DNA from: an uncultured Lachnospiraceae bacterium | GTDB taxonomy: Bacteria > Bacillota > Clostridia > Lachnospirales > Lachnospiraceae | NCBI GenBank assembly: GCA_902793685.1 | Contig: CADBEN010000002.1 | Coordinates: forward strand, 1 to 64,000 | Length of the DNA: 64,000 nt | Reading direction: 5' to 3' | Shown: positions 1-64,000 of the stretch, in pieces | Layout of the letters: each line of letters opens with the position of its first letter | Numbering within the stretch: the stretch's first letter is position 1 | Position numbers and translations under genes: made by a program | Notes under the pieces: generated by a model | Told to the model about the DNA's origin: nothing | What the model saw: only the letters and a program-made list of their open reading frames with translations | Database searches by the model: none

Positions 1-35
1 TTTCCGCGCTTCCTGAGTTACAGGCGTATCCGCCG

Positions 36-549
36 TCATTCAGTCCGCCGCCTAAAGCGGCAATGGAAGCACGCGAATTTATTCGTGTGAGGCTTCACGT
101 TATAATAAGGGCCGTCCAGGAAGTCCACCGGCGTGATGCCAGGATGGTCTTTCAGAGCCTTGATCTCATCGGTCTCCATCTCGATCCTGTTCACATAGAA
201 CTTGGCGTTCGGGAAGCTTCTGACTTCACCTGAATGATCCGCATGCTTATGCGTCAGGATGATCTTGGTCACCTGGGAAGGCTCGTAGCCCGCCGTCTTC
301 AGCGCGGATACATAGTCCTCGATCCATTTGCCCAGGAATGTCGTCGCTTTTCCGTCCCAGACACCGGCGGGCGTCTCTTTCGGCAGTCCTGTATCGACCA
401 GAATGACATCATCCCCTGTATCGATCACATAGTTCTGCAGCGACCCGCGGTAAATGACTCTGGGGCTCGACCTCACCCGGCTCTCCGCCAAACGCGAAGT
501 CCTGCGCGTAAAACCCCTTCTCAACAAACTTTACGGCTTTAATGATCAT
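36..549 (-). pseudogene. MBL-fold metallohydrolase remnant (AHL-lactonase-like)
   Basis: Broken MBL-fold hydrolase. Translation starts at ATG 549-547 behind an AGGAG site and reads MIIKAVKFVEKGFYAQDF. It then loses frame at a run of four C (minus strand; G at 461-464). Removing one C rejoins it to the frame reading RVIYRGSLQNYVIDTG and the zinc-binding signature THKHADHSG. Recognisable protein ends near position 105 (YYN). The second half of the fold, with its remaining metal ligands, is absent and is replaced by a hairpin-bearing sequence running to the window edge. Family members are usually about 230-250 residues, so this is frameshifted and truncated. A sequencing error could explain the frameshift but not the lost C-terminus. 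Confidence 0.75.
61..96. repeat. Hairpin sequence interrupting the MBL gene
   Basis: An imperfect inverted repeat pairs GAAGC and CACGCGAAT with ATTCGTGTG and GGCTTC around a two-base loop. It sits exactly where the MBL protein stops resembling its family. The bases from here to position 1 contain a second short dyad (CCGCC/GGCGG type). The arrangement suggests the end of an inserted repeat or the scar of one, but no transposase is visible in the window. Confidence 0.4.
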
Positions 550-600
550 TTTGTCTCGGTCTCCTTTCGTGAATGCGGCATGAATGTCCCTGAGTGTATG

Positions 601-739
601 GACCGTTCCATGTGTAAAGGCCGCTCCAGGGCTTAGACCGTTCCAGGGGCTTAGACCGTTCCCTGTACTTAGGCCGTTCCATGTGCTTAGGCCGTTCCAG
701 AGCTTAGACCGTTCCAGAGCTTAGACCGTTCCAGGGGCC
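601..739. repeat. Tandem 17-18 bp repeat
   Basis: About seven imperfect units of the type CTTAGACCGTTCC plus four or five variable bases, with a period of 17 or 18 bp. They lie between the MBL remnant and the DIP1984-family gene. On the minus strand every unit carries a TAAG. The array ends next to an AT-rich, promoter-like stretch (741-775) with two TATAAT-like hexamers ahead of the plus-strand gene. No reading frame of interest is present. Confidence 0.8.
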
Positions 740-792
740 TGGATTGTGATATAATTATATTATAATTGACCGGAACAGTAGGAGGTAAAACG

Positions 793-1248
793 ATGAAGCT
801 TGCGGAAGCATTACAGGAAAGAGCCGATCTGAACAGGAAGATCGAGGAACTTCGGAGAAGACTTGCGAATGTCATCCTTGTCCAGGAGGGCGAGGAGCCG
901 GCGGAAGAGCCCGCCGAGCTGCTGAAGGAGCTGAACGCTGCCATTGCCCGTCTTGAGTATCTCATGGCCGCCATCAACCTGACCAACTGCAGGACGAAGG
1001 CAAACGGCATGACGCTGACTGCGCTGATTGCCAGAAAGGATGCGCTGATGGTAAAGCTGTCCTCCTACCGTGACCTGGTGTACAGCGCCTCGCAGAACAC
1101 GAACCGTGCCAGAGGCACGGAGATCAAGGTGAAATCCCTCCTCAAGGCCGGTGACCTGCAGAAGGTCGCGGACCAGATCGCGAAGGAAGTCCGGGAGCTG
1201 GACAACCTCCTGCAGGAGACCAACTGGAAGACAAAGCTGATCGAGTGA
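793..1248 (+). CDS. DIP1984 family protein
   Basis: A 151-residue protein of the DIP1984 family (historically linked to septicolysin). It is all-helical and rich in Lys/Glu, reading MKLAEALQERADLNRKIEEL at the start and ending TNWKTKLIE, with the family-typical GEEPAEEPAELLKEL and ASQNTNRARGTEIK stretches. The biochemical role of the family is unsettled. The ATG at 793 is preferred over an upstream in-frame ATG at 766 because GGAGG stands 8 nt before it. An AT-rich promoter-like island precedes it. The gene is followed after 2 nt by a structured RNA, then a terminator, so both are probably one transcription unit. Family membership is firm; function is open. Confidence 0.88.
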   Translation: MKLAEALQERADLNRKIEELRRRLANVILVQEGEEPAEEPAELLKELNAAIARLEYLMAAINLTNCRTKANGMTLTALIARKDALMVKLSSYRDLVYSASQNTNRARGTEIKVKSLLKAGDLQKVADQIAKEVRELDNLLQETNWKTKLIE

Positions 1249-1250
1249 TG

Positions 1251-1447
1251 ATAAGATGGTAGTCGTACGGATGCGCATATCAGGCGGCAGCAGCCTAAGC
1301 TGCACTCCGGTTGTGCTGACAGAGCAGGCACGTGGGTTCGAATCCCCCAGGATCGTAAAGCTCCGATCGGGTACAACCGTATTGTAATCGTTTATCGCTT
1401 ACTACCGGATATGAGCCGTATGACGAGGGTGTGGACAGGGGACTTAT
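1251..1447 (+). ncRNA. Structured RNA with tRNA-like module (YrlA/Y-RNA-like candidate)
   Basis: Paired ends and nested helices are visible. ATAAG 1251-1255 pairs with CTTAT 1443-1447. 1262-1270 pairs with 1416-1424 (9 bp, one G-U). CATATC 1276-1281 pairs with GATATG 1408-1413 across an asymmetric loop. Inside lie hairpins 1287-1303 and 1384-1402, and a 7-bp helix CGGTTGT 1308-1314 with ACAACCG 1373-1379. That helix encloses a short D-arm-like hairpin (1315-1325), a T-arm-like hairpin (GGGTTCGAATCCC, 1334-1346) and a hairpin 1351-1368. The TTCGAAT loop copies the tRNA T loop, but the arm order is not that of a tRNA. This fits the published idea of YrlA RNAs: a long stem plus a tRNA-mimic module. 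The YrlA assignment is inference; the folding is seen directly. Confidence 0.65.
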
Positions 1448-1462
1448 AAGAACTTTTTCCGG

Positions 1463-1493
1463 GAACCGACCCCTTATGGGGTTGGTTCTTTTA
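1463..1493 (+). terminator. Rho-independent terminator after the structured RNA
   Basis: An 11-bp stem, GAACCGACCCC with GGGGTTGGTTC, closes a TTAT loop and is followed by TTTTA. One pair is G-T. It lies 15 nt after the closing helix of the structured RNA and would end the DIP1984-RNA transcript. Confidence 0.9.
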
Positions 1494-1544
1494 TATTAAG
1501 CGAAAAGGAAACTCTCCCTTCGTAGACTGGAGAAGTATCCAGCC

Positions 1545-2092
1545 CGCGGTACGAATGGCGAGGGAGAAAACCAGGCATACCCTTCGTATGAGGAGAAAGC
1601 TTGCTGGTCGCGATACGGATGTGTGACGCGAAATGGAAACCCGCTTCCCGCCCCCGAATCGCGACCGGGAAGCTGCCGGGAAATTCAGGTTTTACACTGT
1701 GTATACAAGTCTTTCCCTGCCATTCAGTGTATCGCAGCCGGGGAAGCTCTGTTTTGGACACTGAACACCCCCGAAAAGCGCCGTCACTCAGTGTATCGCA
1801 ACCCGGAAGCTCCTATTCGATACACTGTGTATACAAGATTTTACCCCTATTCAGTGTATCGCGGCCTGAGAAGCTCTGTTTCGGACACTAAACACCCCCG
1901 AAAAGCGCCACCACTCAGTGTACTACGGCCAAGAAACATCCGGTTCTGACACTGTGTATACAAGATTTTCGCTACCCTTCAGTGTATCGCGGCCGGGGAA
2001 GCTCTGTTTCGGACACTAAACACCCCCGAAAAGCGCTGCCGCTCAGTGTACTACGGCCAGAGAACACCTGGCGCCCCGCTGTGTATACAAGA
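1545..2092. repeat. Array of the 64/65-bp minisatellite family
   Basis: This non-coding stretch holds two parts. At about 1547-1620 lies a diverged unit in inverted orientation (minus strand reads GTATCGCGACCAGCAAGCTT). From about 1653 forward copies follow, with TCAGTGTATCGC-type cores at 1724, 1788, 1851, 1915, 1979 and 2043, a step of 63-64 bp. Odd and even units differ, so a 127-129 bp higher-order period is also seen; CTGTGTATACAAG recurs at about 1696, 1823, 1951 and 2079. The core GTATCGCGRCC plus AAGCT is shared with the array at 4617-5372. No gene is supported here. Confidence 0.85.
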
Positions 2093-2106
2093 ATTACACC
2101 GGTCTC

Positions 2107-2376
2107 TTACCGGGTTTCAAGTATCCTGGCCTGATATGCCTTGCTGATTTCAAAGATCCGGCTGTACAGCTCTGCTGCGTACTGCCCCATCTCTTCTCCG
2201 GCCATCGCCGCCACTTCGCTGAGCTTCTCCTGCTCACGGACCGGATCCGTAAGAGGCAGCTGCATCGTCCGCTTATATTCAGCGATATCCCTGCAAAGCT
2301 CCATGCGCTCACAGAACAAACGGACCATCTCCCGGTCGATGCTGTCGATCCCCTGTCTTGCCTCTTTAAGATCCAT
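2107..2376 (-). CDS. Chorismate mutase, AroQ class
   Basis: An 89-residue monofunctional AroQ-type chorismate mutase, converting chorismate to prephenate for phenylalanine and tyrosine synthesis in the cytosol. The helical N-terminus MDLKEARQGIDSIDREMVRL contains the family D-x-I-D pattern, followed by active-site-like Arg/Lys positions (ERMELCRDIAEYKR) and the C-terminal helix ending near SRIFEISKAYQ. Length matches the single-domain form. The start at 2376 is chosen because GGAGAG precedes it; an upstream ATG at 2406 adds a non-conserved leader. It stands alone, without other aromatic genes, and is divergent from the unknown gene at 2595. Confidence 0.85.
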   Translation of the reverse strand: MDLKEARQGIDSIDREMVRLFCERMELCRDIAEYKRTMQLPLTDPVREQEKLSEVAAMAGEEMGQYAAELYSRIFEISKAYQARILETR

Positions 2377-2594
2377 GCTGCTTCTCTCCTCTCTGTGCGC
2401 CGGCATCTTAACTCATGACTGGACATTAGACGCCCGCCACCGTAAACTTATATTAGACTATTAATATCTGCCGGCCGGAACTCATATCAGACAATGAGTG
2501 TCTGCTGCCGGAAACCCGCGCTGTTTTTTCAGGCACCAACATCATAGCAGGAGTCTTCGCACCCTCACAAGAGAAAAAGCGGAAGGAGAATACT
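2377..2594. promoter_or_regulatory. Divergent intergenic region with degenerate repeats
   Basis: The region separates divergent chorismate mutase and the plus-strand gene at 2595, so it should hold both promoters. Around 2425-2516 there are three related segments beginning ATTAGAC, ATTAGAC and ATCAGAC. The last two are 34 bp apart and end in CTGCCGG-like sequence. Dyads such as AGACA-N5-TGTCT lie inside. An operator is possible, but no clear -35/-10 pair was found. Confidence 0.35.
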
Positions 2595-3068
2595 ATGTCA
2601 GCGGATCGTTTCATCCAGCTTGTGGAAGAAAATCAGGGTTTTGAGTTCTATCAGGCTTATCAGAACGATGTCGACCACGTTCTGGGCGGCAAGGGCGGAA
2701 CCTATTGGTACGTGATCATGAAAAAGGGCAAGGTTCAGGAAATGTACCGTGGAGAGAAAAAGGGTGACACCTGGGAAGACACTTATATCAAGGGTACAAA
2801 GACCAAAGCCATGCCCGCCGGCAGCACGATAACGCGCATCGCCGAAAAAGCATATCTCATGCAGGAAGAAAAGTGGGTGAAGGGCAGGAATCCGAAAGTG
2901 ATCGAAGACGCACATCCGCATTATCATTATGTGTACGGTTTCGGCGACAAGGGCCTGGATATCTCCCAGAAATACGGTGTCACGATCGCATTTTCAGATA
3001 TCAAGGATCCTGCCACCGCATTCCATCTGAGATATCTTTACACCGGCAAAGATGTGGAACTGCCATAA
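2595..3068 (+). CDS. Hypothetical protein
   Basis: A 157-residue soluble protein that I do not recognise. It starts MSADRFIQLVEENQGFEFYQ at ATG 2595, 6 nt after GGAGA. It has no signal peptide or membrane segment. A central WYVIMKKGKVQEMYRGE stretch looks like beta structure, and a histidine-rich motif HPHYHYVYGFGD lies near residue 110. It is one of only two plus-strand protein genes in the window. The last codons and the stop are the first unit of a 35-bp tandem repeat that continues downstream, so alleles of different length could alter the 3' end. Confidence 0.7.
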   Translation: MSADRFIQLVEENQGFEFYQAYQNDVDHVLGGKGGTYWYVIMKKGKVQEMYRGEKKGDTWEDTYIKGTKTKAMPAGSTITRIAEKAYLMQEEKWVKGRNPKVIEDAHPHYHYVYGFGDKGLDISQKYGVTIAFSDIKDPATAFHLRYLYTGKDVELP

Positions 3069-3240
3069 TTCTTTCCCCAGGCAGGGATGCTGAACTGCCT
3101 GGGCTCCTTTCCTGGCAGGGATGCTGAACTGTCATATCTCCTTTCCCAGGCAGGGATGCTGAACTGCCATATCTCCTTTCCCAGGCAGGGATGCTGAACT
3201 GCCATATCTCCTTTCCCAGGCAGGGATGCTGAACTGCCCG
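3051..3240. repeat. 35-bp tandem repeat that includes the gene's stop codon
   Basis: Units begin GATGYKGAACTG at 3051, 3086, 3120, 3155, 3190 and 3225, spacing 34-35 bp. The first unit is the end of the coding sequence (codons for DVELP, then TAA). Later units repeat it with a few changes, so the array is a duplicated gene tail. Confidence 0.9.
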
Positions 3241-3291
3241 TGCTTATGCTGATAGTAACGTTGGAATTGCCATACCATAACGCCATAACAG

Positions 3292-3331
3292 GTGCCAGCT
3301 GCCGTAAACACATGTTTAAGGCAGCTGGCAC
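3292..3331. terminator. Perfect 12-bp hairpin, possible bidirectional terminator
   Basis: GTGCCAGCTGCC pairs perfectly with GGCAGCTGGCAC around a 16-base loop, between two genes that converge (plus gene ending 3068, minus gene ending 3436). A run of T appears only about 20 nt later on the plus strand, so efficient intrinsic termination is uncertain. The position between converging genes favours a terminator role. Confidence 0.5.
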
Positions 3332-3370
3332 CATTATCTTGTAACGTATGCTCTTTTTTTCATATTCCTG

Positions 3371-3446
3371 TCTTCTGTTACGGTCTTCTGTTCCGATCTT
3401 CTGTTACGATCTTCTATTTCTTCTGTTCCGATCTTCTATTTCTTTT
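3371..3446. repeat. 13/22-bp tandem repeat covering the lipoprotein stop codon
   Basis: On the minus strand the coding tail AAGAAATAGAAGATCGGAAC is repeated as AAGAAATAGAAGATCGTAAC and then as shorter AGAAGAYCGKAAC units. The steps are 22, 13 and 13 bp. The stop TAG (3438-3436) is inside the repeated unit. Confidence 0.8.
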
Positions 3447-3981
3447 CGGCTTCCGGGAAGCTGTTTTCCGCGCTGAATTTCCCGTTTTCTCCGATCGTCA
3501 CCTCCAGCGGGACCCTCATCAGGGAATCTACGTTCGCATAATACTCCAGGGAAACATGGTAACCGGCGGCGTCGCCTTCCTTCACCTCTTCGATCCCTTC
3601 TATCTCCAGAGGGGACCCAACGGCATACCGGAACCGGGAATCGGAAAGGCGCTGCAGGAACTCTTCCAGCGAAACATCCGCAGTGAAATTCACATCGTCA
3701 TACAGCTTTCGGAGGGCGTCCAGTTCTTTGCTCTCTGTCTCAAGGGAAAAGTCCTCTTTGAACACAACATTGGCATTCACGCTCCGGAAGTCGTCCATCA
3801 GGGTCTCTATGTATGCATAGATCTCAGTCTCGCCCCAGGTATCCTTCAGAACCTTCTGCTGCTCTTCCCATCTCTTCCATGCGTTTTCCGATCTGGGGCC
3901 GATCATCTTCTCGCCGCCGCACCCGGAAAGAATAAAAACAAAGAATATCAAAGCTGCCAGCAATCTGCTTATCCCTCTCAT
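3436..3981 (-). CDS. Putative lipoprotein
   Basis: A 181-residue predicted lipoprotein of unknown function. It has a short basic N-terminus (MRGISR), a hydrophobic segment and a lipobox ending LSGCG at about residue 20, so it is likely anchored outside the membrane. The mature part is acidic and helical with no catalytic motif I know. The start at 3981 follows GGAGGAG; a longer reading frame to 4053 lacks such a site. Its 3' end is a tandem repeat that contains the stop codon. No neighbour suggests a pathway. Confidence 0.7.
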   Translation of the reverse strand: MRGISRLLAALIFFVFILSGCGGEKMIGPRSENAWKRWEEQQKVLKDTWGETEIYAYIETLMDDFRSVNANVVFKEDFSLETESKELDALRKLYDDVNFTADVSLEEFLQRLSDSRFRYAVGSPLEIEGIEEVKEGDAAGYHVSLEYYANVDSLMRVPLEVTIGENGKFSAENSFPEAEKK

Positions 3982-4101
3982 CCCGTTCTCCTCCTTCTTC
4001 CGGCGACCCGGCCCTTTTATCCCTATCTGGCGAAAATACCCCCGCTTCTGCAAGCGGTGGGAGTGTTCAACCTGTTTAACTGCTTTTTCTCGTCTGGTTC
4101 T

Positions 4102-4461
4102 TTACTTCTGCGACGTCAGATGAATCCCGAATCCGTTGATTTCCTCTTTGATATAGATCATCCGGATCTTTCCGTTTTCATCCAGGCGGATGTCGTCATA
4201 ATCCATCTCATATCCCATGGACTCCAGGTACTTGATCCCGGCATCCATATCCGGCGTATAGATTGCGATATGTCCGAAGGTTCCTCTTGCGTCATCCTTC
4301 ATGAGTTCCATCTTCCGGTCCGCGATAAAGCAGCCGCGGGGTTTTTCGATTTTGTCTTTGAAATTCAGGACATTCTCGCAGAACAGGAGAAACTTTTCCG
4401 CCTCCTCCTTCGACCTTGCATTGACGCCGAGATGGGCAAACTCAAATTCCGGTGCTTCCAT
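4102..4461 (-). CDS. VOC family (glyoxalase-fold) protein
   Basis: A 119-residue single-domain vicinal-oxygen-chelate protein. It shows the paired beta-alpha-beta pattern: an N-terminal FEFAHLGVNARSKEEAEKF, a middle GHIAIYTPDMDAGIKYLES, and a C-terminal GFGIHLT. Two histidines and the acidic positions could form a metal site, but the reaction cannot be read from sequence. The start at 4461 has AAAGGAG 6 nt before it; the upstream extension to 4557 is not conserved-looking. It lies beside the large 65-bp repeat array. Confidence 0.75.
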   Translation of the reverse strand: MEAPEFEFAHLGVNARSKEEAEKFLLFCENVLNFKDKIEKPRGCFIADRKMELMKDDARGTFGHIAIYTPDMDAGIKYLESMGYEMDYDDIRLDENGKIRMIYIKEEINGFGIHLTSQK

Positions 4462-4616
4462 GGTTTTCTCCTTTCTTTTCGAGGCGCTGTTTTGTGCCGG
4501 CTGCAACTGTCTATATGATACCACGAGCCGGAGCCATATTGCCGTTCCTGTCAGCATTCTCCTGTAAAAAAGCGTTTTATTTCGGATTTCTTCAGTATCG
4601 GTTTACATTTTGCCCT

Positions 4617-5372
4617 TACCATTCGTATCGCGACCAGCAAGCTTCCTCGCCTTACGGAGGGTATGATTGATTCTCCCGCCCTACCATTCGTATCGCGACC
4701 AGCAAGCTTCTCCGTCTTACGGAGGGTATGATTGATTCTCGCACCCCACCATTCGTATCGCGACCAGCAAGCTTCTCCGCCTTACGGAGGGTATGATTGA
4801 TTCTCCCGCCCCACCATTCGTATCGCGACCAGCAAGCTTCTCCGCCTTACGGCGGGTAAACTAGCTTTACGCGCCCCACCATTCGTATCGCGACCAGCAT
4901 GCTTCCTCGCCTTACGGCGGGTATGATTGGTTTTCACGCCCCACCATTCGTATCGCGACCAGCAAGCTTCCCCGCCTTACGGCGGGTATGATTGGTTTTC
5001 ACGCCCCACCATTCGTATCGCGACCAGCAAGCTTCTACGCCTTACGGAGGGTATGATTGATTCTCGCACCCCGCCATTCGTATCGCGACCAACAAGCTTC
5101 CCTGCCTTACGGCGGGTATGATTGATTCTCCCGCCCCACCATTCGTATCGCGACCGGCAAGCTTCTCCGCCTTACGGAGGGTATGATTGGTTTTCGTGCC
5201 CCACCATTCGTATCGCGACCAGCAAGCTTCCCCGCCTTACGGCGGGTATGATTGATTCTCCCGCCCCACCATTCGTATCGCGACCGGCAAGCTTCTCCGC
5301 CTTACGGCGGGTATGATTGATTCTCCCGCCCCACCATTCGTATCGCGCCCAGCATGCTTCCCCGCCATAGAA
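4617..5372. repeat. Twelve-copy 65-bp minisatellite array
   Basis: ATTCGTATCGCGACC recurs at 4621, 4686, 4751, 4816, 4881, 4946, 5011, 5076, 5141, 5206, 5271 and 5336: an exact 65-bp period, the last unit partial. Each unit carries the core ATTCGTATCGCGACCAGCA, an AAGCTT, a short dyad (CCCGCC-TTAC-GGCGGG or CTCCG-N5-CGGAG) and a GTATGATTG tail. The dyad arms often vary together, which points to selection for a hairpin or to gene conversion. The period is not a multiple of three, so frame changes in every unit and it is not coding. The array fills the space between the VOC gene and the terminator of the ammonia-lyase. Confidence 0.95.
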
Positions 5373-5390
5373 CATCTGTGAGTTTTGAGC

Positions 5391-5428
5391 AAAAAAAGAA
5401 CCAACCTCATAAGAAAGAGCTTGGTTCT
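5391..5428 (-). terminator. Rho-independent terminator of dpaL
   Basis: On the minus strand AGAACCAA pairs with TTGGTTCT (5428-5397) and is followed by a run of T (5397-5391). It lies about 65 nt after the stop codon of the diaminopropionate ammonia-lyase. The stem sequence resembles that of the plus-strand terminator at 1463. Confidence 0.85.
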
Positions 5429-5494
5429 CAATAGACTTTATCTTCATTTTGAGCATCTGCCCCGGGCGGACATGCACTCTACGTTCCACTCCGG

Positions 5495-6772
5495 TCAGCA
5501 GCTGGGGTATTTGCCGTCCCAGACGATGCGCCTGTAGTTTTCGCGGTCTGTATCTCCTTCTGTGGAAATGCACAGCACGACGGAATTCCTGTCCAGGCCG
5601 ATGGTCTGCCGCAGCTCGGCAAGGCTCTCGTTCTGCATCACCTCGCAGACAAAGCCGGTGGTGACGGCGCCGCTCTCTCCGGAGATCACTCTTCTGTCGG
5701 TCCCGGCCGGATTTCCCAGGATCCGCATTCCTTTGGCCGCGACCCAGTCCGGGACAGAGGCAAAGTTCTCCGCACAGCGGTTCAGCTCATTCCAGCCGAT
5801 GGTGCACGGGACGCCGCAGGCCAGGCCTGCCATAATTGTTGCGAGATCACCGGTCACCGTGTGCACGCGGCCATCGTCCGCAAGGGCCGTCTGATAAATG
5901 CAGTCCGCCTTGTTCGGCTCCACGATGGTGATCACCGGCTTGTCCGCGCCGTAGTAATCTGTGAAAAACGCCGCCAGCGCACCGGACATAGCCCCGACAC
6001 CCGCCTGCAGGAAGATGTGCGTGGGCTTTCTGCCGCCGAGCTGCTCCACCGCCTCCAGCCCCAACGTCATATACCCCTGCATGATCCAGGTCGGGATCTC
6101 CTCGTATCCTTCCCAGGCAGTGTCCTGGATCAGGATCCAGCCCTTTTCTTCCGCCTGCCGGGCGGCAAATGCCACCGTGTCGTCATAATTCATATCCGTG
6201 ATCTCTGCTTCCGCGCCGAGGCGGCGGATATTCTCCAGACGTTCCTGCACGCTGCCCTTCGGCATGTAAACGACGGCTTTCTGGCCCAGCATATGCGCGG
6301 TCCAGGCGACCCCGCGGCCGTGGTTTCCGTCAGTCGCGGTGACGAAGGTGATCTCCCCCAGTTTCCTGCGGGTCTCCTCACTGGTGATATCTGAGAACGA
6401 GATCGCCTGTGTCTTCCCGCCTGCCGAATCAGAGGAAACGGGCTCCGACATTTCTTTCCCGGGCGCTGCCGCAACTGTGGGCTCCGACATTTCTTTCCCC
6501 AGCTTTTTCGCGATATAGCAGCCGAGGCTGTAGCTGCCGCCCAGTCCTTTGAAGGCATTCAGTCCGAAGCGATAGCTTTCGTCTTTGACATACATGCCGG
6601 CGATTCCGAGGGTTTCGGCCAGCGTGTCCAGTTCCGCCAGAGGCGTAGGAGCATAGCCCGGAAATGTGCTGTGAAAACTGCGGGCAGTCTGCGCATGTTT
6701 GACAGTGAAGGGAGAAGCGTTAATCAATGCATCCTTCTTTTCATGGTGTACCAGTTTTATGGTTTCTTGCAT
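5495..6772 (-). CDS. dpaL: Diaminopropionate ammonia-lyase
   Basis: A 425-residue PLP enzyme of fold type II that splits 2,3-diaminopropionate to pyruvate and two ammonia. The PLP lysine is K75 in NAFKGLGGS, matching the family; TATDGNHGRGVAW and the glycine-rich phosphate-binding segments follow. The start MQETIKLV at 6772 has GGAGG 8 nt upstream; the longer ORF to 6805 is not needed. Unusually, residues about 92-125 hold an insert containing GKEMSEP twice, encoded by a direct DNA repeat. The family normally runs straight from the SLG-helix into the GKITFVTATDGNHG region. The gene stands alone with its own terminator and may feed amino-acid catabolism. Confidence 0.92.
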   Translation of the reverse strand: MQETIKLVHHEKKDALINASPFTVKHAQTARSFHSTFPGYAPTPLAELDTLAETLGIAGMYVKDESYRFGLNAFKGLGGSYSLGCYIAKKLGKEMSEPTVAAAPGKEMSEPVSSDSAGGKTQAISFSDITSEETRRKLGEITFVTATDGNHGRGVAWTAHMLGQKAVVYMPKGSVQERLENIRRLGAEAEITDMNYDDTVAFAARQAEEKGWILIQDTAWEGYEEIPTWIMQGYMTLGLEAVEQLGGRKPTHIFLQAGVGAMSGALAAFFTDYYGADKPVITIVEPNKADCIYQTALADDGRVHTVTGDLATIMAGLACGVPCTIGWNELNRCAENFASVPDWVAAKGMRILGNPAGTDRRVISGESGAVTTGFVCEVMQNESLAELRQTIGLDRNSVVLCISTEGDTDRENYRRIVWDGKYPSC

Positions 6773-6851
6773 GAAAACGCCTCCGGTTTCAGTAGATATC
6801 TGCAAGGGGTGTGTTTGAACACCCGTGTTCGGAATTGATCATTTCCTGTCT

Positions 6852-6894
6852 AATCCTTGTTTCCTTGTTTTTATTCTATCAGGAAACAAGGATT
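6852..6894. promoter_or_regulatory. 14-bp perfect inverted repeat upstream of dpaL
   Basis: AATCCTTGTTTCCT and AGGAAACAAGGATT are separated by 15 bases, between dpaL and the DUF5131 gene. No T-run follows on either strand, so an operator or mRNA hairpin is as likely as a terminator. A smaller dyad, GGGTGT-N6-ACACCC, sits nearer dpaL at about 6810-6827. Confidence 0.45.
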
Positions 6895-6912
6895 TGAGCG
6901 AGCTGATTGGTT

Positions 6913-7788
6913 TTACGTCCCGCATTTCCCGCACCTGCTGCAGCCGTTGCAGGACAGCTTCATGCCGCAGGTCTGGCAGCGCTCGCCGAAATACGGCTTG
7001 TACAGCCGGTCTTCGTTGATCGGATAGCCCCACTCATCCGTCAGCCGGAACTCTATAGGCTTCCCCCGGAAGCCAAGGCCTGACCGAAATGCCTGCTGGC
7101 TCTGCAGCCCGTTGCCTTCGATCTTGTAGACGCGGCCGTCCTTCACGAAACGCCTGCCGGTGCCGCAGAAAACAAAGGTGACGTTGTGTTTCACGCACTC
7201 GTCCCGAAGCGCTTTCACCCACTCATAATGGCAGGGCCGGGCGCCGCCGTAATTCTCCCCGTCGCACAGGACCTGCTCGATCTGGTTCTCCTTCAGGTAC
7301 TTTTCGATGGATACCGGTCCGATATAGGGCGCGCACATGATACCTTTATGCTTGAAAGGCAACTCCAGAAGGATCGGGATCCGCTCATCGGCCCGTCGCT
7401 GGTTTTCGCAGGAAACATTAAACATCACGTTCTCCCATCCGTCGCCCCAGTCCTGCGGCAGATGCTCCCGCACGCGCTGGGGCCGTTTGGTAAGAAGGAA
7501 GAATTTCACGTCCGGGCGCCTGCGGATGATGTCCCACGCTTCAGGCCGCCAGGCATCGGCCGCGTCCAGGAAAAAGTCCGAAGTCATGCACACACGGATC
7601 ATCTCCCCGCTTTTGACCTTGTAGTTTCCCTGGCGGTCCCTGGAAAGCGGGTAGCGGAAACCGGCCTTCGTCCGGTAGATCTCAGATCCATCCTTGTCGC
7701 GAAGGCCGTCAAGATAATACATATAGCAGTTCCGGCACCCTTCGCTGCACTTCACGCAGCCGTGCCATGGATTCCATATGTCGTGCAG
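6913..7788 (-). CDS. DUF5131 family protein (phage Gp37/Gp68-like) with Cys-rich tail
   Basis: About 291 residues, family DUF5131, related to phage Gp37/Gp68 proteins of unknown function. The N-terminus carries the family WNPWHGC and a cysteine cluster (CVKCSEGCRNCY), then TSDFFL, FFLLTKRPQR and a CDGENYGGARPCHYEW stretch. The C-terminus adds a cysteine cluster, CQTCGMKLSCNGCSRCGKCG, probably zinc- or iron-binding. The first in-frame ATG/GTG/TTG (GTG at 7755) would cut off WNPWHGC. The strong AAGGAGGTGA site points to a CTG start at 7788 (LHDIWNPWHGC), which is unusual. The family looks radical-SAM-like in its CxxC arrangement, but I do not claim that chemistry. Confidence 0.8.
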   Translation of the reverse strand: MHDIWNPWHGCVKCSEGCRNCYMYYLDGLRDKDGSEIYRTKAGFRYPLSRDRQGNYKVKSGEMIRVCMTSDFFLDAADAWRPEAWDIIRRRPDVKFFLLTKRPQRVREHLPQDWGDGWENVMFNVSCENQRRADERIPILLELPFKHKGIMCAPYIGPVSIEKYLKENQIEQVLCDGENYGGARPCHYEWVKALRDECVKHNVTFVFCGTGRRFVKDGRVYKIEGNGLQSQQAFRSGLGFRGKPIEFRLTDEWGYPINEDRLYKPYFGERCQTCGMKLSCNGCSRCGKCGT

Positions 7789-7837
7789 AGAGGGTCACCT
7801 CCTTGTGAAAATGCGGCGTCCCGTCCAGCGCTCCCGG

Positions 7838-7920
7838 TCAGGAAAGCGCCATCGGTCATCGTGCACCCGGCAGTCAGAATGCGGCGTCACCGTTCAAATG
7901 CCGTACGCCGCTCAGAATGC
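7838..7920. repeat. Degenerate 17-20 bp repeat at the end of the permease gene
   Basis: TCA-containing units (TCAGAATGC, TCAAATGC and more diverged TCAGGAAGC-like forms) occur at 7838, 7857, 7874, 7894 and 7912, spacing 17-20 bp. The TCA at 7912 is the complement of the permease stop codon. It looks like an old, decayed tandem copy of the gene tail. Confidence 0.5.
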
Positions 7921-8877
7921 CATGCACGCATTCACCGCCAGCCCCGCGGCAAATGAGAACGCCATCACAAATATAAGATACAGCAGAAACCGCCGGAATC
8001 CCATCACGATTTTCAGTGCCCCGAGGTTGGTGATCTTTGTCGCCGGGCCGGTGATCATGAAGGCCGCTGCCGAGCCCAGGCTCATCCCGTTCCTCAGCCA
8101 CTCCTGCAGGAGGGGGATGGTCCCGCCGCCGCAGGCGTAGAGCGGCACTCCGATGGTCGCCGCCATCAGGACGCCCCATGCCTCATTGCCGCCGAACACC
8201 CGCGCCATCAGGTCCTGCGGAACATAGCGCTGGAACAGCGCAGAAAGCAGAATGCCGAACAGAAAATACACGCCGGTCGCTTTGATATTTCTCCAGACAT
8301 TCAGAATGTAGCGCACGAACAGATTGGGGTGCGTGTCGCGGCTGGAGGGCGCACGGCAGCTGACGCTGGCGCCATTTCCCCCGGCCTCGTCTCTGGCCTC
8401 GTCCCGGTCTTCTTCAAATGCCGAAAAGTCAAAATAATCCCGGTCCCGGAAGAAAAAATACACCAGCAGGCCGGCAGCGCATCCGCACAGAAAGCAGCTG
8501 ATAATCCGGACCGTAAGCGCCGTCGTTCCCAGCGCCGCGCTGTAAATGATGAGCTGCGGGTTCAGAAGGATCGATGCCATCATGAATGCCGCCAGCCAGT
8601 CCTCCCGCATGCCCTGCTTCCGGAAAGACGCTGCGATCGGCACCGTGCCGTACATGCATAGCGGGGACGCGATTCCCAGAATACAGGCGGGGACGATGCC
8701 GAAGAGCCCCCATTTTCTGTCCCGCATTCCGGCAAAGATCCCGTGGATCCGCTCCTTCGCGAACACGGAAATAAAGGATCCGATCAGCATGCCAAGGATC
8801 CAGTACCGGCAGATCTGCCGGAACTGGATCTCGAAATAGTAAAGGATATAGATCAGCTCTCTCCGCAAAAATTCCAT
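7912..8877 (-). CDS. ArsP/DUF318-type permease
   Basis: A 321-residue integral membrane protein of the ArsP_1 (DUF318) permease family, with roughly eight hydrophobic segments in two halves. Each half holds the family signature: ASPLCMYGTVPIAASF with FMMASILLNPQL near residues 70-110, and GVPLYACGGGTIPLL with AFMITGPATKITNLGALK near 245-290. Family members export organoarsenicals or other small solutes; the substrate here is unknown. The halves are joined by a polar linker rich in Asp/Glu/Arg. The start ATG shares its A with the TGA stop of the DUF362 lipoprotein gene, so the two are translationally coupled and may work together. Confidence 0.88.
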   Translation of the reverse strand: MEFLRRELIYILYYFEIQFRQICRYWILGMLIGSFISVFAKERIHGIFAGMRDRKWGLFGIVPACILGIASPLCMYGTVPIAASFRKQGMREDWLAAFMMASILLNPQLIIYSAALGTTALTVRIISCFLCGCAAGLLVYFFFRDRDYFDFSAFEEDRDEARDEAGGNGASVSCRAPSSRDTHPNLFVRYILNVWRNIKATGVYFLFGILLSALFQRYVPQDLMARVFGGNEAWGVLMAATIGVPLYACGGGTIPLLQEWLRNGMSLGSAAAFMITGPATKITNLGALKIVMGFRRFLLYLIFVMAFSFAAGLAVNACMAF

Positions 8878-10055
8878 CAGTCGATGTTCACCAGCTCGTA
8901 GGTCCGGCTTCCGAGGCCGATCTCCTCCGCGTGCTCCAGCGTGTGAAGGCCGTGGCGCGACTCGATCCGGCTGACCAGCGACTCTTTTCCCTCCGCCTGG
9001 TTCACGAGGTCGATGCAGGCCTGGTCCAGTGCCACCGGGTCAACAGAGGCAAGGATTCCGATGTCGTGGATATCCGGTTCAGCGGGGTTTCCGTCGCAGT
9101 CACAGTCCACCGACAGGCGGTTCATGACGTTGATATAGACGATGTGCTCTTTCCCGACGTGGCTGCTGAAGCCGTACACCATCTCTGCCAGCGCCTCCAG
9201 CCACGCATCCTGGTCGTCATACCAGATGCTTCCGCTGGTCTTGGTTCCCGCAGTATGGACGTACACCTTTCCGCTGGGGGAGGAAATGCCGATCCCCACG
9301 TTCTTGATGGCGCCGCCGAAGCCCGCCATGGCATGGCCCTTGAAGTGGGAAAGAATGATCCAGTCACTGTAGTTCTCCGCGTGGCTGCCCACAATGATGC
9401 GGTTGAGTCGGCGGATCTTGTCCTGGCTGACGCCGCCTGAACCACCCGCACTGTCCTGGCTGCCAGCCTCGTCCGCTCCGCTTCCGCCGGTGATGGGCCA
9501 TTCCGTCTCGCCGTCCTCATCCATCAGATCAAAGTCCGCGATCTTCGTGAATCCGTGGTCCTCCGCGACCTGCTTATGCATGGCGCTGCTCGCGCGGGAA
9601 CCGCCGTAGGCAGTGTTGCATTCCACAATGGTCCCGTCCACCTTCTTCACCAGGTCCCCGATCAGCTCCGGCCGAAGATAGTTGCTTGCGGGTGGCTCTC
9701 CCGTGGAGATCTTGACAGCCGTCTTTCCGGACGGTGTCCAGGCCAGCTTCTCGTAAATCTTCACCAGGCTTTCCGGGGAGATGTCTGAAGTAAAATATAC
9801 CACCGGCGCGCCATCGGTGCCATCTGTTGGCTGGGATTCTGCGTGCTGGACTTCCGTTGTCTCAGACTCTGCAGACTGAGCTTCCGTTGTCTCAGACTCT
9901 GCTTTCCGGCTTTCCGCAGGCTGGCCTGCCGCCGCTTGGGCTTCCGTCTGCTGGCTCTCAGCTGCCTGTGCTTCCGCAGTATGTCCTGCCGCACACCCGG
10001 CCAGCAAGAGGGATGCTGCCAGGCTGATCGCTGTAAAAATATAATTCTTCCTCAT
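8877..10055 (-). CDS. DUF362 domain lipoprotein
   Basis: A 392-residue exported lipoprotein with a DUF362 domain. The signal peptide ends in the lipobox LLAGC at about residue 20. A Glu/Ala/Ser/Thr-rich linker (residues 25-75) with AESETTE-like repeats comes before the domain, which starts at VVYFTSDISPESLVKIYEKL. SHFKGHAMAGFGGAIKNVGIG and the C-terminal DIGILASVDPVALDQACIDL are typical of DUF362. The domain is often tied to ferredoxin-like redox proteins, but no cluster-binding CxxCxxC is present here. The second ATG (10055) fits the AAAGGG site better than the first (10061). It is coupled to the ArsP-like permease downstream. Confidence 0.85.
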   Translation of the reverse strand: MRKNYIFTAISLAASLLLAGCAAGHTAEAQAAESQQTEAQAAAGQPAESRKAESETTEAQSAESETTEVQHAESQPTDGTDGAPVVYFTSDISPESLVKIYEKLAWTPSGKTAVKISTGEPPASNYLRPELIGDLVKKVDGTIVECNTAYGGSRASSAMHKQVAEDHGFTKIADFDLMDEDGETEWPITGGSGADEAGSQDSAGGSGGVSQDKIRRLNRIIVGSHAENYSDWIILSHFKGHAMAGFGGAIKNVGIGISSPSGKVYVHTAGTKTSGSIWYDDQDAWLEALAEMVYGFSSHVGKEHIVYINVMNRLSVDCDCDGNPAEPDIHDIGILASVDPVALDQACIDLVNQAEGKESLVSRIESRHGLHTLEHAEEIGLGSRTYELVNID

Positions 10056-10110
10056 CTTCATATCCCTTTATATGATTGGATCATGTTTCCTGCGCCTGGT
10101 CTCCGACAGA

Positions 10111-10839
10111 TCATGCTTTTTTCGCCATATTCCTGAGAATCAGTGCCGTCTGCGTCCCGATGAACGCCCAGAAAGAAAGCATCACCAGATTTTCAAGCAG
10201 TACAAGCCAGCCGGCTTTGTCATAATCCAGGAAGGCAAAGGGGACCCGGAAGAACAGATAATCCGGTATCCCGTTCCGGAGGAACAGCCAGAGGCCGATG
10301 CCGGCGAGAACGGTGAAGAAGCAGGCCGGGATAAAACTGATCTTGTCCTGGTTATTGCCCTGTTCTTTGCCCTGTTCTTTGCCCTGTTCTTTGCCCTGTT
10401 CTTTGCCCTGTTCTTTGCCCTGCGCTTTGTCATTCCGCTTCATGCCGGACATCATCGCCGGGATATGCATTCCGAGATGCAGCCCCATCAGCACGAAAGA
10501 CCAGTGGGACATGCTGAGATGTATCCTTCTCGCAAAAGAGATCGGCGCCATCCCGTACAGGAAGGGCACTGCGTGTCCGCTCATGGACATGCCGCTGAAG
10601 GCCGTCAGCGCAAAACTGAGGATCAAAAGAACGTTGATCACAGTGGAAAGAGTCCGGTAGGGATTGTATTTTCCCTTAAACAGCGCACTGTACCACTTCC
10701 GGTTCAGGATCTGATGGATGATCACAAGCACCGTCATGCACATGCCGATCCATTCGTGCGCTGCCTCGCCCGTTACCTGGTAGGCCATGAGCACTAAAAG
10801 AAGGACGGACATCACTGCGTCCACGATTCTTTTAACCAT
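10111..10839 (-). CDS. DUF4405 membrane protein
   Basis: A 242-residue membrane protein with about five or six hydrophobic helices and a DUF4405-like pattern, related in look to small cytochrome b-type subunits. Histidines in HEWIG, IHQILNRKWY, HLSMSHWSF and GLHLGMHIP could ligate haem. Between helices, near residues 137-160, is a hydrophilic GKEQ repeat made by a 12-bp tandem (10361-10432). It lies between the DUF362 lipoprotein and the flavodoxin lipoprotein, which suggests a membrane redox role. That role is inference from context. No dedicated promoter was recognised. Confidence 0.75.
   Translation of the reverse strand: MVKRIVDAVMSVLLLVLMAYQVTGEAAHEWIGMCMTVLVIIHQILNRKWYSALFKGKYNPYRTLSTVINVLLILSFALTAFSGMSMSGHAVPFLYGMAPISFARRIHLSMSHWSFVLMGLHLGMHIPAMMSGMKRNDKAQGKEQGKEQGKEQGKEQGKEQGNNQDKISFIPACFFTVLAGIGLWLFLRNGIPDYLFFRVPFAFLDYDKAGWLVLLENLVMLSFWAFIGTQTALILRNMAKKA
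10361..10432. repeat. 12-bp coding VNTR (GKEQ)
   Basis: TTCTTTGCCCTG is repeated about six times with almost no change inside the DUF4405 gene. Each unit encodes Gly-Lys-Glu-Gln, so length change would keep the frame and only lengthen a hydrophilic loop. Confidence 0.9.
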
Positions 10840-10844
10840 ACTGC

Positions 10845-11561
10845 TTACTTCAGGCTTTCGATCCAGGACTTCAGATCTGCTTCCGAGACGTTTCCGCTGA
10901 ACCGCTTTCCGTCCAGCCAGGTGCCGCTGCCCGCAAGTGCAGCCATGTTGGGGCCGCTTCTGCCGATGCCGCTTCCGCCGGAGGTGCAGAACGGGATCAC
11001 CGTGATTCCGTCAAACTTGTACTTTTCGGCAAAAGTATCGAGGATCCGCGGCTCCTCGCCCCACCAGATCGGGAAGCCGAGGTAGATGGTGGAGTAGCCC
11101 TCAAGAGAGATGTCGGCGCTGCCGATCTCCGGGCGTGCGCTCTTGTCGTTCTGCTCTTTGGTGGAACGGCTGCTCCGGTCGTTGTAGTTCAGATCCGCCG
11201 CGGAGTAGGGGTTCGCGGGCACGATCTCATACAGATCACCTCCGGTCACGGAAGCGATACGCTCCGCGACGCCCTTCGTGGTGCCGGTGGCGGAGAAGAA
11301 TGCGACAAGGACATCCGAATGTGCGGCCGATGCTGCCGCCGCCGCAGTGGTCTGTGCCGCCTGGGTCTGCGCTGCCGCAGTGGTCTCCGCCGCCTGGGTC
11401 TGCGCCGCCGCAGTGGTCTCCGCCGCAGTAATCTGTGCAGCTGCAGTCTGTGCCTCTGTCACAGCCTGCGTGCTTGTGGTCTCTGCTTTTGCGCTGCTGC
11501 CGCAGGCCGCAAGCATGGTGAACATAAGTGTTGCCAGAAAAACTGAGAGAATTCTTTTCAT
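10845..11561 (-). CDS. Flavodoxin-domain lipoprotein
   Basis: A 238-residue lipoprotein with a flavodoxin-like FMN-binding domain, probably an extracytoplasmic electron carrier. The lipobox is MLAACG. Residues about 25-80 form a Thr/Ala/Gln linker with repeats of AAETTAAAQTQ. The domain begins DVLVAFFSATGTTKGVAERI, where SATGTTKG is the phosphate-binding loop. IYLGFPIWWGEEPRILDTF and CTSGGSGIGRSG continue the fold (flavodoxin_4 type). The ATG at 11561 is preferred over 11567 because GAGG is correctly spaced from it. It lies 5 bp upstream of the DUF4405 gene in transcription order and may be co-transcribed. Confidence 0.88.
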   Translation of the reverse strand: MKRILSVFLATLMFTMLAACGSSAKAETTSTQAVTEAQTAAAQITAAETTAAAQTQAAETTAAAQTQAAQTTAAAAASAAHSDVLVAFFSATGTTKGVAERIASVTGGDLYEIVPANPYSAADLNYNDRSSRSTKEQNDKSARPEIGSADISLEGYSTIYLGFPIWWGEEPRILDTFAEKYKFDGITVIPFCTSGGSGIGRSGPNMAALAGSGTWLDGKRFSGNVSEADLKSWIESLK

Positions 11562-11631
11562 ACCCATATACCTCGATAATATCTGGTGCTGTATTTCCTA
11601 AATCTTTTCCTGTCTGAATCTGTTCCGCTCG

Positions 11632-11775
11632 GATCACTTCAGTTTGCTGCCATCCTCGTCCGCGGCAGATCACTTCAGCTTGTTGTAGTCCTCGTCCGCG
11701 GCAGATCACTTCAGCTTGTTGTAGTCCTCGTCCGCGGCGGATCACTTCAGCTTGTTGTAATCCTCGTCCGCGACG
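11632..11775. repeat. 36-bp tandem copies of the CMD-cupin gene tail
   Basis: GATCACTTCAGCTTGTTGTA recurs at 11632 (diverged), 11668, 11704 and 11740, a 36-bp step. On the minus strand each unit reads codons for ADEDYNKLK followed by TGA. The first (11775-11740) is the true gene end; three more copies, each with its own stop, follow. Confidence 0.93.
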
Positions 11776-12497
11776 GCCTCCTGCCACTCGGTGGACGTCT
11801 CCTCGCCCGCGACCTCGATCGCCAGGTGGGAGAACCAGGAATCCGGCGCCGCGCCGTGCCAGTGCTTCACGTTCGCGGGGATGTTGATGATGGTGCCGGG
11901 CGTCATTTCCACCGCTTCCTTGCCCCATTCCTGATAGTAGCCTCTGCCGCCGACACAGATCAGCATCTGTCCGCCGCCGCTCTTTGCGTGGTGGGTATGC
12001 CAGTTGTTGCGGCATCCGGGCTCGAAGGTCACGTTGAACAGCGGGACCTGCTCGGAAGATACCTGCGCGAGGTAGCTCTGGCCCACGAAGAACCTGCCGT
12101 AGGGATTCGGCTCACCGATGGGGAAGAAGATGGTGTTCTGGAACTTTTCCTTCTCCGTCAGCGCGGGCGCATCCTCATTCCAGACCTCCTTCGCGAGGCG
12201 GAACACTGCCCAGCCCTTCGGCCAGCCCACGTACATGGTGGCGTGGGTGATGATGGCAGCGATCTCTTCCTTCGTGACGCCGTGGGCCTTGGCGTTCTGC
12301 AGATGATAGGTCAGAGAGGAATCGGTGATGCCGGACGCCATCAGCGAGACGACCGTGATGATGCACCTCGTCTTCACATCGATGGCTTCGTCATTCCATA
12401 CCTCACCGAAAAGCACGTCGTCGTTCAGGTGCGCGAACATCGGCGCGAACTCTCCAAGCTGATTTCTTCCTGCTGTCTGTACGATCTTTTTGCTCAT
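11742..12497 (-). CDS. Carboxymuconolactone decarboxylase-like/cupin fusion protein
   Basis: A 251-residue two-domain protein. Residues 1-110 resemble the carboxymuconolactone decarboxylase/AhpD fold (TRCIITVVSLMASGI, THATMYVGWPKGW) but without a clear CxxC redox pair, so peroxidase activity is doubtful. Residues 140-235 are a cupin with metal-ligand-like HTHHAKSGGGQML and the second motif PANVKHWHG. Such fusions are common beside aldo/keto reductases and flavodoxins in Clostridia and are thought to act on small quinones or lactones; the exact reaction is unknown. Its AAGGAG lies within the end of the aldo/keto reductase remnant. Its stop region has been copied four times in tandem. Confidence 0.87.
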   Translation of the reverse strand: MSKKIVQTAGRNQLGEFAPMFAHLNDDVLFGEVWNDEAIDVKTRCIITVVSLMASGITDSSLTYHLQNAKAHGVTKEEIAAIITHATMYVGWPKGWAVFRLAKEVWNEDAPALTEKEKFQNTIFFPIGEPNPYGRFFVGQSYLAQVSSEQVPLFNVTFEPGCRNNWHTHHAKSGGGQMLICVGGRGYYQEWGKEAVEMTPGTIINIPANVKHWHGAAPDSWFSHLAIEVAGEETSTEWQEAVADEDYNKLK

Positions 12498-12500
12498 TTT

Positions 12501-12708
12501 TTACTCCTTCCCGATCTTCTGGTCGCCGGTGGACCACACATGTTTTTCCTTCGCCGCGGCCGGCTTGTTCTGCGCCATGACGCCTGCCAGCGGATGCGGC
12601 ACATAGGGTTCCTCAAGATACAGGGTCTCTTCCGGAGTCAGTTCCAGATCATCCCATGCAGATGCGGGACACGGTAATGTCTGAATTGCCGAGTTTTGTG
12701 TATTTCAT
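12501..12708 (-). pseudogene. Aldo/keto reductase with central deletion
   Basis: The first 19 codons (MKYTKLGNSDITVSRICMG, from ATG 12708 behind GGAGG) are a typical aldo/keto reductase start. Immediately after, the frame hits TGA. In another frame the sequence resumes as the C-terminus of the same kind of enzyme: LELTPEETLYLEEPYVPHPL, then HVWSTGDQKIGKE and TAA at 12503-12501. About 250 codons carrying the catalytic Asp-Tyr-Lys-His are missing. This is a deletion scar, not an active enzyme. Confidence 0.85.
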
Positions 12709-12978
12709 GAAAGAACCTCCCCGAGCCAGCGGCGGATCTCCGTCCAGGATCGCTGCCAGATCCTCGTTCCAGCGGTCATACTCGCGCCTGAAAAGCGCCA
12801 GAAAGATCTCTTCCTTCGTCTGGAAATAGTTGTAGATCGTGGGGTGTGAAAAGGAGGTGATACTGCCGATCTCCTTGAGCGTGATCTCCCGGAAGTTCAT
12901 CGTCCGGTAAAGCTGCTCGCAGGCATTGATGATCTCTTCCCTTTGCCGGACCCGCAGATGCAGCACAGGGTGTATCAT
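12709..12978 (-). pseudogene. Truncated TetR-family regulator
   Basis: An intact TetR DNA-binding domain (REEIINACEQLYRTMNFREI, then LKEIGSITSFSHPTIYNYFQ and TKEEIFLALF) is present. The ligand-binding domain ends after a few residues (EDLAAILDGD), and the frame runs on into the aldo/keto reductase remnant, stopping at 12649. The usual length is about 190 residues; here only about 80 belong to TetR. The first residues (MIHPVLHLRV) come from a duplicated copy of the preceding gene's tail, so even the start is altered. A bare DNA-binding domain could still bind DNA but could not respond to a ligand. Confidence 0.75.
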
Positions 12979-13017
12979 CAGTTGTTGCTCCCGCAGATAT
13001 AGCACAGGGTGTATCCG
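12951..13017. repeat. 39-bp duplication of a gene tail
   Basis: CCCGCAGATRYAGCACAGGG occurs at 12951 and 12990. The copy at 12990 is the end of the unknown protein gene (TLCYICGSNN and TGA). The copy at 12951 lies past its stop and now encodes the first residues of the TetR remnant. Confidence 0.85.
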
Positions 13018-13388
13018 TTATATTCGCAGAACATCATATCAAAGACAAAGAAGAATCCGGAAAGACCCCTGCGTCCCCCAAGTTCGTCCCTGAGGAGGTC
13101 AAAAGAGTCATTCACGTCAAAAACCATGATACGCTCCGGAAGGCCGAGCAGGTCCTTCGCCTTTTTGGCGATCTCCTCCCACCGGTATTCGCCGCTCAGG
13201 TCTCTCAATGATCCGTCGAAGTCTTCCTCTGACGGGATCAGCTTTGCCTCTCTGTTTCTGATCCTGTAGAAGTCACAGAACTCCTTCAGATAATCCTTTT
13301 CGAAGAAAGGTACGACAGCCACCTCGTATTTCATGGCGAGTTCATGAAGCTCCTGCACCTTGTCCCACAGCTGCTCTTTGTCCTGCAT
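12978..13388 (-). CDS. Hypothetical protein
   Basis: A 136-residue soluble protein that I do not recognise. It begins MQDKEQLWDKVQELHELAMK after GGGAGG, has a mixed-charge helical N-terminal half and an aromatic C-terminal part (GLSGFFFVFDMMFCEYNGY, then LCYICG). The CYIC pair could bind metal or form a disulfide. There is no signal peptide. It lies upstream of the TetR remnant, and its stop overlaps the remnant's start (TGATG). Its last 39 bp are duplicated just downstream. Confidence 0.6.
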   Translation of the reverse strand: MQDKEQLWDKVQELHELAMKYEVAVVPFFEKDYLKEFCDFYRIRNREAKLIPSEEDFDGSLRDLSGEYRWEEIAKKAKDLLGLPERIMVFDVNDSFDLLRDELGGRRGLSGFFFVFDMMFCEYNGYTLCYICGSNN

Positions 13389-13450
13389 TAAGGAAGGCCT
13401 CCCTCTGAAACATTCAGATGCTGTATATTATTATACATCTTTACAGGCAG

Positions 13451-13957
13451 TTATTGCGCAGTCTCCTGCGTTTTCCGCGCCGCCCACTTCTTTTCCTTGC
13501 GCCGCCGGGCCACGCCGATCAGTTCCTCCGCCTCGTCAAAGGCCGCCGGCAGGTACGCTTCCGTCCATTCCTTTCCGGCCTTTTCCTGGTTTTTGATTTC
13601 TTCCCACCGGTTCAGGACGGCGCCGGAGGTGTCGATGTGCTCGTTCCCGAAAACATGCGGATGGCGGCGGATCATCTTTTCCGTCACGGTGCGGATCACG
13701 TCATCCATGGTGAAGAGGCCTTCCTCTTCCGCGATCTGCGCGTGCATCACGATCTGGAGCAGCAGGTCTCCCAGCTCTTCCTTCAGGTTATCCGCGTCCC
13801 CGGTCTTTTCAAGAATGTTGATGCCGCAGAGCACCTCCGCAGCCTCCTCAATGACCGGCGCCTTCAGGGATCCGTGGGTCTGCTCCCGGTCCCAGGGGCA
13901 GCCGTCCGGCGCCCGGAGCCGCGCGATGATGGCCTGAAACTTCTCGAATTCCGTCAT
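13451..13957 (-). CDS. mazG: MazG nucleotide pyrophosphohydrolase
   Basis: A 168-residue single-domain MazG all-alpha NTP pyrophosphohydrolase, expected to hydrolyse non-canonical (d)NTPs to the monophosphate. The metal-binding motifs are EEAAE at residues 37-41 and EELGDLLLQIV at 60-70, with CPWDREQTH near the N-terminus and HPHVFG near 100. E. coli MazG has two such domains (about 263 residues); the short form is common in Clostridia. The next gene downstream is the unknown protein at 12978. No specific regulation is visible. Confidence 0.9.
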   Translation of the reverse strand: MTEFEKFQAIIARLRAPDGCPWDREQTHGSLKAPVIEEAAEVLCGINILEKTGDADNLKEELGDLLLQIVMHAQIAEEEGLFTMDDVIRTVTEKMIRRHPHVFGNEHIDTSGAVLNRWEEIKNQEKAGKEWTEAYLPAAFDEAEELIGVARRRKEKKWAARKTQETAQ

Positions 13958-14042
13958 TTCTGTTTCCTTCCCTCGTTCTCATGTCCTGACAGCAGCGCGA
14001 TATGCCGGACTGCACCGGGCTGCACCGGCTGTCGAAATTCAG

Positions 14043-15281
14043 TTATTCTTCCGCCGCGGCGCTCTTCCCGGCAAGGTAACCTGTGGACCAGGCGATCTGC
14101 AGATTGAAACCGCCGGTCATGGCGTCCAGATCCAGGAGTTCTCCTGCGAAGTACAGGCCCTGTACCTTCTTCGACTCCATGGTGGAGGGGTTTACCTCCT
14201 TCACGCTGACGCCGCCCTTGGTGATCACCGCCTCGTTGTAGCCTCGGAGTCCGATCAGAGTGAAGGTAAGTTTTTTCAGTGCCCGGACCAGGGCTGCCCG
14301 TTCTTCGCGGGTGATGTCGTGGACCCGCCGCTCCGGCGCGATTCCGGACTGGGCGATGACCTCGGGGATCATCTTCGCCGGCAGAAGCGCCGACAGGGAA
14401 TTCCGGAGTTCACGGTTCAGGTTTTCCGAGAAGTCCCGGAGGATCCGCTGGTCCAGCTGCTCCTCGGTGAGGGCCGGCTTTAGGTCGATGCAGAGCTTCA
14501 GCTCCTTCTTCCGGAGAAGGGGGCCGATGACGGCGCTGGCCGATAGAATGACAGGCCCGCTGACCCCGAAATGGGTAAACAGCATCTCCCCGAACTCCCG
14601 GTACTTTTCCTTCTTCCCGTCATATACCGCGATCTCAATGTTCTTTAAGGACAGGCCCTGCATCTCCGCGGCGCCCTGCTCCTTCACCACCAGCGGCACC
14701 AGGGACGGATACATATCCGTGACCCGGTGACCGAGGGAAGCCGCGATCTTATGCCCTTTTCCGTCGGAGCCCGTAGTCGCGTAGGACAGTCCGCCGGTAG
14801 CAAGGATGACCGCGTCCGCAGCATACTTTTTTCCGTCTGCAGTCTTAACACCGGTGACCTTACCTTCTTCCGTCAGGATCTCCGCCGCATCCGCGCCGAG
14901 TTCCCAGCGAACGCCTGCCTTCCGGAGTCCCCGCTCCAGAGCGGCGATCACGTCGGAGCTGTGGTCGCTCACCGGGAATACCCGGCTGCCGCGCTCCGTT
15001 TTCAGCGGGCAGCCGTTGTCCTCCACCCGCTTCATGATGTCCCGGTTCGTAAATTCGCTGAAGGCGCTGTACAGAAAACGGGGATTTGACATGACGTTCG
15101 CCATGACCGTCTGCATGTCCGCCGCGTTCGTCAGATTGCAGCGCCCCTTCCCGGTGATGAACAGCTTTTTTCCCAGCTTTTCGTTCTTTTCCAGCAGCGT
15201 GACGCGGGCCCCTGCTTCCGCCGCGGCCTGCGCCGCCAGCATGCCGGCCGCTCCGCCGCCGATCACAATGACTTTTTTCAT
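14043..15281 (-). CDS. NAD(P)/FAD-dependent oxidoreductase, BaiN/HI0933-like
   Basis: A 412-residue flavoprotein of the HI0933/BaiN (RdsA) group. The N-terminal Rossmann motif VIGGGAAGMLAAQAAAEAG is followed by LLEKNEKLGKKLFITGKGRC. ILATGGLSYATTGSDGKGH is the second FAD-contacting block, and the C-terminus has the conserved GGVSVKEVNPSTMESK and FAGELLDLDAMTGGFNLQIA. BaiN from gut clostridia has been linked to bile-acid 7-dehydroxylation reductive steps, but most homologues have no known substrate, so the name BaiN is not applied as a function here. AGAGG precedes the ATG. A hairpin separates it from aspartokinase. Confidence 0.88.
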   Translation of the reverse strand: MKKVIVIGGGAAGMLAAQAAAEAGARVTLLEKNEKLGKKLFITGKGRCNLTNAADMQTVMANVMSNPRFLYSAFSEFTNRDIMKRVEDNGCPLKTERGSRVFPVSDHSSDVIAALERGLRKAGVRWELGADAAEILTEEGKVTGVKTADGKKYAADAVILATGGLSYATTGSDGKGHKIAASLGHRVTDMYPSLVPLVVKEQGAAEMQGLSLKNIEIAVYDGKKEKYREFGEMLFTHFGVSGPVILSASAVIGPLLRKKELKLCIDLKPALTEEQLDQRILRDFSENLNRELRNSLSALLPAKMIPEVIAQSGIAPERRVHDITREERAALVRALKKLTFTLIGLRGYNEAVITKGGVSVKEVNPSTMESKKVQGLYFAGELLDLDAMTGGFNLQIAWSTGYLAGKSAAAEE

Positions 15282-15298
15282 AATTCCTCTTTTTGCAA

Positions 15299-15336
15299 GA
15301 AACCTGCCGGAACGGATACGAACCGGCAGGTTTCAT
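15299..15336 (-). terminator. Hairpin between aspartokinase and the flavoprotein gene
   Basis: GAAACCTGCCGG and CCGGCAGGTTTC form a 12-bp stem just after the aspartokinase stop codon. The following minus-strand bases are TTGC and then A-rich, not a T-run, so termination may be partial or the hairpin may protect mRNA ends. Confidence 0.55.
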
Positions 15337-15340
15337 TTTG

Positions 15341-16660
15341 TCAGATCTGTGTCAGCACGAAAATGTTGTAGATCGCGCGGATGGCGGTCTCGAAATCAGA
15401 CTCCTTGACGCCGACGATGATATTGAACTCGGAAGAGCCCTGGTCGATCATCTTCACGTTGACGTGGGCGTGGGACAGCGCCGCGAACAGCCGTGCTGCG
15501 GTACCGCGCTGATCCTTCATGCCGCGGCCCACGACCGCGATCAGGGCCAGGCCGGATTCCAGGACAATAGAGTCCGGATGCACCGCGCGGTGGATGCCGG
15601 CGACGATCTGCTGCTCATGGTCCATGAACTCGGACTGATGCACGATGATCGTCATGGTATCGATGCCGGAGGGCATGTGCTCGAAGCTGATGTTGTTGTC
15701 CTCAAAGACCTGAAGCACTCTGCGGCCGAAACCGATCTCGGAGTTCATCTGGTCCTTGTCGATGTTGATGGAGCAGAAGCCCTTCTTGCCGGCGATGCCG
15801 GTGATGGTGTACTTCGGCTTCTTGCAGGTGCTGGAGACGATCATGGTCCCGTGGTCCTGGGGCCGGTTGGTATTCTTGATGTTGATTGGGATGCCTTCCC
15901 TGCGGACCGGGAAAATGGCGTCCTCGTGCATGACCGTCGCGCCCATGTAGGCAAGCTCCCGGAGCTCCAGATAAGTGATGGTGTCCACCACTTCCGGATT
16001 CTCGACCACGCGCGGGTCGGTGAACAGGAAGCCGGAAACATCGGTCCAGTTCTCATAGAGATCCGCGTGGATCGCGCCCGCGATCACAGAGCCCGTGACG
16101 TCGGAGCCGCCGCGGGAGAAGGTCGTGACTGTGCCGTCCTTCTTCGCACCGTAGAAGCCCGGGATGACCGCCCGGTCATAGCCCTCGAGATGCTCCGCCA
16201 CAGCTGCGTTCGTCGCCGCCATATCAAGGGTGTTGTCGTCGTGGAACACGATGATCTCCGCCGCGTCGACAAAGGGGAAGCCGAGGTAGGCCGCCATGAC
16301 CTTTCCGTTCAGGTACTCTCCGCGGGAAGCCGCGTAGTCTCTGCCGATCTGGTGGACAAAGTCCTCTTCGATCCTGCGGAAGTCATCGTCCAGGTTCAGA
16401 TCCAGGCCGAGGCCCTCGATGATCTCCTCGAAACGCTCGCGGATCTGGGTGAAGATCTTGCTGTACTTCGCCTTGTCACCGGCCGCGTCATACATCTGGT
16501 AAAGAAGGTCCGTGACCTTCGTATCATCAGAACTTCTCTTTCCCGGCGCGCTCGGGACCACAAATCTTCTGCTCTTGTCCGCGCGGATGATATCGCCGAC
16601 CTTTTTGAACTGCTTCGCGCTGGCGAGGGAGCTCCCGCCGAATTTCACTACCTTGACCAT
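15341..16660 (-). CDS. lysC: Aspartate kinase
   Basis: A 439-residue monofunctional aspartokinase, phosphorylating aspartate at the head of lysine, threonine, methionine and diaminopimelate synthesis. It has the kinase motif KFGGSS at residues 6-11, TTFSRGGSDVTGSVIAGAI for substrate and ATP, and two C-terminal ACT domains (GFCSINIDKDQMN and HVNVKMIDQGSSEFNI), which usually mediate feedback control by lysine or threonine. The ATG at 16660 begins MVKVVKFGGSS; a much longer open frame upstream runs through purL in another frame and is not real. It lies 14 nt after purL. No lysine riboswitch is visible, so it is probably co-transcribed with purL. Confidence 0.94.
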   Translation of the reverse strand: MVKVVKFGGSSLASAKQFKKVGDIIRADKSRRFVVPSAPGKRSSDDTKVTDLLYQMYDAAGDKAKYSKIFTQIRERFEEIIEGLGLDLNLDDDFRRIEEDFVHQIGRDYAASRGEYLNGKVMAAYLGFPFVDAAEIIVFHDDNTLDMAATNAAVAEHLEGYDRAVIPGFYGAKKDGTVTTFSRGGSDVTGSVIAGAIHADLYENWTDVSGFLFTDPRVVENPEVVDTITYLELRELAYMGATVMHEDAIFPVRREGIPINIKNTNRPQDHGTMIVSSTCKKPKYTITGIAGKKGFCSINIDKDQMNSEIGFGRRVLQVFEDNNISFEHMPSGIDTMTIIVHQSEFMDHEQQIVAGIHRAVHPDSIVLESGLALIAVVGRGMKDQRGTAARLFAALSHAHVNVKMIDQGSSEFNIIVGVKESDFETAIRAIYNIFVLTQI

Positions 16661-16674
16661 AATCGTTTTTCCTT

Positions 16675-19600
16675 TTATTTGAAGTATTTCACGCCGCTCT
16701 CGAAGATCTTCAGATCCTGGCGGACCGGAATGTTCATGGCGACCTTGTCGCCGATACGCTCGGAGTGGGTCATCTTGCCGAGGATCCGGCCGTCTGCGCT
16801 GGTGATACTCTCGATCGCGCAGTAGGAGCCGTTCGGGTTCCACTTCTCGTCCATGGTCGGAGTTCCGTTCGGATCGCAGTACCGGATCGCGACCTGGCCG
16901 TTGGCAAAGAGCCGGTCGATGGTCTCCTGCGGCGCCACGAAGCGGCCTTCGCCGTGGGACGCCGGGTTCGCGTAGACACCGCCAAGCTCCGCGCCCGCAA
17001 GCCACGGGCTCTTGTTGGAGACGACCTTCAGGTTCACCATGCGGGAGATGTGGCGGCCGATGCCGTTCATCGCCAGAGTCGGCGCATCCGGCGCCTGCTC
17101 GCGGATATCGGCGTAAGGCACCAGTCCCAGCTTGATCAGGGCCTGGAAGCCGTTGCAGATGCCGAGCATCAGTCCGTCGCGTTCGTTCAGGAGCTTCAGG
17201 ATCTCTTCCCTGATCACGTCGTTGCGGAACACCGTCGCGAAGAACTTCGCGCTGCCCTCCGGCTCGTCGCCCGCGGAGAAGCCGCCCGGGAACATGACGA
17301 TCTGGGCCTTCGCGATCTCCTTCCGGTACTCCTCGACGGAGTCCAGGATATCCTGCGGCGTCAGGTTGCGGAAGACGGTGTGGGTGACGGTGGCGCCGGC
17401 CCTCTCGAAGGCTGCGGCGGAATCGTACTCGCAGTTCGTGCCGGGGAACACCGGGATGAAGACGTGGGGCTGTGCAATCTTGTGTCCGCAGACTGCCGCG
17501 CATCCGCCGTTCCAGACGCTGCCGCCGATCTCGGAGCCGCTCTTCTTCGTCTTTGTCGGGAAGACCTTCTCCAGGGTGCCGGTCCATGCCTGCTCCGCCT
17601 CATCCAGCGGAATACTGACATTGCTGTACTCCAGCACGTCGGAACCCGTCACGACGCCCAGCTCGTCATAATGGACGCTGAGCTCGCCGACCTTGCCGTC
17701 CGGAATCTCGAGGACGATGCTGCACCATGCCGGCGCAAACAGGCGGTCCTTGTCAAAGCTGTGCTCAATACGGACGCCCAGCCGGTTTCCGAAGGCCATC
17801 TTCGCGACAGCCTCGGCGATGCCGTGGCGCTCCACCGCGTAGGCGCTGACCACCTTGCCCGCGCAGATATCGTTGTAAAGCTTCGTGTACTGATCCTTCA
17901 GGTCCGCCCAGTCAGGCATGCAGTCGGCATCCATCTTCACCGGAAGGACCACCAGCTTATTGCCAGCCTTCTTGAGCTCCGGAGAGATCACGGTCTTGCC
18001 GGAAGCGACATCCACCGCGAAGCTCACCAGCGTCGGCGGGACATCGATCTCGTTGAAGGTTCCGGACATGGAGTCCTTGCCGCCGATGGAAGCAAGGCCC
18101 AGCTCCACCTGCGCCTCGTACGCGCCCAGCAGCGCCGCGAAGGGCTGGCTCCAGCGGAGCGGCTTCTCGTCGTCCATTCTGCGGAAGTACTCCTGGAAGG
18201 TAAAGTGGATCTTTCTCCAGTCGCCGCCGGAAGCAGCGATCTTCGCCACGGAATCCGCCACCGCAAAGGCTGCGCCGTGGAAGGGACTCCACTTGGAGAG
18301 ATACGGGTCGAAGCCGTAGCTCATCATGGTGACGGTGTCGGTCTTGCCGCCCAGGACCGGCAGCTTCGCGATCATGGCCTGGGTCTCGGTCATCTGGTAG
18401 GTGCCGCCGTAGGGCATGGTCACCGTGCCGGCGCCGATGGAGCTGTCGAACATCTCCACCAGACCCTTCTGCGAGCAGACGTTCAGGTCCTTCAGGGTGT
18501 CAAGCCACTTCGCGCGGACATCGGAGACCTCCTCCTTCTTAAAGGGACTCTCCGCCTTCACCGGCATCTCCACCTCGACCTTCGCCTCCTGATGGGCGCC
18601 GTTGGTGTCCAGGAACGCGCGGCTGATGTCGACGATGGTCTTGCCTCTCCAGTGCATCACAAGACGCGGGTTCTCAGTGACCACTGCCACCGGGACCGCG
18701 GACAGATTCTCCTCGTGGGCGTATGCCAGGAACTGGTCCACGTCCTTCGGGTCGATGACGCAGGCCATACGCTCCTGGGACTCGGAGATGGCGATCTCCG
18801 TGCCGTCCAGGCCCGCATACTTCTTCGGGACCTTGTCGAGGTCGATGTCGAGGCCCGCTGCCAGCTCGCCGATGGCGACAGAAACGCCGCCGGCGCCGAA
18901 GTCGTTGCACTTCTTTATGAGCAGGCTGACCTCCGGTCTCCGGAACATGCGCTGCAGCTTCCGCTCGGTGGGCGCGTTGCCCTTCTGGACCTCAGCGCCG
19001 CAGACCTCGATGGAGGCCGTGGTGTGGACCTTGGAGGAGCCGGTGGCACCGCCGATGCCGTCGCGGCCGGTCTCACCGCCGAGCAGGATGATGACGTCGC
19101 CCGGGTCGGAGTTGGCGCGGATCACGTTTTTGCGGGGAGCGGCCGCCATGACGGCGCCGATCTCCATGCGCTTCGCGACATAATCCGGATGATAGATTTC
19201 CTTGACATAACCGGTCGCAAGACCGATCTGGTTTCCGTAGGAGCTGTAGCCCCGCGCCGCTTCGGTGACCAGCTTTCTCTGGGGAAGCTTGCCCGGAAGG
19301 GTCGAGGACAGGGGCATGGTCGGATCCCCTGCGCCGGTGACACGCATCGCCTGATAGACGTAGGTGCGGCCGGACAGCGGGTCGCGGATGGCGCCGCCGA
19401 GGCAGGTCGCCGCGCCGCCGAAGGGCTCGATCTCGGTCGGATGGTTGTGGGTCTCGTTCTTGAAGTTCACGAGCCACTCTTCCTCTTTGCCGTCGATCTC
19501 CACCGGGACCACGATGGAGCAGGCGTTGATCTCGTCAGACTCCTCCTGGTCGGTGAGCTTTCCTTCCTTCTTCAGCTTCCGCATGGCCATCAGGGCAAGG

Positions 19601-20427
19601 TCCATCAGGCAGACGAACTTGTCCTTCCGTCCGCCGAGGATCTCCGTGCGGTCCTTGATGTAGCGGTTGTAGGTCTCCTCCAGACGGGCGCGGTAGTCGC
19701 CGTCCCGGAATCTGATGTCTGTGAGCTCGGTCTGGAAGGTGGTGTGGCGGCAGTGGTCAGACCAGTAGGTATCCAGCATGCGGATCTCCGTCACGGTGGG
19801 ATCCCGGTCCTCTTCCTTGCGGAAATGATCCCGGATGAAGCAGAAATCCGTGTAGGTCATGGCCAGGTTCAGGGACTTGTAGAGGGCAAAGAACTCCTCC
19901 TCCGGCATGGTGCGGAAGCCCTCGAATACCTGGACGTCCTCCGGCACCGGATACTCGACGTTCAGGGTCTCCGGCTTCGCCTCGTCCGCCTGTCTGGAAT
20001 CCACGGGGTTGATGCAGAATGCCTTGACTGCGGCAGCCTCGTCCGCGGTAATGCTTCCGGACAGGACGTAGGTCGTGGCGGAGCGGATGACTGCCTTGGA
20101 ATTCTCATTGATAAGCTTCACGCACTGGACTGCGGAGTCTGCGCGCTGGTCAAACTGGCCCGGAAGAAATTCCACGGAGAAGATCACATCGTCCGCGGAA
20201 TGCGGAAACTCTTCCTCATAAAGCTCGTCCAGCGGCGGCTCGGAAAAGATGGTCCCGCGGGACTTCTGAAAGGTCTTTTCCGTCATGTCCTCGATGTCAT
20301 AACGGATCAGGACGCGGACGCCGTCAATACTCTGAATGCCGAGATAATTCCTGATGTCCTCGGCAAGCTCGTGGGCGCGGACCGCAAACTCCGGCTTCTT
20401 TTCAACATAGATCCTTCTTACGCTCAT
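16675..20427 (-). CDS. purL: Phosphoribosylformylglycinamidine synthase, large single-chain form
   Basis: A 1250-residue FGAM synthase, the ATP- and glutamine-dependent fourth step of purine synthesis. The N-terminal PurS-like region and the two AIR-synthetase-like halves (NNTHNHPTEIEPFGGA-type motif at about 330-345, GETGRDGIGGATGSS near 450) are followed by a C-terminal glutaminase. In the glutaminase the nucleophile is Cys in MLGICNGFQ (near 1090) and the His-Glu pair lies in SHGEGRF (near 1155). Firmicutes often have separate PurS/Q/L; this fused, eukaryote/proteobacteria-like architecture also occurs in many Lachnospiraceae. No other purine genes are adjacent. A sigma-like gene lies 10 nt upstream and lysC follows. 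Confidence 0.96.
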   Translation of the reverse strand: MSVRRIYVEKKPEFAVRAHELAEDIRNYLGIQSIDGVRVLIRYDIEDMTEKTFQKSRGTIFSEPPLDELYEEEFPHSADDVIFSVEFLPGQFDQRADSAVQCVKLINENSKAVIRSATTYVLSGSITADEAAAVKAFCINPVDSRQADEAKPETLNVEYPVPEDVQVFEGFRTMPEEEFFALYKSLNLAMTYTDFCFIRDHFRKEEDRDPTVTEIRMLDTYWSDHCRHTTFQTELTDIRFRDGDYRARLEETYNRYIKDRTEILGGRKDKFVCLMDLALMAMRKLKKEGKLTDQEESDEINACSIVVPVEIDGKEEEWLVNFKNETHNHPTEIEPFGGAATCLGGAIRDPLSGRTYVYQAMRVTGAGDPTMPLSSTLPGKLPQRKLVTEAARGYSSYGNQIGLATGYVKEIYHPDYVAKRMEIGAVMAAAPRKNVIRANSDPGDVIILLGGETGRDGIGGATGSSKVHTTASIEVCGAEVQKGNAPTERKLQRMFRRPEVSLLIKKCNDFGAGGVSVAIGELAAGLDIDLDKVPKKYAGLDGTEIAISESQERMACVIDPKDVDQFLAYAHEENLSAVPVAVVTENPRLVMHWRGKTIVDISRAFLDTNGAHQEAKVEVEMPVKAESPFKKEEVSDVRAKWLDTLKDLNVCSQKGLVEMFDSSIGAGTVTMPYGGTYQMTETQAMIAKLPVLGGKTDTVTMMSYGFDPYLSKWSPFHGAAFAVADSVAKIAASGGDWRKIHFTFQEYFRRMDDEKPLRWSQPFAALLGAYEAQVELGLASIGGKDSMSGTFNEIDVPPTLVSFAVDVASGKTVISPELKKAGNKLVVLPVKMDADCMPDWADLKDQYTKLYNDICAGKVVSAYAVERHGIAEAVAKMAFGNRLGVRIEHSFDKDRLFAPAWCSIVLEIPDGKVGELSVHYDELGVVTGSDVLEYSNVSIPLDEAEQAWTGTLEKVFPTKTKKSGSEIGGSVWNGGCAAVCGHKIAQPHVFIPVFPGTNCEYDSAAAFERAGATVTHTVFRNLTPQDILDSVEEYRKEIAKAQIVMFPGGFSAGDEPEGSAKFFATVFRNDVIREEILKLLNERDGLMLGICNGFQALIKLGLVPYADIREQAPDAPTLAMNGIGRHISRMVNLKVVSNKSPWLAGAELGGVYANPASHGEGRFVAPQETIDRLFANGQVAIRYCDPNGTPTMDEKWNPNGSYCAIESITSADGRILGKMTHSERIGDKVAMNIPVRQDLKIFESGVKYFK

Positions 20428-20437
20428 ACTGCTCCTT

Positions 20438-21046
20438 TCAGTTGCTTTCCATCGCCCGCATGGTCATCGCGATCAGGTCCTTCACCTCATCCGCGGTGAT
20501 CTTCATGCGTTCTGCAAGTTCTTCTTCCGTTGCCGCCCGGCCCAGCTCGTCCGCCATCACGCGGGACACTTCAGTCAGACGGTTCGCGCGCTTCGCGACT
20601 TCCTCCTCGCCGCTCATGGTGCGGCGTTCCCGTTCCTCCGCCGCGCCGAGATCACTTTCCACGATCTCCGTCACCATCACCTTCAGAGTCTTCTTCTCCG
20701 GTGCGGGGATATGGGCCGGACGTTTGGCGTCCGTCATCCGCGCGTCAAGGAATGCGCGCACTGCCTTGACCACGCTCAGATTTGAAATTCCTATCATCTC
20801 GCCGACGCTGAGGGGGCCGCCCATGTGATCCTTCAGCAGCGTCAGGGCATGCATGAGATAGCCCTCCGCCAGACGGTCCCGGGCCCTGGCGTCCCCGGAA
20901 AGAGCCCGGGCCGCGCACTGTTCCTCCTCCGATTCAGTAAGGGGGCTGATAGCCCGGACTTCCTGGAGATAGATCTCAAGCAGGTCCGCAGCTTCCTCCT
21001 GCTGCTCTTCCTCTGTGACTTCCGGGCGGGTGTTGAAATCGTCCAT
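20438..21046 (-). CDS. Sigma-70-like protein lacking region 4
   Basis: A 202-residue protein with sigma-70-like parts. Residues about 20-100 resemble regions 1.2 to 2 (LEIYLQEVRAISPLTESEEE, then a shortened core ending NLSVVKAVRAF). Residues about 150-200 resemble region 3 (RLTEVSRVMADELGRAATEE, then ERMKITADEVKDL). The aromatic -10-melting residues of region 2.3 and the whole -35-binding region 4 are missing. It therefore cannot be a normal sigma factor; it may bind RNA polymerase as a modulator or be a decayed sigma. It lies 10 nt upstream of purL and 6 nt downstream of the DUF5721-like gene, in one likely operon. Confidence 0.7.
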   Translation of the reverse strand: MDDFNTRPEVTEEEQQEEAADLLEIYLQEVRAISPLTESEEEQCAARALSGDARARDRLAEGYLMHALTLLKDHMGGPLSVGEMIGISNLSVVKAVRAFLDARMTDAKRPAHIPAPEKKTLKVMVTEIVESDLGAAEERERRTMSGEEEVAKRANRLTEVSRVMADELGRAATEEELAERMKITADEVKDLIAMTMRAMESN

Positions 21047-21052
21047 TGTTTT

Positions 21053-21547
21053 TTACCTCTCTCTGAATGCAAGTCCATGGTGCCGGAAAAACTCCTGTAC
21101 CCACTCGTCCCAGGCATGCTCCGTCGCCCGGTCCGGCGGGAAAATGTTCTGCGCGGCAGCGCTGATCACCGTCAGCGCTCCGTCTTCGAAGCGGAGATTC
21201 AGATAGAACCCGCCGCTGTCGTCGCGTTTCCCGGGATGCACGGATGCGCAGAGCTTTTCCGCGTCTCCCGGCGCCAGCTTCATATCAAGCCGGAAGGAAA
21301 GCGGCGTGCGTTTTCCCCGGATCAGGCCGAAGCAGAGCGGCTTGAGCTTCTCCCACGAAGTATATTCCTCGACCCGCTCGGATTCAAGTTCTTCTTCCGA
21401 GTACCACCGGACCTCCGCCGCGCCGTTCACCGTAAAGGTGCAGAAGGTGCGGAACTCCGCCTCCCTTAAAAGGAAGCGGTCAAAGACCGTGCCCAGGAAC
21501 AGCGCCTGCGTAAAGGCGCGGAGATCTTCAGCTTTCAGCGCTTTCAA
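21053..21547 (-). CDS. DUF5721-like protein
   Basis: A 164-residue soluble protein that resembles the DUF5721 family of Lachnospiraceae (pattern ALxAEDLRAFTQALFLGTVF followed by FLLREAEFRTFCTFTVNG). Function is unknown. It contains a tryptophan-rich middle (VRWYSEEELESE, YTSWEKLKPLCFGLIRGKRT) and ends WVQEFFRHHGLAFRER. It has no signal peptide. It sits between the PrsA-like foldase gene and the sigma-like gene with gaps of 19 and 6 nt. The family assignment is from memory of the pattern and is moderate. Confidence 0.65.
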   Translation of the reverse strand: MKALKAEDLRAFTQALFLGTVFDRFLLREAEFRTFCTFTVNGAAEVRWYSEEELESERVEEYTSWEKLKPLCFGLIRGKRTPLSFRLDMKLAPGDAEKLCASVHPGKRDDSGGFYLNLRFEDGALTVISAAAQNIFPPDRATEHAWDEWVQEFFRHHGLAFRER

Positions 21548-21566
21548 TGTTTTCCGGCTCCTTCCG

Positions 21567-22580
21567 TCACTGGGCTGCCGCCTTTACGGCTGCAAAGAAA
21601 TCCTCTCCCTGGTAAGACCCGGTCTTCGCGGTCTCCAGGACGTTTCCGAAGATCTGGCTGTCGATCTCCACCGAGTGGCCGTCGCACCAGTCCTCAAAAG
21701 CCTCGCTGACGACTGTCCGGAGGCGTTCCTCCTGCATGGTCTGACGCCGCAGCGCCGTCTCCTTCTCGTCGTAAGCGTCGATGCACTTGAAAATATAGTA
21801 AAGTCCGCCGGCCTGGACGATCCCGCTCAGTTCCCCGTCGTTCAGACGGAACACGGCATCCTCCGCCTCCTGCGGAAGCTCCCCGCGGGTCAGCCGGACC
21901 TGAATGCTCCTGTTTCTGGAATAGGTCTGAGCCAGGGCGTAAAAATCCCCGCCGCTCTGCGCACGCTCCAGCGCCTTTTCCGCGGCCGCCGGATCGTCGG
22001 TGATGATCTGCTGGACCCGGATGACCTTCGCTTCGCTCTCGCTGACCTCCGCGCGGCGGTCGGACATCATGGCGTTTCTTTCTGCCAGCGCAAGGGCATA
22101 GTCCCGGAACAGGGCCGCCGTGTCGTCCCTGGAAAGCCGGTCCGCAAGGTCCGTCCCCGCCACCGAGGTCTCATAGAAGGCGGCGGCAGCATCGTCCAGG
22201 CGTTTCCGCTCCTCGCCCTGGATCTTCAGGCCCTGCGCCTCCGCAAGGCAGTCCATGGCTTCCAGCTCGATAAAGAACTCCTTCATCCGGTCTCCGAAGG
22301 CTTCCTCGTAGGTCCTGCCTCCGTCCCCGACTTCTACCTGCCAGATCCGGTCCGTGTAAAGTTCCTCCGTGCGTTTTCTCTCCGACGAGGCGATCAGCAG
22401 CATCTGCGCCTCGTTGAGCCGCAGGGAGACCTTCTCAGGTCCCCGGACTTCTTCTTCCTTCCCGCATCCGCCGAGCAAAAGCGTAAGGGCGAGAATGGCC
22501 GGCAGAACATGCCGGAACACGCCTCGGCAGGTTCTTCCGTCCCTGCCGGGCGTGCGGTGATTTAATTCTGATTCTCTCAA
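21567..22580 (-). CDS. PpiC/PrsA-like peptidyl-prolyl isomerase lipoprotein
   Basis: A 337-residue lipoprotein resembling PrsA/SurA foldases. The signal peptide ends LLLGGC at about residue 38. A helical N-domain (RMKEFFIELEAMDCLAEAQG) is followed by a parvulin-like domain: VIRVQQIITDD, ALAQTYSRNRSIQVRLTRGE, AVFRLNDGELSGIVQAGGLY and YIFKCIDAY. It would fold exported proteins at the outer face of the membrane. Several parvulin catalytic positions look altered, so chaperone activity may dominate. The N-terminal 20 residues before the hydrophobic stretch are unusually long, and a shorter start cannot be placed. Confidence 0.75.
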   Translation of the reverse strand: MRESELNHRTPGRDGRTCRGVFRHVLPAILALTLLLGGCGKEEEVRGPEKVSLRLNEAQMLLIASSERKRTEELYTDRIWQVEVGDGGRTYEEAFGDRMKEFFIELEAMDCLAEAQGLKIQGEERKRLDDAAAAFYETSVAGTDLADRLSRDDTAALFRDYALALAERNAMMSDRRAEVSESEAKVIRVQQIITDDPAAAEKALERAQSGGDFYALAQTYSRNRSIQVRLTRGELPQEAEDAVFRLNDGELSGIVQAGGLYYIFKCIDAYDEKETALRRQTMQEERLRTVVSEAFEDWCDGHSVEIDSQIFGNVLETAKTGSYQGEDFFAAVKAAAQ

Positions 22581-22607
22581 TGCAAAACTCCTGTTTTTAT
22601 ATATTTC

Positions 22608-22707
22608 GGCACCCCGGACCCGGGCTGCTCTGCAGCCCTCGTTGCCGGTGGCCGGAGGGGTGCCGGGGAATTACAAAGAAGCATCGGACTTTTGGGATCC
22701 GATGCTT
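22608..22707 (-). terminator. Terminator of the DUF212 gene and a second large hairpin
   Basis: On the minus strand AAGCATCGGA pairs with TCCGATGCTT (22707-22679) and is followed by CTTTGT, a fair intrinsic terminator for the DUF212 gene. Just beyond it, 22610-22667 folds into a larger imperfect GC-rich hairpin (CGGCACCCC with GGGGTGCCG). It may be a second stem or insulate the foldase gene. Confidence 0.6.
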
Positions 22708-22723
22708 GCTCAAAACCGCTTTC

Positions 22724-23188
22724 TCAGAAGGCCACGTACTCCGTAATGCATGCAATGATGATGCCGAGGATCGCGCCCACAAGCACCTGCAGCGGGGTGT
22801 GGCCCACAAACTCCTTGAGACGCTTTTCCAGGACCGCCGGATCGTCGAAGTTCCAGAAATCCTGCTCCATCATCATATTCAGGAGCTTAGCCTGTTTTCC
22901 CGTCTCGCGCCGGACTCCCATCGCGTCGATCATCACCACCAGGGCAAAGATGAAGGAGACCGCGAATTCAAAGGAGCCGATACCGTAGGCGAACAGCGCG
23001 CTGGTGACCATTGCGCAGACAGTGGCGCTGTGGGAGCTCGGCATGCCGCCGTTCCCGTACATGCGCTCCAGCTTGAAGCTGCCGGTCGCCCACATATCGA
23101 TTAAAGTTTTCAGGATCTGCGCCACAAGCCATCCGAGGCAAGCGCTGACCAGGACCTGGTTTGATCTGATCTGTTCAAAAACACTCAT
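22724..23188 (-). CDS. Divergent PAP2-family membrane protein (DUF212, YuiD-like)
   Basis: A 154-residue membrane protein of the DUF212/YuiD group, a divergent branch of the PAP2 acid phosphatases. It has about four hydrophobic segments. The family motifs GNGGMPSSHSATVCAMVT near residues 46-63 and MIDAMGVRRETGKQA near 86-100 are intact, and GHTPLQVLVGAILGI near the end fits the third block. Substrate is unknown; an undecaprenyl- or lipid-phosphate has been suggested for relatives. It is followed by a terminator and preceded by glgA. Confidence 0.9.
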   Translation of the reverse strand: MSVFEQIRSNQVLVSACLGWLVAQILKTLIDMWATGSFKLERMYGNGGMPSSHSATVCAMVTSALFAYGIGSFEFAVSFIFALVVMIDAMGVRRETGKQAKLLNMMMEQDFWNFDDPAVLEKRLKEFVGHTPLQVLVGAILGIIIACITEYVAF

Positions 23189-23223
23189 TCAGTCATCTCA
23201 TTCCGAAAAGATTCTTCACCTGA

Positions 23224-24669
23224 TCAGTAACCGATCAGCCAGTCGTACAGTTCCTGATACTTCAGCGCGGAAGTATTCCAGGAGAAATCCGCCGCCATGG
23301 CGCGGTCAATGATCTTGTTCCAGTCACGCTTGCGGTCATAATAGACAGACTTCGCATAGCGGACGACATTCAGCATATCATGCGCATTGTAGTTCGTAAA
23401 GGAAAAACCGGTTCCGGTGCCCTCATACTCGTTGAAGGGCTCCACCGTATCCTTCAGGCCGCCGGTCTCGCGGACGATAGGCAGCGTGCCGTAGCGCAGC
23501 GCGATCAGCTGGGACAGGCCGCAGGGCTCGAACAGGGACGGCATCAGGAAGGCGTCACAGGAAGCGTAGATCTTGTGCGCCACAGCGTCGGAGTAATATA
23601 TCTGCGCGGAGACCCTGTCGTGGTACTTCCAGTCATAATGCCGGAACATGTTCTCGTACTTCTCGTCGCCGGTGCCGAGCACCACCAGCTGCACGTCCTC
23701 GGAGCAGAGTTCGTCCATGACGCTGTTGATCAGGTCGAAGCCCTTCTGGTCCGTCAGTCTGGAGACGACGCCGATCATGAACTTGTGCTCGTCTTCCGTC
23801 AGGCCGAATTCCTTCTGCAGGCCCTTCTTGTTCTTGATCTTCTCCTTGCGGAAGGTCTTCGCATTGTAGGGCTGGTAGATGAGCTGGTCGGTCTCCGGGT
23901 TGAACTCCTCGTAGTCGATGCCGTTCACGATGCCGCGGAGGTCGTTCTTTCTCGCGCGGAGCAGTCCGTCCAGGCCTTCGCCGTAGAAGGGCTCCTGAAT
24001 CTCCTCAGCGTAGGTCTGGGAGACGGTGGTGATGGCGTCGGCATAGACCACGCCGCCCTTCAGGAAGTTGCCGTTCTTGTAGGACTCCAGCTTGTCCGGG
24101 GTGAAGTAGTAGTCCGGCAGGCCGGAAAGTCTCTGGATGGTCTTCACATCCCACACGCCCTGGAACTTCAGGTTGTGGATGGTGAATACAGACTTGATAT
24201 CGCGGAAGAACTCGCCGCCGCGGAAACGGTCCTTCAGATAGACCGGGATCAGTCCTGTCTGCCAGTCGTGGCAGTGGATGACATCCGGCTTGAAGCCGAT
24301 GACCGGCAGTGCGGAAAGGGCAGCCTGGGAGAAGAAAGCGAACTTCTCCAGGTCGTAGAGCCAGTCGCCGTAGGGCTTCGGGCCGCTGAAATAGCTTTCG
24401 TTGTCGATGAAATAGAACGTGATGCCGTCCTGGACATACTTCATGATCCCGACGTATCTGTCCTGTCCGTTGTAATACATGTAGAAATGATCCACATACT
24501 CAAACTTGTAGCGGATCTCTTCCTTGATGCACATATATTTCGGGATCATGACCCTGACGTCAAAATACTCCTTGTTAAAACATTTCGGCAGAGTGCCGGC
24601 AACGTCAGCAAGGCCTCCGGTCTTGATAAAAGGAACTGCTTCTGATGCGACAAAAAGGATGTTCTTCAT
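23224..24669 (-). CDS. glgA: Glycogen synthase
   Basis: A 481-residue bacterial glycogen synthase of glycosyltransferase family 5, adding glucose from ADP-glucose to glycogen. KTGGLADVAG at residues 16-25 is the ADP-glucose-binding loop, HCHDWQTGLIPVYL is the family HDW motif, and the GT-B C-domain has MIGVVSRLTDQKGFDL and MPSLFEPCGLSQLIALRYG with the catalytic-type EPCGL segment. Other glycogen genes (glgB, glgC, glgP) are not in the window. The ATG follows GGAGG. A TACAAT -10-like hexamer lies about 65 nt upstream, so it may have its own promoter. Confidence 0.95.
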   Translation of the reverse strand: MKNILFVASEAVPFIKTGGLADVAGTLPKCFNKEYFDVRVMIPKYMCIKEEIRYKFEYVDHFYMYYNGQDRYVGIMKYVQDGITFYFIDNESYFSGPKPYGDWLYDLEKFAFFSQAALSALPVIGFKPDVIHCHDWQTGLIPVYLKDRFRGGEFFRDIKSVFTIHNLKFQGVWDVKTIQRLSGLPDYYFTPDKLESYKNGNFLKGGVVYADAITTVSQTYAEEIQEPFYGEGLDGLLRARKNDLRGIVNGIDYEEFNPETDQLIYQPYNAKTFRKEKIKNKKGLQKEFGLTEDEHKFMIGVVSRLTDQKGFDLINSVMDELCSEDVQLVVLGTGDEKYENMFRHYDWKYHDRVSAQIYYSDAVAHKIYASCDAFLMPSLFEPCGLSQLIALRYGTLPIVRETGGLKDTVEPFNEYEGTGTGFSFTNYNAHDMLNVVRYAKSVYYDRKRDWNKIIDRAMAADFSWNTSALKYQELYDWLIGY

Positions 24670-24751
24670 TGCGTTTCCTCCGGAATATGCATGGTCTTGG
24701 TTCCTATCGTAAACCCCTGTACATATTGTACCATGATTGCCTGAAAAAGTC

Positions 24752-26416
24752 TTAACTCTGAGCCTTTTTCCGCTCCGCCAGCGCTTTCATTTCCGAGGCG
24801 GTGGCAAGGACGCCGGACGTGATCTCCGTCCCGCCGATGAGACGCGCGAGTTCCGCCGTGATCTCCTCTCCCCGGATCTCCCGGATGGAGGTTTCCGTGT
24901 GCTCTTCGTCAGACCGCTTCTCGATCAGGCAGTGATGATCCGCCATGGCGGCGATCTGCGGAAGGTGGGTGATGCAGAGCACCTGCCGGCCGCGGCTTAT
25001 ACGGGAAAGCTTCTCGGAGACCATCTGGGCGGTGCGCCCGCTGATCCCGGTGTCGATCTCGTCGAAGATCAGGGTCCCGATCTCATCCCGGTCAGCGAGG
25101 ACCGTCTTCAGCGCCAGCATAATGCGGGAAAGCTCTCCGCCGCTGGCCACATCCTTCAGCGGCTTCACCGGCTCCCCGGGGTTCGTGCGGATCCGGAACT
25201 CTGCCCGGTCCTTCCCGTCCGGTCCGGGATTCTCTGTCTCCGTAAGCCGGATCTCAAACAGGGCTCCCCGGAAGTTCAGGGACTCCAGCTGCTCCGTGAT
25301 CCGTTTTTCCAGGTCCGCCGCCGTCTTTTTCCGGATGGCGGTGAGTTCCGCGCAGACTGCGGAAAGTTCCTCCCCCAGGCGGCGCTTTTCCGCCGTCATC
25401 TCGTCCCGGTTCTTCTCGAATTCTTCCAGGAATTCAAGCCGTTCCTCTTTCTGCTTCAGCAGCCCCCCGATCCCGGAGACCGAGGTGCCGTACTTGTCCT
25501 CCAGGTGCCGGATCAGGTCCAGCCGTTCCGCCACGGCGTCCAGGCGCCCCTCGTCCGCGGTCACCTCCCCTGCCGCGTCCGCCGCGGCGCGGCGGGCATC
25601 CGTGAGAAGGGAATCCAGCTCCGCCACCTGGTCCAGAAGTCCCTTAAGCGACGGATCATATTCCGCGGCATCGCTCACCCGGCGCACCGCCTTTGAGACG
25701 GCGTCCGTGTCCAGCGCGTCCGCCGCTTCGGAAAGGGCGCCGGAGATCCGCGACGCGTTCCTGAGTCTCTGGAATTCCTGCGCCAGCGCTTCCTCTTCCC
25801 CTTCCTTCAGGGCAGCGTCCCGGATCTCGCTGATCTCAAAACGCAGGATCTCCTTTTCCCGTTCCCGGAAGCTGTTGTCCGACTCCCGGCTTAAGATCTT
25901 TTTCAGCTCCGACCACCGGCCGTAAAGCCTTCCGCACTCCGCCTTTTTCTTTTCCAGTTCCTCCGGCGCCATCAGGTCCACAAAAGCGAGATGCCGCTCC
26001 GGATAGAGCAGAGTCTGGTGTTCATGCTGACCGTGAATGTCGATCAGCCGGTCTGTGAGTTCCCGGAGAAGTCCCGCGGTCACGGCTTCGTCGTTCACCC
26101 TGAGAACGCTCCGGTTTTTCATGATCTTTCTTGTGATGATCAGCGTTCCGTCTTCCTCCGGCGTGATGCCGAGTTCCCGGATACGCGAAAGCCGCTCTTC
26201 TCCTGTTACGGAGAAAAGCAGCTCGATGTAGGCATATTCTGCACCGGTCCGGATCAGTCCCTTCCCGGTCTTGGCGCCCAGGGCGGCGGCGATGGAATCA
26301 ATCAGGATCGATTTTCCCGCTCCGGTCTCACCGGACAGCACCGTGAGTCCCTCGCGGAACTCCAGGTCCGCCTGTCCGATCAGGGCGAAATTTCTTACAT
26401 GCAGTTCTGAAAGCAT
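24752..26416 (-). CDS. recN: DNA repair protein RecN
   Basis: A 554-residue SMC-like ATPase acting in double-strand-break repair. Walker A GETGAGKS lies at residues 29-36; a long coiled-coil region (about 150-380) is interrupted by the usual middle; the ABC signature SGGELSRIMLALK and Walker B TLIFDEIDTGISG are near 420-465. The order argR-recN is the standard Firmicute one, but downstream comes glgA instead of the sporulation genes spoIVB and spo0A. The start codon follows a weak GGGGGT site after the duplicated argR tail. Confidence 0.96.
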   Translation of the reverse strand: MLSELHVRNFALIGQADLEFREGLTVLSGETGAGKSILIDSIAAALGAKTGKGLIRTGAEYAYIELLFSVTGEERLSRIRELGITPEEDGTLIITRKIMKNRSVLRVNDEAVTAGLLRELTDRLIDIHGQHEHQTLLYPERHLAFVDLMAPEELEKKKAECGRLYGRWSELKKILSRESDNSFREREKEILRFEISEIRDAALKEGEEEALAQEFQRLRNASRISGALSEAADALDTDAVSKAVRRVSDAAEYDPSLKGLLDQVAELDSLLTDARRAAADAAGEVTADEGRLDAVAERLDLIRHLEDKYGTSVSGIGGLLKQKEERLEFLEEFEKNRDEMTAEKRRLGEELSAVCAELTAIRKKTAADLEKRITEQLESLNFRGALFEIRLTETENPGPDGKDRAEFRIRTNPGEPVKPLKDVASGGELSRIMLALKTVLADRDEIGTLIFDEIDTGISGRTAQMVSEKLSRISRGRQVLCITHLPQIAAMADHHCLIEKRSDEEHTETSIREIRGEEITAELARLIGGTEITSGVLATASEMKALAERKKAQS

Positions 26417-26428
26417 TAATACCCCCGC

Positions 26429-26478
26429 GGCCGCCGTTATACAGCGGTCAATTTCAGGCCGCCGTTACACGGCGATCA
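26429..26478. repeat. 28-bp duplication of the argR tail
   Basis: GGCCGCCGTTAYACRGCGRTCA occurs at 26429 and 26457, a 28-bp step. The copy at 26457 holds the last codons and stop of argR (minus strand, ATCGCCGTGTAA). The second copy, also with a TAA, lies between argR and recN. Confidence 0.85.
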
Positions 26479-26914
26479 TTTTTCTGATTTTTTCCATGAG
26501 GGCGACGGTGTCTTCGCCGCTGCGCGTGGCACACATGATGGTGTCGTCTCCGGCGATGGTGCCCACCAGCTCATGAATATGCATCGCGTCCAGGGACGCC
26601 GCCACTGCGCCTGCCATGCCCGGCACGGTGCGCAGGACAAGGATATTCATGGCGCGGTCCATGGAAAGGTATCCGTCCTGCAGGATCCGGATGTACTTGT
26701 CCGAATGAGAGTCCTGTCCCTGCATGACAGAATAGCGCTGGCGCCCGTTGTCCATCGAGATCTTGGTCAGCTTCAGCTCGCGGATGTCTCTGGAGACTGT
26801 TGCCTGTGTCACCGTAAAGCCTGACTCCCTGAGACGCTCTGCCAGCTCCTCCTGGGTATCGATCTCATACTTTCCGATGAGTTCCACGATCTTTGAATGT
26901 CTTTCAAGTTTCAT
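26465..26914 (-). CDS. argR: Arginine repressor ArgR
   Basis: A 149-residue arginine-sensing transcription regulator. The N-terminal winged helix includes TVTQATVSRDIRELKLTK (residues 34-51), the recognition helix with SRD. The C-terminal domain has LRTVPGMAGAVAASLDAM and the arginine-binding GTIAGDDTIM near 117-126. It would control arginine synthesis or degradation; the arginine-consuming polyamine operon at 52-59 kb is a plausible but untested target. The gene lies 10 nt after nadK in the conserved cluster. Its 3' end is duplicated. Confidence 0.94.
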   Translation of the reverse strand: MKLERHSKIVELIGKYEIDTQEELAERLRESGFTVTQATVSRDIRELKLTKISMDNGRQRYSVMQGQDSHSDKYIRILQDGYLSMDRAMNILVLRTVPGMAGAVAASLDAMHIHELVGTIAGDDTIMCATRSGEDTVALMEKIRKMIAV

Positions 26915-26924
26915 GCGTCTTCTC

Positions 26925-27761
26925 CTACAGAACCGTCATTTTGCTCCGCAGCTGTGTGAAGAAGGTGCCGCCGCTCAGGCGGATCAGCGGTGTCCGCAGA
27001 TCCGATCCCGTCACGCGCACCCGGCTTCCGGCGCGGAGCTCCTTTGTGACAGCGCCATCAAAACTGACGCTCTGGATTCCTTCCTGGTCACTGGAAACAA
27101 CGACCTCGATGGTGTCCTCCGCGCGAAGCACAATACTTGAACGGTTCAGCGCATGGGCGCAGATCGGGGTCAGAATGGTCATTCTGGCCGCCGGATCGAC
27201 GATGGGTCCGCCTGCGCTGAGATTATATGCGGTGGATCCCGTCGGGGTCGATATAATTATACCATCTGCCTTATATTCATTCAAGAAAGCGCCGTTCACC
27301 AGCACACGAAAATGCGACGCGGCGCCGCTGGGAGAACGGAACAGGACGACCTCGTTCAGGGCGAGGTGCGGATTCGGCTCCGCCGGCATCCCGGGATTCT
27401 CATGCATTATGGTCCCCTCCAGCATCATCCGCTCCTCAATGGAGTAATTCCCGCTGAGAAGGGCGTTCAGCATGCCGGGGATCTCCTCCCTGTCCGAGAC
27501 TGCGGTCAGGTAGCCGAGATGTCCGATATTGATGCCGATGATCGGGATCCCGGTCCCGGCGATGCGTCTGGCGGCGCGGATGATGGTGCCGTCCCCGCCG
27601 AGGGAGATCACGCAGTCGATGCCGTAAAGCTCCTCCGGGAAAAGATCCTCTGAATCCATGACGGTTTCCGCACTGTGGGATAGCAGGTACTCCCGGACAA
27701 ACGCGGCAGTCTCCTCGGCCTTCTCCTTTTTTTTGTTTATAAACAGACAGAATCGTTTCAT
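26925..27761 (-). CDS. nadK: NAD kinase
   Basis: A 278-residue ATP-dependent NAD kinase making NADP. The diacylglycerol-kinase-like GGDGT motif is at residues 55-59, followed by GINIGHLGYLTAV and the NE/D-type segment ALNEVVLFRSPSG; GIIISTPTGSTAYNLSAGGP is the second signature. Its start overlaps the end of tlyA by 4 bp. This is the standard place for the gene in Clostridia. Confidence 0.95.
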   Translation of the reverse strand: MKRFCLFINKKKEKAEETAAFVREYLLSHSAETVMDSEDLFPEELYGIDCVISLGGDGTIIRAARRIAGTGIPIIGINIGHLGYLTAVSDREEIPGMLNALLSGNYSIEERMMLEGTIMHENPGMPAEPNPHLALNEVVLFRSPSGAASHFRVLVNGAFLNEYKADGIIISTPTGSTAYNLSAGGPIVDPAARMTILTPICAHALNRSSIVLRAEDTIEVVVSSDQEGIQSVSFDGAVTKELRAGSRVRVTGSDLRTPLIRLSGGTFFTQLRSKMTVL

Positions 27762-28594
27762 ACTGTCCCGCCTTCCTGCGGCTTGTTCAGGGATTCATGA
27801 GCCGCGGCGACTGTGCCAGCGATCATCTCCTCCATCACGGCGGAGACAGCCTGCGCCTCCTCCGGGACACAGCGGAGATCGTAGAGATATTCGATATTGC
27901 CTTCCGGTCCGCGGATCGGGGAGAAGGTGAGCCCGGCAACGGAAAACCGGTTCGAAAGGGCATAGGAGACCGCCGCCCGGATCACGTCCCGGTGGACTGC
28001 CGGATCCCGCACGACGCCGTGCTTTCCGACCTTTTCCCTGCCGGCTTCAAACTGGGGCTTGATGAGCGCCGCCACTTCCCCGTCCTCCGTCAGGAGCTCC
28101 CGCACCGCGGGAAGCACCTTCGAGAGGGAAATGAAGGAGACGTCGATGGAAGCCAGCTGCACCGGCTCCCCGATCTGATCCGGCGTCACGTACCGGATAT
28201 TGGTTTTTTCCATGCAGACGACCCGCGGGTCGTTCCTCAGCTTCCAGTCCAGCTGCCCGCGGCCCACATCGACCGCATAGACCTTCACGGCGCCGTTCTG
28301 CAGCATGCAGTCGGTGAAGCCCCCGGTGGACGCGCCCACGTCCATGCAGACCTTGCCTTCCGGGCGCACGCCGAACTCCGCCACCGCCTTCTCCAGCTTC
28401 AGCCCGCCGCGGCTCACGTATTTCAGTGTGGTCCCGCGGATCTCAATGGAGCAGTCCTCCGGAAACGAAGCGCCTGCCTTGTCTTCCTTCTGTCCGTTCA
28501 CGTAGACGATCCCGGACATGATCAGTGCTTTTGCCTTTTCCCTGCTCCCCGCGAGATTCCGGTTTACAAGGAGAATATCCAGCCGTTCCTTCAA
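27758..28594 (-). CDS. tlyA: TlyA-family rRNA 2'-O-methyltransferase
   Basis: A 278-residue protein with an N-terminal S4 RNA-binding domain (residues 1-60, RLDILLVNRNLAGSREKAKA) and an FtsJ-like methyltransferase domain. The SAM-binding motif VCMDVGASTGGFTDCML lies near 82-98 and ALIKPQFEAGREKVGKHG near 200. Relatives methylate 16S and 23S rRNA, and some have haemolysin-like effects; only the methyltransferase role can be read here. It overlaps nadK by 4 bp and follows dxs by about 80 bp. Confidence 0.93.
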   Translation of the reverse strand: MKERLDILLVNRNLAGSREKAKALIMSGIVYVNGQKEDKAGASFPEDCSIEIRGTTLKYVSRGGLKLEKAVAEFGVRPEGKVCMDVGASTGGFTDCMLQNGAVKVYAVDVGRGQLDWKLRNDPRVVCMEKTNIRYVTPDQIGEPVQLASIDVSFISLSKVLPAVRELLTEDGEVAALIKPQFEAGREKVGKHGVVRDPAVHRDVIRAAVSYALSNRFSVAGLTFSPIRGPEGNIEYLYDLRCVPEEAQAVSAVMEEMIAGTVAAAHESLNKPQEGGTV

Positions 28595-28675
28595 GTTCCG
28601 TTCCTTTCCTTCAGGTCCGCGCCTTTCTTCAGTTACTGTCTCTTCCCGGTCCGGCGCCGTACCTTTACGGCCTGC

Positions 28676-30538
28676 TCAGAAGCCGTAGCGTTCTTTCATC
28701 TTCCGCAGCACGGAATCCGAATCGATCCCCAGATGTTCCCGCAGGACGGACACGTCCCCGTGCTCCACATACGCGTCCGGAAGGGCGATATTCATCACGT
28801 CGACCTCCGGATGGTTCCGGCGGAACCAGTCCGAGACCGACATGCCGAAGCCGCCGTTCAGGACGTTTTCTTCCATGGTGATCACGCGGCAGTGCTTCTC
28901 CGCAAGCCGCTCCAGCAGTTCCGTATCGATGGGCTTCACGAACCGGCCGTTGGCCAGGGTGCAGGGATGTCCTTCCGCCTTCAGCTTGCTGCGGATGTGC
29001 TCCCCGGTGCTCACCATGCTTCCCACCGCAAGGATCGCGGTCTCTGATTCCTCGTAAAGGATCTCGCCCTTTCCGAATTCCACCGGGCTCCGGAATTCCT
29101 CCAGTCCCCGGTAAGCCTGTCCCCGCGGATAGCGGATGGCGATGGGGCCGCCGAAGGAAAACGCAAAGCTCAGGCAGTCCTCCAGCTCCCAGGCATTCTT
29201 CGGGGCAAGGATGGTCATGTTCGGGATGCAGCCCAGGAAAGACAGGTCGAAGATCCCCTGGTGGGTCTCGCCGTCGGCGCCCACCAGTCCCGCGCGGTCC
29301 AGCGCGAAGACGACAGGCAGGTTCTGTATGCAGACGTCGTGCAGCACCTGGTCGAAGCCGCGCTGCAGAAAGCTTGAGTAGACCGCCACCACCGGCTTCA
29401 TCCCGCCGGCGGCAAGGCCCGCGGCGCTCGTCACCGCGTGCTGCTCCGCGATCCCCACGTCAAAGAAGCGCTCCGGGAAACGGTCCCGGAAGGCGCTGAG
29501 TCCCGTGCCGTCCGGCATGGCAGCGGTCACCGCCACGATGTCCGGGTCCTTTTCCGCGAGCTCGATCAGCTTCTTCGAGAAAACGTCCGTATAATCCGGG
29601 AACTCCTTTTTCTTCTTCGATCTTCCGGTCCGGATGTCGAAGGGACCGACGCCGTGGAAGCGGTCCGGATGGAGCTCCGCCGGCCGGTAGCCCTTGCCTT
29701 TCTTCGTCACCACGTGGACGATAACGGCGTGGTTCAGCCGTTTCGCCTCCCCGAAGACCCTGACCATGCGCCTGATGTCGTGGCCGTCCACCGGCCCCAG
29801 ATAGGTGATCCCCATATTCTCGAACAGCATGCCCGGGATCAGGAGCTGCTTGATGCTGTTCTTGGTATCCTTGATCTTCCCGACGACATGGGGACCGACG
29901 CCCGGAATGTTCCCGAGGGATTCCGCGACCTGCTCCTTCAGCTTATTGTAGCGGACGCCCGTGCGGATGGAGTTCAGGTAATCCGAAATGCCGCCGACAT
30001 TCTCGGAGATCGACATGCTGTTGTCGTTCAGGACGATGATGAAATTCTTTTTCAGTCTTGCGGCGTTGTTCAGGGCCTCATAGGCCATTCCGCCGGTCAG
30101 TGCGCCGTCTCCGATCACGGAGATGATGCTGTAGTCTTCCCCCTTCAGGTCCCTGGCTTCCGCCATACCGATGCCGGCGGAAATGGAGGTCGACGAATGA
30201 CCCGTATTGAACGGGTCACAGGGGTTTTCGTTCGTCTTCGGGAACCCGGAAATGCCGCCGAAGCTGCGGAGTCCCTGGAATTCGTCTTTACGCCCGCTCA
30301 GGATCTTGTGGGTGTAGGACTGGTGTCCCACGTCCCATATGATCTTGTCCTTCGGCGGGGAAAATGAAAGATACATGGCCATGGTGAGTTCCACCACACC
30401 GAGATTGCTGGCCAGATGCCCTCCGGTCCTGCTGGTGGTCTGCACCAGGAACCGGCGGATCTCCTGCGCCAGGGCATTCCATTCTCCCGGCGGGATCTTT
30501 TTCAGATCCTCCGGGCCTGTAATGCGGTCCAGTATCAT
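28676..30538 (-). CDS. dxs: 1-deoxy-D-xylulose-5-phosphate synthase
   Basis: A 620-residue thiamine-diphosphate enzyme, first step of the MEP isoprenoid pathway. It has HLASNLGVVELTMAMYLSF near 40, DVGHQSYTHKILSGR, the ThDP motif GDGALTGGMAYEALNNA near 150, and the transketolase-like second half (FDVGIAEQHAVTSAAGLA, ALDRAGLVGADGETHQGIFD). The ATG at 30538 (MILDRITG) follows GAGG; a GTG two codons earlier is less well spaced. It lies directly downstream of ispA, linking isoprenoid precursor and prenyl synthesis. Confidence 0.96.
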   Translation of the reverse strand: MILDRITGPEDLKKIPPGEWNALAQEIRRFLVQTTSRTGGHLASNLGVVELTMAMYLSFSPPKDKIIWDVGHQSYTHKILSGRKDEFQGLRSFGGISGFPKTNENPCDPFNTGHSSTSISAGIGMAEARDLKGEDYSIISVIGDGALTGGMAYEALNNAARLKKNFIIVLNDNSMSISENVGGISDYLNSIRTGVRYNKLKEQVAESLGNIPGVGPHVVGKIKDTKNSIKQLLIPGMLFENMGITYLGPVDGHDIRRMVRVFGEAKRLNHAVIVHVVTKKGKGYRPAELHPDRFHGVGPFDIRTGRSKKKKEFPDYTDVFSKKLIELAEKDPDIVAVTAAMPDGTGLSAFRDRFPERFFDVGIAEQHAVTSAAGLAAGGMKPVVAVYSSFLQRGFDQVLHDVCIQNLPVVFALDRAGLVGADGETHQGIFDLSFLGCIPNMTILAPKNAWELEDCLSFAFSFGGPIAIRYPRGQAYRGLEEFRSPVEFGKGEILYEESETAILAVGSMVSTGEHIRSKLKAEGHPCTLANGRFVKPIDTELLERLAEKHCRVITMEENVLNGGFGMSVSDWFRRNHPEVDVMNIALPDAYVEHGDVSVLREHLGIDSDSVLRKMKERYGF

Positions 30539-30568
30539 ATCCACCTCGATACTTGTTTTTTTTTACGG

Positions 30569-31471
30569 TCAGTTCGTCCGGTCTGTGAGCATGTGGATCA
30601 GGCCTTTAAGTGTTTCCTTGTCGCCGGGCAGTTCTTCCAGAAGCTCCTCTGCTTCCGCGGAAAGACGCTCCACCTCTGCCTCCGCCTTCTCCAGGCCGTA
30701 CAGCGTGACGTAAGTCGTTTTCTGATTCTTTTCGTCGGAATGGATCGGTTTTCCCAGCTCCTCCACCGTGGAGATCTCGTCCAGGATGTCGTCCCGGATC
30801 TGGAAGGCGATGCCGACGTTCGTGCCGATCTTTTCGGCGATCTCTGCCTCTCTGGCTGTCGCTCCGCCGATCACCGCGCCTATCATAAGGGAAGCTTCGA
30901 TCAGGGCGCCGGTCTTCAGACGGTAGATGAACTCCAGCTGCTCTTCATTCAGGGGCTTTCCGGTCTGTTCTACGTCCACCGCCTGTCCGCCCAGCATTCC
31001 CCGGATCCCGCTCTTCTCGCCCAGGATCTGGATGGCCTCTCCCGCACGGGAGGGGTCACTGGAATCCGCGGCGCAGCGGCCGACGATGTACATAGCTTCC
31101 AGCATCAGCGCATCACCCGCAAGGACGCCCATGTCCTCGCCGTAGGTATACCAGGTCGTAGGCTTTCCGCGGCGCAGCGTATCGTTGTCCATGCAGGGGA
31201 GATCGTCATGGATGAGGGAAAAGGTATGGATCATCTCCATCGCCGCCATAAAGGGCGCAATATCCCCGATCCAGCTCTCGCGCTCCTCGCCGCAGGTCTC
31301 CGCAAAGCACCGGCACATCTCGTACATGAGGATGGGGCGGATGCGCTTTCCGCCGTTCTCCACCGCCTCGTCCATGGCACGGATCACCGTCTCCTGCAGT
31401 CCCTTTTTCTTCGGCAGGTATTCAAGGAGCAGCTGATTGATCTCACTGTTGTTATATTGGAACGCGCTCAT
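30569..31471 (-). CDS. ispA: Polyprenyl synthetase (farnesyl diphosphate synthase type)
   Basis: A 300-residue trans-prenyltransferase, probably making geranyl/farnesyl diphosphate from IPP and DMAPP. GGKRIRPIL at residues 40-48, the first aspartate-rich motif DDLPCMDND at 89-97, and the second, FQIRDDILD, near 220-228 are present. The spacing of the first motif (DDxxCMDND) is of the FPP synthase type seen in Firmicutes. It overlaps xseB by 4 bp and precedes dxs by 30 bp. Confidence 0.94.
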   Translation of the reverse strand: MSAFQYNNSEINQLLLEYLPKKKGLQETVIRAMDEAVENGGKRIRPILMYEMCRCFAETCGEERESWIGDIAPFMAAMEMIHTFSLIHDDLPCMDNDTLRRGKPTTWYTYGEDMGVLAGDALMLEAMYIVGRCAADSSDPSRAGEAIQILGEKSGIRGMLGGQAVDVEQTGKPLNEEQLEFIYRLKTGALIEASLMIGAVIGGATAREAEIAEKIGTNVGIAFQIRDDILDEISTVEELGKPIHSDEKNQKTTYVTLYGLEKAEAEVERLSAEAEELLEELPGDKETLKGLIHMLTDRTN

Positions 31472-31725
31472 AATTCTTCTCCTTCCAGGACAGTCATTTC
31501 CTTTTCCACACGGTCGATCCTTCCGTTGATCACCTGCACCAGCTTCATGCCCTTCTCATAGAGGGCGAAGGATGCCTCCAGCGGGGTCTCCTCATCTTCC
31601 AGCTTTTCGAGAAGCTCCTCCAGCTCCGCGAGGTCCTCCTCCACGGTGCGGCCTTCTTCCTGTCCGGTCGTCTCTGCGCTTTCCGTCCGTTTCTTCCTGC
31701 GTTTTATGCCGGTACTGTCGTCCAC
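31468..31725 (-). CDS. xseB: Exodeoxyribonuclease VII small subunit
   Basis: An 85-residue XseB. The acidic helical core EEDLAELEELLEKLEDEETP followed by LEASFALYEKGMKLVQ is the family pattern; partners are XseA upstream and the ssDNA substrate. It starts at GTG 31725 with AAAGGAG 5 nt before it. The N-terminal 30 residues are a basic/polar extension. Its stop overlaps the start of ispA. Confidence 0.93.
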   Translation of the reverse strand: MDDSTGIKRRKKRTESAETTGQEEGRTVEEDLAELEELLEKLEDEETPLEASFALYEKGMKLVQVINGRIDRVEKEMTVLEGEEL

Positions 31726-31797
31726 GTCGTCTCCTTTCCTTCCGGTATCGTTTTGCTTTCAGCTCTGTATGGTTTCCGAATCCGTTCTGCTGTTTAT

Positions 31798-31840
31798 ATC
31801 TGTTTTACTGTTTTACTGTTTTACTGTTTTACTGTTTTCC
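31798..31840. repeat. 8-bp tandem repeat covering the xseA stop codon
   Basis: TGTTTTAC is repeated four times from 31801, with a final variant TGTTTTCC inside the gene. On the minus strand AAAACAGT units begin within the last codons of xseA (GGAAAACAG, then TAA) and continue past the stop. Confidence 0.9.
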
Positions 31841-33058
31841 GTTGTCTGGCTGATCTTCCGGGATCACTTCCAGCACTTCGGCCCTGACCCTTCCGTCACG
31901 GAACCTAACGTCAAGGATCCTGCCCGCGGCGGTCTCTCCCACCGTCTTCACCGCGTGTCCGTCCTCGTCCGCCACATAGGCGAAGCCGCCCTTCAGGCGC
32001 TCCAGAGGCGAAAGCATCCGGAGACGCTCCGTGTCCCTGGCGAAGCGGTGCGACGTCCTGAGATACTTTTCCTTCATCGCCGCGGCGAGGGCAAGCCGGA
32101 GTTCTTCACAGCGGCTTCTCCGCTCCCGGACCAGGCTGCCCGGGGAATGGAGACGGAGCCGCAGCTCCCGCTCTCTCAGCACTGCGCGGTACCGGTCCAG
32201 CTTCCGCCGCATGGCGCTCTCCAGCGCTTCCCGGTCTCCCTGAAGATCCCGGAGGAACTGCATGATGTCCGGGACCGCCAGCTCCGCAGCGGCGCTGGGC
32301 GTCGGGGCCCGGAGGTCCGCGGCGAAGTCCGCGATGGTGAAATCCGTCTCGTGGCCCACCGCAGAAATGACCGGTGTCTCACATTCAAAAATGGCCCGGG
32401 CGACCCGTTCTTCGTTGAAAGCCCAGAGATCCTCGATGGAACCGCCGCCGCGGCCGCAGATGATCACATCCACCCCGTACCTGTCCAGCGTCCTGATGCC
32501 GCGGACGATACTGTCCGCCGCCCGTTCTCCCTGGACCGTCGCCGGGTACAGCACAAGTCTGATGTAAGGATCCCGCCGGGTCGAGACATTGATGATGTCC
32601 CGGATCGCCGCGCCGGTCCGCGCCGTCACGATCCCGACTGAGCTCACATACTTCGGGATGGGCTTTTTGTATTCCGGCGCGAACATGCCCATCTCTTCCA
32701 GCTCCCGCTTCAGGCGGAGAAACTCGGCATAGAGATCTCCGCGCCCCTCCTCCTCAATGGAAGAGGCGTAAAGCTGATAGACTCCGCCGCGCTCATAGAC
32801 CTCGACGGAGCCGGTCACGACTACCTTCAGCCCTTCGCGCAGTTCAAAGGAGAGGCCTCTGCGCTGTCCTGCGAACATGACCGCTGCCAGGGTCCCTCCC
32901 TGATCCTTCATTGTGAAATAGATATGCCCCGAACTGTGGTACTTCACGTTCGAGAGCTCTCCGCGCACGCGGATGCGCCGCAGGACAAAGTCCTCCCGGA
33001 ACAGATGTCCGAGATAGGAATTCACCTGACTGACGCTGTAAATGTTTTTTTCTGCCAT
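31829..33058 (-). CDS. xseA: Exodeoxyribonuclease VII large subunit
   Basis: A 409-residue XseA, catalytic subunit of exonuclease VII. It has an N-terminal OB fold (VSQVNSYLGHLFREDFVLRR to YHSSGHIYFTMKDQGG), then VGIVTARTGAAIRDIINV, the conserved RGGGSIEDLWAFNEE and SAVGHETDFTIADFAADLR, followed by a long helical part rich in Arg/Glu. It stands 15 nt after nusB and about 100 bp before xseB. The last codons belong to an 8-bp tandem repeat. Confidence 0.95.
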   Translation of the reverse strand: MAEKNIYSVSQVNSYLGHLFREDFVLRRIRVRGELSNVKYHSSGHIYFTMKDQGGTLAAVMFAGQRRGLSFELREGLKVVVTGSVEVYERGGVYQLYASSIEEEGRGDLYAEFLRLKRELEEMGMFAPEYKKPIPKYVSSVGIVTARTGAAIRDIINVSTRRDPYIRLVLYPATVQGERAADSIVRGIRTLDRYGVDVIICGRGGGSIEDLWAFNEERVARAIFECETPVISAVGHETDFTIADFAADLRAPTPSAAAELAVPDIMQFLRDLQGDREALESAMRRKLDRYRAVLRERELRLRLHSPGSLVRERRSRCEELRLALAAAMKEKYLRTSHRFARDTERLRMLSPLERLKGGFAYVADEDGHAVKTVGETAAGRILDVRFRDGRVRAEVLEVIPEDQPDNGKQ

Positions 33059-33073
33059 GGCTCAGGGATCTGT

Positions 33074-33544
33074 TCAGACCAGCTTTGCAAGGATCCCGTT
33101 GACAAACACGGGCGACTCGTCGCCGCCGAATTTCCTGGCAAGCTCCACCGCTTCGTTGATGGCCACCTTCTCCGGGACCGCGTCGTCAAACCTGATCTCA
33201 TAGGCCGCCAGACGGAGCACCGTAAGCTCCACCTTTCCCATGCGGCGAAGGCTCCAGCCCTCCGAGACCTCTCCCAGCATGCGGTCGATCTCCGGAAGCT
33301 TTTCCAGAATCGCATCTACCCGGGTACGGCACTCCTGCTCCTCCTCCGGGGAAAGCTCCACCAGATGCAGGACCTCTGTCGAGCCGCTCTCATCCGTCTC
33401 TTCTTCTTTTTCAGACCGGAAATAGTCCTCGATCTGCTCTTCCGCCTCCTCCGGCGGATAGAAGTCCGTGCAGAACAGCAGTTTGAAGCAGTGTTCCCGG
33501 AGTGTTCTTCTAGTCATGGAATGTGCCATTCGTATTTCCTTTCC
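33074..33544 (-). CDS. nusB: Transcription antitermination factor NusB
   Basis: A 156-residue all-helical NusB, part of the rRNA antitermination complex with NusE (S10). The N-terminus MTRRTLREHCFKLLFCTDFY and C-terminus NEAVELARKFGGDESPVFVN followed by GILAKL are typical; the middle is more acidic than usual. The ATG at 33544 (MAHSM) has AAAGGAAA just upstream; ATG 33532 is the alternative. A possible promoter lies about 65 nt upstream (TTGTGG, 17 bp, TACACT), at the gap after addA, so nusB may begin the cluster. Confidence 0.93.
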   Translation of the reverse strand, partial: GKEIRMAHSMTRRTLREHCFKLLFCTDFYPPEEAEEQIEDYFRSEKEEETDESGSTEVLHLVELSPEEEQECRTRVDAILEKLPEIDRMLGEVSEGWSLRRMGKVELTVLRLAAYEIRFDDAVPEKVAINEAVELARKFGGDESPVFVNGILAKLV

Positions 33545-33580
33545 TCTGCGTGACGCTTCCTGTTCCGTCAACTGCAGACA

Positions 33581-33612
33581 GTTACGAACAGTGTACAACA
33601 AATTCCCTGTTT
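33581..33612 (-). promoter_or_regulatory. Possible promoter of the nusB cluster
   Basis: On the minus strand TTGTGG and TACACT are 17 bp apart in the 144-bp gap between addA and nusB. The -10 element fits sigma-A consensus well and the -35 fairly. No other candidate in the gap is better. Confidence 0.4.
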
Positions 33613-33688
33613 CCACAAGTTTGCGCAGACTGTCCGCGGCTTTGGCCATGGGTGCGTCAGAATGCCCCCAGCCTCGGCAAAGCGTGGT

Positions 33689-36600
33689 TCAGGCTTTAAT
33701 TTCCCTGCCCAGGGCGAAGCTCCAGAGCATACGCTCCTTCACCGGCAGATCCTCGATGGCTTCCAGGGCACGGACATAATAGTCCAGCTGGATCCGGTAG
33801 CGGTCTCCCAGTTCCTCCGGGGAAATGCCCCGGTCGGTCTTGTAGTCCGCCAGGACGATCTCTCCGTCCTCCTCGAACCAGGCGTCGATGATTCCCTGGA
33901 TCATGACCGGCTCGTCCGTATCCCAGGCGGGATCCACCTCCCGTGCCGGGACTGTCATCCGGAAGGGCGACTCCCGGTGAAGCTTCCCGGAAAGGGCCGC
34001 AGTCTTCATCCTGCCGTACAGTCCGGAACGGAAAAAGGATGCAAAGTCCTCCGGATGAAGGATCTCCGCCTCTTCCGGCGTAAAGATTCCTTCCGCCGTC
34101 TTTTCCTTCAGGAAGCCTTCGAGTGTTTCCGTGCCGGAAACGCGGCTGTAGTCCAGAAGCTCCATGACCTTGTGGTACAGTGTGCCGCGTGCCATGCCCG
34201 CCTCCTGGGCGGCTTTGAGGACTGCCGCCCTTTCCTTCGTGTCCGGAAACGCTGCCACGTCCTCTTTCCTTTCCGCGATCCGGACGTTTTCGGGAAGCGA
34301 TGCCGCTCTCTCCTCCGGGACCCAGGCGGCCTCAGGCAGTTCTTCCTCCTCCGGATCGTTCCGGTGCTTTAACTGGGATACCGAGAGGGAGGTGTGCAGC
34401 GTGATATCCGGGATCCATCCGTATTCCGCGGCGAGATGCCGGAACAGCGCCTGCTCCGCGGGGCCTGCCTGCGTGTCCTTCAGGGTTTCCAGCGCCTTCC
34501 GGAGTCCAGACACCGTCTCCGCCGTGACCGCCTCCGCCGCGTTCAGCAGCTCAGGCTTCAGCACTTCCGTGCGGATCCGGCAGCGGTCGCTCCTTCCGCG
34601 CATGGCGAGAAGGATCCAGTCCAGGAAGGATTTCGCGGAGCGGATCTCCGGCATGGAAGCCGTCCGGTCCTCCGGCTCTCCGTACAGGGGCGCAAGAAGG
34701 GTGTCCGCATCATCCGGGGCGGCCGTCAGGATCAGTTTTTCCTTCGCGCGGGTCATCGCCACATAGAGGACTCTCAGCTCCTCACCCAGGCTCTCTGCCT
34801 TCAGATGGCCGGCAAGGATCTGCTTTTTTACGGAGGACCGCTTCACCGGGAGAAAAGCGTCCCGGACATCCGCCGCAAGGCCGAATTCCGGATCGCAGAC
34901 GATAAACTCGGAAGAATCTCTGATATTAAACTGCTTGTTCATGCCGGCCAGGAACACCACCGGGAACTCCAGTCCCTTGGACTTGTGGATGCTCAGGATC
35001 CGCACCGCGCCTCCGGCAGCGGCTCCGGATGCCTCCCCGAAATCCCTGTCGTATTTTTTCAGGGTCTCGATGTACCGCACAAAGTCAAACAGGCCCCGGT
35101 AACCGGTCTGTTCGTAGTCCGATGCCTTGGCGACCAGCATATCCAGGTTCGCGCGGCGCACCGCGCCCCCGGGAAGGGCCGAGGCGTAGTCATAATAGCC
35201 GGTCTCCTCCAGCACATTCCGGAGAAGGGCGGCGACGCTGAGGGAAACTGCCTGGTCCGCCGTATGCCGGATCAGCGCGAGGCCGCCGCGAAGCTTCGCC
35301 GCAGCTTCCGGATACCGCTCCGATCCGCAGACCGTCTGCAGCCGGTAATACAGGGGAAGATGCGCGCTCCGTTCCGGCGTCTGCGCTCTTTCCGCTTCTG
35401 CCGTGAGAAGCGCGAGTTCCTCGTCCGTCAGTCCGCAGAGAGGGGAATGGAGGACCGCCGCCAGGGCAATGTCGTTCAGCGGGTCATCCGCGGCGCTGAG
35501 AAGGCTCAGGACAGTCCGGATCTCCAGCGCGTCAAAATATCCCTGACTTTGTTCCGCCACGGCCGGGATCCCTTCTCTGGCCAGAGTCTCCACATACTGC
35601 TCTGCCCGGCCGCGGAGGGCCCGGAGCAGGATCACGATGTCTCCGTAAGCCAGGGGCCGCAGGGTTCCCGTTTCCCGGTCACTGAGCCTGAGTCCGGTGT
35701 CCGGGTCCGTCAGTTCCCGGATCCGTCCGGCAATAAGTCCTGCCTCGATCTCCGGCCGTTCCTCGTCGCCGTCACTGGCCGCGGCGGATGTGAGAAGCAG
35801 CTCAGTCATGTATTCCCCCGGGCTTTCCGGCGCCGGGAATTCCGCGCCGGGATAAAGCGCGGCGTCGCTGTCATACAGGATCCCGCCTGTCTCCGGGGCC
35901 ATCAGCTGTGAGAAGACCGCGTTGCAGCTGTCCAGCACTTCCTTCCGGCTCCGGAAGTTTTTCCGGAGGTCCACACGGGTGTCCGTCCCCTCCGGGAGCG
36001 GTTCCGCAGCGAGGCTGTCCTGCCGGAAGGTCCGGTACTTTTCCGTAAAGAGCTTCGGCCGTGCCTGGCGGAAGGCATAGATGGACTGCTTGACGTCGCC
36101 TACCAGGAACAGGTTTCCGTGCTCCATCGCCCGGATCAGCTGTTCCTGCACTTCATTCGAATCCTGGTATTCATCCACATAGATCTCGTCAAAGCGGTCC
36201 CGGTACTCTTCCGCAATGGCGGAAGGAACGCGGATGCCGTCCTTCTCCTCCCAGAGAAGGGAAAGGGCCAGGTGCTCGAGATCTGAAAAATCCAGAAGGT
36301 TTCCTGCGCGTTTTCTGGCAGTGTAGCGTTCCCGGAAGCTTAAGACCAGGTCCCGGATCACGCCGGCGGTCTCCGCCTCGGCGGAAAACTCCGCCCGGAG
36401 TTCCTCACTGTCCTGCAGACCTTCGATCTTCAGGGCTGCCGCTTTGATTCCCTTTTTCCAGCGCTCCCGAAGATCCTTTACGGTATCCTTATCCGGAGAA
36501 TCCGGTTCTGAGGCAGGCTTCCGGCTGAAAGTCGTCCACTTCCCGAAGCTGTCCAGCGCTGCCCCGATGCTTCTTAAGTCTCCGGCTTCAGAGAGCTTCC

Positions 36601-37399
36601 GGAGCTTTTTCTCGTCGTCCTGAATGGCGGAAAGATACCAGAAGGGACCGCCGGGCTGTGCGCAGATCTCCTTTGCCCGGGCGGCGAGTCCCAGAAATCC
36701 CCGGGCTTCCTGCCGGATCTCCCCTGCAAGCCATTCCGCCCAGGGAGCATCCATACAGTCCTTTTCGCCGGACGCATAGTCCCGGCCTTCCCGGGCGCAC
36801 TGCTCCAGCCATTCCTCCGGCCAGGGCATGCTCTCCGAAAACTGCCAGATCTTCAGGATCCTGTCCCGCAGGCCGCTGTCGGTCTTTCCGCCGGAAAAGG
36901 TTTCGGAAAAGCGGTCAAAGGCAGGAGTATCCTCCTCAAAACAGGCTTCCAGCACCTCGTCCATGACATCCTGGCGCATGAGCAGCAGTTCTTCCTCGCT
37001 GCCCACCCTGAAAGCGGGATCCAGATCTGTCCGGTCAGCATGTTCCCGGATCAGAGAGAGACAGAAGCTGTCGATGGTGGTGATGGCCGCGCTGTCGATC
37101 AGCGCCGCCTGCCGGCGGAGCCTTGCGCAGAGGGCGGCATCGCCCCCTTTCTCCGGAGTCTTTTCCAGAAGGTCTTCCAGACTTTTCCGGATCCGCTCCC
37201 GCATTTCCGCCGCGGCAGCCCGGGTGAAGGTCATGACCAGCAGACGGTCCGCGTCCACAGGATGTGCGGCATCCGTGATACGCTGAACGATCCGCTCGGT
37301 CAGCACTGCCGTCTTTCCGCTTCCTGCCGCCGCAGACACGAGAAGGCGCCGGTTCCGGAGTTCTATGGCTCTCTTCTGTTCATCAGTCCAGTTCGGCAT
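33689..37399 (-). CDS. addA: ATP-dependent helicase/nuclease subunit A (AddA)
   Basis: A 1236-residue UvrD-like helicase with a C-terminal nuclease, partner of AddB in double-strand-break processing. Q-motif and Walker A (WTDEQKRAIE, SAAAGSGKTAVLTERIV at 22-38), YVDEYQDSNEVQEQLI as Walker B, VRILSIHKSKGLEFPVVFL and YVAMTRAKEKLILT as later helicase motifs, and the RecB-type nuclease signature VLADYKTDRG near the end are all present. ATG 37399 follows AGGAGG; a longer open frame upstream (to 37672) belongs to addB in another frame. It overlaps addB by 17 bp. Confidence 0.95.
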   Translation of the reverse strand: MPNWTDEQKRAIELRNRRLLVSAAAGSGKTAVLTERIVQRITDAAHPVDADRLLVMTFTRAAAAEMRERIRKSLEDLLEKTPEKGGDAALCARLRRQAALIDSAAITTIDSFCLSLIREHADRTDLDPAFRVGSEEELLLMRQDVMDEVLEACFEEDTPAFDRFSETFSGGKTDSGLRDRILKIWQFSESMPWPEEWLEQCAREGRDYASGEKDCMDAPWAEWLAGEIRQEARGFLGLAARAKEICAQPGGPFWYLSAIQDDEKKLRKLSEAGDLRSIGAALDSFGKWTTFSRKPASEPDSPDKDTVKDLRERWKKGIKAAALKIEGLQDSEELRAEFSAEAETAGVIRDLVLSFRERYTARKRAGNLLDFSDLEHLALSLLWEEKDGIRVPSAIAEEYRDRFDEIYVDEYQDSNEVQEQLIRAMEHGNLFLVGDVKQSIYAFRQARPKLFTEKYRTFRQDSLAAEPLPEGTDTRVDLRKNFRSRKEVLDSCNAVFSQLMAPETGGILYDSDAALYPGAEFPAPESPGEYMTELLLTSAAASDGDEERPEIEAGLIAGRIRELTDPDTGLRLSDRETGTLRPLAYGDIVILLRALRGRAEQYVETLAREGIPAVAEQSQGYFDALEIRTVLSLLSAADDPLNDIALAAVLHSPLCGLTDEELALLTAEAERAQTPERSAHLPLYYRLQTVCGSERYPEAAAKLRGGLALIRHTADQAVSLSVAALLRNVLEETGYYDYASALPGGAVRRANLDMLVAKASDYEQTGYRGLFDFVRYIETLKKYDRDFGEASGAAAGGAVRILSIHKSKGLEFPVVFLAGMNKQFNIRDSSEFIVCDPEFGLAADVRDAFLPVKRSSVKKQILAGHLKAESLGEELRVLYVAMTRAKEKLILTAAPDDADTLLAPLYGEPEDRTASMPEIRSAKSFLDWILLAMRGRSDRCRIRTEVLKPELLNAAEAVTAETVSGLRKALETLKDTQAGPAEQALFRHLAAEYGWIPDITLHTSLSVSQLKHRNDPEEEELPEAAWVPEERAASLPENVRIAERKEDVAAFPDTKERAAVLKAAQEAGMARGTLYHKVMELLDYSRVSGTETLEGFLKEKTAEGIFTPEEAEILHPEDFASFFRSGLYGRMKTAALSGKLHRESPFRMTVPAREVDPAWDTDEPVMIQGIIDAWFEEDGEIVLADYKTDRGISPEELGDRYRIQLDYYVRALEAIEDLPVKERMLWSFALGREIKA

Positions 37400-40300
37400 G
37401 GCTGCCTCCTTCGTTTTCCTGTTCCCGGTCCGGCCCCGGTGTGTCTTCCGGTTCCCGGTCCGGCGCACTTTCCCTGATCCTGAGCCAGACCTCGCCCGCG
37501 TCTTTCTTTCCGTTCTTCCTGATCCGGAAACCCCCGCTTCTCCTGTCGTAGCCGCAGACTGCCCGGTAAGGACAGTAGGTGCAGGCCTGGGACTTTTCCT
37601 CGGTGAGCGGCACTGCCTCCGTCTCGCCGGAAAGGATCCGGCTGCCGGCATTAACCGCTTCCTTCCGGACAAAAGTCCGGAGATCGTCGAACTGCTTCCG
37701 GAAAGCGGCTCCGTCCCCGGCGGGACTGCCGCCTTTATAGCTGAGGGGAAGGATCTCCGTCATTTCCGGCCCGTCCGGTGAGAGATGCTTCAGTGCGTCG
37801 GGCTCCACATTCACAAGTCCGCTGGGGCGGAGCTCCTTCATCAGTTTTGATCCCAGCCTGTCCGGGTTGTCCCCCGGGTCCTGCCGGAGCACCGGATCCG
37901 CCAGCGGCTCGTAGAACACCGCGCCGGGAACGATCTCCTTTCCCGGATACCTCTGTTCCAGGAGCTCAGTCATCGCGTCCAGATACAGGATCAGCTGGAT
38001 CTGGGATCCGCTCAGGATCCGGAAGGGCTCCCAGGTGGTGTTCCCCGTCTTGTAGTCGATGATCTTCACATAGATCTTCCCGCCGTCCTCACAGATGTCC
38101 ACCCGGTCCGTAGTGCCGCGGAGCGCAAGGGTCCCGTGCTCCAGCGGTATGCTGAGCCGCTGATTTCCTTTCGCGCCGTCAAAGTGCTGCTCGTACGCGT
38201 AGGGGCGGTAATCTCCCCGGCGGAGCTGTTCCGCAAAATAGGAAATGCTGCGGGTGACGATCTTCCGTACCCGCTTCAGGAGCCACTGGTTCCGGGCCGT
38301 GTCCGTGTAGAGCCCGCCGGCATCCTGGAGCGCAGCTTCTTCCGTGCTTCTTCCGGCCAGGTCCGCCAGTCCCTCCTCGTCCAGCTTCCGTATGTCCAGT
38401 CCTTCCCGCTCCGCATGGAGAAAGGCAAGCTGGACCGCCCGGTGGGCGAGGGTCCCGAGGTCCGCGCTGCTGATCTCAAAAATGCGTTTCTCCTGCAGGG
38501 ACAGCCCGTACTGCAGGAAATGCCTGCAGGCGCAGCGGCTGAAGGTCTCGAGCCTTGTGACGCTTCCGGAAAGCAGATCTCCGTACAGAAGTTCCGCCGT
38601 CTCCGGGGTCAGGCCGCCGCCGTCATAGAACCATGCCGCGGCATCGATCAGCCGTTCCGCCGTCTCCTTTCTTCCGGGATCCGCGCAGTATCCGGTCAGC
38701 AGGGCGGCAGTGCTGTCCAGAAGCCCGGCGGCCGCCTCCTCCCCGTCGGGGAGTGCGGCGCGGATCTCCGTCAGCTTCGAGGTCAGAAGGCGTCTTGCCT
38801 GGAGTTCCGACCAGAGCTCTGTCTCCCCGTTCCAGTACCGTTCCCGGAGATCCGGGAACAGGTTCTTCAGCCGTGTCAGGATGCCCGAAGGGCGCAGGAC
38901 CTTCCCGTCCCGGCCGGTCTCCGCGCAGGAAAGATACAGCTGTTCCTCCGGCTGCGTCAGGACCCGGTACAGGTAAAAACGCTGGATCCAGAGATCCTCC
39001 TTCGCCGTCGGAGCAAGACTGATCTTAAGGGAAGCCAGTGCTTCCTTCTCCCGGTCGGTCAGTATGCAGCCCTCCTGCTTCAGCTTCGGGATCAGGCCGT
39101 CGTTCATACCGAGAAACAGGAGCGCCCGGATCTCGGAAAGGCGGGTGCGGGTGATATCTCCCACCGCGACCCGGTCCGCGAAGGCAGGGATCTGCCCCAC
39201 CTTCACCTCCGCAAGCCCGGCCTCCAGAATGCCGCGCATGTCGTCTCTCCCGAGCTCCTCGTCCCCGAGGAGCGTCTCCATCTCGGTCAGGATCCGGACA
39301 GTCTCCGGATAGACCCGCTCATATTCCCGGACGTGTTCGGCATCGCCCGCTTCCGCGAAGCGCGTCTTCCACTGCTCCAGCGTGCTTTCCGCGCCGGTCT
39401 CCTCCATCAGCCTGCGGAGGCATGCGCTGACTGCGCCCACCGTGGCCTTTCCGTCTTGAAACACCGTGCGGAGGGGCTCCAGCAGAAGGACCGCCCGCTG
39501 ACGGAAGGTGTTCAGTGCCTCCAGATCGATCCAGTCCAGATCTGCCGGGAGATATTCCCAGGCCCCGGACAGTTTTCCGTAGCTTCGGATCCCGCAGCGC
39601 TCCATATAGGATGCGCAGACAGGGATCATGCGGTCCGGATCCGGGATGAGGCCGCACTTCAGGAAACGCAGGAAGCTCCGGGCAGAATACCGGTCCGCCA
39701 CGCACTCCAGCGCCGCGCGGAGCATCTCCGGCAGGGGGTTCGCGGCTACAGACAGGCTCCGGTCTGAATAGAACGGGATGCCCTGACGCAGGAATTCGTG
39801 CCGGAGCTCCGGCTCGTAGTTTTCAAAATCCGCGGAGATCACCGCGATCTCCCGGTAACGGTATCCCTCCGACTTTACCAGGCGGAGGATCTCCGCGGCC
39901 GCTGCCGCGGCTTCTTCCGCAGGCGTCCCCGCAGTACAGACTGTGATCCCCTCCGGGGTCCCGGGGCAGACCGCGCCGTCATACCGCAGGAAATGCTCCT
40001 CCAGGAAGGAAAGGGCAGGCGCCTTGGCGAAACGGTACTTTTCCCGCAGAAACAGGTCCTCCCCGCGGGGGATGGAGAGATCTGCAGCGAGCCGGGCGAT
40101 CTTCTGCGTCATCTCCGCACTCATGCGGAACAGGTCCTCCGCCGCCGGGATCCGGTAAGGATCCGCGTCCGCGCCGATGGTGACCGTAAAACGAAGCTCT
40201 GCTGCCAGGGGCAGCAGGGTCCCGATGACCCTGTACTGGACCGGCGTAAAGCCGGTGAAGCCGTCCAGAAGAAACACTGCGTCCCGGACCAGCCGGCTCT

Positions 40301-40874
40301 GAGGAAGATACCGGCACAGCATGGGCAGCAGCTCCTCCGCCGGGATCCTGTCGGAGGTGACGAATTCCCGGAAGGCGCCGTAGAGCACCGAAAGGTCACA
40401 GAGCTTCTGCCGGAGGGGCAGCCGTACCGTGCCGGAGCTGTCCTCCGCCGCCCGGTCCAGCATCTCCGGCGTCACCCCGTACTGGTAAAACTCGGAGATC
40501 ATGGATTTCACATGGGCAGTGAATCCCGCCTGGCGCAGCCGGTGCCGCCAGACCGTCAGCCGGTCCGCTTCCGCGGCCGCAACTCTACGGAGCACCATCG
40601 CTTTGCCCGTATCGTCCATGATGCCCGGGCTGCGGACGCCGCACTCCTCAAAGATCCGCCATGCCAGGCGGTTAAAGCTCAGGACCTCGATATTCGCGGA
40701 AGCATGCTTCGGATGAAGCTCCAGCATGCGCTTCTGCATCATCATCCCGTACTGCTCCGGGACCAGAAGAAAGAAATGACGTTCCTTCTGCTCCAGGGAT
40801 TCCCGGATCACGGTCCGGAACGCGTGCTCCGTCTTCCCGCTCCCGGCAGGTCCGAATACAAAGCTGTAGCTCAT
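37383..40874 (-). CDS. addB: ATP-dependent nuclease subunit B (AddB)
   Basis: A 1163-residue AddB. The N-terminal Walker A FGPAGSGKTE is at residues 7-16; the helicase-like body is degenerate as in the family. The C-terminal RecB-type nuclease (KIIDYKTGNTTWEPFRILSG) is flanked by the four cysteines of a 4Fe-4S staple: one in CRHFLQYGLSLQEKR and three in CTYCPYRAVCGYD. With AddA it resects ends to a recombination hotspot. Its start overlaps the end of a metallophosphoesterase gene by 4 bp. Confidence 0.94.
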   Translation of the reverse strand: MSYSFVFGPAGSGKTEHAFRTVIRESLEQKERHFFLLVPEQYGMMMQKRMLELHPKHASANIEVLSFNRLAWRIFEECGVRSPGIMDDTGKAMVLRRVAAAEADRLTVWRHRLRQAGFTAHVKSMISEFYQYGVTPEMLDRAAEDSSGTVRLPLRQKLCDLSVLYGAFREFVTSDRIPAEELLPMLCRYLPQSRLVRDAVFLLDGFTGFTPVQYRVIGTLLPLAAELRFTVTIGADADPYRIPAAEDLFRMSAEMTQKIARLAADLSIPRGEDLFLREKYRFAKAPALSFLEEHFLRYDGAVCPGTPEGITVCTAGTPAEEAAAAAAEILRLVKSEGYRYREIAVISADFENYEPELRHEFLRQGIPFYSDRSLSVAANPLPEMLRAALECVADRYSARSFLRFLKCGLIPDPDRMIPVCASYMERCGIRSYGKLSGAWEYLPADLDWIDLEALNTFRQRAVLLLEPLRTVFQDGKATVGAVSACLRRLMEETGAESTLEQWKTRFAEAGDAEHVREYERVYPETVRILTEMETLLGDEELGRDDMRGILEAGLAEVKVGQIPAFADRVAVGDITRTRLSEIRALLFLGMNDGLIPKLKQEGCILTDREKEALASLKISLAPTAKEDLWIQRFYLYRVLTQPEEQLYLSCAETGRDGKVLRPSGILTRLKNLFPDLRERYWNGETELWSELQARRLLTSKLTEIRAALPDGEEAAAGLLDSTAALLTGYCADPGRKETAERLIDAAAWFYDGGGLTPETAELLYGDLLSGSVTRLETFSRCACRHFLQYGLSLQEKRIFEISSADLGTLAHRAVQLAFLHAEREGLDIRKLDEEGLADLAGRSTEEAALQDAGGLYTDTARNQWLLKRVRKIVTRSISYFAEQLRRGDYRPYAYEQHFDGAKGNQRLSIPLEHGTLALRGTTDRVDICEDGGKIYVKIIDYKTGNTTWEPFRILSGSQIQLILYLDAMTELLEQRYPGKEIVPGAVFYEPLADPVLRQDPGDNPDRLGSKLMKELRPSGLVNVEPDALKHLSPDGPEMTEILPLSYKGGSPAGDGAAFRKQFDDLRTFVRKEAVNAGSRILSGETEAVPLTEEKSQACTYCPYRAVCGYDRRSGGFRIRKNGKKDAGEVWLRIRESAPDREPEDTPGPDREQENEGGSHAELD

Positions 40875-42466
40875 AGACTACCCTCCCAGCTTCTGCAGTC
40901 CTGTTTCGTATCCGACAGCATTTCTTTGATCTTTTCCAGTTCGATGCTGCCGTCCATATATTTCTCCATCATCCGGTATCCGAGCTCCGACCGGAATTCT
41001 CTTTCGTCCACCGCCTCGCCGGAAACATACCGGACCATCAGCCCCACATAGCTGTCCGCCATGTTTGCCCGGATATACTCCGGAATGTCGCGGATGTCGA
41101 CAGATACCTGCTTCGTGATGACATGCCGGTATTCCTCCAGCCCTTCCGCCTTCAGCTCCTCCGGAATATCCACCGTGCGCTGCCGGTACTTCACCGTCTG
41201 TTCCTCCCCGAAGCGGAGTTCCCCGTAGGGGAAGGGATACATGCTGAAGCAGCCGTTCACGATCTCCGTCACATTCTCTCCGGAATACAGCCCCGGCTCC
41301 GCGCGGTACTGCCGGATCCGCTGAAGATGCAGGTGTCCGGAAAACCAGAGCCTGACCCCGTACCGGTGCAGGAGCTCCACCGTCTCCTGATAGTTTTCCA
41401 GTGTGCAGTCCCGGCGGAACAGCTTCGACTCATAGAGGAGGTTGTGGTGGGCCACCGGGATCACCCTGGCTCCCGCAGCCTGCGCCTCCTGAAAGCACTG
41501 CTCCATCCACGCAAGGGTCTCCGGGCGGATCCGCCCGACGACCCGGTTTTCCGGCGCATAGATCGCGGAATCCAGCATCATGAGCCAGCGGTCGTCCCGG
41601 ATTTTGTATACATAGGACAGGGAAGCCGGATCCCGGAGCGCCGCCTGGTCATATCCGAATTCACGGTAGATCTCAAAGAACTCGTCAGCCGTCTCCGGGG
41701 TGGGGACCGGCGTGGCCGTGCTTCCGAAATAAGCGTTTGCCCATGTCGTCGCGATGTCATGGTTTCCCGGAATGACCAGGACCCGGATCCCCTCCGCCGT
41801 CAGTCTCCGGAGCTTTTCCGCCAGTTCCTGATGGTTCGCGGTCTCTCCGTCAAGGCATAGGTCTCCGCTCAGGATCACGGTGGCGGGCCTTGTCTCAATG
41901 GCCTGGTCTATGAAACGGTCCAGGAGTTCCCCGCTCTTCTGCACGAACTTCCCGTCGTCCTTGTCCAGACGGGCACGGAAGGCTTCCCCGTAGTCCGTGA
42001 GAGACGGTGAATAGTAGTGGGTGTCCGTCGCGAACCAGACCAGATCCGGATCCACCGGGCGGAGCACCGGCTCCTCCTGCTTCGGAATACCCGGTCCCCA
42101 GGCGGGCTTTCTGCGGCCCTTCCGGTGCGGGAAGGGCTCCCCCCGCCGCGGAAGCGCCGCGCCGTTGGGGAATTCCGGTCCTGAAAGCTCCGTGCTTCCG
42201 TCCGCCTCTGTCCCCGCCGCAAGGCTCTCCTCCGCAGACGTCTCCGAAGCTGCAGCTTTCCCGGATTCAGCGTCTCCGGGCGTCGCGTTTCCGGGCGTCG
42301 CGTCCGCAGCCCCCGCCTCTGCCGTCGTTTCCGCGGCAGAGTTCTCCGCCCCGGAAGGCTCCTCCCGGCGCTTTCTTCCGCAGCCCTGGAAGACCAGGGC
42401 CGCACAGATCAGCAAAAGAATCGTGAAAAGGACCGCGGCCGCGGTCCTTTGTCCGGTTTTAGTCAT
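40871..42466 (-). CDS. Exported metallophosphoesterase lipoprotein
   Basis: A 531-residue secreted calcineurin-like phosphoesterase. An N-terminal hydrophobic segment ends in LVFQGCG (lipobox), then an Ala/Glu/Thr-rich linker of about 80 residues. The catalytic domain has VWFATDTHYY, VILSGDLCLDGE, VIPGNHD, VAHHNLL and FSGHLHLQ, giving the five metal-binding blocks. The substrate is unknown. ATG 42466 (MTKTGQRTAA) follows an AAGGAAG site; a start at 42523 would put 19 polar residues before the signal. The 4-bp overlap with addB suggests co-transcription only. Confidence 0.85.
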   Translation of the reverse strand: MTKTGQRTAAAVLFTILLLICAALVFQGCGRKRREEPSGAENSAAETTAEAGAADATPGNATPGDAESGKAAASETSAEESLAAGTEADGSTELSGPEFPNGAALPRRGEPFPHRKGRRKPAWGPGIPKQEEPVLRPVDPDLVWFATDTHYYSPSLTDYGEAFRARLDKDDGKFVQKSGELLDRFIDQAIETRPATVILSGDLCLDGETANHQELAEKLRRLTAEGIRVLVIPGNHDIATTWANAYFGSTATPVPTPETADEFFEIYREFGYDQAALRDPASLSYVYKIRDDRWLMMLDSAIYAPENRVVGRIRPETLAWMEQCFQEAQAAGARVIPVAHHNLLYESKLFRRDCTLENYQETVELLHRYGVRLWFSGHLHLQRIRQYRAEPGLYSGENVTEIVNGCFSMYPFPYGELRFGEEQTVKYRQRTVDIPEELKAEGLEEYRHVITKQVSVDIRDIPEYIRANMADSYVGLMVRYVSGEAVDEREFRSELGYRMMEKYMDGSIELEKIKEMLSDTKQDCRSWEGSL

Positions 42467-42539
42467 TCCTTCTGTACACTTCCTTCGATATTTTTTTTGT
42501 CCGGTTCTCACCGGGCAGTTCACTCTTTTACGCGGATTT

Positions 42540-42580
42540 TCCGGGCTGCGTTTTACCGGGCTTCGTTTTACCCGGCAGCC
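42540..42580. repeat. 15-bp tandem repeat covering a stop codon
   Basis: CCGGGCTGCGTTTTA and CCGGGCTTCGTTTTA stand in tandem at 42541 and 42556, followed by CCCGGCAGCC inside the gene. The TTA ending at 42570 is the complement of the TPR lipoprotein's TAA stop. A more diverged CCGGGC...TTTTA copy lies further downstream of the gene, at about 42511-42530. Confidence 0.8.
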
Positions 42581-43479
42581 TCCGCCACAAGTCCCTCCAG
42601 AAACAGGATCTCGTGCTGCAGCGCCTCGTCCGTTTTCTCCGGATCATATTCGCTCTGGATCTCCCGGAAGGCTTTCAGCGCCTCCGCGTACTTTCCGTCA
42701 TGTTCCTGACAGACCGCGATGTTCCAGCGGAGTTCCTTCTGTTCTTTTTCCGCCGCTGCGACCGCGGCCTCTCCCGCCTCCGGATCCGCAAACACCTGGT
42801 CCGTCATCGCCATGCCCTCTTCAAAACAGACCTGGGCCTGGGCAGTGTCCCCCGCCTCGAAATAAAGGCGGCCGATACGGGCGCAGAGTCCGGCAGTCAC
42901 GCCCTCGGTCTCCGCAGCCTCCCGGTACATCTGGAAGGCCTGTTCCCGCAGCGCCGGATCCCCGGACGCGGTCATGGCTTCGCCGAGGGTGAAGAGCGCT
43001 TCCCGGTGTCCGGCGGAAGCCTTCTGATCTTCCCCGGCTTCCTGATACAGCGCAAGGGCTTCCGACAGGTCTCCGCCTGCCAGGACCTTGCAGACACAGG
43101 CAAGATTCAGATACTCCGCCTTTCTTCCGTCCGCGTCCATGAGGGACTGGTAGGTACCCAGCGCCTCCTCATATTTCCCGGACCGCATCTGCGCTTCCCC
43201 GAGATAGCGGAGAATATCCAGACGGACGCCGTCCGGCCTGGAAGTCCCGTAGTAGGACATGGCATGCCGGAAGGACTGCTCTGCCGCTTCCCAGTCCCCC
43301 GCCGCCAGGGCTTCGATCCCGGCATCCCGGTCCTTTTGGATCTGTTCCATCCGCTTTCCGCAGCCGGACAGAAGAAGTACGAGGACCAGCAGCGCGAATA
43401 TGCCCCGGAACCGGCACGCATACCGCCGTCCGGCATTCTTTCCGCCTCTGCTCCTGTTTTCCTGATTCATACAGTTCAT
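42568..43479 (-). CDS. TPR-repeat lipoprotein
   Basis: A 303-residue lipoprotein with tetratricopeptide-like repeats. The lipobox LLLSGCG is near residue 40 after a basic leader (RRYACRFRG). Helical repeats follow: AGIEALAAGDWEAAEQSF, YLGEAQMRSGKYEEALGTYQ, ARIGRLYFEAGDTAQAQVCF and NIAVCQEHDGKYAEALKAF. These usually bind proteins; the partner is unknown. It lies between dut and the exported phosphoesterase. The gene tail GCCGGGTAAAAC is tandemly duplicated. Confidence 0.8.
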   Translation of the reverse strand: MNCMNQENRSRGGKNAGRRYACRFRGIFALLVLVLLLSGCGKRMEQIQKDRDAGIEALAAGDWEAAEQSFRHAMSYYGTSRPDGVRLDILRYLGEAQMRSGKYEEALGTYQSLMDADGRKAEYLNLACVCKVLAGGDLSEALALYQEAGEDQKASAGHREALFTLGEAMTASGDPALREQAFQMYREAAETEGVTAGLCARIGRLYFEAGDTAQAQVCFEEGMAMTDQVFADPEAGEAAVAAAEKEQKELRWNIAVCQEHDGKYAEALKAFREIQSEYDPEKTDEALQHEILFLEGLVAEAAG

Positions 43480-43508
43480 TTATCTCTCTCCAGACTTGTG
43501 ATTGTTTC

Positions 43509-43940
43509 TCAGCGGATCCCGGTGCTGCCGAAACCGCCGCGGTCTTTTCCCGCGAGACGGTCCGTCTCCACGAAGGAGAATGCCGGCTGGTGCTCCATAA
43601 TGCGGAACTGGCAGATCCGGTCATTCACGTGGATCTCCGTATTCCGCACCGCGTAGGCCGGGAAAAACCACTGGTCGCCGTCTCCGCAGTAGCTCTCGTC
43701 GATCACGCCCATGGAATTGGCCTGCAGGATCCCGAAGTTTTTGAAGGTCGAGCTGCGGGGCACGCAGTGTGCTTCGTAGCCGGCGGGAAGCTCCATGCCG
43801 ACTCCCAGGGGGATCAGGCGGAACTCGCCCGCCTTCATGGTAATGTCCTCCGCGGAACGGAGGTCGATCCAGTCGCTCACTCCGTTGATATAGCGGAGCT
43901 TCTCGATCCTGTCCGAAAAATACTTGATCCGGATCTCCAT
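43509..43940 (-). CDS. dut: dUTP diphosphatase
   Basis: A 143-residue trimeric-type dUTPase, converting dUTP to dUMP. Motif 1 [15 protein letters not shown], motif 2 [17 protein letters not shown], motif 3 [16 protein letters not shown], motif 4 [12 protein letters not shown], and the C-terminal Gly-rich motif 5 RGGFGSTG are all visible; motif 1 is a little unusual. Its start overlaps the end of scpB by one base, which suggests translational coupling. Confidence 0.93.
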
Positions 43941-44623
43941 CAGTTCTCCTCCGGGGCCTTTTCCTGCCCCTCCGCGGCTTCCTGCTGTCCTTCTTCCCGG
44001 TTCTCCGCCGCGTCATTTTCCCGGGCTTCTGTCTCCGAGGTCTCAAGGCCGAAGCGGTACTTGACCTCCTTCTCCACTTCCTGGGCGATCTCCGCCTCCT
44101 GATCCGGCGTGACCGTCGGAAGGTCCTTCCGGGAATCCACGCCGAAACGGCGCAGGAATTCCTCCGTCGTGGCAAACAGCGCCGGTCTGCCCGGGGCGTC
44201 CAGACGCCCCGCCTCATAGACCAGTCCGTATTCCACCAGCTTGTTCACGGCGAAGTCCGAAGAAACGCCGCGGATCTTCGAGATCTCCGTCTTGGTGACC
44301 GGCTGCTTGTACGCGATGATGGACAGCGTCTCGAGGACCACCGTGGAGAGCGTCTGCTTTTTCGGCGCCTTCGCGACACGGATCAGCGCGTCGTAATATT
44401 CCTTTTTCGTGCACATCTGCCAGCGCTTTTCCAGACGGATGATCTGCATCCCGCAGGCCTCCGCCTCCCCGTAGCGTTTTGCCAGACGTTCCGCGGCAGC
44501 TTCCGCCTCCGCGTCGGCGCACTCCAGCGCCGCGGCAAGCTCCCTGGTCTCGACGGAACGCCCCATCGTGAACAGGACCGCCTCAACGACCGCTTCCTGC
44601 GCTCTTGCCTCTGCTTCCGTCAT
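43940..44623 (-). CDS. scpB: Segregation and condensation protein B
   Basis: A 227-residue ScpB, the winged-helix kleisin-associated subunit of the SMC-ScpAB condensin. [20 protein letters not shown] at the N-terminus and [20 protein letters not shown] followed by [10 protein letters not shown] are the family blocks. A long acidic C-terminal tail (from about 190) is rich in Glu, Gln and Ala. It overlaps scpA by 4 bp and dut by 1 bp. Confidence 0.94.
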
Positions 44624-45423
44624 TCTTCAAAATCCTCCAGTTCTTCGAGATCCAGATCGCCTTCAAAAGCGCCCTCTCCGGTCTCGATCAGAATATCGTC
44701 AAACAGCTCCGCCTGATAGGTCCGGATCCTTCCGGCCTTCATCAGCTCAAGCACCGCGAGGAAGGTCACGACCACCTCGGTCTTCGAGCTGCCCCGGTTC
44801 AGGAGCTCCCGGAAGCTGAAGCGTCCGTGCTCCTTCGCGTACTGCACCAGGCTTCCGATCTTTTCCTTCAGGCTGACCGGTTCCCTCCGGATGGTCCCGA
44901 AGCGGCTCCGCTGCGGGTCGATCCGGTTCTCCCGGTGCCGCATGACATCCTGGAAGATCTGCTGAAGCTTTAACAGCGTGACGTCTGCGAACATGGCGTC
45001 CAGATCCGGCGGCGGGCTGTACTTCTGCACCTCCCCGGGCACCGTGGGCTCCTTGTAGAAGACTCTGGAAGCGTCGAATTCCCGGTCCGCCAGCTCCTGG
45101 GCCATCAGCCGGTATTTCTTGTGCTCCAGCAGGCGTTCCACCAGTTCGGCACGGGGGTCTATCTCCTCACCGGTCTCCTCGTCCACTTCCTTCGGGAGAA
45201 GCATCCGGGCCTTGATATCGAGCAGGGTGGCGGCCATCAGCAGGAACTCCGAGACCTGGTCCAGGTCCTCCCGCTCCATTTTCGCCATGTACTCCATATA
45301 CTGGTCGGTGATCTCCGCGATGGGGATGTCATATATGTCGATCTTGTTTTTTTCGATCAGGTGGAGAAGAAGGTCCAGAGGTCCTTCAAACTTTTCCACA
45401 TGAAAGGAAAGCTGTTCCGGCAT
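44620..45423 (-). CDS. scpA: Segregation and condensation protein A
   Basis: A 267-residue kleisin ScpA. The N-terminus reads LSFHVEKFEGPLDLLLHLIE, then IDIYDIPIAEITDQYMEYM and EFLLMAATLLDIKARMLLPK, all typical; the C-terminal winged helix contains SFRELLNRGSSKTEVVVTFL. The ATG at 45423 is used; the longer open frame to 45534 is inside the upstream gene. It lies 2 bp after the metallophosphoesterase gene and overlaps scpB. Confidence 0.94.
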   Translation of the reverse strand: MPEQLSFHVEKFEGPLDLLLHLIEKNKIDIYDIPIAEITDQYMEYMAKMEREDLDQVSEFLLMAATLLDIKARMLLPKEVDEETGEEIDPRAELVERLLEHKKYRLMAQELADREFDASRVFYKEPTVPGEVQKYSPPPDLDAMFADVTLLKLQQIFQDVMRHRENRIDPQRSRFGTIRREPVSLKEKIGSLVQYAKEHGRFSFRELLNRGSSKTEVVVTFLAVLELMKAGRIRTYQAELFDDILIETGEGAFEGDLDLEELEDFEE

Positions 45424-45425
45424 GT

Positions 45426-46349
45426 CTATTCCTCGTTTCCGGGCCGGAGGACCGCAAGCACGATCTCCGGCCGGTTGTTGATCCGCAGGTTGATGCTGTG
45501 CGTCCCCAGTCCTGCGCTGACCAGCATGGTGCACGCACGGGCCGGGTCCGGGGTTTTCGCAGGCGCTTTGGCCTCATGTCTTCCGACGACTTCTCTCCGG
45601 AAAAACTGGAACTGCGGCGTCATCAGGCCGATGCCGCCCGGCAGACGGATGGTCCCGCCGTGAAAATGGCCGCTCAGCACCAGGTCCGCGCCCCAGTCCG
45701 CCGCCGCTTTCAGGAACATCGGGGAGTGCATGAGGAGAATGTTGAACTTCTCCGGATCTGCCGACCCGACCCTGGAAGTAATGTAGGAAGCTTCCATCCG
45801 GGACGTCAGGAACTTTGCATAGTAATTATCCGTGATCGTGAGTCCGGAAATACGGACTTCCGGATCCAGATCCGCACTGCCGTCCGGAAGATGCCGGACG
45901 CCGCAGGCCGCCAGCTGTTCCCGCAGACGGTCGTACAGATCCAGATACCTCCCCCGGTCGCGGCCAAGCCTGGTCTCATGGTTTCCGTCCCCGTAAAAGA
46001 CCGGATATTCCGCCGCAAGCCGCTCCGCCAGTCGGACCGTCCGGCTGATATCCGCCGTCTTTTTGACGGTCATCATATCCCCGCCGATCAGCACTGCATC
46101 CGGGTGCAGTTCCCGGATCCTCTGCAGCAGTTCCTCATTGTCCTTTCCGAACTCGCAGTCATGAAGATCCGTGAGAAACACCAGCCGCCGTGCACGTCCG
46201 TGAAGCTTCGTGCTCCGGATCACATACTCCGGGACGGTCAGTGTCTTCCGCTCCCGGGAAGACTCAAAAAGGCCTGCCGCGAGGGCTCCCGCAGCGGCCG
46301 CACAGACGCCAAGCAGCGCCGGCTTACCGAAGCCGGCGTTGCATAACAT
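45426..46349 (-). CDS. Membrane-anchored metallophosphoesterase (YkuE-like)
   Basis: A 307-residue calcineurin-like phosphoesterase with an N-terminal hydrophobic segment (ALLGVCAAAAGALAAGLF) that should anchor it to the membrane. The metal-binding blocks are LVFLTDLHDCEFG, VLIGGDMM, VFYGDGNHE, LMHSP and LSGHFHGG. This is the arrangement of YkuE-like enzymes, some of which act on UDP-diacylglucosamine-type or other lipids; the substrate here is not known. ScpA follows after 2 bp. Confidence 0.87.
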   Translation of the reverse strand: MLCNAGFGKPALLGVCAAAAGALAAGLFESSRERKTLTVPEYVIRSTKLHGRARRLVFLTDLHDCEFGKDNEELLQRIRELHPDAVLIGGDMMTVKKTADISRTVRLAERLAAEYPVFYGDGNHETRLGRDRGRYLDLYDRLREQLAACGVRHLPDGSADLDPEVRISGLTITDNYYAKFLTSRMEASYITSRVGSADPEKFNILLMHSPMFLKAAADWGADLVLSGHFHGGTIRLPGGIGLMTPQFQFFRREVVGRHEAKAPAKTPDPARACTMLVSAGLGTHSINLRINNRPEIVLAVLRPGNEE

Positions 46350-46403
46350 TGCTATTCTGTTCAGAAGCGCACCTGTGCTGATATTTTTTCCTCCCGCCCG
46401 GTT

Positions 46404-47912
46404 TTACTGATCGGTGCAGACACCGTTCGCGTCCACATGGTAGCCGTCGGGAGTCACGGTGTCTGTCAGAAGCTTCCCGTCCTCTCCCACGTAATACCAT
46501 TTTCCGCCGTCCTCGATCCAGGCGCTCTTTTTCATGCCCCCGAAGGAAGGACGCAGATAGTACCAGCCGCCGTCCGCGGCATGATGCCATCCGGTGATCA
46601 TCTTTCCGTCATCCCCGAACCAGTAGTCATATCCTTCGATGGTCAGGCGTTCCCCGCTTGCGCGGTTCCCGTTCTCCCTGACATAATACCACCCTCCGCT
46701 GCTTTCGTGCCACCCCGGCGTCAAAGCCGCGGCCGGCCCGGAGGTTTCCGTGACCGTTTCCGCCGCAGAGGTCTCCGGTGCCGCGGACGATGTCGCCGCC
46801 GCAGCGGTTTCCGCTGCCGACGCGGAAATCTCTCCCGCAGGGCCGGCAGAGACCGTACCCGGAGAAGCGGTCACCATACCGGTGCCTCCGGTCACAGCCG
46901 GCGATCCCGTACTGTTCCCGCTGCCCGCATTGTTCCCTCCGGCAGTTCCCTGCACGGTCTGAGCCGCCTCAAGCTCCGCACCCGGTCCGGCATTCTGCTG
47001 CACGGTACCGTCTGTGCTCTGCACCGCATAGTCAGACGCCAGGCGGTCGCCCTTCTCAGCCACGGCAAAACCGTAGTCCAGAAGTTTCTTCGTGTCCGCG
47101 TAATGGGTGGAACGGCTCTTCATGATGACCGTGATCAGCCGGACGCCGTCCCGCTCGACGCAGGTCACCAGCGTATTTCCCGCCGCGCTGGTATATCCGG
47201 TCTTTCCGCCGAGGATGCCGCTGTAGTACTGGGCGCCGCCGGGGGCGATCATCTTGTGCCCCATGGCGATGGTGGTTCCGTTCGGCCGGTTGATGGTCGC
47301 CGGGAAATGATAGACTGTATTCTTTTCGATGGCGAGGAACGCCGGATTCCGGAAGCAGGCATCCGCGATCCGCGCCATGTCTCTCGGGGAAGTGTAATGA
47401 TCCGAATTTGTGAGTCCGTTCGGATTTCTGAAATTGGAATTGGTGCAGCCCAGCTCCCGCGCTCTCTGGGTCATGCGCTCGCAGAAGGCCGGAATGCTTC
47501 CGGAGACATGCTCCGCCAGTCCGTTGGCGACCTCGTTCGCGGACTTCAGAAGCAGCCCGTAAAGGCAGTCGTTCACGGAGATCCGGTCTCCGGTGGTGAC
47601 ATCGAGACTGACAGCGCCGCTCTCCAGATTCTTCGTCGCAGTGTCCGTAAAGGTGACAACCTCGTCCAGACTGCAGTTTTCCAGAACCAGAAGCGCCGTG
47701 AGGATCTTCGTGATGGAAGCCGGATAAAACCGCTGGTCTGCGTTTTTCTCGTACAGGAACTCTCCCGTCGACGCATTGTAAAGCACAGCGCCCTGTGCGG
47801 CGATCTCAGGCTTCTCCGCCGCGAAGGCGGTCAGCCCGGCGCATGCGAAGACCGCTGACGCAGACAGCACGCATACCGCAGACAGTATCAGTTTTCTCAG
47901 TTTCCGGATCAT
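46404..47912 (-). CDS. D-alanyl-D-alanine carboxypeptidase with cell-wall-binding repeats
   Basis: A 502-residue peptidase S11 (PBP5-like) enzyme that trims the terminal D-Ala of peptidoglycan stem peptides. A signal peptide (about residues 1-32, ending FAAE) is followed by the active site S66-x-x-K69 (YPASITK), the SxN motif S124-A-N126 and KTG at 237-239. After the catalytic domain comes a Thr/Ala/Ser linker (about 300-390). Then three or four choline-binding-type repeats follow (GGWYYVRENGN, GGWYYLRPSFGG, GGKWYYVGEDGK), which would hold it on the wall. It is transcribed after an unknown lipoprotein gene 6 bp upstream. Confidence 0.92.
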   Translation of the reverse strand: MIRKLRKLILSAVCVLSASAVFACAGLTAFAAEKPEIAAQGAVLYNASTGEFLYEKNADQRFYPASITKILTALLVLENCSLDEVVTFTDTATKNLESGAVSLDVTTGDRISVNDCLYGLLLKSANEVANGLAEHVSGSIPAFCERMTQRARELGCTNSNFRNPNGLTNSDHYTSPRDMARIADACFRNPAFLAIEKNTVYHFPATINRPNGTTIAMGHKMIAPGGAQYYSGILGGKTGYTSAAGNTLVTCVERDGVRLITVIMKSRSTHYADTKKLLDYGFAVAEKGDRLASDYAVQSTDGTVQQNAGPGAELEAAQTVQGTAGGNNAGSGNSTGSPAVTGGTGMVTASPGTVSAGPAGEISASAAETAAAATSSAAPETSAAETVTETSGPAAALTPGWHESSGGWYYVRENGNRASGERLTIEGYDYWFGDDGKMITGWHHAADGGWYYLRPSFGGMKKSAWIEDGGKWYYVGEDGKLLTDTVTPDGYHVDANGVCTDQ

Positions 47913-47918
47913 GCCTCG

Positions 47919-48599
47919 TCAGACCCCCTTTTCGCTGTCCTCGTCCTCTTCCTCTTCTTCCTCCGGTGCCGGCTCTTCCTTCTCCAGCGGCATGCAGACC
48001 ACTACCCGGGAATCCGGCCCGATATTTCCGTCCCCGTCCGGGACGGCATACATTCCGTATCCGTCATATTCAAAGTGCAGGACGTCGCTGTCTGCCTTGA
48101 AGTCGTAATCAGGGACCGACGATGCGGAAACCTTCTCCGGCGCATCGCCGAGATTCAGCTCCCTGGTGAACTCCGCGTTGTTCTCCGGCTCCATGTTGGT
48201 CCTGAAGATATCGGACGCATCAGCTTCGATCAGCCAGACCAGGCCCTCTCTGCCGTAATTCAGCTCCTCGCTGTCGGTATAGAGCATCACGATCTGCTTT
48301 CCGCCTTTGAAGGTCATCTTCCGGAAGGCCTCTGCCGTCTCGTCCGCCTCCGCTTCCCCGAGGGCTTTCTTCACGGAATCCGCATCGTTCCCGATGAGGT
48401 CGACAAGATCATAGTTCAGGGTAACCTCAAAGACCGGCGCCGTGGTGGTTTCCGCCGCAGCTGCCTCCGCTGCCTGTGTCCCTGACGCAGCCGCCGTCGT
48501 GGCGGGCGCCGCGCTGCCGGAACCGCCGCAGCCGGTGAGAAGCATCATCGCAGAAAGAGCCGCGCAGAGTGCCTGCGAAGCAAACATGTTCTTTTTCAT
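47919..48599 (-). CDS. Putative lipoprotein with acidic tail
   Basis: A 226-residue predicted lipoprotein (signal ending MMLLTGCG at about residue 25) of unknown function. An Ala/Thr-rich linker precedes a single domain of about 150 residues (VTLNYDLVDLIGNDADSVKK, then GKQIVMLYTDSEELNYGREG). The tail is strikingly acidic, EEEEEEDEDSEKG. It is 6 bp upstream of the D-Ala-D-Ala carboxypeptidase gene and probably co-transcribed, so a cell-wall role is possible but not shown. A TATGGT/TAAAGT-like AT-rich patch lies about 80 nt upstream. Confidence 0.7.
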   Translation of the reverse strand: MKKNMFASQALCAALSAMMLLTGCGGSGSAAPATTAAASGTQAAEAAAAETTTAPVFEVTLNYDLVDLIGNDADSVKKALGEAEADETAEAFRKMTFKGGKQIVMLYTDSEELNYGREGLVWLIEADASDIFRTNMEPENNAEFTRELNLGDAPEKVSASSVPDYDFKADSDVLHFEYDGYGMYAVPDGDGNIGPDSRVVVCMPLEKEEPAPEEEEEEDEDSEKGV

Positions 48600-48793
48600 A
48601 TCCGTTTCTCCTTTAAAACGCCCTTCCGGGCGGAATTCCGGGCGCCGCGCACTGTCCCGCGGACCCGATGCAGCTACTTTACCATAAAAACATGAAGTTT
48701 CTATTAAGCCGTGCTTACTCTGTTTTTAAACCGCAGCGCTCTTTCCCCCGCCCCTGCGCTGCAGAAACGCACAAAGATGCCAGGGGACCGCGC

Positions 48794-49726
48794 TCACACC
48801 GGCAGAAAATAATTGTAGATCCCGACCATGAGCGGCATGGTGAAAATACAGAGCATCGTCGTCATGACGTTCAGGGCGCCGGCATATTCCGCGTCGTGGT
48901 GATAGAGACGCGCCATCTGGACCACCGTGGACGCTCCCGCCGACGAGGAACCCAGGAAAACGATCATCATGATCAGATGGCTGTCTGCCATACCGCTGAC
49001 CCTGCAGATCAGGATGAACAGCGGAAGCAGAAGCAGCGGAAGGATCAAAAGACGCAGCGCCGCCACGAGCCATGCCCGCTTCCGGGAAAAGACCTCCCGG
49101 AAATCCACGTTCGCCAGAAGCATCCCCGTGATTATCATGCTGAGAGGTCCGATCATGGAACCTGTGGAACGCAGGGCGCCGAGCAGCGTCGCCGGGATCC
49201 GTATCCGGAACAGATACAGCAGGACCGCCGCGAAGACCGAGATCATATTGACGTTCGTCAGGATCTTTTTCAGGTCAAATTTCCCGGAAAATACCGAGGC
49301 CATGTGGGTCCAGAAGAAAAACATCTGCACCGTGACAAGGGCCGTCGTGTAAAAGACCCACTCCTCCCCCAGCATCGACGAAATGATCGGGATGATCATG
49401 TTCCCTGCGTTGGAGTATGCAGCCGATGTGACCTCCACGTCCGAGAGATGCAGCGGACGGCTGAGGAGCGTGCAGATGATCAGGCAGACGCTGACGATAA
49501 TGACTGCAGCGATGAACGTCACCAGCAGCGAACGCGCCTGCACCGGATCATAGTCCGCCTGATAAGCGTTCAGGTAGACACAGGGACAGACAATATAAAG
49601 CGCTATGGCTGACAAAGGCCCGGAATCACTGCTTTTGAGGATCCCGGCCTTCACGATCCCGAAGCCCATGGCGCACATGAGAAACAGCTTCAGGATCTCA
49701 AGAAACAGCATAAAACTGACAGACAC
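48794..49726 (-). CDS. Auxin-efflux-carrier family transporter
   Basis: A 310-residue membrane protein of the AEC family (AEC, Mem_trans). About ten hydrophobic helices are visible; VEVTSAAYSNAGNMIIPI is the typical middle signature, and SSAGASTVVQMARLYHHDAE a helix-loop near the end. Family members move small organic acids such as malate or malonate; the substrate is not known. The start is GTG 49726, 5 nt after GGGAG; a longer open frame upstream lies inside the AlaX gene in another frame and was not used. Confidence 0.88.
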   Translation of the reverse strand: MSVSFMLFLEILKLFLMCAMGFGIVKAGILKSSDSGPLSAIALYIVCPCVYLNAYQADYDPVQARSLLVTFIAAVIIVSVCLIICTLLSRPLHLSDVEVTSAAYSNAGNMIIPIISSMLGEEWVFYTTALVTVQMFFFWTHMASVFSGKFDLKKILTNVNMISVFAAVLLYLFRIRIPATLLGALRSTGSMIGPLSMIITGMLLANVDFREVFSRKRAWLVAALRLLILPLLLLPLFILICRVSGMADSHLIMMIVFLGSSSAGASTVVQMARLYHHDAEYAGALNVMTTMLCIFTMPLMVGIYNYFLPV

Positions 49727-49736
49727 AATTACTCCC

Positions 49737-50903
49737 TTATCTGCGGAGCAGCTCCTGCCGGATCGCTTCCGCTGTACATCCGGTGCTTCCCTGGAGGAAG
49801 ATGTCGCTGCCTCCGCACTTGAATCCTGCCTTCCTGAGTTCCGCCGCCAGGGCCTTGCAGTCGATGTTCCTGCTGCCCAGGACGAAGCGGTACCCGTCGG
49901 CGTCACTGCCGCAGAACACACCGCTGATCCCTTCGTAACGCTCGGCCAGACCGTTCATGGTGCGGCGCATGGTATTCTGGTCCGCGCTCTCCACAAACAG
50001 GAGCGCGTGCCGGCTCTCTTCCGGGGACGGAAGCGCCGCGGCGTAGGCCTCCAAAAGCTTTCTCCCTGTTTCCGCGAGGGCGCCTTCGGTGCGGTTCTCC
50101 TTTTCGAGATGCTTCTTCACCGCCTCCGCGATCTCCTCACGCTTTGCGGAAAGCAGCACGGAGACAGCATCGACCGCGTCCTGTTTTCTTCCGTAGTCCG
50201 AGAGGGCCCGCTGTCCGCAGGCAATGTGGAGGCGGACACCGCCCTTGTAGTTCATGACGTCCGTGATCTTCATGATCCCCACCTGGGCTGTGGTGTCACA
50301 GTGGGGGGCGCAGCAGGCGCAGACGTCGATACCCGGGATCTCGACGATCCGGACGTCGTGGGTGAGTTCCAGCTTGCTCCGGTAATCCAGATTCTTCAGG
50401 GCCTCCTCCTCCGGAAACCCGGTCTTCACCGGGATGTCCGCCCAGATGGCCCGGTTCACTTCCAGCTCCAGCTCCTTCAGAGCTTCGGCGTCGATGGGGC
50501 CGCTGAAATCAAGCGTGGTCTCCGTCTCGCTCAGGTGGAAGCCCACATTGTCGTAGCCGAATCTTGCGTGCACCCGGCCGGAAAGCATGTGCTCGCCGGT
50601 GTGCTGCTGCATGAAATCAAAGCGCCGCGCCCAGTCGACCTTTCCGGTCACCGTGGATCCTTCCTCCAGCGGACGGTCCAGCACGTGGGTGATGATCCCG
50701 CCCTTCACATGGGCGTCCAGGACTTCAGCTTCCCCGAGGGTTCCCCGGTCAGACTTCTGTCCGCCCTGCTCCGGAAAAAAGGCGGTCCGATCCAGGACCG
50801 CCAGGAAGGTGCCGTTTTTTTTGTCCGCAGTGCAGGAAAGGACCTCAGCCGTAAATTCCGTCCGGTGCACGTCTTTGTAATAAAGCTCTTCTGTCTTCAT
50901 CAT
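49737..50903 (-). CDS. Alanyl-tRNA editing protein (AlaX type) with DHHA1-like domain
   Basis: A 388-residue trans-editing enzyme that would hydrolyse mischarged tRNA-Ala (Ser or Gly). Zinc ligands are in QQHTGEHML (HxxxH) and in CACCAPHC (CxxxH-type). TAFFPEQGGQKSDRGTL is the family N-terminal block. The C-terminal part (about 270-388) has the DHHA1-like RNA-binding fold, ending GGSDIFLQGSTGC. The start 50903 follows GGAGG; upstream in-frame ATGs are less well placed. A tRNA-Ala(GGC) gene lies nearby at 51226-51298. Confidence 0.9.
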   Translation of the reverse strand: MMKTEELYYKDVHRTEFTAEVLSCTADKKNGTFLAVLDRTAFFPEQGGQKSDRGTLGEAEVLDAHVKGGIITHVLDRPLEEGSTVTGKVDWARRFDFMQQHTGEHMLSGRVHARFGYDNVGFHLSETETTLDFSGPIDAEALKELELEVNRAIWADIPVKTGFPEEEALKNLDYRSKLELTHDVRIVEIPGIDVCACCAPHCDTTAQVGIMKITDVMNYKGGVRLHIACGQRALSDYGRKQDAVDAVSVLLSAKREEIAEAVKKHLEKENRTEGALAETGRKLLEAYAAALPSPEESRHALLFVESADQNTMRRTMNGLAERYEGISGVFCGSDADGYRFVLGSRNIDCKALAAELRKAGFKCGGSDIFLQGSTGCTAEAIRQELLRR

Positions 50904-50972
50904 TTCGGAACGTTCCTCCGCAGTCATCCGCAGCGCTTTCCGGGCGCCGCGTTTCGTCATCCTTCCGCAGCG

Positions 50973-51080
50973 TCACTTCTTTTTCGCCGCGTTCTTCCGC
51001 TCCAGGGCCGCAAGCTGCTGCTTCAGCTGCTTGTCCTTTCCTTCCTTCGTGTTCTTGTTCTTCTTTCCAAGCTTACCCAT
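50973..51080 (-). CDS. Small lysine-rich protein (35 aa)
   Basis: An ATG at 51080, preceded by GGGAG at proper distance, opens a 35-residue frame reading MGKLGKKNKNTKEGKDKQLK and then QQLAALERKNAAKKK. It is very basic and helical and lies 70 bp upstream of the AlaX-type gene. Short Lys-rich proteins of this style occur in Clostridia, but no family can be named. It could be a real small protein or a chance frame; the ribosome site and clean start favour the first. Confidence 0.4.
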   Translation of the reverse strand: MGKLGKKNKNTKEGKDKQLKQQLAALERKNAAKKK

Positions 51081-51190
51081 GACTTTTCTCCCTTTTCGGC
51101 ATTGCCCTGTCCGGCTTCTGCCGGACTCCGCCAGACGCGGAAATATACTTCCGGTACGTCTTCCGGACTGCATTTTTCATGACATGAAAA

Positions 51191-51218
51191 GACACGGATC
51201 CGGGTTGCCCCGGATCCG
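51191..51218 (-). terminator. Terminator after tRNA-Ala
   Basis: On the minus strand CGGATCCGGG pairs perfectly with CCCGGATCCG around a GCAA loop (51218-51195), followed by TGTCTTTTC. It begins 8 nt after the mature tRNA end. Confidence 0.8.
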
Positions 51219-51225
51219 CGCTAAG

Positions 51226-51298
<73 letters not shown>

Positions 51299-51408
51299 AC
51301 AGGACCGGCCGGAATACGGCCGGCTCATTTATTATATGTTGAAATGCAGAATCGCGCAACAGATTTTTGTAATTTGCTCAGACTTCCGAGGCGCTCAGAC
51401 ATCCACTG

Positions 51409-52023
51409 TCAGTCCATCGCGTTCCGGATAGCTTCCAGCAGGTCGCCGAACTCCTCGAAGGCCGGGATCTGGGGATAATCCTTTTTGATCTGCTCCGTGC
51501 TCTTGAAGAGGAAGCCCGCCTTGCTGGCCTGGATCATGGCGAGATCGTTGTAGCTGTCCCCGGCGGCGATGGTCTCAAAGCCCATGGACTGCAGCGCCTT
51601 CACGGAGGTCAGCTTGGACTTTTCGCAGCGCATGCGGTAGCCCGTGATCTCCCCGTTCTCTCCCACTTCCAGAGTATTGCAGAACAGGGTCGGCCAGTTG
51701 AGCTTCGCCATGAGCGGCATGCCGAACTGCGTGAAGGTATCGCTGAGAATGATGACCTGGGAGAAGGTCCGGAGCTCGTCCAGGAACTCCCTGGCGCCCG
51801 GCAGCGGCTCGATCTTCGCGATGGTCTCTCTGATCTCCTTAAGGCCGAGGCCGTGCTCCTTCAGGATGCCGATGCGCCACTTCATCAGCTTGTCGTAGTC
51901 CGGCTCGTCGCGGGTGGTGCGGCGGAGCTCCGGGATGCCGCTGGCTTCCGAGAACGCGATCCAGATCTCCGGGACAAGAACGCCTTCCATGTCCAGGCAG
52001 GTAACGTACATATGCTTGCTCAT
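51409..52023 (-). CDS. thrH: Bifunctional phosphoserine phosphatase/homoserine phosphotransferase ThrH
   Basis: A 204-residue HAD-family enzyme of the ThrH type, which can dephosphorylate phosphoserine and pass the phosphate to homoserine. The nucleophile is D11 in CLDMEGVLVPE; motif II is ILSDTFTQF, and motif III/IV AAGDSYNDLAMIQAS with a Lys in CEKSKLTSVKALQS. The glutamate after D-M (DMEG rather than DxDG) is characteristic of ThrH. It may supply threonine precursors together with the aspartokinase at 15-16 kb. A 183-bp gap with no obvious promoter separates it from the polyamine operon. Confidence 0.92.
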   Translation of the reverse strand: MSKHMYVTCLDMEGVLVPEIWIAFSEASGIPELRRTTRDEPDYDKLMKWRIGILKEHGLGLKEIRETIAKIEPLPGAREFLDELRTFSQVIILSDTFTQFGMPLMAKLNWPTLFCNTLEVGENGEITGYRMRCEKSKLTSVKALQSMGFETIAAGDSYNDLAMIQASKAGFLFKSTEQIKKDYPQIPAFEEFGDLLEAIRNAMD

Positions 52024-52206
52024 GAGTTTCTCCTCCGTATCCTTTTATGCGCGGCGCCTGCCGCGGATCTCACTTCTGTGCGGCTTCGGCGCGGAGCTGC
52101 GTTTTTCTGCTCCCGCTGCTGTCCGCCAGTTAGCATCATATCACAAAGGCCGCGCCGCATATACGTTTTTTTGGAACCAGGGCAGGATCTTCTGCCGCGT
52201 GATCTT

Positions 52207-53079
52207 TTACTCCGTGATCCGGCCGTACATCTCCGGCCTCCGGTCCCGGAACATGCCCCACTCAAGACGGGCTTCCCGGAGCCGCCCGAAATCATATTCC
52301 GCGTAAATGACCTTCTCGGTGTCCCGCTCCGCCCCGGAAAGGATCTCCCCGGTCTCGTCCGTCAGGAAGCTGCTGCCGTAAAAGAACAGGGCGCTCTTCT
52401 GCTCAGCGTTCGCCTCGCAGGGCAGGACCTCTTCCAGACCGGTGCGGTTTGCAGCGGCCACCGGGATGATGTTCGCCGCGGCATGTCCCTGCATGGTCCG
52501 CTGCCAGTGTCCCACACTGTCAACGTCCAGGATGGGCTCACTGCCGATGGCGGTGGGATAGAGGATGATGTCGGCGCCAAGGAGCGCAAGGCACCGTGCG
52601 GTCTCCGGGAACCACTGATCCCAGCAGATCCCGATCCCGACCTTTCCGAAGCTGGTGTCAAACACCTTGAAACCGGTATTTCCCGGCGTAAAATAAAACT
52701 TCTCCTGGTAAAAATGATCGTCCGGAATGTGGGTCTTCCGGTAGATCCCCAGATCCTTTCCGCAGTCCAGCATCACCACTGTATTGTAAAGCGTCGTGCA
52801 GTCCCGCTCGTAAATGCTGACCGGAAGGACCACCGAAAGCTCCTTCGAGACCATGGTGAGCCTCCGCACCGCTTCGTTCTCCTTCACGGGTTTCGCGAAC
52901 CGGTAATACAGGTACTGCCGCTCCTGGCAGAAATACTGCCGTTCAAAGAGCTCCGGCAGCAGGATGAGCTTAGCCCCCTCCGCCGCGGCGTCCCGGACCA
53001 TCTGCTCCGCCTTTCTGAGATTTTCGATGGGATCCCTGCTGCAGCTCATCTGCACTGCAGCGACTTTCACCTTTGCCAT
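52207..53079 (-). CDS. aguB: N-carbamoylputrescine amidase
   Basis: A 290-residue nitrilase-superfamily amidase that hydrolyses N-carbamoylputrescine to putrescine, CO2 and ammonia. The Glu-Lys-Cys triad is E43 (LPELFE), K115 (IYRKTHIP) and C152 (GIGICWDQWFPE). ELFERQYFCQ and YRKTHIPDDHFYQEKFYF are specific to the AguB branch. The start 53079 (MAKVKVAAVQM) is 7 nt after the stop of aguA; the earlier frame start at 53112 is inside aguA. It is the last gene of the polyamine cluster. Confidence 0.95.
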   Translation of the reverse strand: MAKVKVAAVQMSCSRDPIENLRKAEQMVRDAAAEGAKLILLPELFERQYFCQERQYLYYRFAKPVKENEAVRRLTMVSKELSVVLPVSIYERDCTTLYNTVVMLDCGKDLGIYRKTHIPDDHFYQEKFYFTPGNTGFKVFDTSFGKVGIGICWDQWFPETARCLALLGADIILYPTAIGSEPILDVDSVGHWQRTMQGHAAANIIPVAAANRTGLEEVLPCEANAEQKSALFFYGSSFLTDETGEILSGAERDTEKVIYAEYDFGRLREARLEWGMFRDRRPEMYGRITE

Positions 53080-53086
53080 GTCGTTC

Positions 53087-54346
53087 TCACTTTCTCTCTT
53101 CCGCCCGCGCACCCGTCAACGGGATCTGCTGGGTGATACAGTGGATGTTCCCGCCCCCGAGGAGGATATTCCTCGCCGCAATGGGCACCACCTTCCGGTC
53201 CGGGCACAGTGCTTCCAGGATCTGCACCGCCTGCCGGTCGCTCTCAGCGTTTACACCGCCGAACTGGGGCACCAGGGCGATCCCGTTTGCAAAATAAAAG
53301 TTCACATAGCTGGCGGCCAGCCGCTCTCCGGCTTCCCGCTCGTCCTCGCCCGGTTCAAAAATGTAATTGTCAATGTCTTCCTGCCTGCAGCAGACCGGTA
53401 CGTCCGGAATGGGGAGCCTGTGGATCTTCAGCTTCCGCCCCTTCGCGTCTGTCTCCCCGGAAAGATACTCATAGTCCTGTTTCGAAAGTTCGTACTGGGG
53501 ATCTTCCTCATTGTCGGTCCAGGCAAGCACCACCTCCCCCGGACCCACGAAGGCCGCCGCATTGTCCACGTGTTCGTTGGTCTCGTCCATCCAGATGCCT
53601 CTGGGCAGCCACAGGATCTTTTCCACGCCGAGGCACCGCTTCAGCACAGTTTCGATCCCGGTCTTGTCCATCTGCGGGTTCCGCCCCGCCGAGAGGAGGC
53701 AGCTCTCCGTCACCATCAGGGTCCCTTCCCCGTCGGTATGGATGCTTCCCCCCTCCAGCACAAAAGGACTGGCGTCGAGGACCGGATCCCCGAGCCAGGC
53801 GGCAAAGCGCTTCGCTGCCGCGTCATCCTTTTCCCAGCTAGCGTAAAGACCGTCCACTTCGCCGCCCCAGGCATTGAAGCGCCAGTTCACCGCGATCCGG
53901 GTGCAGCGGCTGCTGCCGTCTTCCGCACAGCCTTCCGCAGCATCTCCCGCCGGAACGTCGCTGCCGGGCTCCGTCTCTGAGAGCACGAAGGTCGGCCCCA
54001 CGTCCCGGGCCCAGGCGTCGTCCGTCTCCATCTCAATAAGAGAAAGCCTTGCGCGCCTCCCCGAGGCCTCCTCCGGTGTCTCTGAAAGCTTTTCTTCCAG
54101 TTTTTTCCTTGCGTCAGGCAGAGCCTTCGGGCTCACCAGGAGAAAGACCTGTTCCGCCTTAAGGAGCTCCGAGATGATCTCCGTGAACGCCTTTTCCGCG
54201 CCAGAGGCGTCCTTTCCCCAGCTGCCCGGCCGCTCCGGCCAGATCATGAGAGTTCCGAGATGCGGCTCATACTCTGCCGGGAATCGGATCCTGCGGCCTT
54301 CTTCCTTTTTCGTTCCTGCAGAATGACCTGCGGCCTTCTTATCCAT
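53087..54346 (-). CDS. aguA: Agmatine deiminase
   Basis: A 419-residue agmatine deiminase (PPAD family), converting agmatine to N-carbamoylputrescine and ammonia. [20 protein letters not shown] starts the family domain; [43 protein letters not shown] and [12 protein letters not shown] supply acid and His residues, and the nucleophile is C403 in [13 protein letters not shown]. There is an insert of about 20 residues near 130 ([16 protein letters not shown]), and a 20-residue polar N-terminal extension. It lies directly before aguB and after nspC. Confidence 0.95.
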
Positions 54347-54363
54347 CCGGACCCCTTTCTGTA

Positions 54364-55617
54364 TCAGGAAAGTCTCTCTTTGAAATCCCGGTATCCGAAC
54401 TGCTTCACGATCTCAAACCGATCCTCCGCCTCCGAATCGTGTTCGAGGACGATGTCCGGCAGCAGCATCCCGTTGAAGGTGTTGTTCTTCACCATGCTGT
54501 AGATCGCCATGTCGCCGAAGGTCAGGACGTCCCCGGTCTCCGGGACTTCCGGAAGACGGTAGAGGCCGATGACATCGCCCGCGAGGCAGGTCCTGGAAGC
54601 CAGGCGGACCCACCGGCCGCGGCGCTCCCCGCTGTCATCCGGCGCTGCGTTCCCGCTTACGCAGGAGGCGGCTTCCGCGGGGGATCTCGCCTCCAGAGCG
54701 CCGAGAAGCGGCGGCGTGTAGGGCATCTCCAGAACGTCCGGCATGTGGCAGGCGGCGGAGGCATCCAGGATGAGGGTGGGCATATCCTCCGTCTCCACGA
54801 TATCCAGGACCTTCGTGATCAGGGTCCCCGCGTTCAGAGCGACGGCTTCTCCGGGCTCCAGAAAGATCTCCAGCTGCCACCGCTCCTTCACCTCCCGAAG
54901 GAAGGCGATGAGCCGCGGCACGTCGTAATCCGCCCGGGTGATATGGTGTCCGCCTCCCATGTTGATCCAGCGGACCTGGCGGAGATATTCCGGAAAGTTT
55001 TTTTCGATGCTCCGGAAGGTCCTGATCAGCGGCCCGACGCCCTGCTCGCAGAGGGTGTGGAAATGGAGTCCCGTCACCCCCTCCGGAAGGCGCTCCGGAA
55101 GCTGGCTTCTCCGGATCCCGAGACGGGAGCCCGGCGCGCAGGGGTCATAGATGGCGTGGTCCTCCTGGGTGGAAAACTCCGGGTTTATGCGCAGCGCGAT
55201 CCCGAGTCTTCCGGCCCTCTGACAGGGCTCCCAGACAGGCCGGTGAAGCTCCAGCTGGGCCAGGGAATTAAAGTAGATATGGGTGCAGATCCCGCAGAGC
55301 TCCCACATTTCTTCCGTCTTGTAGGCGGGCTCGAAGACGTGGTTCTCCGGGCGGCCGGGACCCGGTCCGGCGCCTTCCTGCGTTCCGGGCCGGACAAATT
55401 CCTCATGGGCAAGCCTGGCTTCGCAGATTCCGGAGGCGGTGGTGCCGTCCAGATAACCGGCGATCAGCGGATAGACCCGGTACATGGAGAAGGCCTTCTC
55501 GGCCAGCAGGATCTTCACGCCGGCTTCCTCCCGGACGCGTTTCAGGATCTCCAGATTTTTTACAAGTGCCCCCTCCTGCACAATGTAGGAGGGGGTCCTC
55601 AGTTCAGAATATTTCAT
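54364..55617 (-). CDS. nspC: Carboxynorspermidine decarboxylase
   Basis: A 417-residue alanine-racemase-fold PLP enzyme that decarboxylates carboxy(nor)spermidine to (nor)spermidine. The PLP lysine is likely K41 in [40 protein letters not shown] and [12 protein letters not shown] are family motifs, and [11 protein letters not shown] with [18 protein letters not shown] ends the barrel/beta domains. It carries insertions near residues 78-90 (Gly/Pro-rich) and 325-345. The start 55617 is 2 nt after the dehydrogenase gene, so the pair is tightly linked. Confidence 0.92.
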
Positions 55618-55619
55618 TT

Positions 55620-56882
55620 TCAGTCGACCAGCTGCGGATCCTCGTCCACGACCCAGGGAAGTCCGTACTGATTCAGCATGTCCATGTAGGGATCCGGATC
55701 GAACTCGTCCGTGGTGAAGACGCCGGGCTTCTTCCAGACGCCGTTCACCACCAGGGCGGTGCCGATCATGGCCGGGACGCCGGTGGTGTAGCTGATGGCC
55801 TGGCTGCCCAGCTCCTTATAGCATTCCTGATGGTCGCAGACATTGTAGATATAGATCTTCCGCTCCTTCCCGTCCTTCCGTCCGGTGAAGATGCAGCCGA
55901 TGTTGGTCTTGCCCACGGTCCTCGGCCCGAGGCTCGCGGGATCCGGCAGCAGCGCCTTCAGGAACTGGATCGGAACGATCTCCTGTCCCTGGAAGCTGAC
56001 AGGGCTGGTGGAGAGCATGCCCACATTCTCAAGACACTTCATGTGGGTCAGGTAGCTCTGTCCGAAGGTCATGAAGAAACGGATCCGCTTCACGCCCGGG
56101 AAATTCCGTCCCAGGGCTTCGATCTCCTCATGATGGAGAAGATACATGTCCTTCTCCCCTACCTCCGGGAAGTTATAGACCCGCTTGATCTCCATGGGCG
56201 CAGTCTCGATCCACTTCCCGTTCTCCATATAGCTTCCGGGCGCGGAGACCTCCCGGAGGTTGATCTCCGGATTGAAGTTCGTGGCGAAGGGATAGCCGTG
56301 GTCGCCGCCGTTGCAGTCCAGGATGTCGATGGTATCGATCTCGTCAAAGTAGTGCTTCGCGGCGTAGGCGGTGAAGACGCTGGTCACGCCCGGGTCAAAG
56401 CCCGTGCCGAGGAGCGCCGTGAGACCTGCCTGCTGAAATTTCTCGTGGTACGCCCACTGCCAGCTGTAATCGAAGTAGGCGCTGAAGCCCTTCTCCGCGC
56501 AGCGCTTTTCGTAGATGGCGCGCCATTCCGGATCATCCGTGTCTTTCGGCTCGTAGTTGGCGGTGTCGATATAATCCACGCCGCACTCCAGGCAGGCGTC
56601 CATGATGGTCAGATCCTGATAGGGAAGGGCCACGTTCAGGACCGCGTCCGGCTTGTAAGCCCTGATCAGCGCCTCCAGTTCTTCCACATCGTCCGCGTCG
56701 ACCCGGGCCGTGGAAAGCTTCACGGGGGTCCCCGCCGCCTCCAGCTTCTCCTTCAGGGCGATGCACTTTTGTTCCGTGCGGCTCGCGATCATCAGTTCCG
56801 TGAAGGTCCCGCTGTTCTGACAGCATTTCTGGATCGCTACCTGGGCCACGCCGCCGCAGCCGATGACAAGCAGTCTGCTCAT
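55620..56882 (-). CDS. Carboxynorspermidine synthase (saccharopine-dehydrogenase family)
   Basis: A 420-residue NAD(P)-dependent enzyme of the saccharopine dehydrogenase (LYS9-like) family. VIGCGGVAQVAIQKC at residues 6-20 is the Rossmann motif, and ALLGTGFDPGVTSVFTAYAA and YPFATNFNPEINLREVSAPG are typical. Next to nspC it is expected to condense putrescine or diaminopropane with aspartate semialdehyde to carboxy(nor)spermidine, the S-adenosylmethionine-free route to spermidine. That substrate choice rests on context. It lies between speE and nspC. Confidence 0.92.
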   Translation of the reverse strand: MSRLLVIGCGGVAQVAIQKCCQNSGTFTELMIASRTEQKCIALKEKLEAAGTPVKLSTARVDADDVEELEALIRAYKPDAVLNVALPYQDLTIMDACLECGVDYIDTANYEPKDTDDPEWRAIYEKRCAEKGFSAYFDYSWQWAYHEKFQQAGLTALLGTGFDPGVTSVFTAYAAKHYFDEIDTIDILDCNGGDHGYPFATNFNPEINLREVSAPGSYMENGKWIETAPMEIKRVYNFPEVGEKDMYLLHHEEIEALGRNFPGVKRIRFFMTFGQSYLTHMKCLENVGMLSTSPVSFQGQEIVPIQFLKALLPDPASLGPRTVGKTNIGCIFTGRKDGKERKIYIYNVCDHQECYKELGSQAISYTTGVPAMIGTALVVNGVWKKPGVFTTDEFDPDPYMDMLNQYGLPWVVDEDPQLVD

Positions 56883-56904
56883 AAATGATCTCCTTTCCGG
56901 GTGT

Positions 56905-57771
56905 TTATTCTTCTTCCTTCATGATATCTTCCACGTACTTCGGGAGCATGAACGCTCCCTGGTGCAGATGGGTCGTGTAGTACCAGGTCTCGATGCCCCG
57001 CTTTTCCCAGCGTTCGGGGTCGAAATCCTTCAGGGGATGATATTTCTTCGAGGCGAACCCGAAGAGCCAGTAGCCCGCCGGACAGGTGGGGATGTGGGCC
57101 TGATAGACCCGGGTGATGGGGAAGGAACGGAAGGCCTTCCTGTGCATGGCCCGGCAGTTCTCCTCGTCCTCGTCGAAGAAGGGACTTCCGTGCTGGTAGA
57201 CCATGATCCCGTCGTCGTGAAGGGCCTTATAGCAGTTCCCGTAGAATTCCTTGGTGAACAGCCCTGCCTCATGGCCCAGGGGATCCGTGGCGTCGCTGAT
57301 GATCAGGTCGTACTTGTCCTTGCAGCGCCGTAGGAAACGGAGACCGTCTTCATAATAGATCCGCACCCGCACGTCCTCGAGGCCGATGGCGTTGCCCGGG
57401 AAAAACTTCCGGCAGACGTCCACGAACATCTTGTCCGGCTCGGCGATGTCGATCACCTCGATCTCCCTGTAGTGGGCCAGCTCCCTGGCCACGCCGCCGT
57501 CGCCGCCGCCGATGACCAGCACCCGCTTCACGTCCGGATGCACCGCCATGGGCACATGCACGATCATCTCGTCGTAGGTGAATTCCTCCTGCTCCGAGAA
57601 GATCACGTTTCCGTTGGACGTCAGGAACTTTCCGAACTCCGGGGAGTCGAACACGTCGATCCGCCGGAACTCGCTGATGCCGCTGTAAAGATGCTGGTTC
57701 ACGCGGATCGCCATTTTTACATTGGAAGTGTGCATTTCCTCGAACCAGTATTCCATCCTGTTCTCAGCCAT
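56905..57771 (-). CDS. speE: Spermidine synthase-family aminopropyltransferase
   Basis: A 288-residue SpeE. VLVIGGGDGGVARELAHY near residues 84-101 binds decarboxylated SAM, EVIDIAEPDKMFVDVCRKFF follows, and ISDATDPLGHEAGLFTKEFY contains the catalytic aspartates. The classical reaction moves an aminopropyl group from decarboxylated SAM to putrescine. No speD (SAM decarboxylase) is in the window, although the alternative carboxyspermidine genes are next door. The true acceptor or donor is thus a question. It follows speA after 86 bp that include the duplicated speA tail. Confidence 0.92.
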   Translation of the reverse strand: MAENRMEYWFEEMHTSNVKMAIRVNQHLYSGISEFRRIDVFDSPEFGKFLTSNGNVIFSEQEEFTYDEMIVHVPMAVHPDVKRVLVIGGGDGGVARELAHYREIEVIDIAEPDKMFVDVCRKFFPGNAIGLEDVRVRIYYEDGLRFLRRCKDKYDLIISDATDPLGHEAGLFTKEFYGNCYKALHDDGIMVYQHGSPFFDEDEENCRAMHRKAFRSFPITRVYQAHIPTCPAGYWLFGFASKKYHPLKDFDPERWEKRGIETWYYTTHLHQGAFMLPKYVEDIMKEEE

Positions 57772-57815
57772 AGACGCTTCATTTCCTTTCTGCTGCCGCC
57801 CTGCCTTATGCCCGG

Positions 57816-57860
57816 CAGCCCGCTCTTTTGCAGCCTGCTCTATTTCAGCCCGCTCTCTTA
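57816..57860. repeat. 15-bp tandem repeat covering the speA stop codon
   Basis: CAGCCYGCTCTWTT-like units begin at 57816, 57831 and 57846, a 15-bp step. On the minus strand the series starts at the speA stop: TAAGAGAGCGGGCTG, AAATAGAGCAGGCTG, CAAAAGAGCGGGCTG. Confidence 0.88.
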
Positions 57861-59306
57861 CTTCAGGACACAGAGCTCGGAGATATCCTCGCTCTCCGGC
57901 CCCTGCATGGAACAGCCCTTCTCCTTGGCTGTCTTAATATAATCCAGGATATCCCGGGTGATCATCTCCCCCGGTGCCAGGATTGGGATCCCCGGCGGAT
58001 AGCACATAACGGATTCCGCGCAGATCCTGCCCACAGTCTCTTCCAGGGGAAGTCTGATCTTCTCCGCGTAAAACGCTTCCTGAGGCGTTGCCTTTACGAT
58101 GGGGGTCACGTACTCCGCGCTGAAAAAGCTGCTCTCCGGCTTCGCGTAGAGGCGGGCGATGTCGTCCAGAGCCCCGGCGAGACGCTCGATGTCCTGAAGC
58201 CGGTCGCCGATGGAGATGTAGGCCAGGACGTTCGACAGATCGCCGAACTCCATCTGGATATCGTACTCTTCCCGCAGGAGGTCATAGACCTCGATGCCGG
58301 TGAGTCCGATCCCCCTGGTGTTGATGACCAGCTTGGTCTCGTCGAAATCAAAGACGCTGTTTCCGTTAATCAGCTCGTTGCCGAAGGCGTAGTAGCCGTC
58401 GATGTCGTTGATCTCGTCTCTCGCGTAGGCTGCCATCTCGCAGACCTTCCCGAAGCTCTCCGCGCCGCGCATGGCAAGGTTCCTGCGGCTGATATCCAGG
58501 CTGCCGAGAAGCAGGTAGGAGGCGCTGGTGGTCTGGGTCAGATTGATAATGTTGCTGACGTAGCCCTCGCTGACCCGGTCACCGGTGAGAAGCAGGGAAC
58601 TCTGGGTGAGGGAGCCGCCGGACTTGTGCATGCTGACGGAGCACATATCCGCCCCCGCTGCCATGCCGTTCATGGGCAGGTTTTTCCCGAAGTACAGATG
58701 GGTCCCGTGGGCCTCGTCCACCAGTGCCATCATTCCGTGGGCATGGGCCAGGTCCACGATGGATTTCAGGTCGGAGCAGATGCCGTAGTAGGATGGATTG
58801 TTGATCAGGATCGCCTTGGCATCCGGGTTCTCCGCCACGGCGGCTTTTACATCCTCCAGCTCCATCCCCAGCGGGATCCCGAGCTTCGTGTCCACCTTCG
58901 GATCGATGTAGACCGGCACAGCGCCGCAGAGCACCAGGGCGTTGATGGCGCTTTTGTGGACATTCCGGGGCATGATGATCTTGTCGCCGTGCTTGCATGC
59001 GGTGAAGACCATGCTCTGGACTGCGCTTGTGGTTCCCCCCACCAGAAAGAACGCGTGGGCTGCCCCGAAGGCGTCCGCCGCCAGATCTTCCGCCTCCCGG
59101 ATCACCGAGACCGGATGACACAGATTGTCGAGAGGCTTCATGGAGTTCACGTCGATCTCCACGCATTTCTGACCGAGGAAATCCACCAGCTGGGGATTGC
59201 CTCTTCCTCTCTTGTGCCCCGGCACGTCAAAGGGAACGACCCTCAGCCGCCGGAAATGTTCCAGTGCGCTGTAAAGCGGCGCGTTCTGCTGCCTTCTGAT
59301 ATCCAT
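57858..59306 (-). CDS. speA: Arginine decarboxylase (aminotransferase-fold, Orn/Lys/Arg decarboxylase family)
   Basis: A 482-residue PLP-dependent decarboxylase of the fold-I Orn/Lys/Arg group without the N-terminal wing domain. The PLP lysine is K228 in SVSMHKSGGSLTQSS; DEAHG (197-201), VPGHKRG (28-34) and FLVGGTTSAVQ are conserved. The neighbours aguA and aguB make arginine the likely substrate, giving agmatine. ATG 59306 follows AGGAG. The gene has a promoter about 160 nt upstream and a leader with three GC-rich repeats. Its stop codon region is tandemly duplicated. It heads the six-gene polyamine operon. Confidence 0.92.
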   Translation of the reverse strand: MDIRRQQNAPLYSALEHFRRLRVVPFDVPGHKRGRGNPQLVDFLGQKCVEIDVNSMKPLDNLCHPVSVIREAEDLAADAFGAAHAFFLVGGTTSAVQSMVFTACKHGDKIIMPRNVHKSAINALVLCGAVPVYIDPKVDTKLGIPLGMELEDVKAAVAENPDAKAILINNPSYYGICSDLKSIVDLAHAHGMMALVDEAHGTHLYFGKNLPMNGMAAGADMCSVSMHKSGGSLTQSSLLLTGDRVSEGYVSNIINLTQTTSASYLLLGSLDISRRNLAMRGAESFGKVCEMAAYARDEINDIDGYYAFGNELINGNSVFDFDETKLVINTRGIGLTGIEVYDLLREEYDIQMEFGDLSNVLAYISIGDRLQDIERLAGALDDIARLYAKPESSFFSAEYVTPIVKATPQEAFYAEKIRLPLEETVGRICAESVMCYPPGIPILAPGEMITRDILDYIKTAKEKGCSMQGPESEDISELCVLK

Positions 59307-59330
59307 CTGCTCTCCTGCTGTACGCCGCCG

Positions 59331-59414
59331 GTCAGGGCCGGCAGCTCCCTACTGTCATGCCGCCGTCAGGGCCGGCAGCTCCCCTACTGTTATGCCGCCG
59401 TCAGGGCCGGCAGC
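59331..59414. repeat. 34/35-bp repeats in the speA leader
   Basis: GTCAGGGCCGGCAG recurs at 59331, 59365 and 59400, spacing 34 and 35 bp, between the promoter and the speA start codon. Each unit contains the self-complementary GGGCCGGC-like core, so the transcribed leader could fold into alternative stems. Confidence 0.85.
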
Positions 59415-59463
59415 CTCATATCCGGTCTCCCGGAATGTTTAGTAATTATGACACATTGGATTG

Positions 59464-59492
59464 ATTATAAATAATCTCACCCCCGGGCGCAA
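59464..59492 (-). promoter_or_regulatory. Sigma-A-type promoter of the polyamine operon
   Basis: On the minus strand TTGCGC (59492-59487) and TATAAT (59469-59464) are exactly 17 bp apart. Transcription would start near 59457, leaving a leader of about 150 nt before the speA ATG. No ArgR box was confidently found. Confidence 0.7.
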
Positions 59493-59502
59493 TAGCAGAT
59501 AT

Positions 59503-59544
59503 GAAAAACGGCCTCCGCACGGCCGAAAGCCGGCGGAGGACCGT
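59503..59544 (-). terminator. Terminator of the leucine-rich-repeat lipoprotein gene
   Basis: ACGGTCCTCCGC pairs with GCGGAGGCCGT (one bulge) on the minus strand and is followed by TTTTTC. It lies about 55 nt after the stop of the lipoprotein gene and just ahead of the speA promoter. Confidence 0.85.
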
Positions 59545-59598
59545 TTTGTTCCGGAAGGATCCGGATCTGTATTCTTAAATTATTCCGGTTTCCGGGGA

Positions 59599-62500
59599 TT
59601 ACTTCGTGTAAACATACTCACAGGTCAGATCGTTCTCCGGATCGCCGTTGAAGAGATGCAGGCTGTTTCCGGAGAGGGTTCCGGTGTAGACGATGGGGTC
59701 GCCGATGAAGGTCTCGCTCATGGTGAAATCCTCACCCTTCAGTTCCCAGGTCACCTTGAAGTCCATGTCGGAGCGGTGATGGACACCTGTGCCGTCCTCA
59801 TAAAGCTCCAGGGAGAATTCTTCACTCGTGTCCTTCGAAGTGTCCGGATCGCCCACGAACTTGGTGTAGGTCCCCTTCCACACAGTGGCCTCGCCCTTGT
59901 CCGGAACCGCGAAAGCCACGTCCGTCAGTCTCGCCAGGACGGTCTCCTCACCTTCCAGGCCCAGGTACATCAGGCCGTCCTCCAGCGTTGCTTCCATCTT
60001 CTCGTCGGCGGCTTCCATGGTGAGCTTTGTCCCGTCAAGGCTGTAAGTCACCTCGTGGGGCTCTCCGCTGCTGGTGAAGATGGCTTTTCCGCCGTCCTTC
60101 AGCTCCACCGTGATCATCTCGGATGCATCCTTCGGGGACATGCCGGTCATCTCGGAAAACTCAAGAAGGGTCATGCCCATCATGGCGTAAAGCCTGTAGG
60201 TGCCGGTGATGGTCCCGTCGTTGATGTAAGCGGCGCCGTCAGCTGCCGCGGAAGTGCCGGAAGCTGCTGCGGAAGTGCCGGCTGATTCCGCGGCGGTGCT
60301 TTCTGCGTCGTCCTGCTTCGCGGAAGAAGCGTTCCCGGCGCTCGTTGCCGCGGCTTCTCCCCTGAAATCATAGTAATCGAAGCTGCAGCCGGAGGGCATG
60401 CCGATTGAGTGCAGGAAATCTTCGACCTTCTTCCGTTCGTCACCGGTCAGAGATGCCGGCAGATGCACCGTCACGTCATCCGGGACGCCCGCGAAGGCTT
60501 CCTTGTCAAAGATGTCCGCCCTGTCCGCTTCGGACAGGATGGCCATGTTGAACCAGATATCCTTCAGGTCCGGGTTGTCCTTCAGGATCCGGGCGCCTGT
60601 GCCGTCTCCGAACTGACCCCTGTAGAAGAAAGAGGAAAGACCCTTTCCGGCGAAAGCTTCGTCCTCAATCCGGTACACATTGCCGGTGAACCAGAAGGTG
60701 CCGTCAGTCTCCATGACATAGTTCGGAACGCTGAGATTCTTACTGTCGCCCTTGTAGCCGGTGAGAACAGTGTTGTTCACCTCAAAGTCGACGGTGCTCT
60801 CCGGCAGGAACTCCTTCGATGTTCCGGCGACCCAGGCTTTATCCTCATATCCGATGGAAAGAAGGTATGCATCGAGGGCGTCGCTCTCCGCGAAGGTTGC
60901 GTCCATGGGCAGGTAGAACTGGTAGCTGAAGGCAGTCGCCCCGTAAAAGTCTCCCTGGATCTCGTTCTTCGGATCGTAGACGCCGTCCAGGTAGAGGCAG
61001 CTTCCGCGCATCACTTCGCCCGCGCTGCCGTCGAACACGAAATTCTTCGCGTCCTCAAGATAGACGTAATCGCCGTCGATGCCGCCCGCCGCGATCTCCA
61101 CCTTCGGGTTCTGAATCACGACGATGTTGGCGTCATAAATGGCCTGGTAGCCGATCTTCTTCACGCTCTTCGGGACCACGATGACGTCCGTGGTGGTGCT
61201 GGCGGTCATGTTCTCCGGAAGCTCCTCGATGCCCTCCGGCAGGTTCAGCTTCATAAGGCCGCGCATGTTGAGGAAGGCGCCCCTGCCGATGGTCCTGACG
61301 GTCTCCGGAAGCTCGATCTCATGGATGTTCTCCGTGTTCGAGAAGGCGCCCTCGCCGAGGACCTCCAGGTCGCCGGGCAGCTCCACCTTCGAAGCCTTGG
61401 TCTGATAGAACAGATGATCCGCGGAAAGATCGGCGCCGTTCGGGAAGGAAATGGTCCCGAAGGTGCTGTCCGCGAAGCAGCGGCGGTCATAGGCCGCGGC
61501 GCTTCCCGTGAAGGTGCCCTGTCCGGACTCCGCGAAGGCGGAGGTGCCGACAAAGGTCACGCTCTCCGGAAGCTTCACGTCCTTCAGCGCCGGGCAGTTC
61601 CGGAAGGCGTTCTGGTAGACGAAATTCAGCGTGTCGGGCAGGACCACCTCTTCCAGGGCGGTGCAGCCCTCGAAGGCGCCGCTCTGGATCTCCGTCACGC
61701 CCTCGGGGATCACGACCTTCTTAAGGGTCTTATTGTCTTTAAAAGCGTTGCCGCCGATAAAGACCGTATTGTACTCGCCGATCATCGCCGGGATCTCAAG
61801 CTCGGTGTCCGTGCCGCTGTAGGAGCGGATGGAGCCGCTGGAGGACAGGATCCCGTTCACCTCGGCGGTGCCGGGCTGGTGCCACGCGGAGGGATCCAGC
61901 TTCACGGAATTCATGAGGGCCACGAACTGCTCGTTGTCCAGGAACTTTTTATAGTCCTCCGGCTGCCAGCTGTTGCTGCTGACATGGGTGCAGGCGCACA
62001 TCTTGTCGTTGAATTTGCTGAACATATACATGCTGTGGACAATCGTCGGCTCTTCTCCCTCACCCTTTTCAAAGGTGTGCTTCGCGATGACGCTGACCCA
62101 TTCATTGTCCCCGTAAGTGCGGGTGAACTGCTCGCCCTCGTACGCGTCGACGTGATGCTGCAGATCCGTGTTGTACTGGGTGGAGATGGTGATGCCGCCG
62201 CTCAGCTCACCGCCCTGGAGAAGCGCGACCATGCTGTTTTCACCCGCCTTCACCGGCCAGCGCGCGGGGAAGGTGGCGGTAATGCCGTTGGCCGTGTACT
62301 CCTTGCCGTCGGGTGTCTTCACCAGCTCGAAGCTGTTCAGCACCGCGCGGAGCTTACTGTTGTACAGGTAGTGGTAGATGTTCGTGTCGTCCTTCGGCTC
62401 CAGGGCCTCCAGGCGGACCTGCATGCCGAGCCACTCGCCCACCAGCGTCTCGCCGTAATCCAGAATGATGTCCACGGCGGGAGCATCGTTCTCGTTGGAG

Positions 62501-63018
62501 GGGTGCAGCCATCCCTTGCGGATGTTGTTGGCCCAGACCCGGGCCGGGAAGCCTGCCAGGGTCGTGGAAACGTCCCGGGACCAGTCTTCCTTGATCCAGT
62601 TTCCGGCGTAATTCGCGGAAGTGTCCACGTTGTTGACCATATTTCCGAGAGAGAAATTCGTAGGACGGAACATGAGCTTCCACCCGTCCTCCTGATCCGT
62701 CACCGTGATATGGCCGTGGTTCTCTCCCCGTCCCTCATTCACTGCCGAGACGCCCTCGGGCAGCCGGAGGATCAGGTTCTCCTCCTCGAATTTCTGCTCC
62801 GTCAGCCGGTACTCTTTGTTGATCCCCGGGATGGGGTTCTTTTTGTCCAGTTCATTCTTCGCAGGCTCCTCCTCCACGAACGGGGCCTCCGTGGGGGCCG
62901 CGGCCGCAGGGGCTGTCGTGGGAGCCGCGGTGGTCTCCGCAGGCTTCTTCTTGCCGCAGCCGGTGAAGCTCAGAATGACCGCTGCCGCCAGAATGACAGA
63001 AAGCACTTTTCTTTTCAT
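59599..63018 (-). CDS. Leucine-rich-repeat (BspA-type) surface lipoprotein
   Basis: A 1139-residue lipoprotein. The signal peptide MKRKVLSVILAAAVILSFTG ends with the lipobox cysteine, then a Thr/Ala/Pro linker. Residues about 60-390 form a domain without clear family (RLPEGVSAVNEGRGE, TLAGFPARVWANNI). From about 410 come BspA-like LRR_5 repeats (KKVVIPEGVTEIQSGAFEGC, LEEVVLPDTLNFVYQNAFRN, EIELPETVRTIGRGAFLNM). Near 905-940 lies a Ser/Ala linker, and the end is a beta-rich domain repeated about twice (DGTKLTMEAADEKMEATLED; SLELYEDGTGVHH). The start at 63018 follows GGGAGG. It probably sits on the outer face and binds host or carbohydrate ligands; the upstream two-component pair may control it. 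Confidence 0.85.
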   Translation of the reverse strand: MKRKVLSVILAAAVILSFTGCGKKKPAETTAAPTTAPAAAAPTEAPFVEEEPAKNELDKKNPIPGINKEYRLTEQKFEEENLILRLPEGVSAVNEGRGENHGHITVTDQEDGWKLMFRPTNFSLGNMVNNVDTSANYAGNWIKEDWSRDVSTTLAGFPARVWANNIRKGWLHPSNENDAPAVDIILDYGETLVGEWLGMQVRLEALEPKDDTNIYHYLYNSKLRAVLNSFELVKTPDGKEYTANGITATFPARWPVKAGENSMVALLQGGELSGGITISTQYNTDLQHHVDAYEGEQFTRTYGDNEWVSVIAKHTFEKGEGEEPTIVHSMYMFSKFNDKMCACTHVSSNSWQPEDYKKFLDNEQFVALMNSVKLDPSAWHQPGTAEVNGILSSSGSIRSYSGTDTELEIPAMIGEYNTVFIGGNAFKDNKTLKKVVIPEGVTEIQSGAFEGCTALEEVVLPDTLNFVYQNAFRNCPALKDVKLPESVTFVGTSAFAESGQGTFTGSAAAYDRRCFADSTFGTISFPNGADLSADHLFYQTKASKVELPGDLEVLGEGAFSNTENIHEIELPETVRTIGRGAFLNMRGLMKLNLPEGIEELPENMTASTTTDVIVVPKSVKKIGYQAIYDANIVVIQNPKVEIAAGGIDGDYVYLEDAKNFVFDGSAGEVMRGSCLYLDGVYDPKNEIQGDFYGATAFSYQFYLPMDATFAESDALDAYLLSIGYEDKAWVAGTSKEFLPESTVDFEVNNTVLTGYKGDSKNLSVPNYVMETDGTFWFTGNVYRIEDEAFAGKGLSSFFYRGQFGDGTGARILKDNPDLKDIWFNMAILSEADRADIFDKEAFAGVPDDVTVHLPASLTGDERKKVEDFLHSIGMPSGCSFDYYDFRGEAAATSAGNASSAKQDDAESTAAESAGTSAAASGTSAAADGAAYINDGTITGTYRLYAMMGMTLLEFSEMTGMSPKDASEMITVELKDGGKAIFTSSGEPHEVTYSLDGTKLTMEAADEKMEATLEDGLMYLGLEGEETVLARLTDVAFAVPDKGEATVWKGTYTKFVGDPDTSKDTSEEFSLELYEDGTGVHHRSDMDFKVTWELKGEDFTMSETFIGDPIVYTGTLSGNSLHLFNGDPENDLTCEYVYTK

Positions 63019-63152
63019 GGTAACAGTTCCTCCCTTCTTCGATTGACTGACTGTGGATCGGTGTTCAGACGCTGCTCCGGACCGGGATCCGGTTCCCTCA
63101 CAGTAAATCACAGTATTCCGCACCTATATTTTACCGATTTTCGGGCTTTATT

Positions 63153-63174
63153 AACCTATCATAATTGATAGGTT
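63153..63174. promoter_or_regulatory. 9-bp perfect inverted repeat at the end of the regulator gene
   Basis: AACCTATCA and TGATAGGTT flank TAAT. The dyad overlaps the last codons and stop of the response regulator and lies upstream of the lipoprotein gene. There is no T-run, so an operator for the downstream gene is as likely as an mRNA hairpin. Confidence 0.4.
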
Positions 63175-63794
63175 TCTCCCCCGATCACCAGGCCCCTGGT
63201 CCGGGCCCGCACCGCCAGCTGCGTGCGGCTCCGGAAGCCGGTCTTTGAGAGAAGATTCTTCACATGGAAGCGCACGGTGGCCGCACTGACATTCAGCCGT
63301 TCCGCGATCTCCTGATCCGTGGCTCCGGTGGTCAGCTCCCGGAGAACCCCCATCTCCTTCGGCGTGATCTCGATGCTGAGACAGTTCCCCAGCATGAGCT
63401 CCGGGGAACTGTCGGGATAAACATGCTCCCCTGCCATGGTCCTGTCCAGAACTTCCAGAAGAGGCCGCTCCTGGACCTCCTTATACCAGAAGCTGTCGAT
63501 GCCCGCCTCCCGCGCCCGTTCCAGAAAGCTCTCCTCCGGCATGCTGGTCACCGCCACGATGCGGACATTCGGTCGGTATTTCCGGATCTCCTTCGCCGCC
63601 TCCAGGCCGTTTCTCCCGTTCAGCATCACCACGTCCATCAGAATCAGATCCACCGGATTGACCCGGCACCATGCCACCGCCCCCTCGGCGCTGGCCAGGG
63701 AATCCGCCACCCGGTAGTTTTCCGAATCCTTCAGGAGCATTTCAAACAGCTGGCGCGCCACCAGCTGGTCATCCACAATGAGTACGCTTGCCAA
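63159..63794 (-). CDS. NarL/LuxR-family response regulator
   Basis: A 211-residue response regulator. The receiver domain has VLIVDDQ with acidic D8/D9 and the phospho-acceptor D54 in LILMDVVM; the C-terminal LuxR-type helix-turn-helix includes TTGATDQEIAERLNVSAATV followed by RFHVKNLLSKTGFRSR (recognition helix near 185). The best start is TTG 63794, 9 nt after GGAGG, because no ATG or GTG lies close. It overlaps the histidine kinase gene by 26 bp. Target genes are unknown; the LRR lipoprotein gene immediately downstream is a candidate. Confidence 0.9.
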   Translation of the reverse strand: MASVLIVDDQLVARQLFEMLLKDSENYRVADSLASAEGAVAWCRVNPVDLILMDVVMLNGRNGLEAAKEIRKYRPNVRIVAVTSMPEESFLERAREAGIDSFWYKEVQERPLLEVLDRTMAGEHVYPDSSPELMLGNCLSIEITPKEMGVLRELTTGATDQEIAERLNVSAATVRFHVKNLLSKTGFRSRTQLAVRARTRGLVIGGETYQL

Positions 63795-64000
63795 GACCTG
63801 TATCCTCCTCTCTGCTTTCTTCCCGGATATCCTTCTCCGGAGCTGCCTCTGTCCCAACGGCGAACGCCGGAATCCTGAGCTTCAGCACAAATTCCGGCAC
63901 GGAAAGAATCTCCATGCTGCCGCCGGCATCTTCCGTTCTTCTCCGAAGGTTTCCGAGACCGCCGCCTTCCCGAATCTCTTTTTCCGGCCTTCTTCCGTCA
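63769..64000 (-). CDS. Sensor histidine kinase, C-terminal part
   Basis: The window cuts this gene; only about 76 codons of the 3' end are present, ending at TGA 63771-63769. The frame reads DGRRPEKEIREGGGLGNLRR and then RTEDAGGSMEILS, the G-box end of a HATPase domain of the NarX/DegS type (GxGLxNLRxR). It continues in a 45-residue tail. The gene overlaps the response regulator start, as is usual for such pairs. Confidence 0.8.
   Translation of the reverse strand, partial: DGRRPEKEIREGGGLGNLRRRTEDAGGSMEILSVPEFVLKLRIPAFAVGTEAAPEKDIREESREEDTGLGKRTHCG

What the first reader, a model, noticed from the sequence alone, without database searches (positions are those of the whole stretch)
793..1493. 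DIP1984-family gene followed by a tRNA-mimicking structured RNA: possible YrlA-type Y RNA locus
Seen in sequence: beginning 2 nt after the stop codon, a segment of about 197 nt has paired ends (1251-1255/1443-1447), a 9-bp helix (1262-1270/1416-1424), a 6-bp helix (1276-1281/1408-1413) and a 7-bp helix (1308-1314/1373-1379). The last encloses a T-arm copy with loop TTCGAAT and a short D-arm-like hairpin; a strong terminator follows. Known: bacterial YrlA RNAs combine a long Ro/Rsr-binding stem with a tRNA-like module. Inferred: this RNA is a YrlA-like or new tRNA-mimic RNA, and the DIP1984 protein may bind, process or protect it. No rsr (Ro60) or rtcB gene is in the window, so a system built on DIP1984 alone would be new.
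Basis: partly seen in the sequence, partly recalled or inferred. Interest (0 to 1): 0.85.

Follow-up and report, generated by a model that had tools for sequence, protein, structure and literature searches.

The report
Structured RNA paired with DIP1984 gene
Directly behind a small bacterial gene of unknown function (DIP1984) lies an uncatalogued folded RNA with a tRNA-like arm, and nearly every DIP1984 gene looked at, from five bacterial phyla, has it too, so the two probably form one protein-RNA system whose job is still unknown.

Summary
The RNA is real and widely conserved. The DIP1984 gene (793-1248) is followed by a ~183-nt structured RNA (1258-1440). It lies behind the gene, same strand, in 77 of 80 related loci; the other three contigs end within 75 nt of the stop. 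In two overlapping genome draws (299 and 291) 24 of 25 genomes with a DIP1984 gene over the family cut-off have it, as do actinobacterial, cyanobacterial, enterococcal and Moraxellaceae records. A tRNA-type T-arm is common but dispensable (51 of 78). No Rfam family, YrlA included, matches above chance. In three Acinetobacter records the pair sits between rtcB and rtcA, the operon that holds Rsr and Y RNA in Salmonella. Best reading: a DIP1984 ribonucleoprotein that works like Ro/Y RNA without being one. RNA and pairing are close to certain; binding and function are inferred.

The parts
793..1248 (+). DIP1984 family protein, 151 aa (PF20935 DUF6847); predicted bundle of four long helices
1258..1440 (+). 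Conserved structured RNA, no Rfam family
   Evidence: Found in 77 of 80 related loci plus the window; models R1 and R2; no Rfam match at gathering score
1263..1270 (+). P1, 5' strand (pairs with 1416-1423)
   Evidence: 8 of 8 pairs with two-sided changes, 96.6% of cells paired
1416..1423 (+). P1, 3' strand
1276..1281 (+). P2, 5' strand (pairs with 1408-1413)
   Evidence: 100% of cells paired, 3 of 6 pairs with two-sided changes
1408..1413 (+). P2, 3' strand
1283..1303 (+). P3: hairpin 1287-1291/1299-1303 whose loop pairs back as an H-type pseudoknot, 1283-1285/1293-1295
   Evidence: Hairpin: 3 of 5 pairs with two-sided changes; pseudoknot: 100% paired, 1 of 3 pairs with a two-sided change. A second RNA subtype keeps the topology with other letters
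1313..1331 (+). P4 hairpin 1313-1316/1328-1331; loop bases 1322-1325 pair with 1360-1363 (pseudoknot)
   Evidence: Loop pseudoknot 95.9% paired; central pairs GC:21/AU:16 and GC:28/AU:9. The P4 stem itself is only 73.3% paired in this alignment, which I put down in part to misalignment
1334..1346 (+). T-arm-like hairpin, loop TTCGAAT (1337-1343)
   Evidence: Stem 100% paired in the 37-sequence alignment; 51 of 78 RNAs have a T-arm-like hairpin
1360..1363 (+). 3' strand of the loop pseudoknot
1424..1440 (+). G-rich 3' segment (GAGGG.G.G...GGGG type), kept in most aligned copies, including actinobacterial and cyanobacterial ones; not recognised in the Moraxellaceae copies
   Evidence: Alignments; Moraxellaceae matches end at model position 163-165 of 181
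1461..1490 (+). Intrinsic-terminator-like hairpin with T tail
   Evidence: a terminator-like site within 120 nt follows the RNA in 22 of 78 loci, against 30 of 600 random stretches of the same loci

Best explanation
DIP1984 and this RNA are the two parts of one module. The RNA is probably transcribed as the 3' part of the DIP1984 message (it starts 10 nt after the stop codon), folds with P1/P2 closing its ends into a compact, doubly pseudoknotted molecule, often carries a tRNA T-arm, and is held by the elongated helical DIP1984 protein as a ribonucleoprotein. By inference from the Acinetobacter operon, where the pair lies between rtcB and rtcA with RNase Z and RtcR, this particle works like the Ro/Rsr-Y RNA particle: it helps recognise, guard or route damaged or misprocessed tRNA-like RNA, with the T-arm as docking or decoy element. 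Shown: the RNA, its covariation, its near-strict adjacency to DIP1984 across phyla, the operon context in Acinetobacter. Inferred: co-transcription and release, direct binding, the role in tRNA or RNA damage.
For: RNA in 77 of 80 loci, the three misses having 8, 75 and 64 nt of contig after the stop. RNA in 24 of 25 genomes with an over-cut-off DIP1984 gene in two draws; every RNA hit of these draws lies behind a DIP1984 match except G320 (contig begins 186 nt before the RNA) and G455 (a tRNA-Arg). Also behind DIP1984 in Streptomyces, Streptantibioticus, Mycobacterium, Mycolicibacterium, Picosynechococcus, Psychrobacter, Acinetobacter and Enterococcus records. Covariation. Median distance from stop to RNA 12 nt in the 56 loci with complete 5' ends. 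RNA and protein distances correlate over 76 loci, r = 0.87, best of 1000 permutations 0.23. Acinetobacter operon; in Salmonella rsr and Y RNAs lie in the rtcBA operon (PMC7790460, passages). T-loop letters vary as in tRNA; the one false positive of the model among the genomes is a real tRNA, matched over its T-arm.
Against: RtcB is not enriched with DIP1984 in Bacillota (10 of 18 carriers against 163 of 299) and is absent from the window's genome, so the RNA-repair role rests on one genus. No rtc gene lies in the loci around the other DIP1984 genes and no gene family recurs in more than 6 of the 80 loci. The T-arm is missing in 27 of 78 RNAs by the test. The protein is slightly acidic on average (net -1.6, range -6 to +4), and 3kdq, its only clear fold relative, has no known function. 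G386 (93 bits) has no recognisable RNA, and G011 and G097 each have a second over-cut-off gene behind which the model finds none, even with filters off, so counted by genes the pairing is 24 of 27. The three Acinetobacter plasmid copies are missed with default filters and weak without. No transcript or binding data.
Confidence: 0.42

Rival explanations
1. A mobile toxin-antitoxin or anti-phage module in which the RNA restrains or is restrained by DIP1984, like type III toxin-antitoxin pairs in logic though not in anatomy.
For: Patchy distribution (17 of 299 and 9 of 291 genomes over the cut-off); 354 plasmid records with a match, 342 of them Acinetobacter; plasmids of 11-36 kb with BrnT/BrnA or RelE/ParE genes in the stretch shown; one IMG/VR contig with the gene followed by two tandem RNAs; two linked gene copies in G011 and G097.
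Against: In the window the RNA follows rather than precedes the gene and is one long fold, not repeats; no nuclease family among the Pfam matches listed; in three Acinetobacter records it is part of an RNA repair operon.
Confidence: 0.22
2. The RNA is a cis-acting element in the 3' untranslated region of the DIP1984 message: the protein binds it to control its own mRNA, or it stabilises the mRNA.
For: Same orientation, median distance 12 nt, terminator-like site right behind it in the window.
Against: Two pseudoknots, a tRNA-type T-arm and conservation across phyla seem more than a stabiliser needs (judgement, not tested); the distance varies up to 322 nt; two tandem RNAs behind one gene in L110; in Acinetobacter the RNA lies inside an operon before rtcA.
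Confidence: 0.17
3. The RNA is the active part (a ribozyme or a mimic used by the translation machinery) and DIP1984 only its chaperone.
For: Long conserved stretches without a supported helix, such as the one after 1363 up to P2; T-arm; G-rich tail.
Against: No catalytic hallmark recognised by eye; no Rfam family matches the RNA at gathering score in the window or ten loci.
Confidence: 0.1

Closest known systems
Bacterial Y RNA YrlA with Rsr (Ro60 ortholog), Rfam RF02553
   Same: ncRNA next to the gene of a candidate partner protein; stem joining the ends; tRNA T-arm module; found within rtc RNA repair operons (here only in the three Acinetobacter records)
   Different: No RF02553 match; 183 nt with two pseudoknots; T-arm dispensable; D and acceptor arms not shown; partner is the helical DIP1984, not a TROVE protein
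rsr-yrlBA-rtcBA operon of Salmonella (PMC7790460, passages)
   Same: The Acinetobacter order rtcR / RNase Z - rtcB - orf - DIP1984 - RNA - rtcA puts a protein-plus-ncRNA pair in the same kind of operon
   Different: RNA not matched by the YrlA model and protein not by TROVE; in the Bacillota loci examined the pair has no rtc gene beside it
tRNA
   Same: T-loop consensus and, by eye in many copies, a short hairpin just before it, like an anticodon arm
   Different: ARAGORN and Rfam call no tRNA at the RNA (also L008, L018, L085, L111, L114, L118); no acceptor stem found
PDB 3kdq (DIP1984 family protein of Corynebacterium diphtheriae)
   Different: No function given; only its title was seen

Membership tests
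YrlA / bacterial Y RNA | Match to the Rfam YrlA covariance model (RF02553) | tested here: not met
   No match at gathering score nor in the E up to 10 list for 600-2000; in the own genome only a 30-bit match elsewhere, below the 69-bit gathering score, of a kind that 7 of 14 control genomes also give
YrlA / bacterial Y RNA | Large stem pairing the 5' and 3' ends | tested here: met
   P1 and P2, covarying; whether such a stem binds Rsr is not testable here. Feature as stated in PMC8394870 (passages)
YrlA / bacterial Y RNA | tRNA-like domain with D, T and acceptor arms | tested here: inconclusive
YrlA / bacterial Y RNA | Length 90-150 nt | tested here: not met
   183 nt in the window (1258-1440); feature from PMC8394870 (passages)
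YrlA / bacterial Y RNA | Companion Rsr/Ro60 (TROVE) protein | tested here: not met
   Own genome has no TROVE match; TROVE in 6 of 299 genomes, 1 of the 18 with DIP1984
tRNA / tmRNA | ARAGORN or Rfam call at the RNA | tested here: not met
Type III toxin-antitoxin | Repeated antitoxin RNA upstream of the toxin gene (recalled, from no call) | tested here: not met
   RNA lies downstream; one match per locus in the 77 loci; two units only in L110
Type III toxin-antitoxin | Toxicity neutralised by the RNA | not testable with these tools
   needs expression tests
DIP1984 family (NF038048 / PF20935) | Score over the curated cut-off | tested here: met
   161.9 against 70 bits; 154.6 against 27 bits

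The most novel reading that the evidence does not exclude
A class of pseudoknotted ncRNA with a tRNA T-arm, spread over at least five bacterial phyla and not in Rfam, forms an obligate ribonucleoprotein with DIP1984: a second, unrelated invention of the Ro/Y RNA principle, which mobile elements spread and which Acinetobacter has built into its RtcB-RtcA RNA repair operon.
Probability: 0.4. Interest if true: 0.93.

Novelty: categorically new. Interest (0 to 1): 0.86.

Why it matters
A covarying structured RNA found in five phyla that no Rfam 15 model catches would be a notable addition, and it gives a first lead on DIP1984/DUF6847, a protein with a solved structure since 2009 and no function (annotated 'septicolysin' in some plasmid records). 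If it is a Ro/Y-like particle, it is a second solution to the same problem and makes the open question of what ncRNPs do in RNA repair operons testable in harmless carriers such as Picosynechococcus or Streptomyces.

Tried and rejected
A candidate hairpin 1351-1355/1364-1368 (139 of 185 cells paired, mostly one-sided variation). A GGUAG/CUACC pairing 1258-1262/1402-1406 (163 of 185 cells, but its well-paired columns hardly vary). Cis-regulation of one common downstream gene: no gene family recurs in more than 6 of 80 loci. A statistical link to RtcB or TROVE in Bacillota: none seen. rtc genes near other DIP1984 genes: none among 114 loci at E 1e-3 (the search finds the known rtcB, RNase Z, rtcR and rtcA of L122, but the unclassified ORF of L111 does not match that of L122). 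Fold relatives of the protein other than 3kdq are at the level of common helical arrangements and are not taken as relatives.

Dropped rows and weak points: a 15.8-bit minus-strand match in L020 treated as noise; G455's 27-bit match is a tRNA-Arg; L029, whose RNA has a different 3' end, left out of A1; L029 and L073 left out of the distance comparison. A1 holds 37 of the 41 close sequences listed. The subtype-II rows were chosen by a pattern that asks for ATCT[CT] or GCCTC (L015 dropped as a wrong match), so the 5' pseudoknot arm is in part selected for; 22 of 24 have the first stem, one of them (L077) only as TCTC/GGGA, and L076 and L081 were missed by the fixed register. Controls draw random stretches from the same loci, RNA included. 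One search used a bad pattern; only its lengths were used. R2 was trained on a set holding L085, so for Streptomyces the unbiased score is R1's 28.0 bits. Sub-cut-off DIP1984-like genes G158, G358, G405 and G555 have no RNA. Window 600-2000 at E up to 10 has a chance-level snoU83D match at 1242-1270 that overlaps the first bases of the RNA (16.2 bits against 55).

Literature: full-text searches for DIP1984 (one paper, not opened), septicolysin + RNA (18 papers, not opened), YrlA/Rsr, DUF6847 (none), RtcB/Y RNA/Ro60, RtcB + Acinetobacter, Y RNA mimicry and RNA repair. I saw the listings, and passages of PMC7790460 and PMC8394870; nothing seen reports this RNA. A 2016 survey of RNA repair systems by Burroughs and Aravind, cited in PMC7790460, could not be read: the DOI that I recalled for it is not held. 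A mention there, or in closed or newer papers, cannot be excluded.

Full report
What was claimed and what is there. The ORF 793-1248 is a DIP1984 family protein. The conserved RNA that follows spans 1258-1440, with 9 nt between the stop codon and its first base, and a terminator-like hairpin lies at 1461-1490. Alone, the sequence folds no better than shuffles (z +0.57), so one sequence could not prove the structure; relatives do.

Relatives. A genome scan with the protein gave 219 confirmed relatives, of which the tool kept the best 80. Iterated nhmmer from the window RNA found the RNA once in 77 of these 80 loci, on the same strand; the matches begin 7-322 nt after the stop. The other three loci end 8, 75 and 64 nt after the stop. 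Among the 56 loci whose match has a complete 5' end the median distance is 12 nt, and it is at most 20 nt in 39.

Structure. On 37 close sequences (A1) the 33-pair model, with two pseudoknots, has 95.5% of cells paired, 21 pairs with changes on both sides and 157 such cells, against means of 84.9%, 12.1 and 42.1 in shuffles; none of 500 shuffles reaches these values. The count of further pair types is less decisive (49 of 500 reach it). Sliding the partners drops pairing to 35-45%. A free search for covarying columns puts pairs of the same helices among its top ranks, next to some pairs that make no helix. P4 is the weakest helix (73.3% of cells). A second RNA subtype keeps the P3 pseudoknot with different letters: 22 of 24 selected rows have the first stem, changed from TCTC/GAGA to TCTT/AAGA in two, and 21 have both stems, the second in 13 forms.

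tRNA-likeness. 51 of 78 RNAs have a hairpin of three or more pairs with a 7-nt loop beginning TTC; the other loop letters vary as in tRNA (fourth G 46 / A 5; fifth A 47 of 51; sixth free; seventh T 48 of 51). 47 of 78 have the full consensus hairpin, against 29 of 2000 random 200-nt stretches of the same loci. It is a real but dispensable T-loop element. The one clear false positive of the model in the genome searches, in G455, is a tRNA-Arg.

Co-occurrence. In 299 genomes of the phylum DIP1984 is over the cut-off in 17 and the RNA model hits 17. Sixteen coincide. G223, the seventeenth with the gene, has a 24-bit RNA found on its locus; the seventeenth RNA, in G220, lies beside a DIP1984 gene cut by the contig end. 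In 291 genomes of the class, 9 are over the cut-off; 6 of them have an RNA hit, and G376 (46.8 bits) and G372 (18.5 bits) show one with filters off. G386 does not. The window's genome is in both draws, so 24 of 25 distinct genomes have the pair. Counted by genes it is 24 of 27: G011 and G097 each have a second over-cut-off gene without a model match, even with filters off, though by eye a diverged copy follows it in G011. RNA without the gene: only G320, whose contig begins 186 nt before the RNA. Four sub-cut-off relatives of the protein have no RNA.

Breadth. With R2, RNAs follow DIP1984 in Mycobacterium branderi (91.1 bits), Streptantibioticus (83.5), Mycolicibacterium (61.3), two Picosynechococcus (45.4 and 44.2), Enterococcus faecium (27.9), Psychrobacter (22.8), the Acinetobacter rtc operon (22.0) and three Acinetobacter plasmid records (18.2-18.6 with filters off, E about 5e-4; not found with default filters). 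Streptomyces scores 28.0 with R1, which had not seen it. Two loci from Paludibacteraceae MAGs (Bacteroidota) are among the 77. The Moraxellaceae copies are weak and rest on position plus the P1/P2 core.

Operon context. In three Acinetobacter records the order is rtcR (opposite strand), RNase Z/BN, rtcB, an unclassified ORF, DIP1984, the RNA, rtcA (RtcB confirmed by Pfam). The unclassified ORF of L111 has no Pfam match and does not match that of L122. Two of the records are filed as phage but carry aroA and pepD and look bacterial. [quoted passage not shown] The control is sobering: among Bacillota carriers RtcB is no commoner than elsewhere (10 of 18 against 163 of 299), and the window's genome has neither RtcB nor TROVE.

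Protein. AlphaFold gives a confident bundle of four long helices (mean pLDDT 95.3). The only clear fold relative is 3kdq, of unknown function. Seventeen columns are invariant in 41 sequences, among them R23, Q31, E32, G33, E38, N65, D83, R105, E110, R134 and Q141, which suggests a defined surface; yet the net charge is near neutral to acidic, which does not announce an RNA-binding protein.

Judgement. That this is a genuine structured RNA coupled to DIP1984 I hold at about 0.97. That the two bind each other, about 0.6. That the particle works like Ro/Y RNA in tRNA damage or RNA repair, about 0.4. It is not a YrlA RNA by the tests made. For newness: no Rfam 15 match at gathering score in the window or in ten relatives; at E up to 10 only a chance-level match touches the window RNA's first bases and none lies on the RNA in four relatives; nothing was seen in the open papers searched. 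Closed and very recent literature could not be checked.

Noticed in passing
window 1694-2064: Tandem array, period 128 (2.9 copies; also read as period 64, 1720-2050), downstream of the terminator-like hairpin.
   Followed up: no
window 621-736: 17-bp tandem repeat (CCGTTCCAGGGCTTAGA, 6.6 copies) just upstream of the DIP1984 gene.
   Followed up: no
window 4618-5366: 65-bp tandem array of 11.5 copies (90% matches); by eye its unit resembles sequence near 1570-1630.
   Followed up: no
window 3057-3238: 35-bp tandem array, 5.2 copies, at the end of and behind the ORF 2595-3068, which matches no Pfam or NCBIfam family at E 0.001.
   Followed up: no
L111, L112: Records named Acinetobacter phage MD-2021a carry rtcR-rtcB-rtcA, pepD and aroA and look like bacterial chromosome contigs.
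   Followed up: partly
L110:5542-6012: An IMG/VR contig has two matches of the RNA in tandem behind one DIP1984 gene; by eye a tRNA-like sequence follows that ARAGORN does not call.
   Followed up: partly
L114 (G011:C35), L115 (G097:C4): Two DIP1984 genes about 2 kb apart; the model finds one RNA, and by eye a diverged second copy follows the other gene in L114.
   Followed up: partly
L130:1253-1801: A distant, sub-cut-off DUF6847-like protein without the RNA (G555), next to a peptidase-like ORF (by eye): the wider family may include RNA-free members.
   Followed up: no
L121:1-2286: In Picosynechococcus PCC 7003 a VWA-domain protein, a MerR-type regulator and a nucleotidyltransferase lie upstream of DIP1984 on the other strand.
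   Followed up: no
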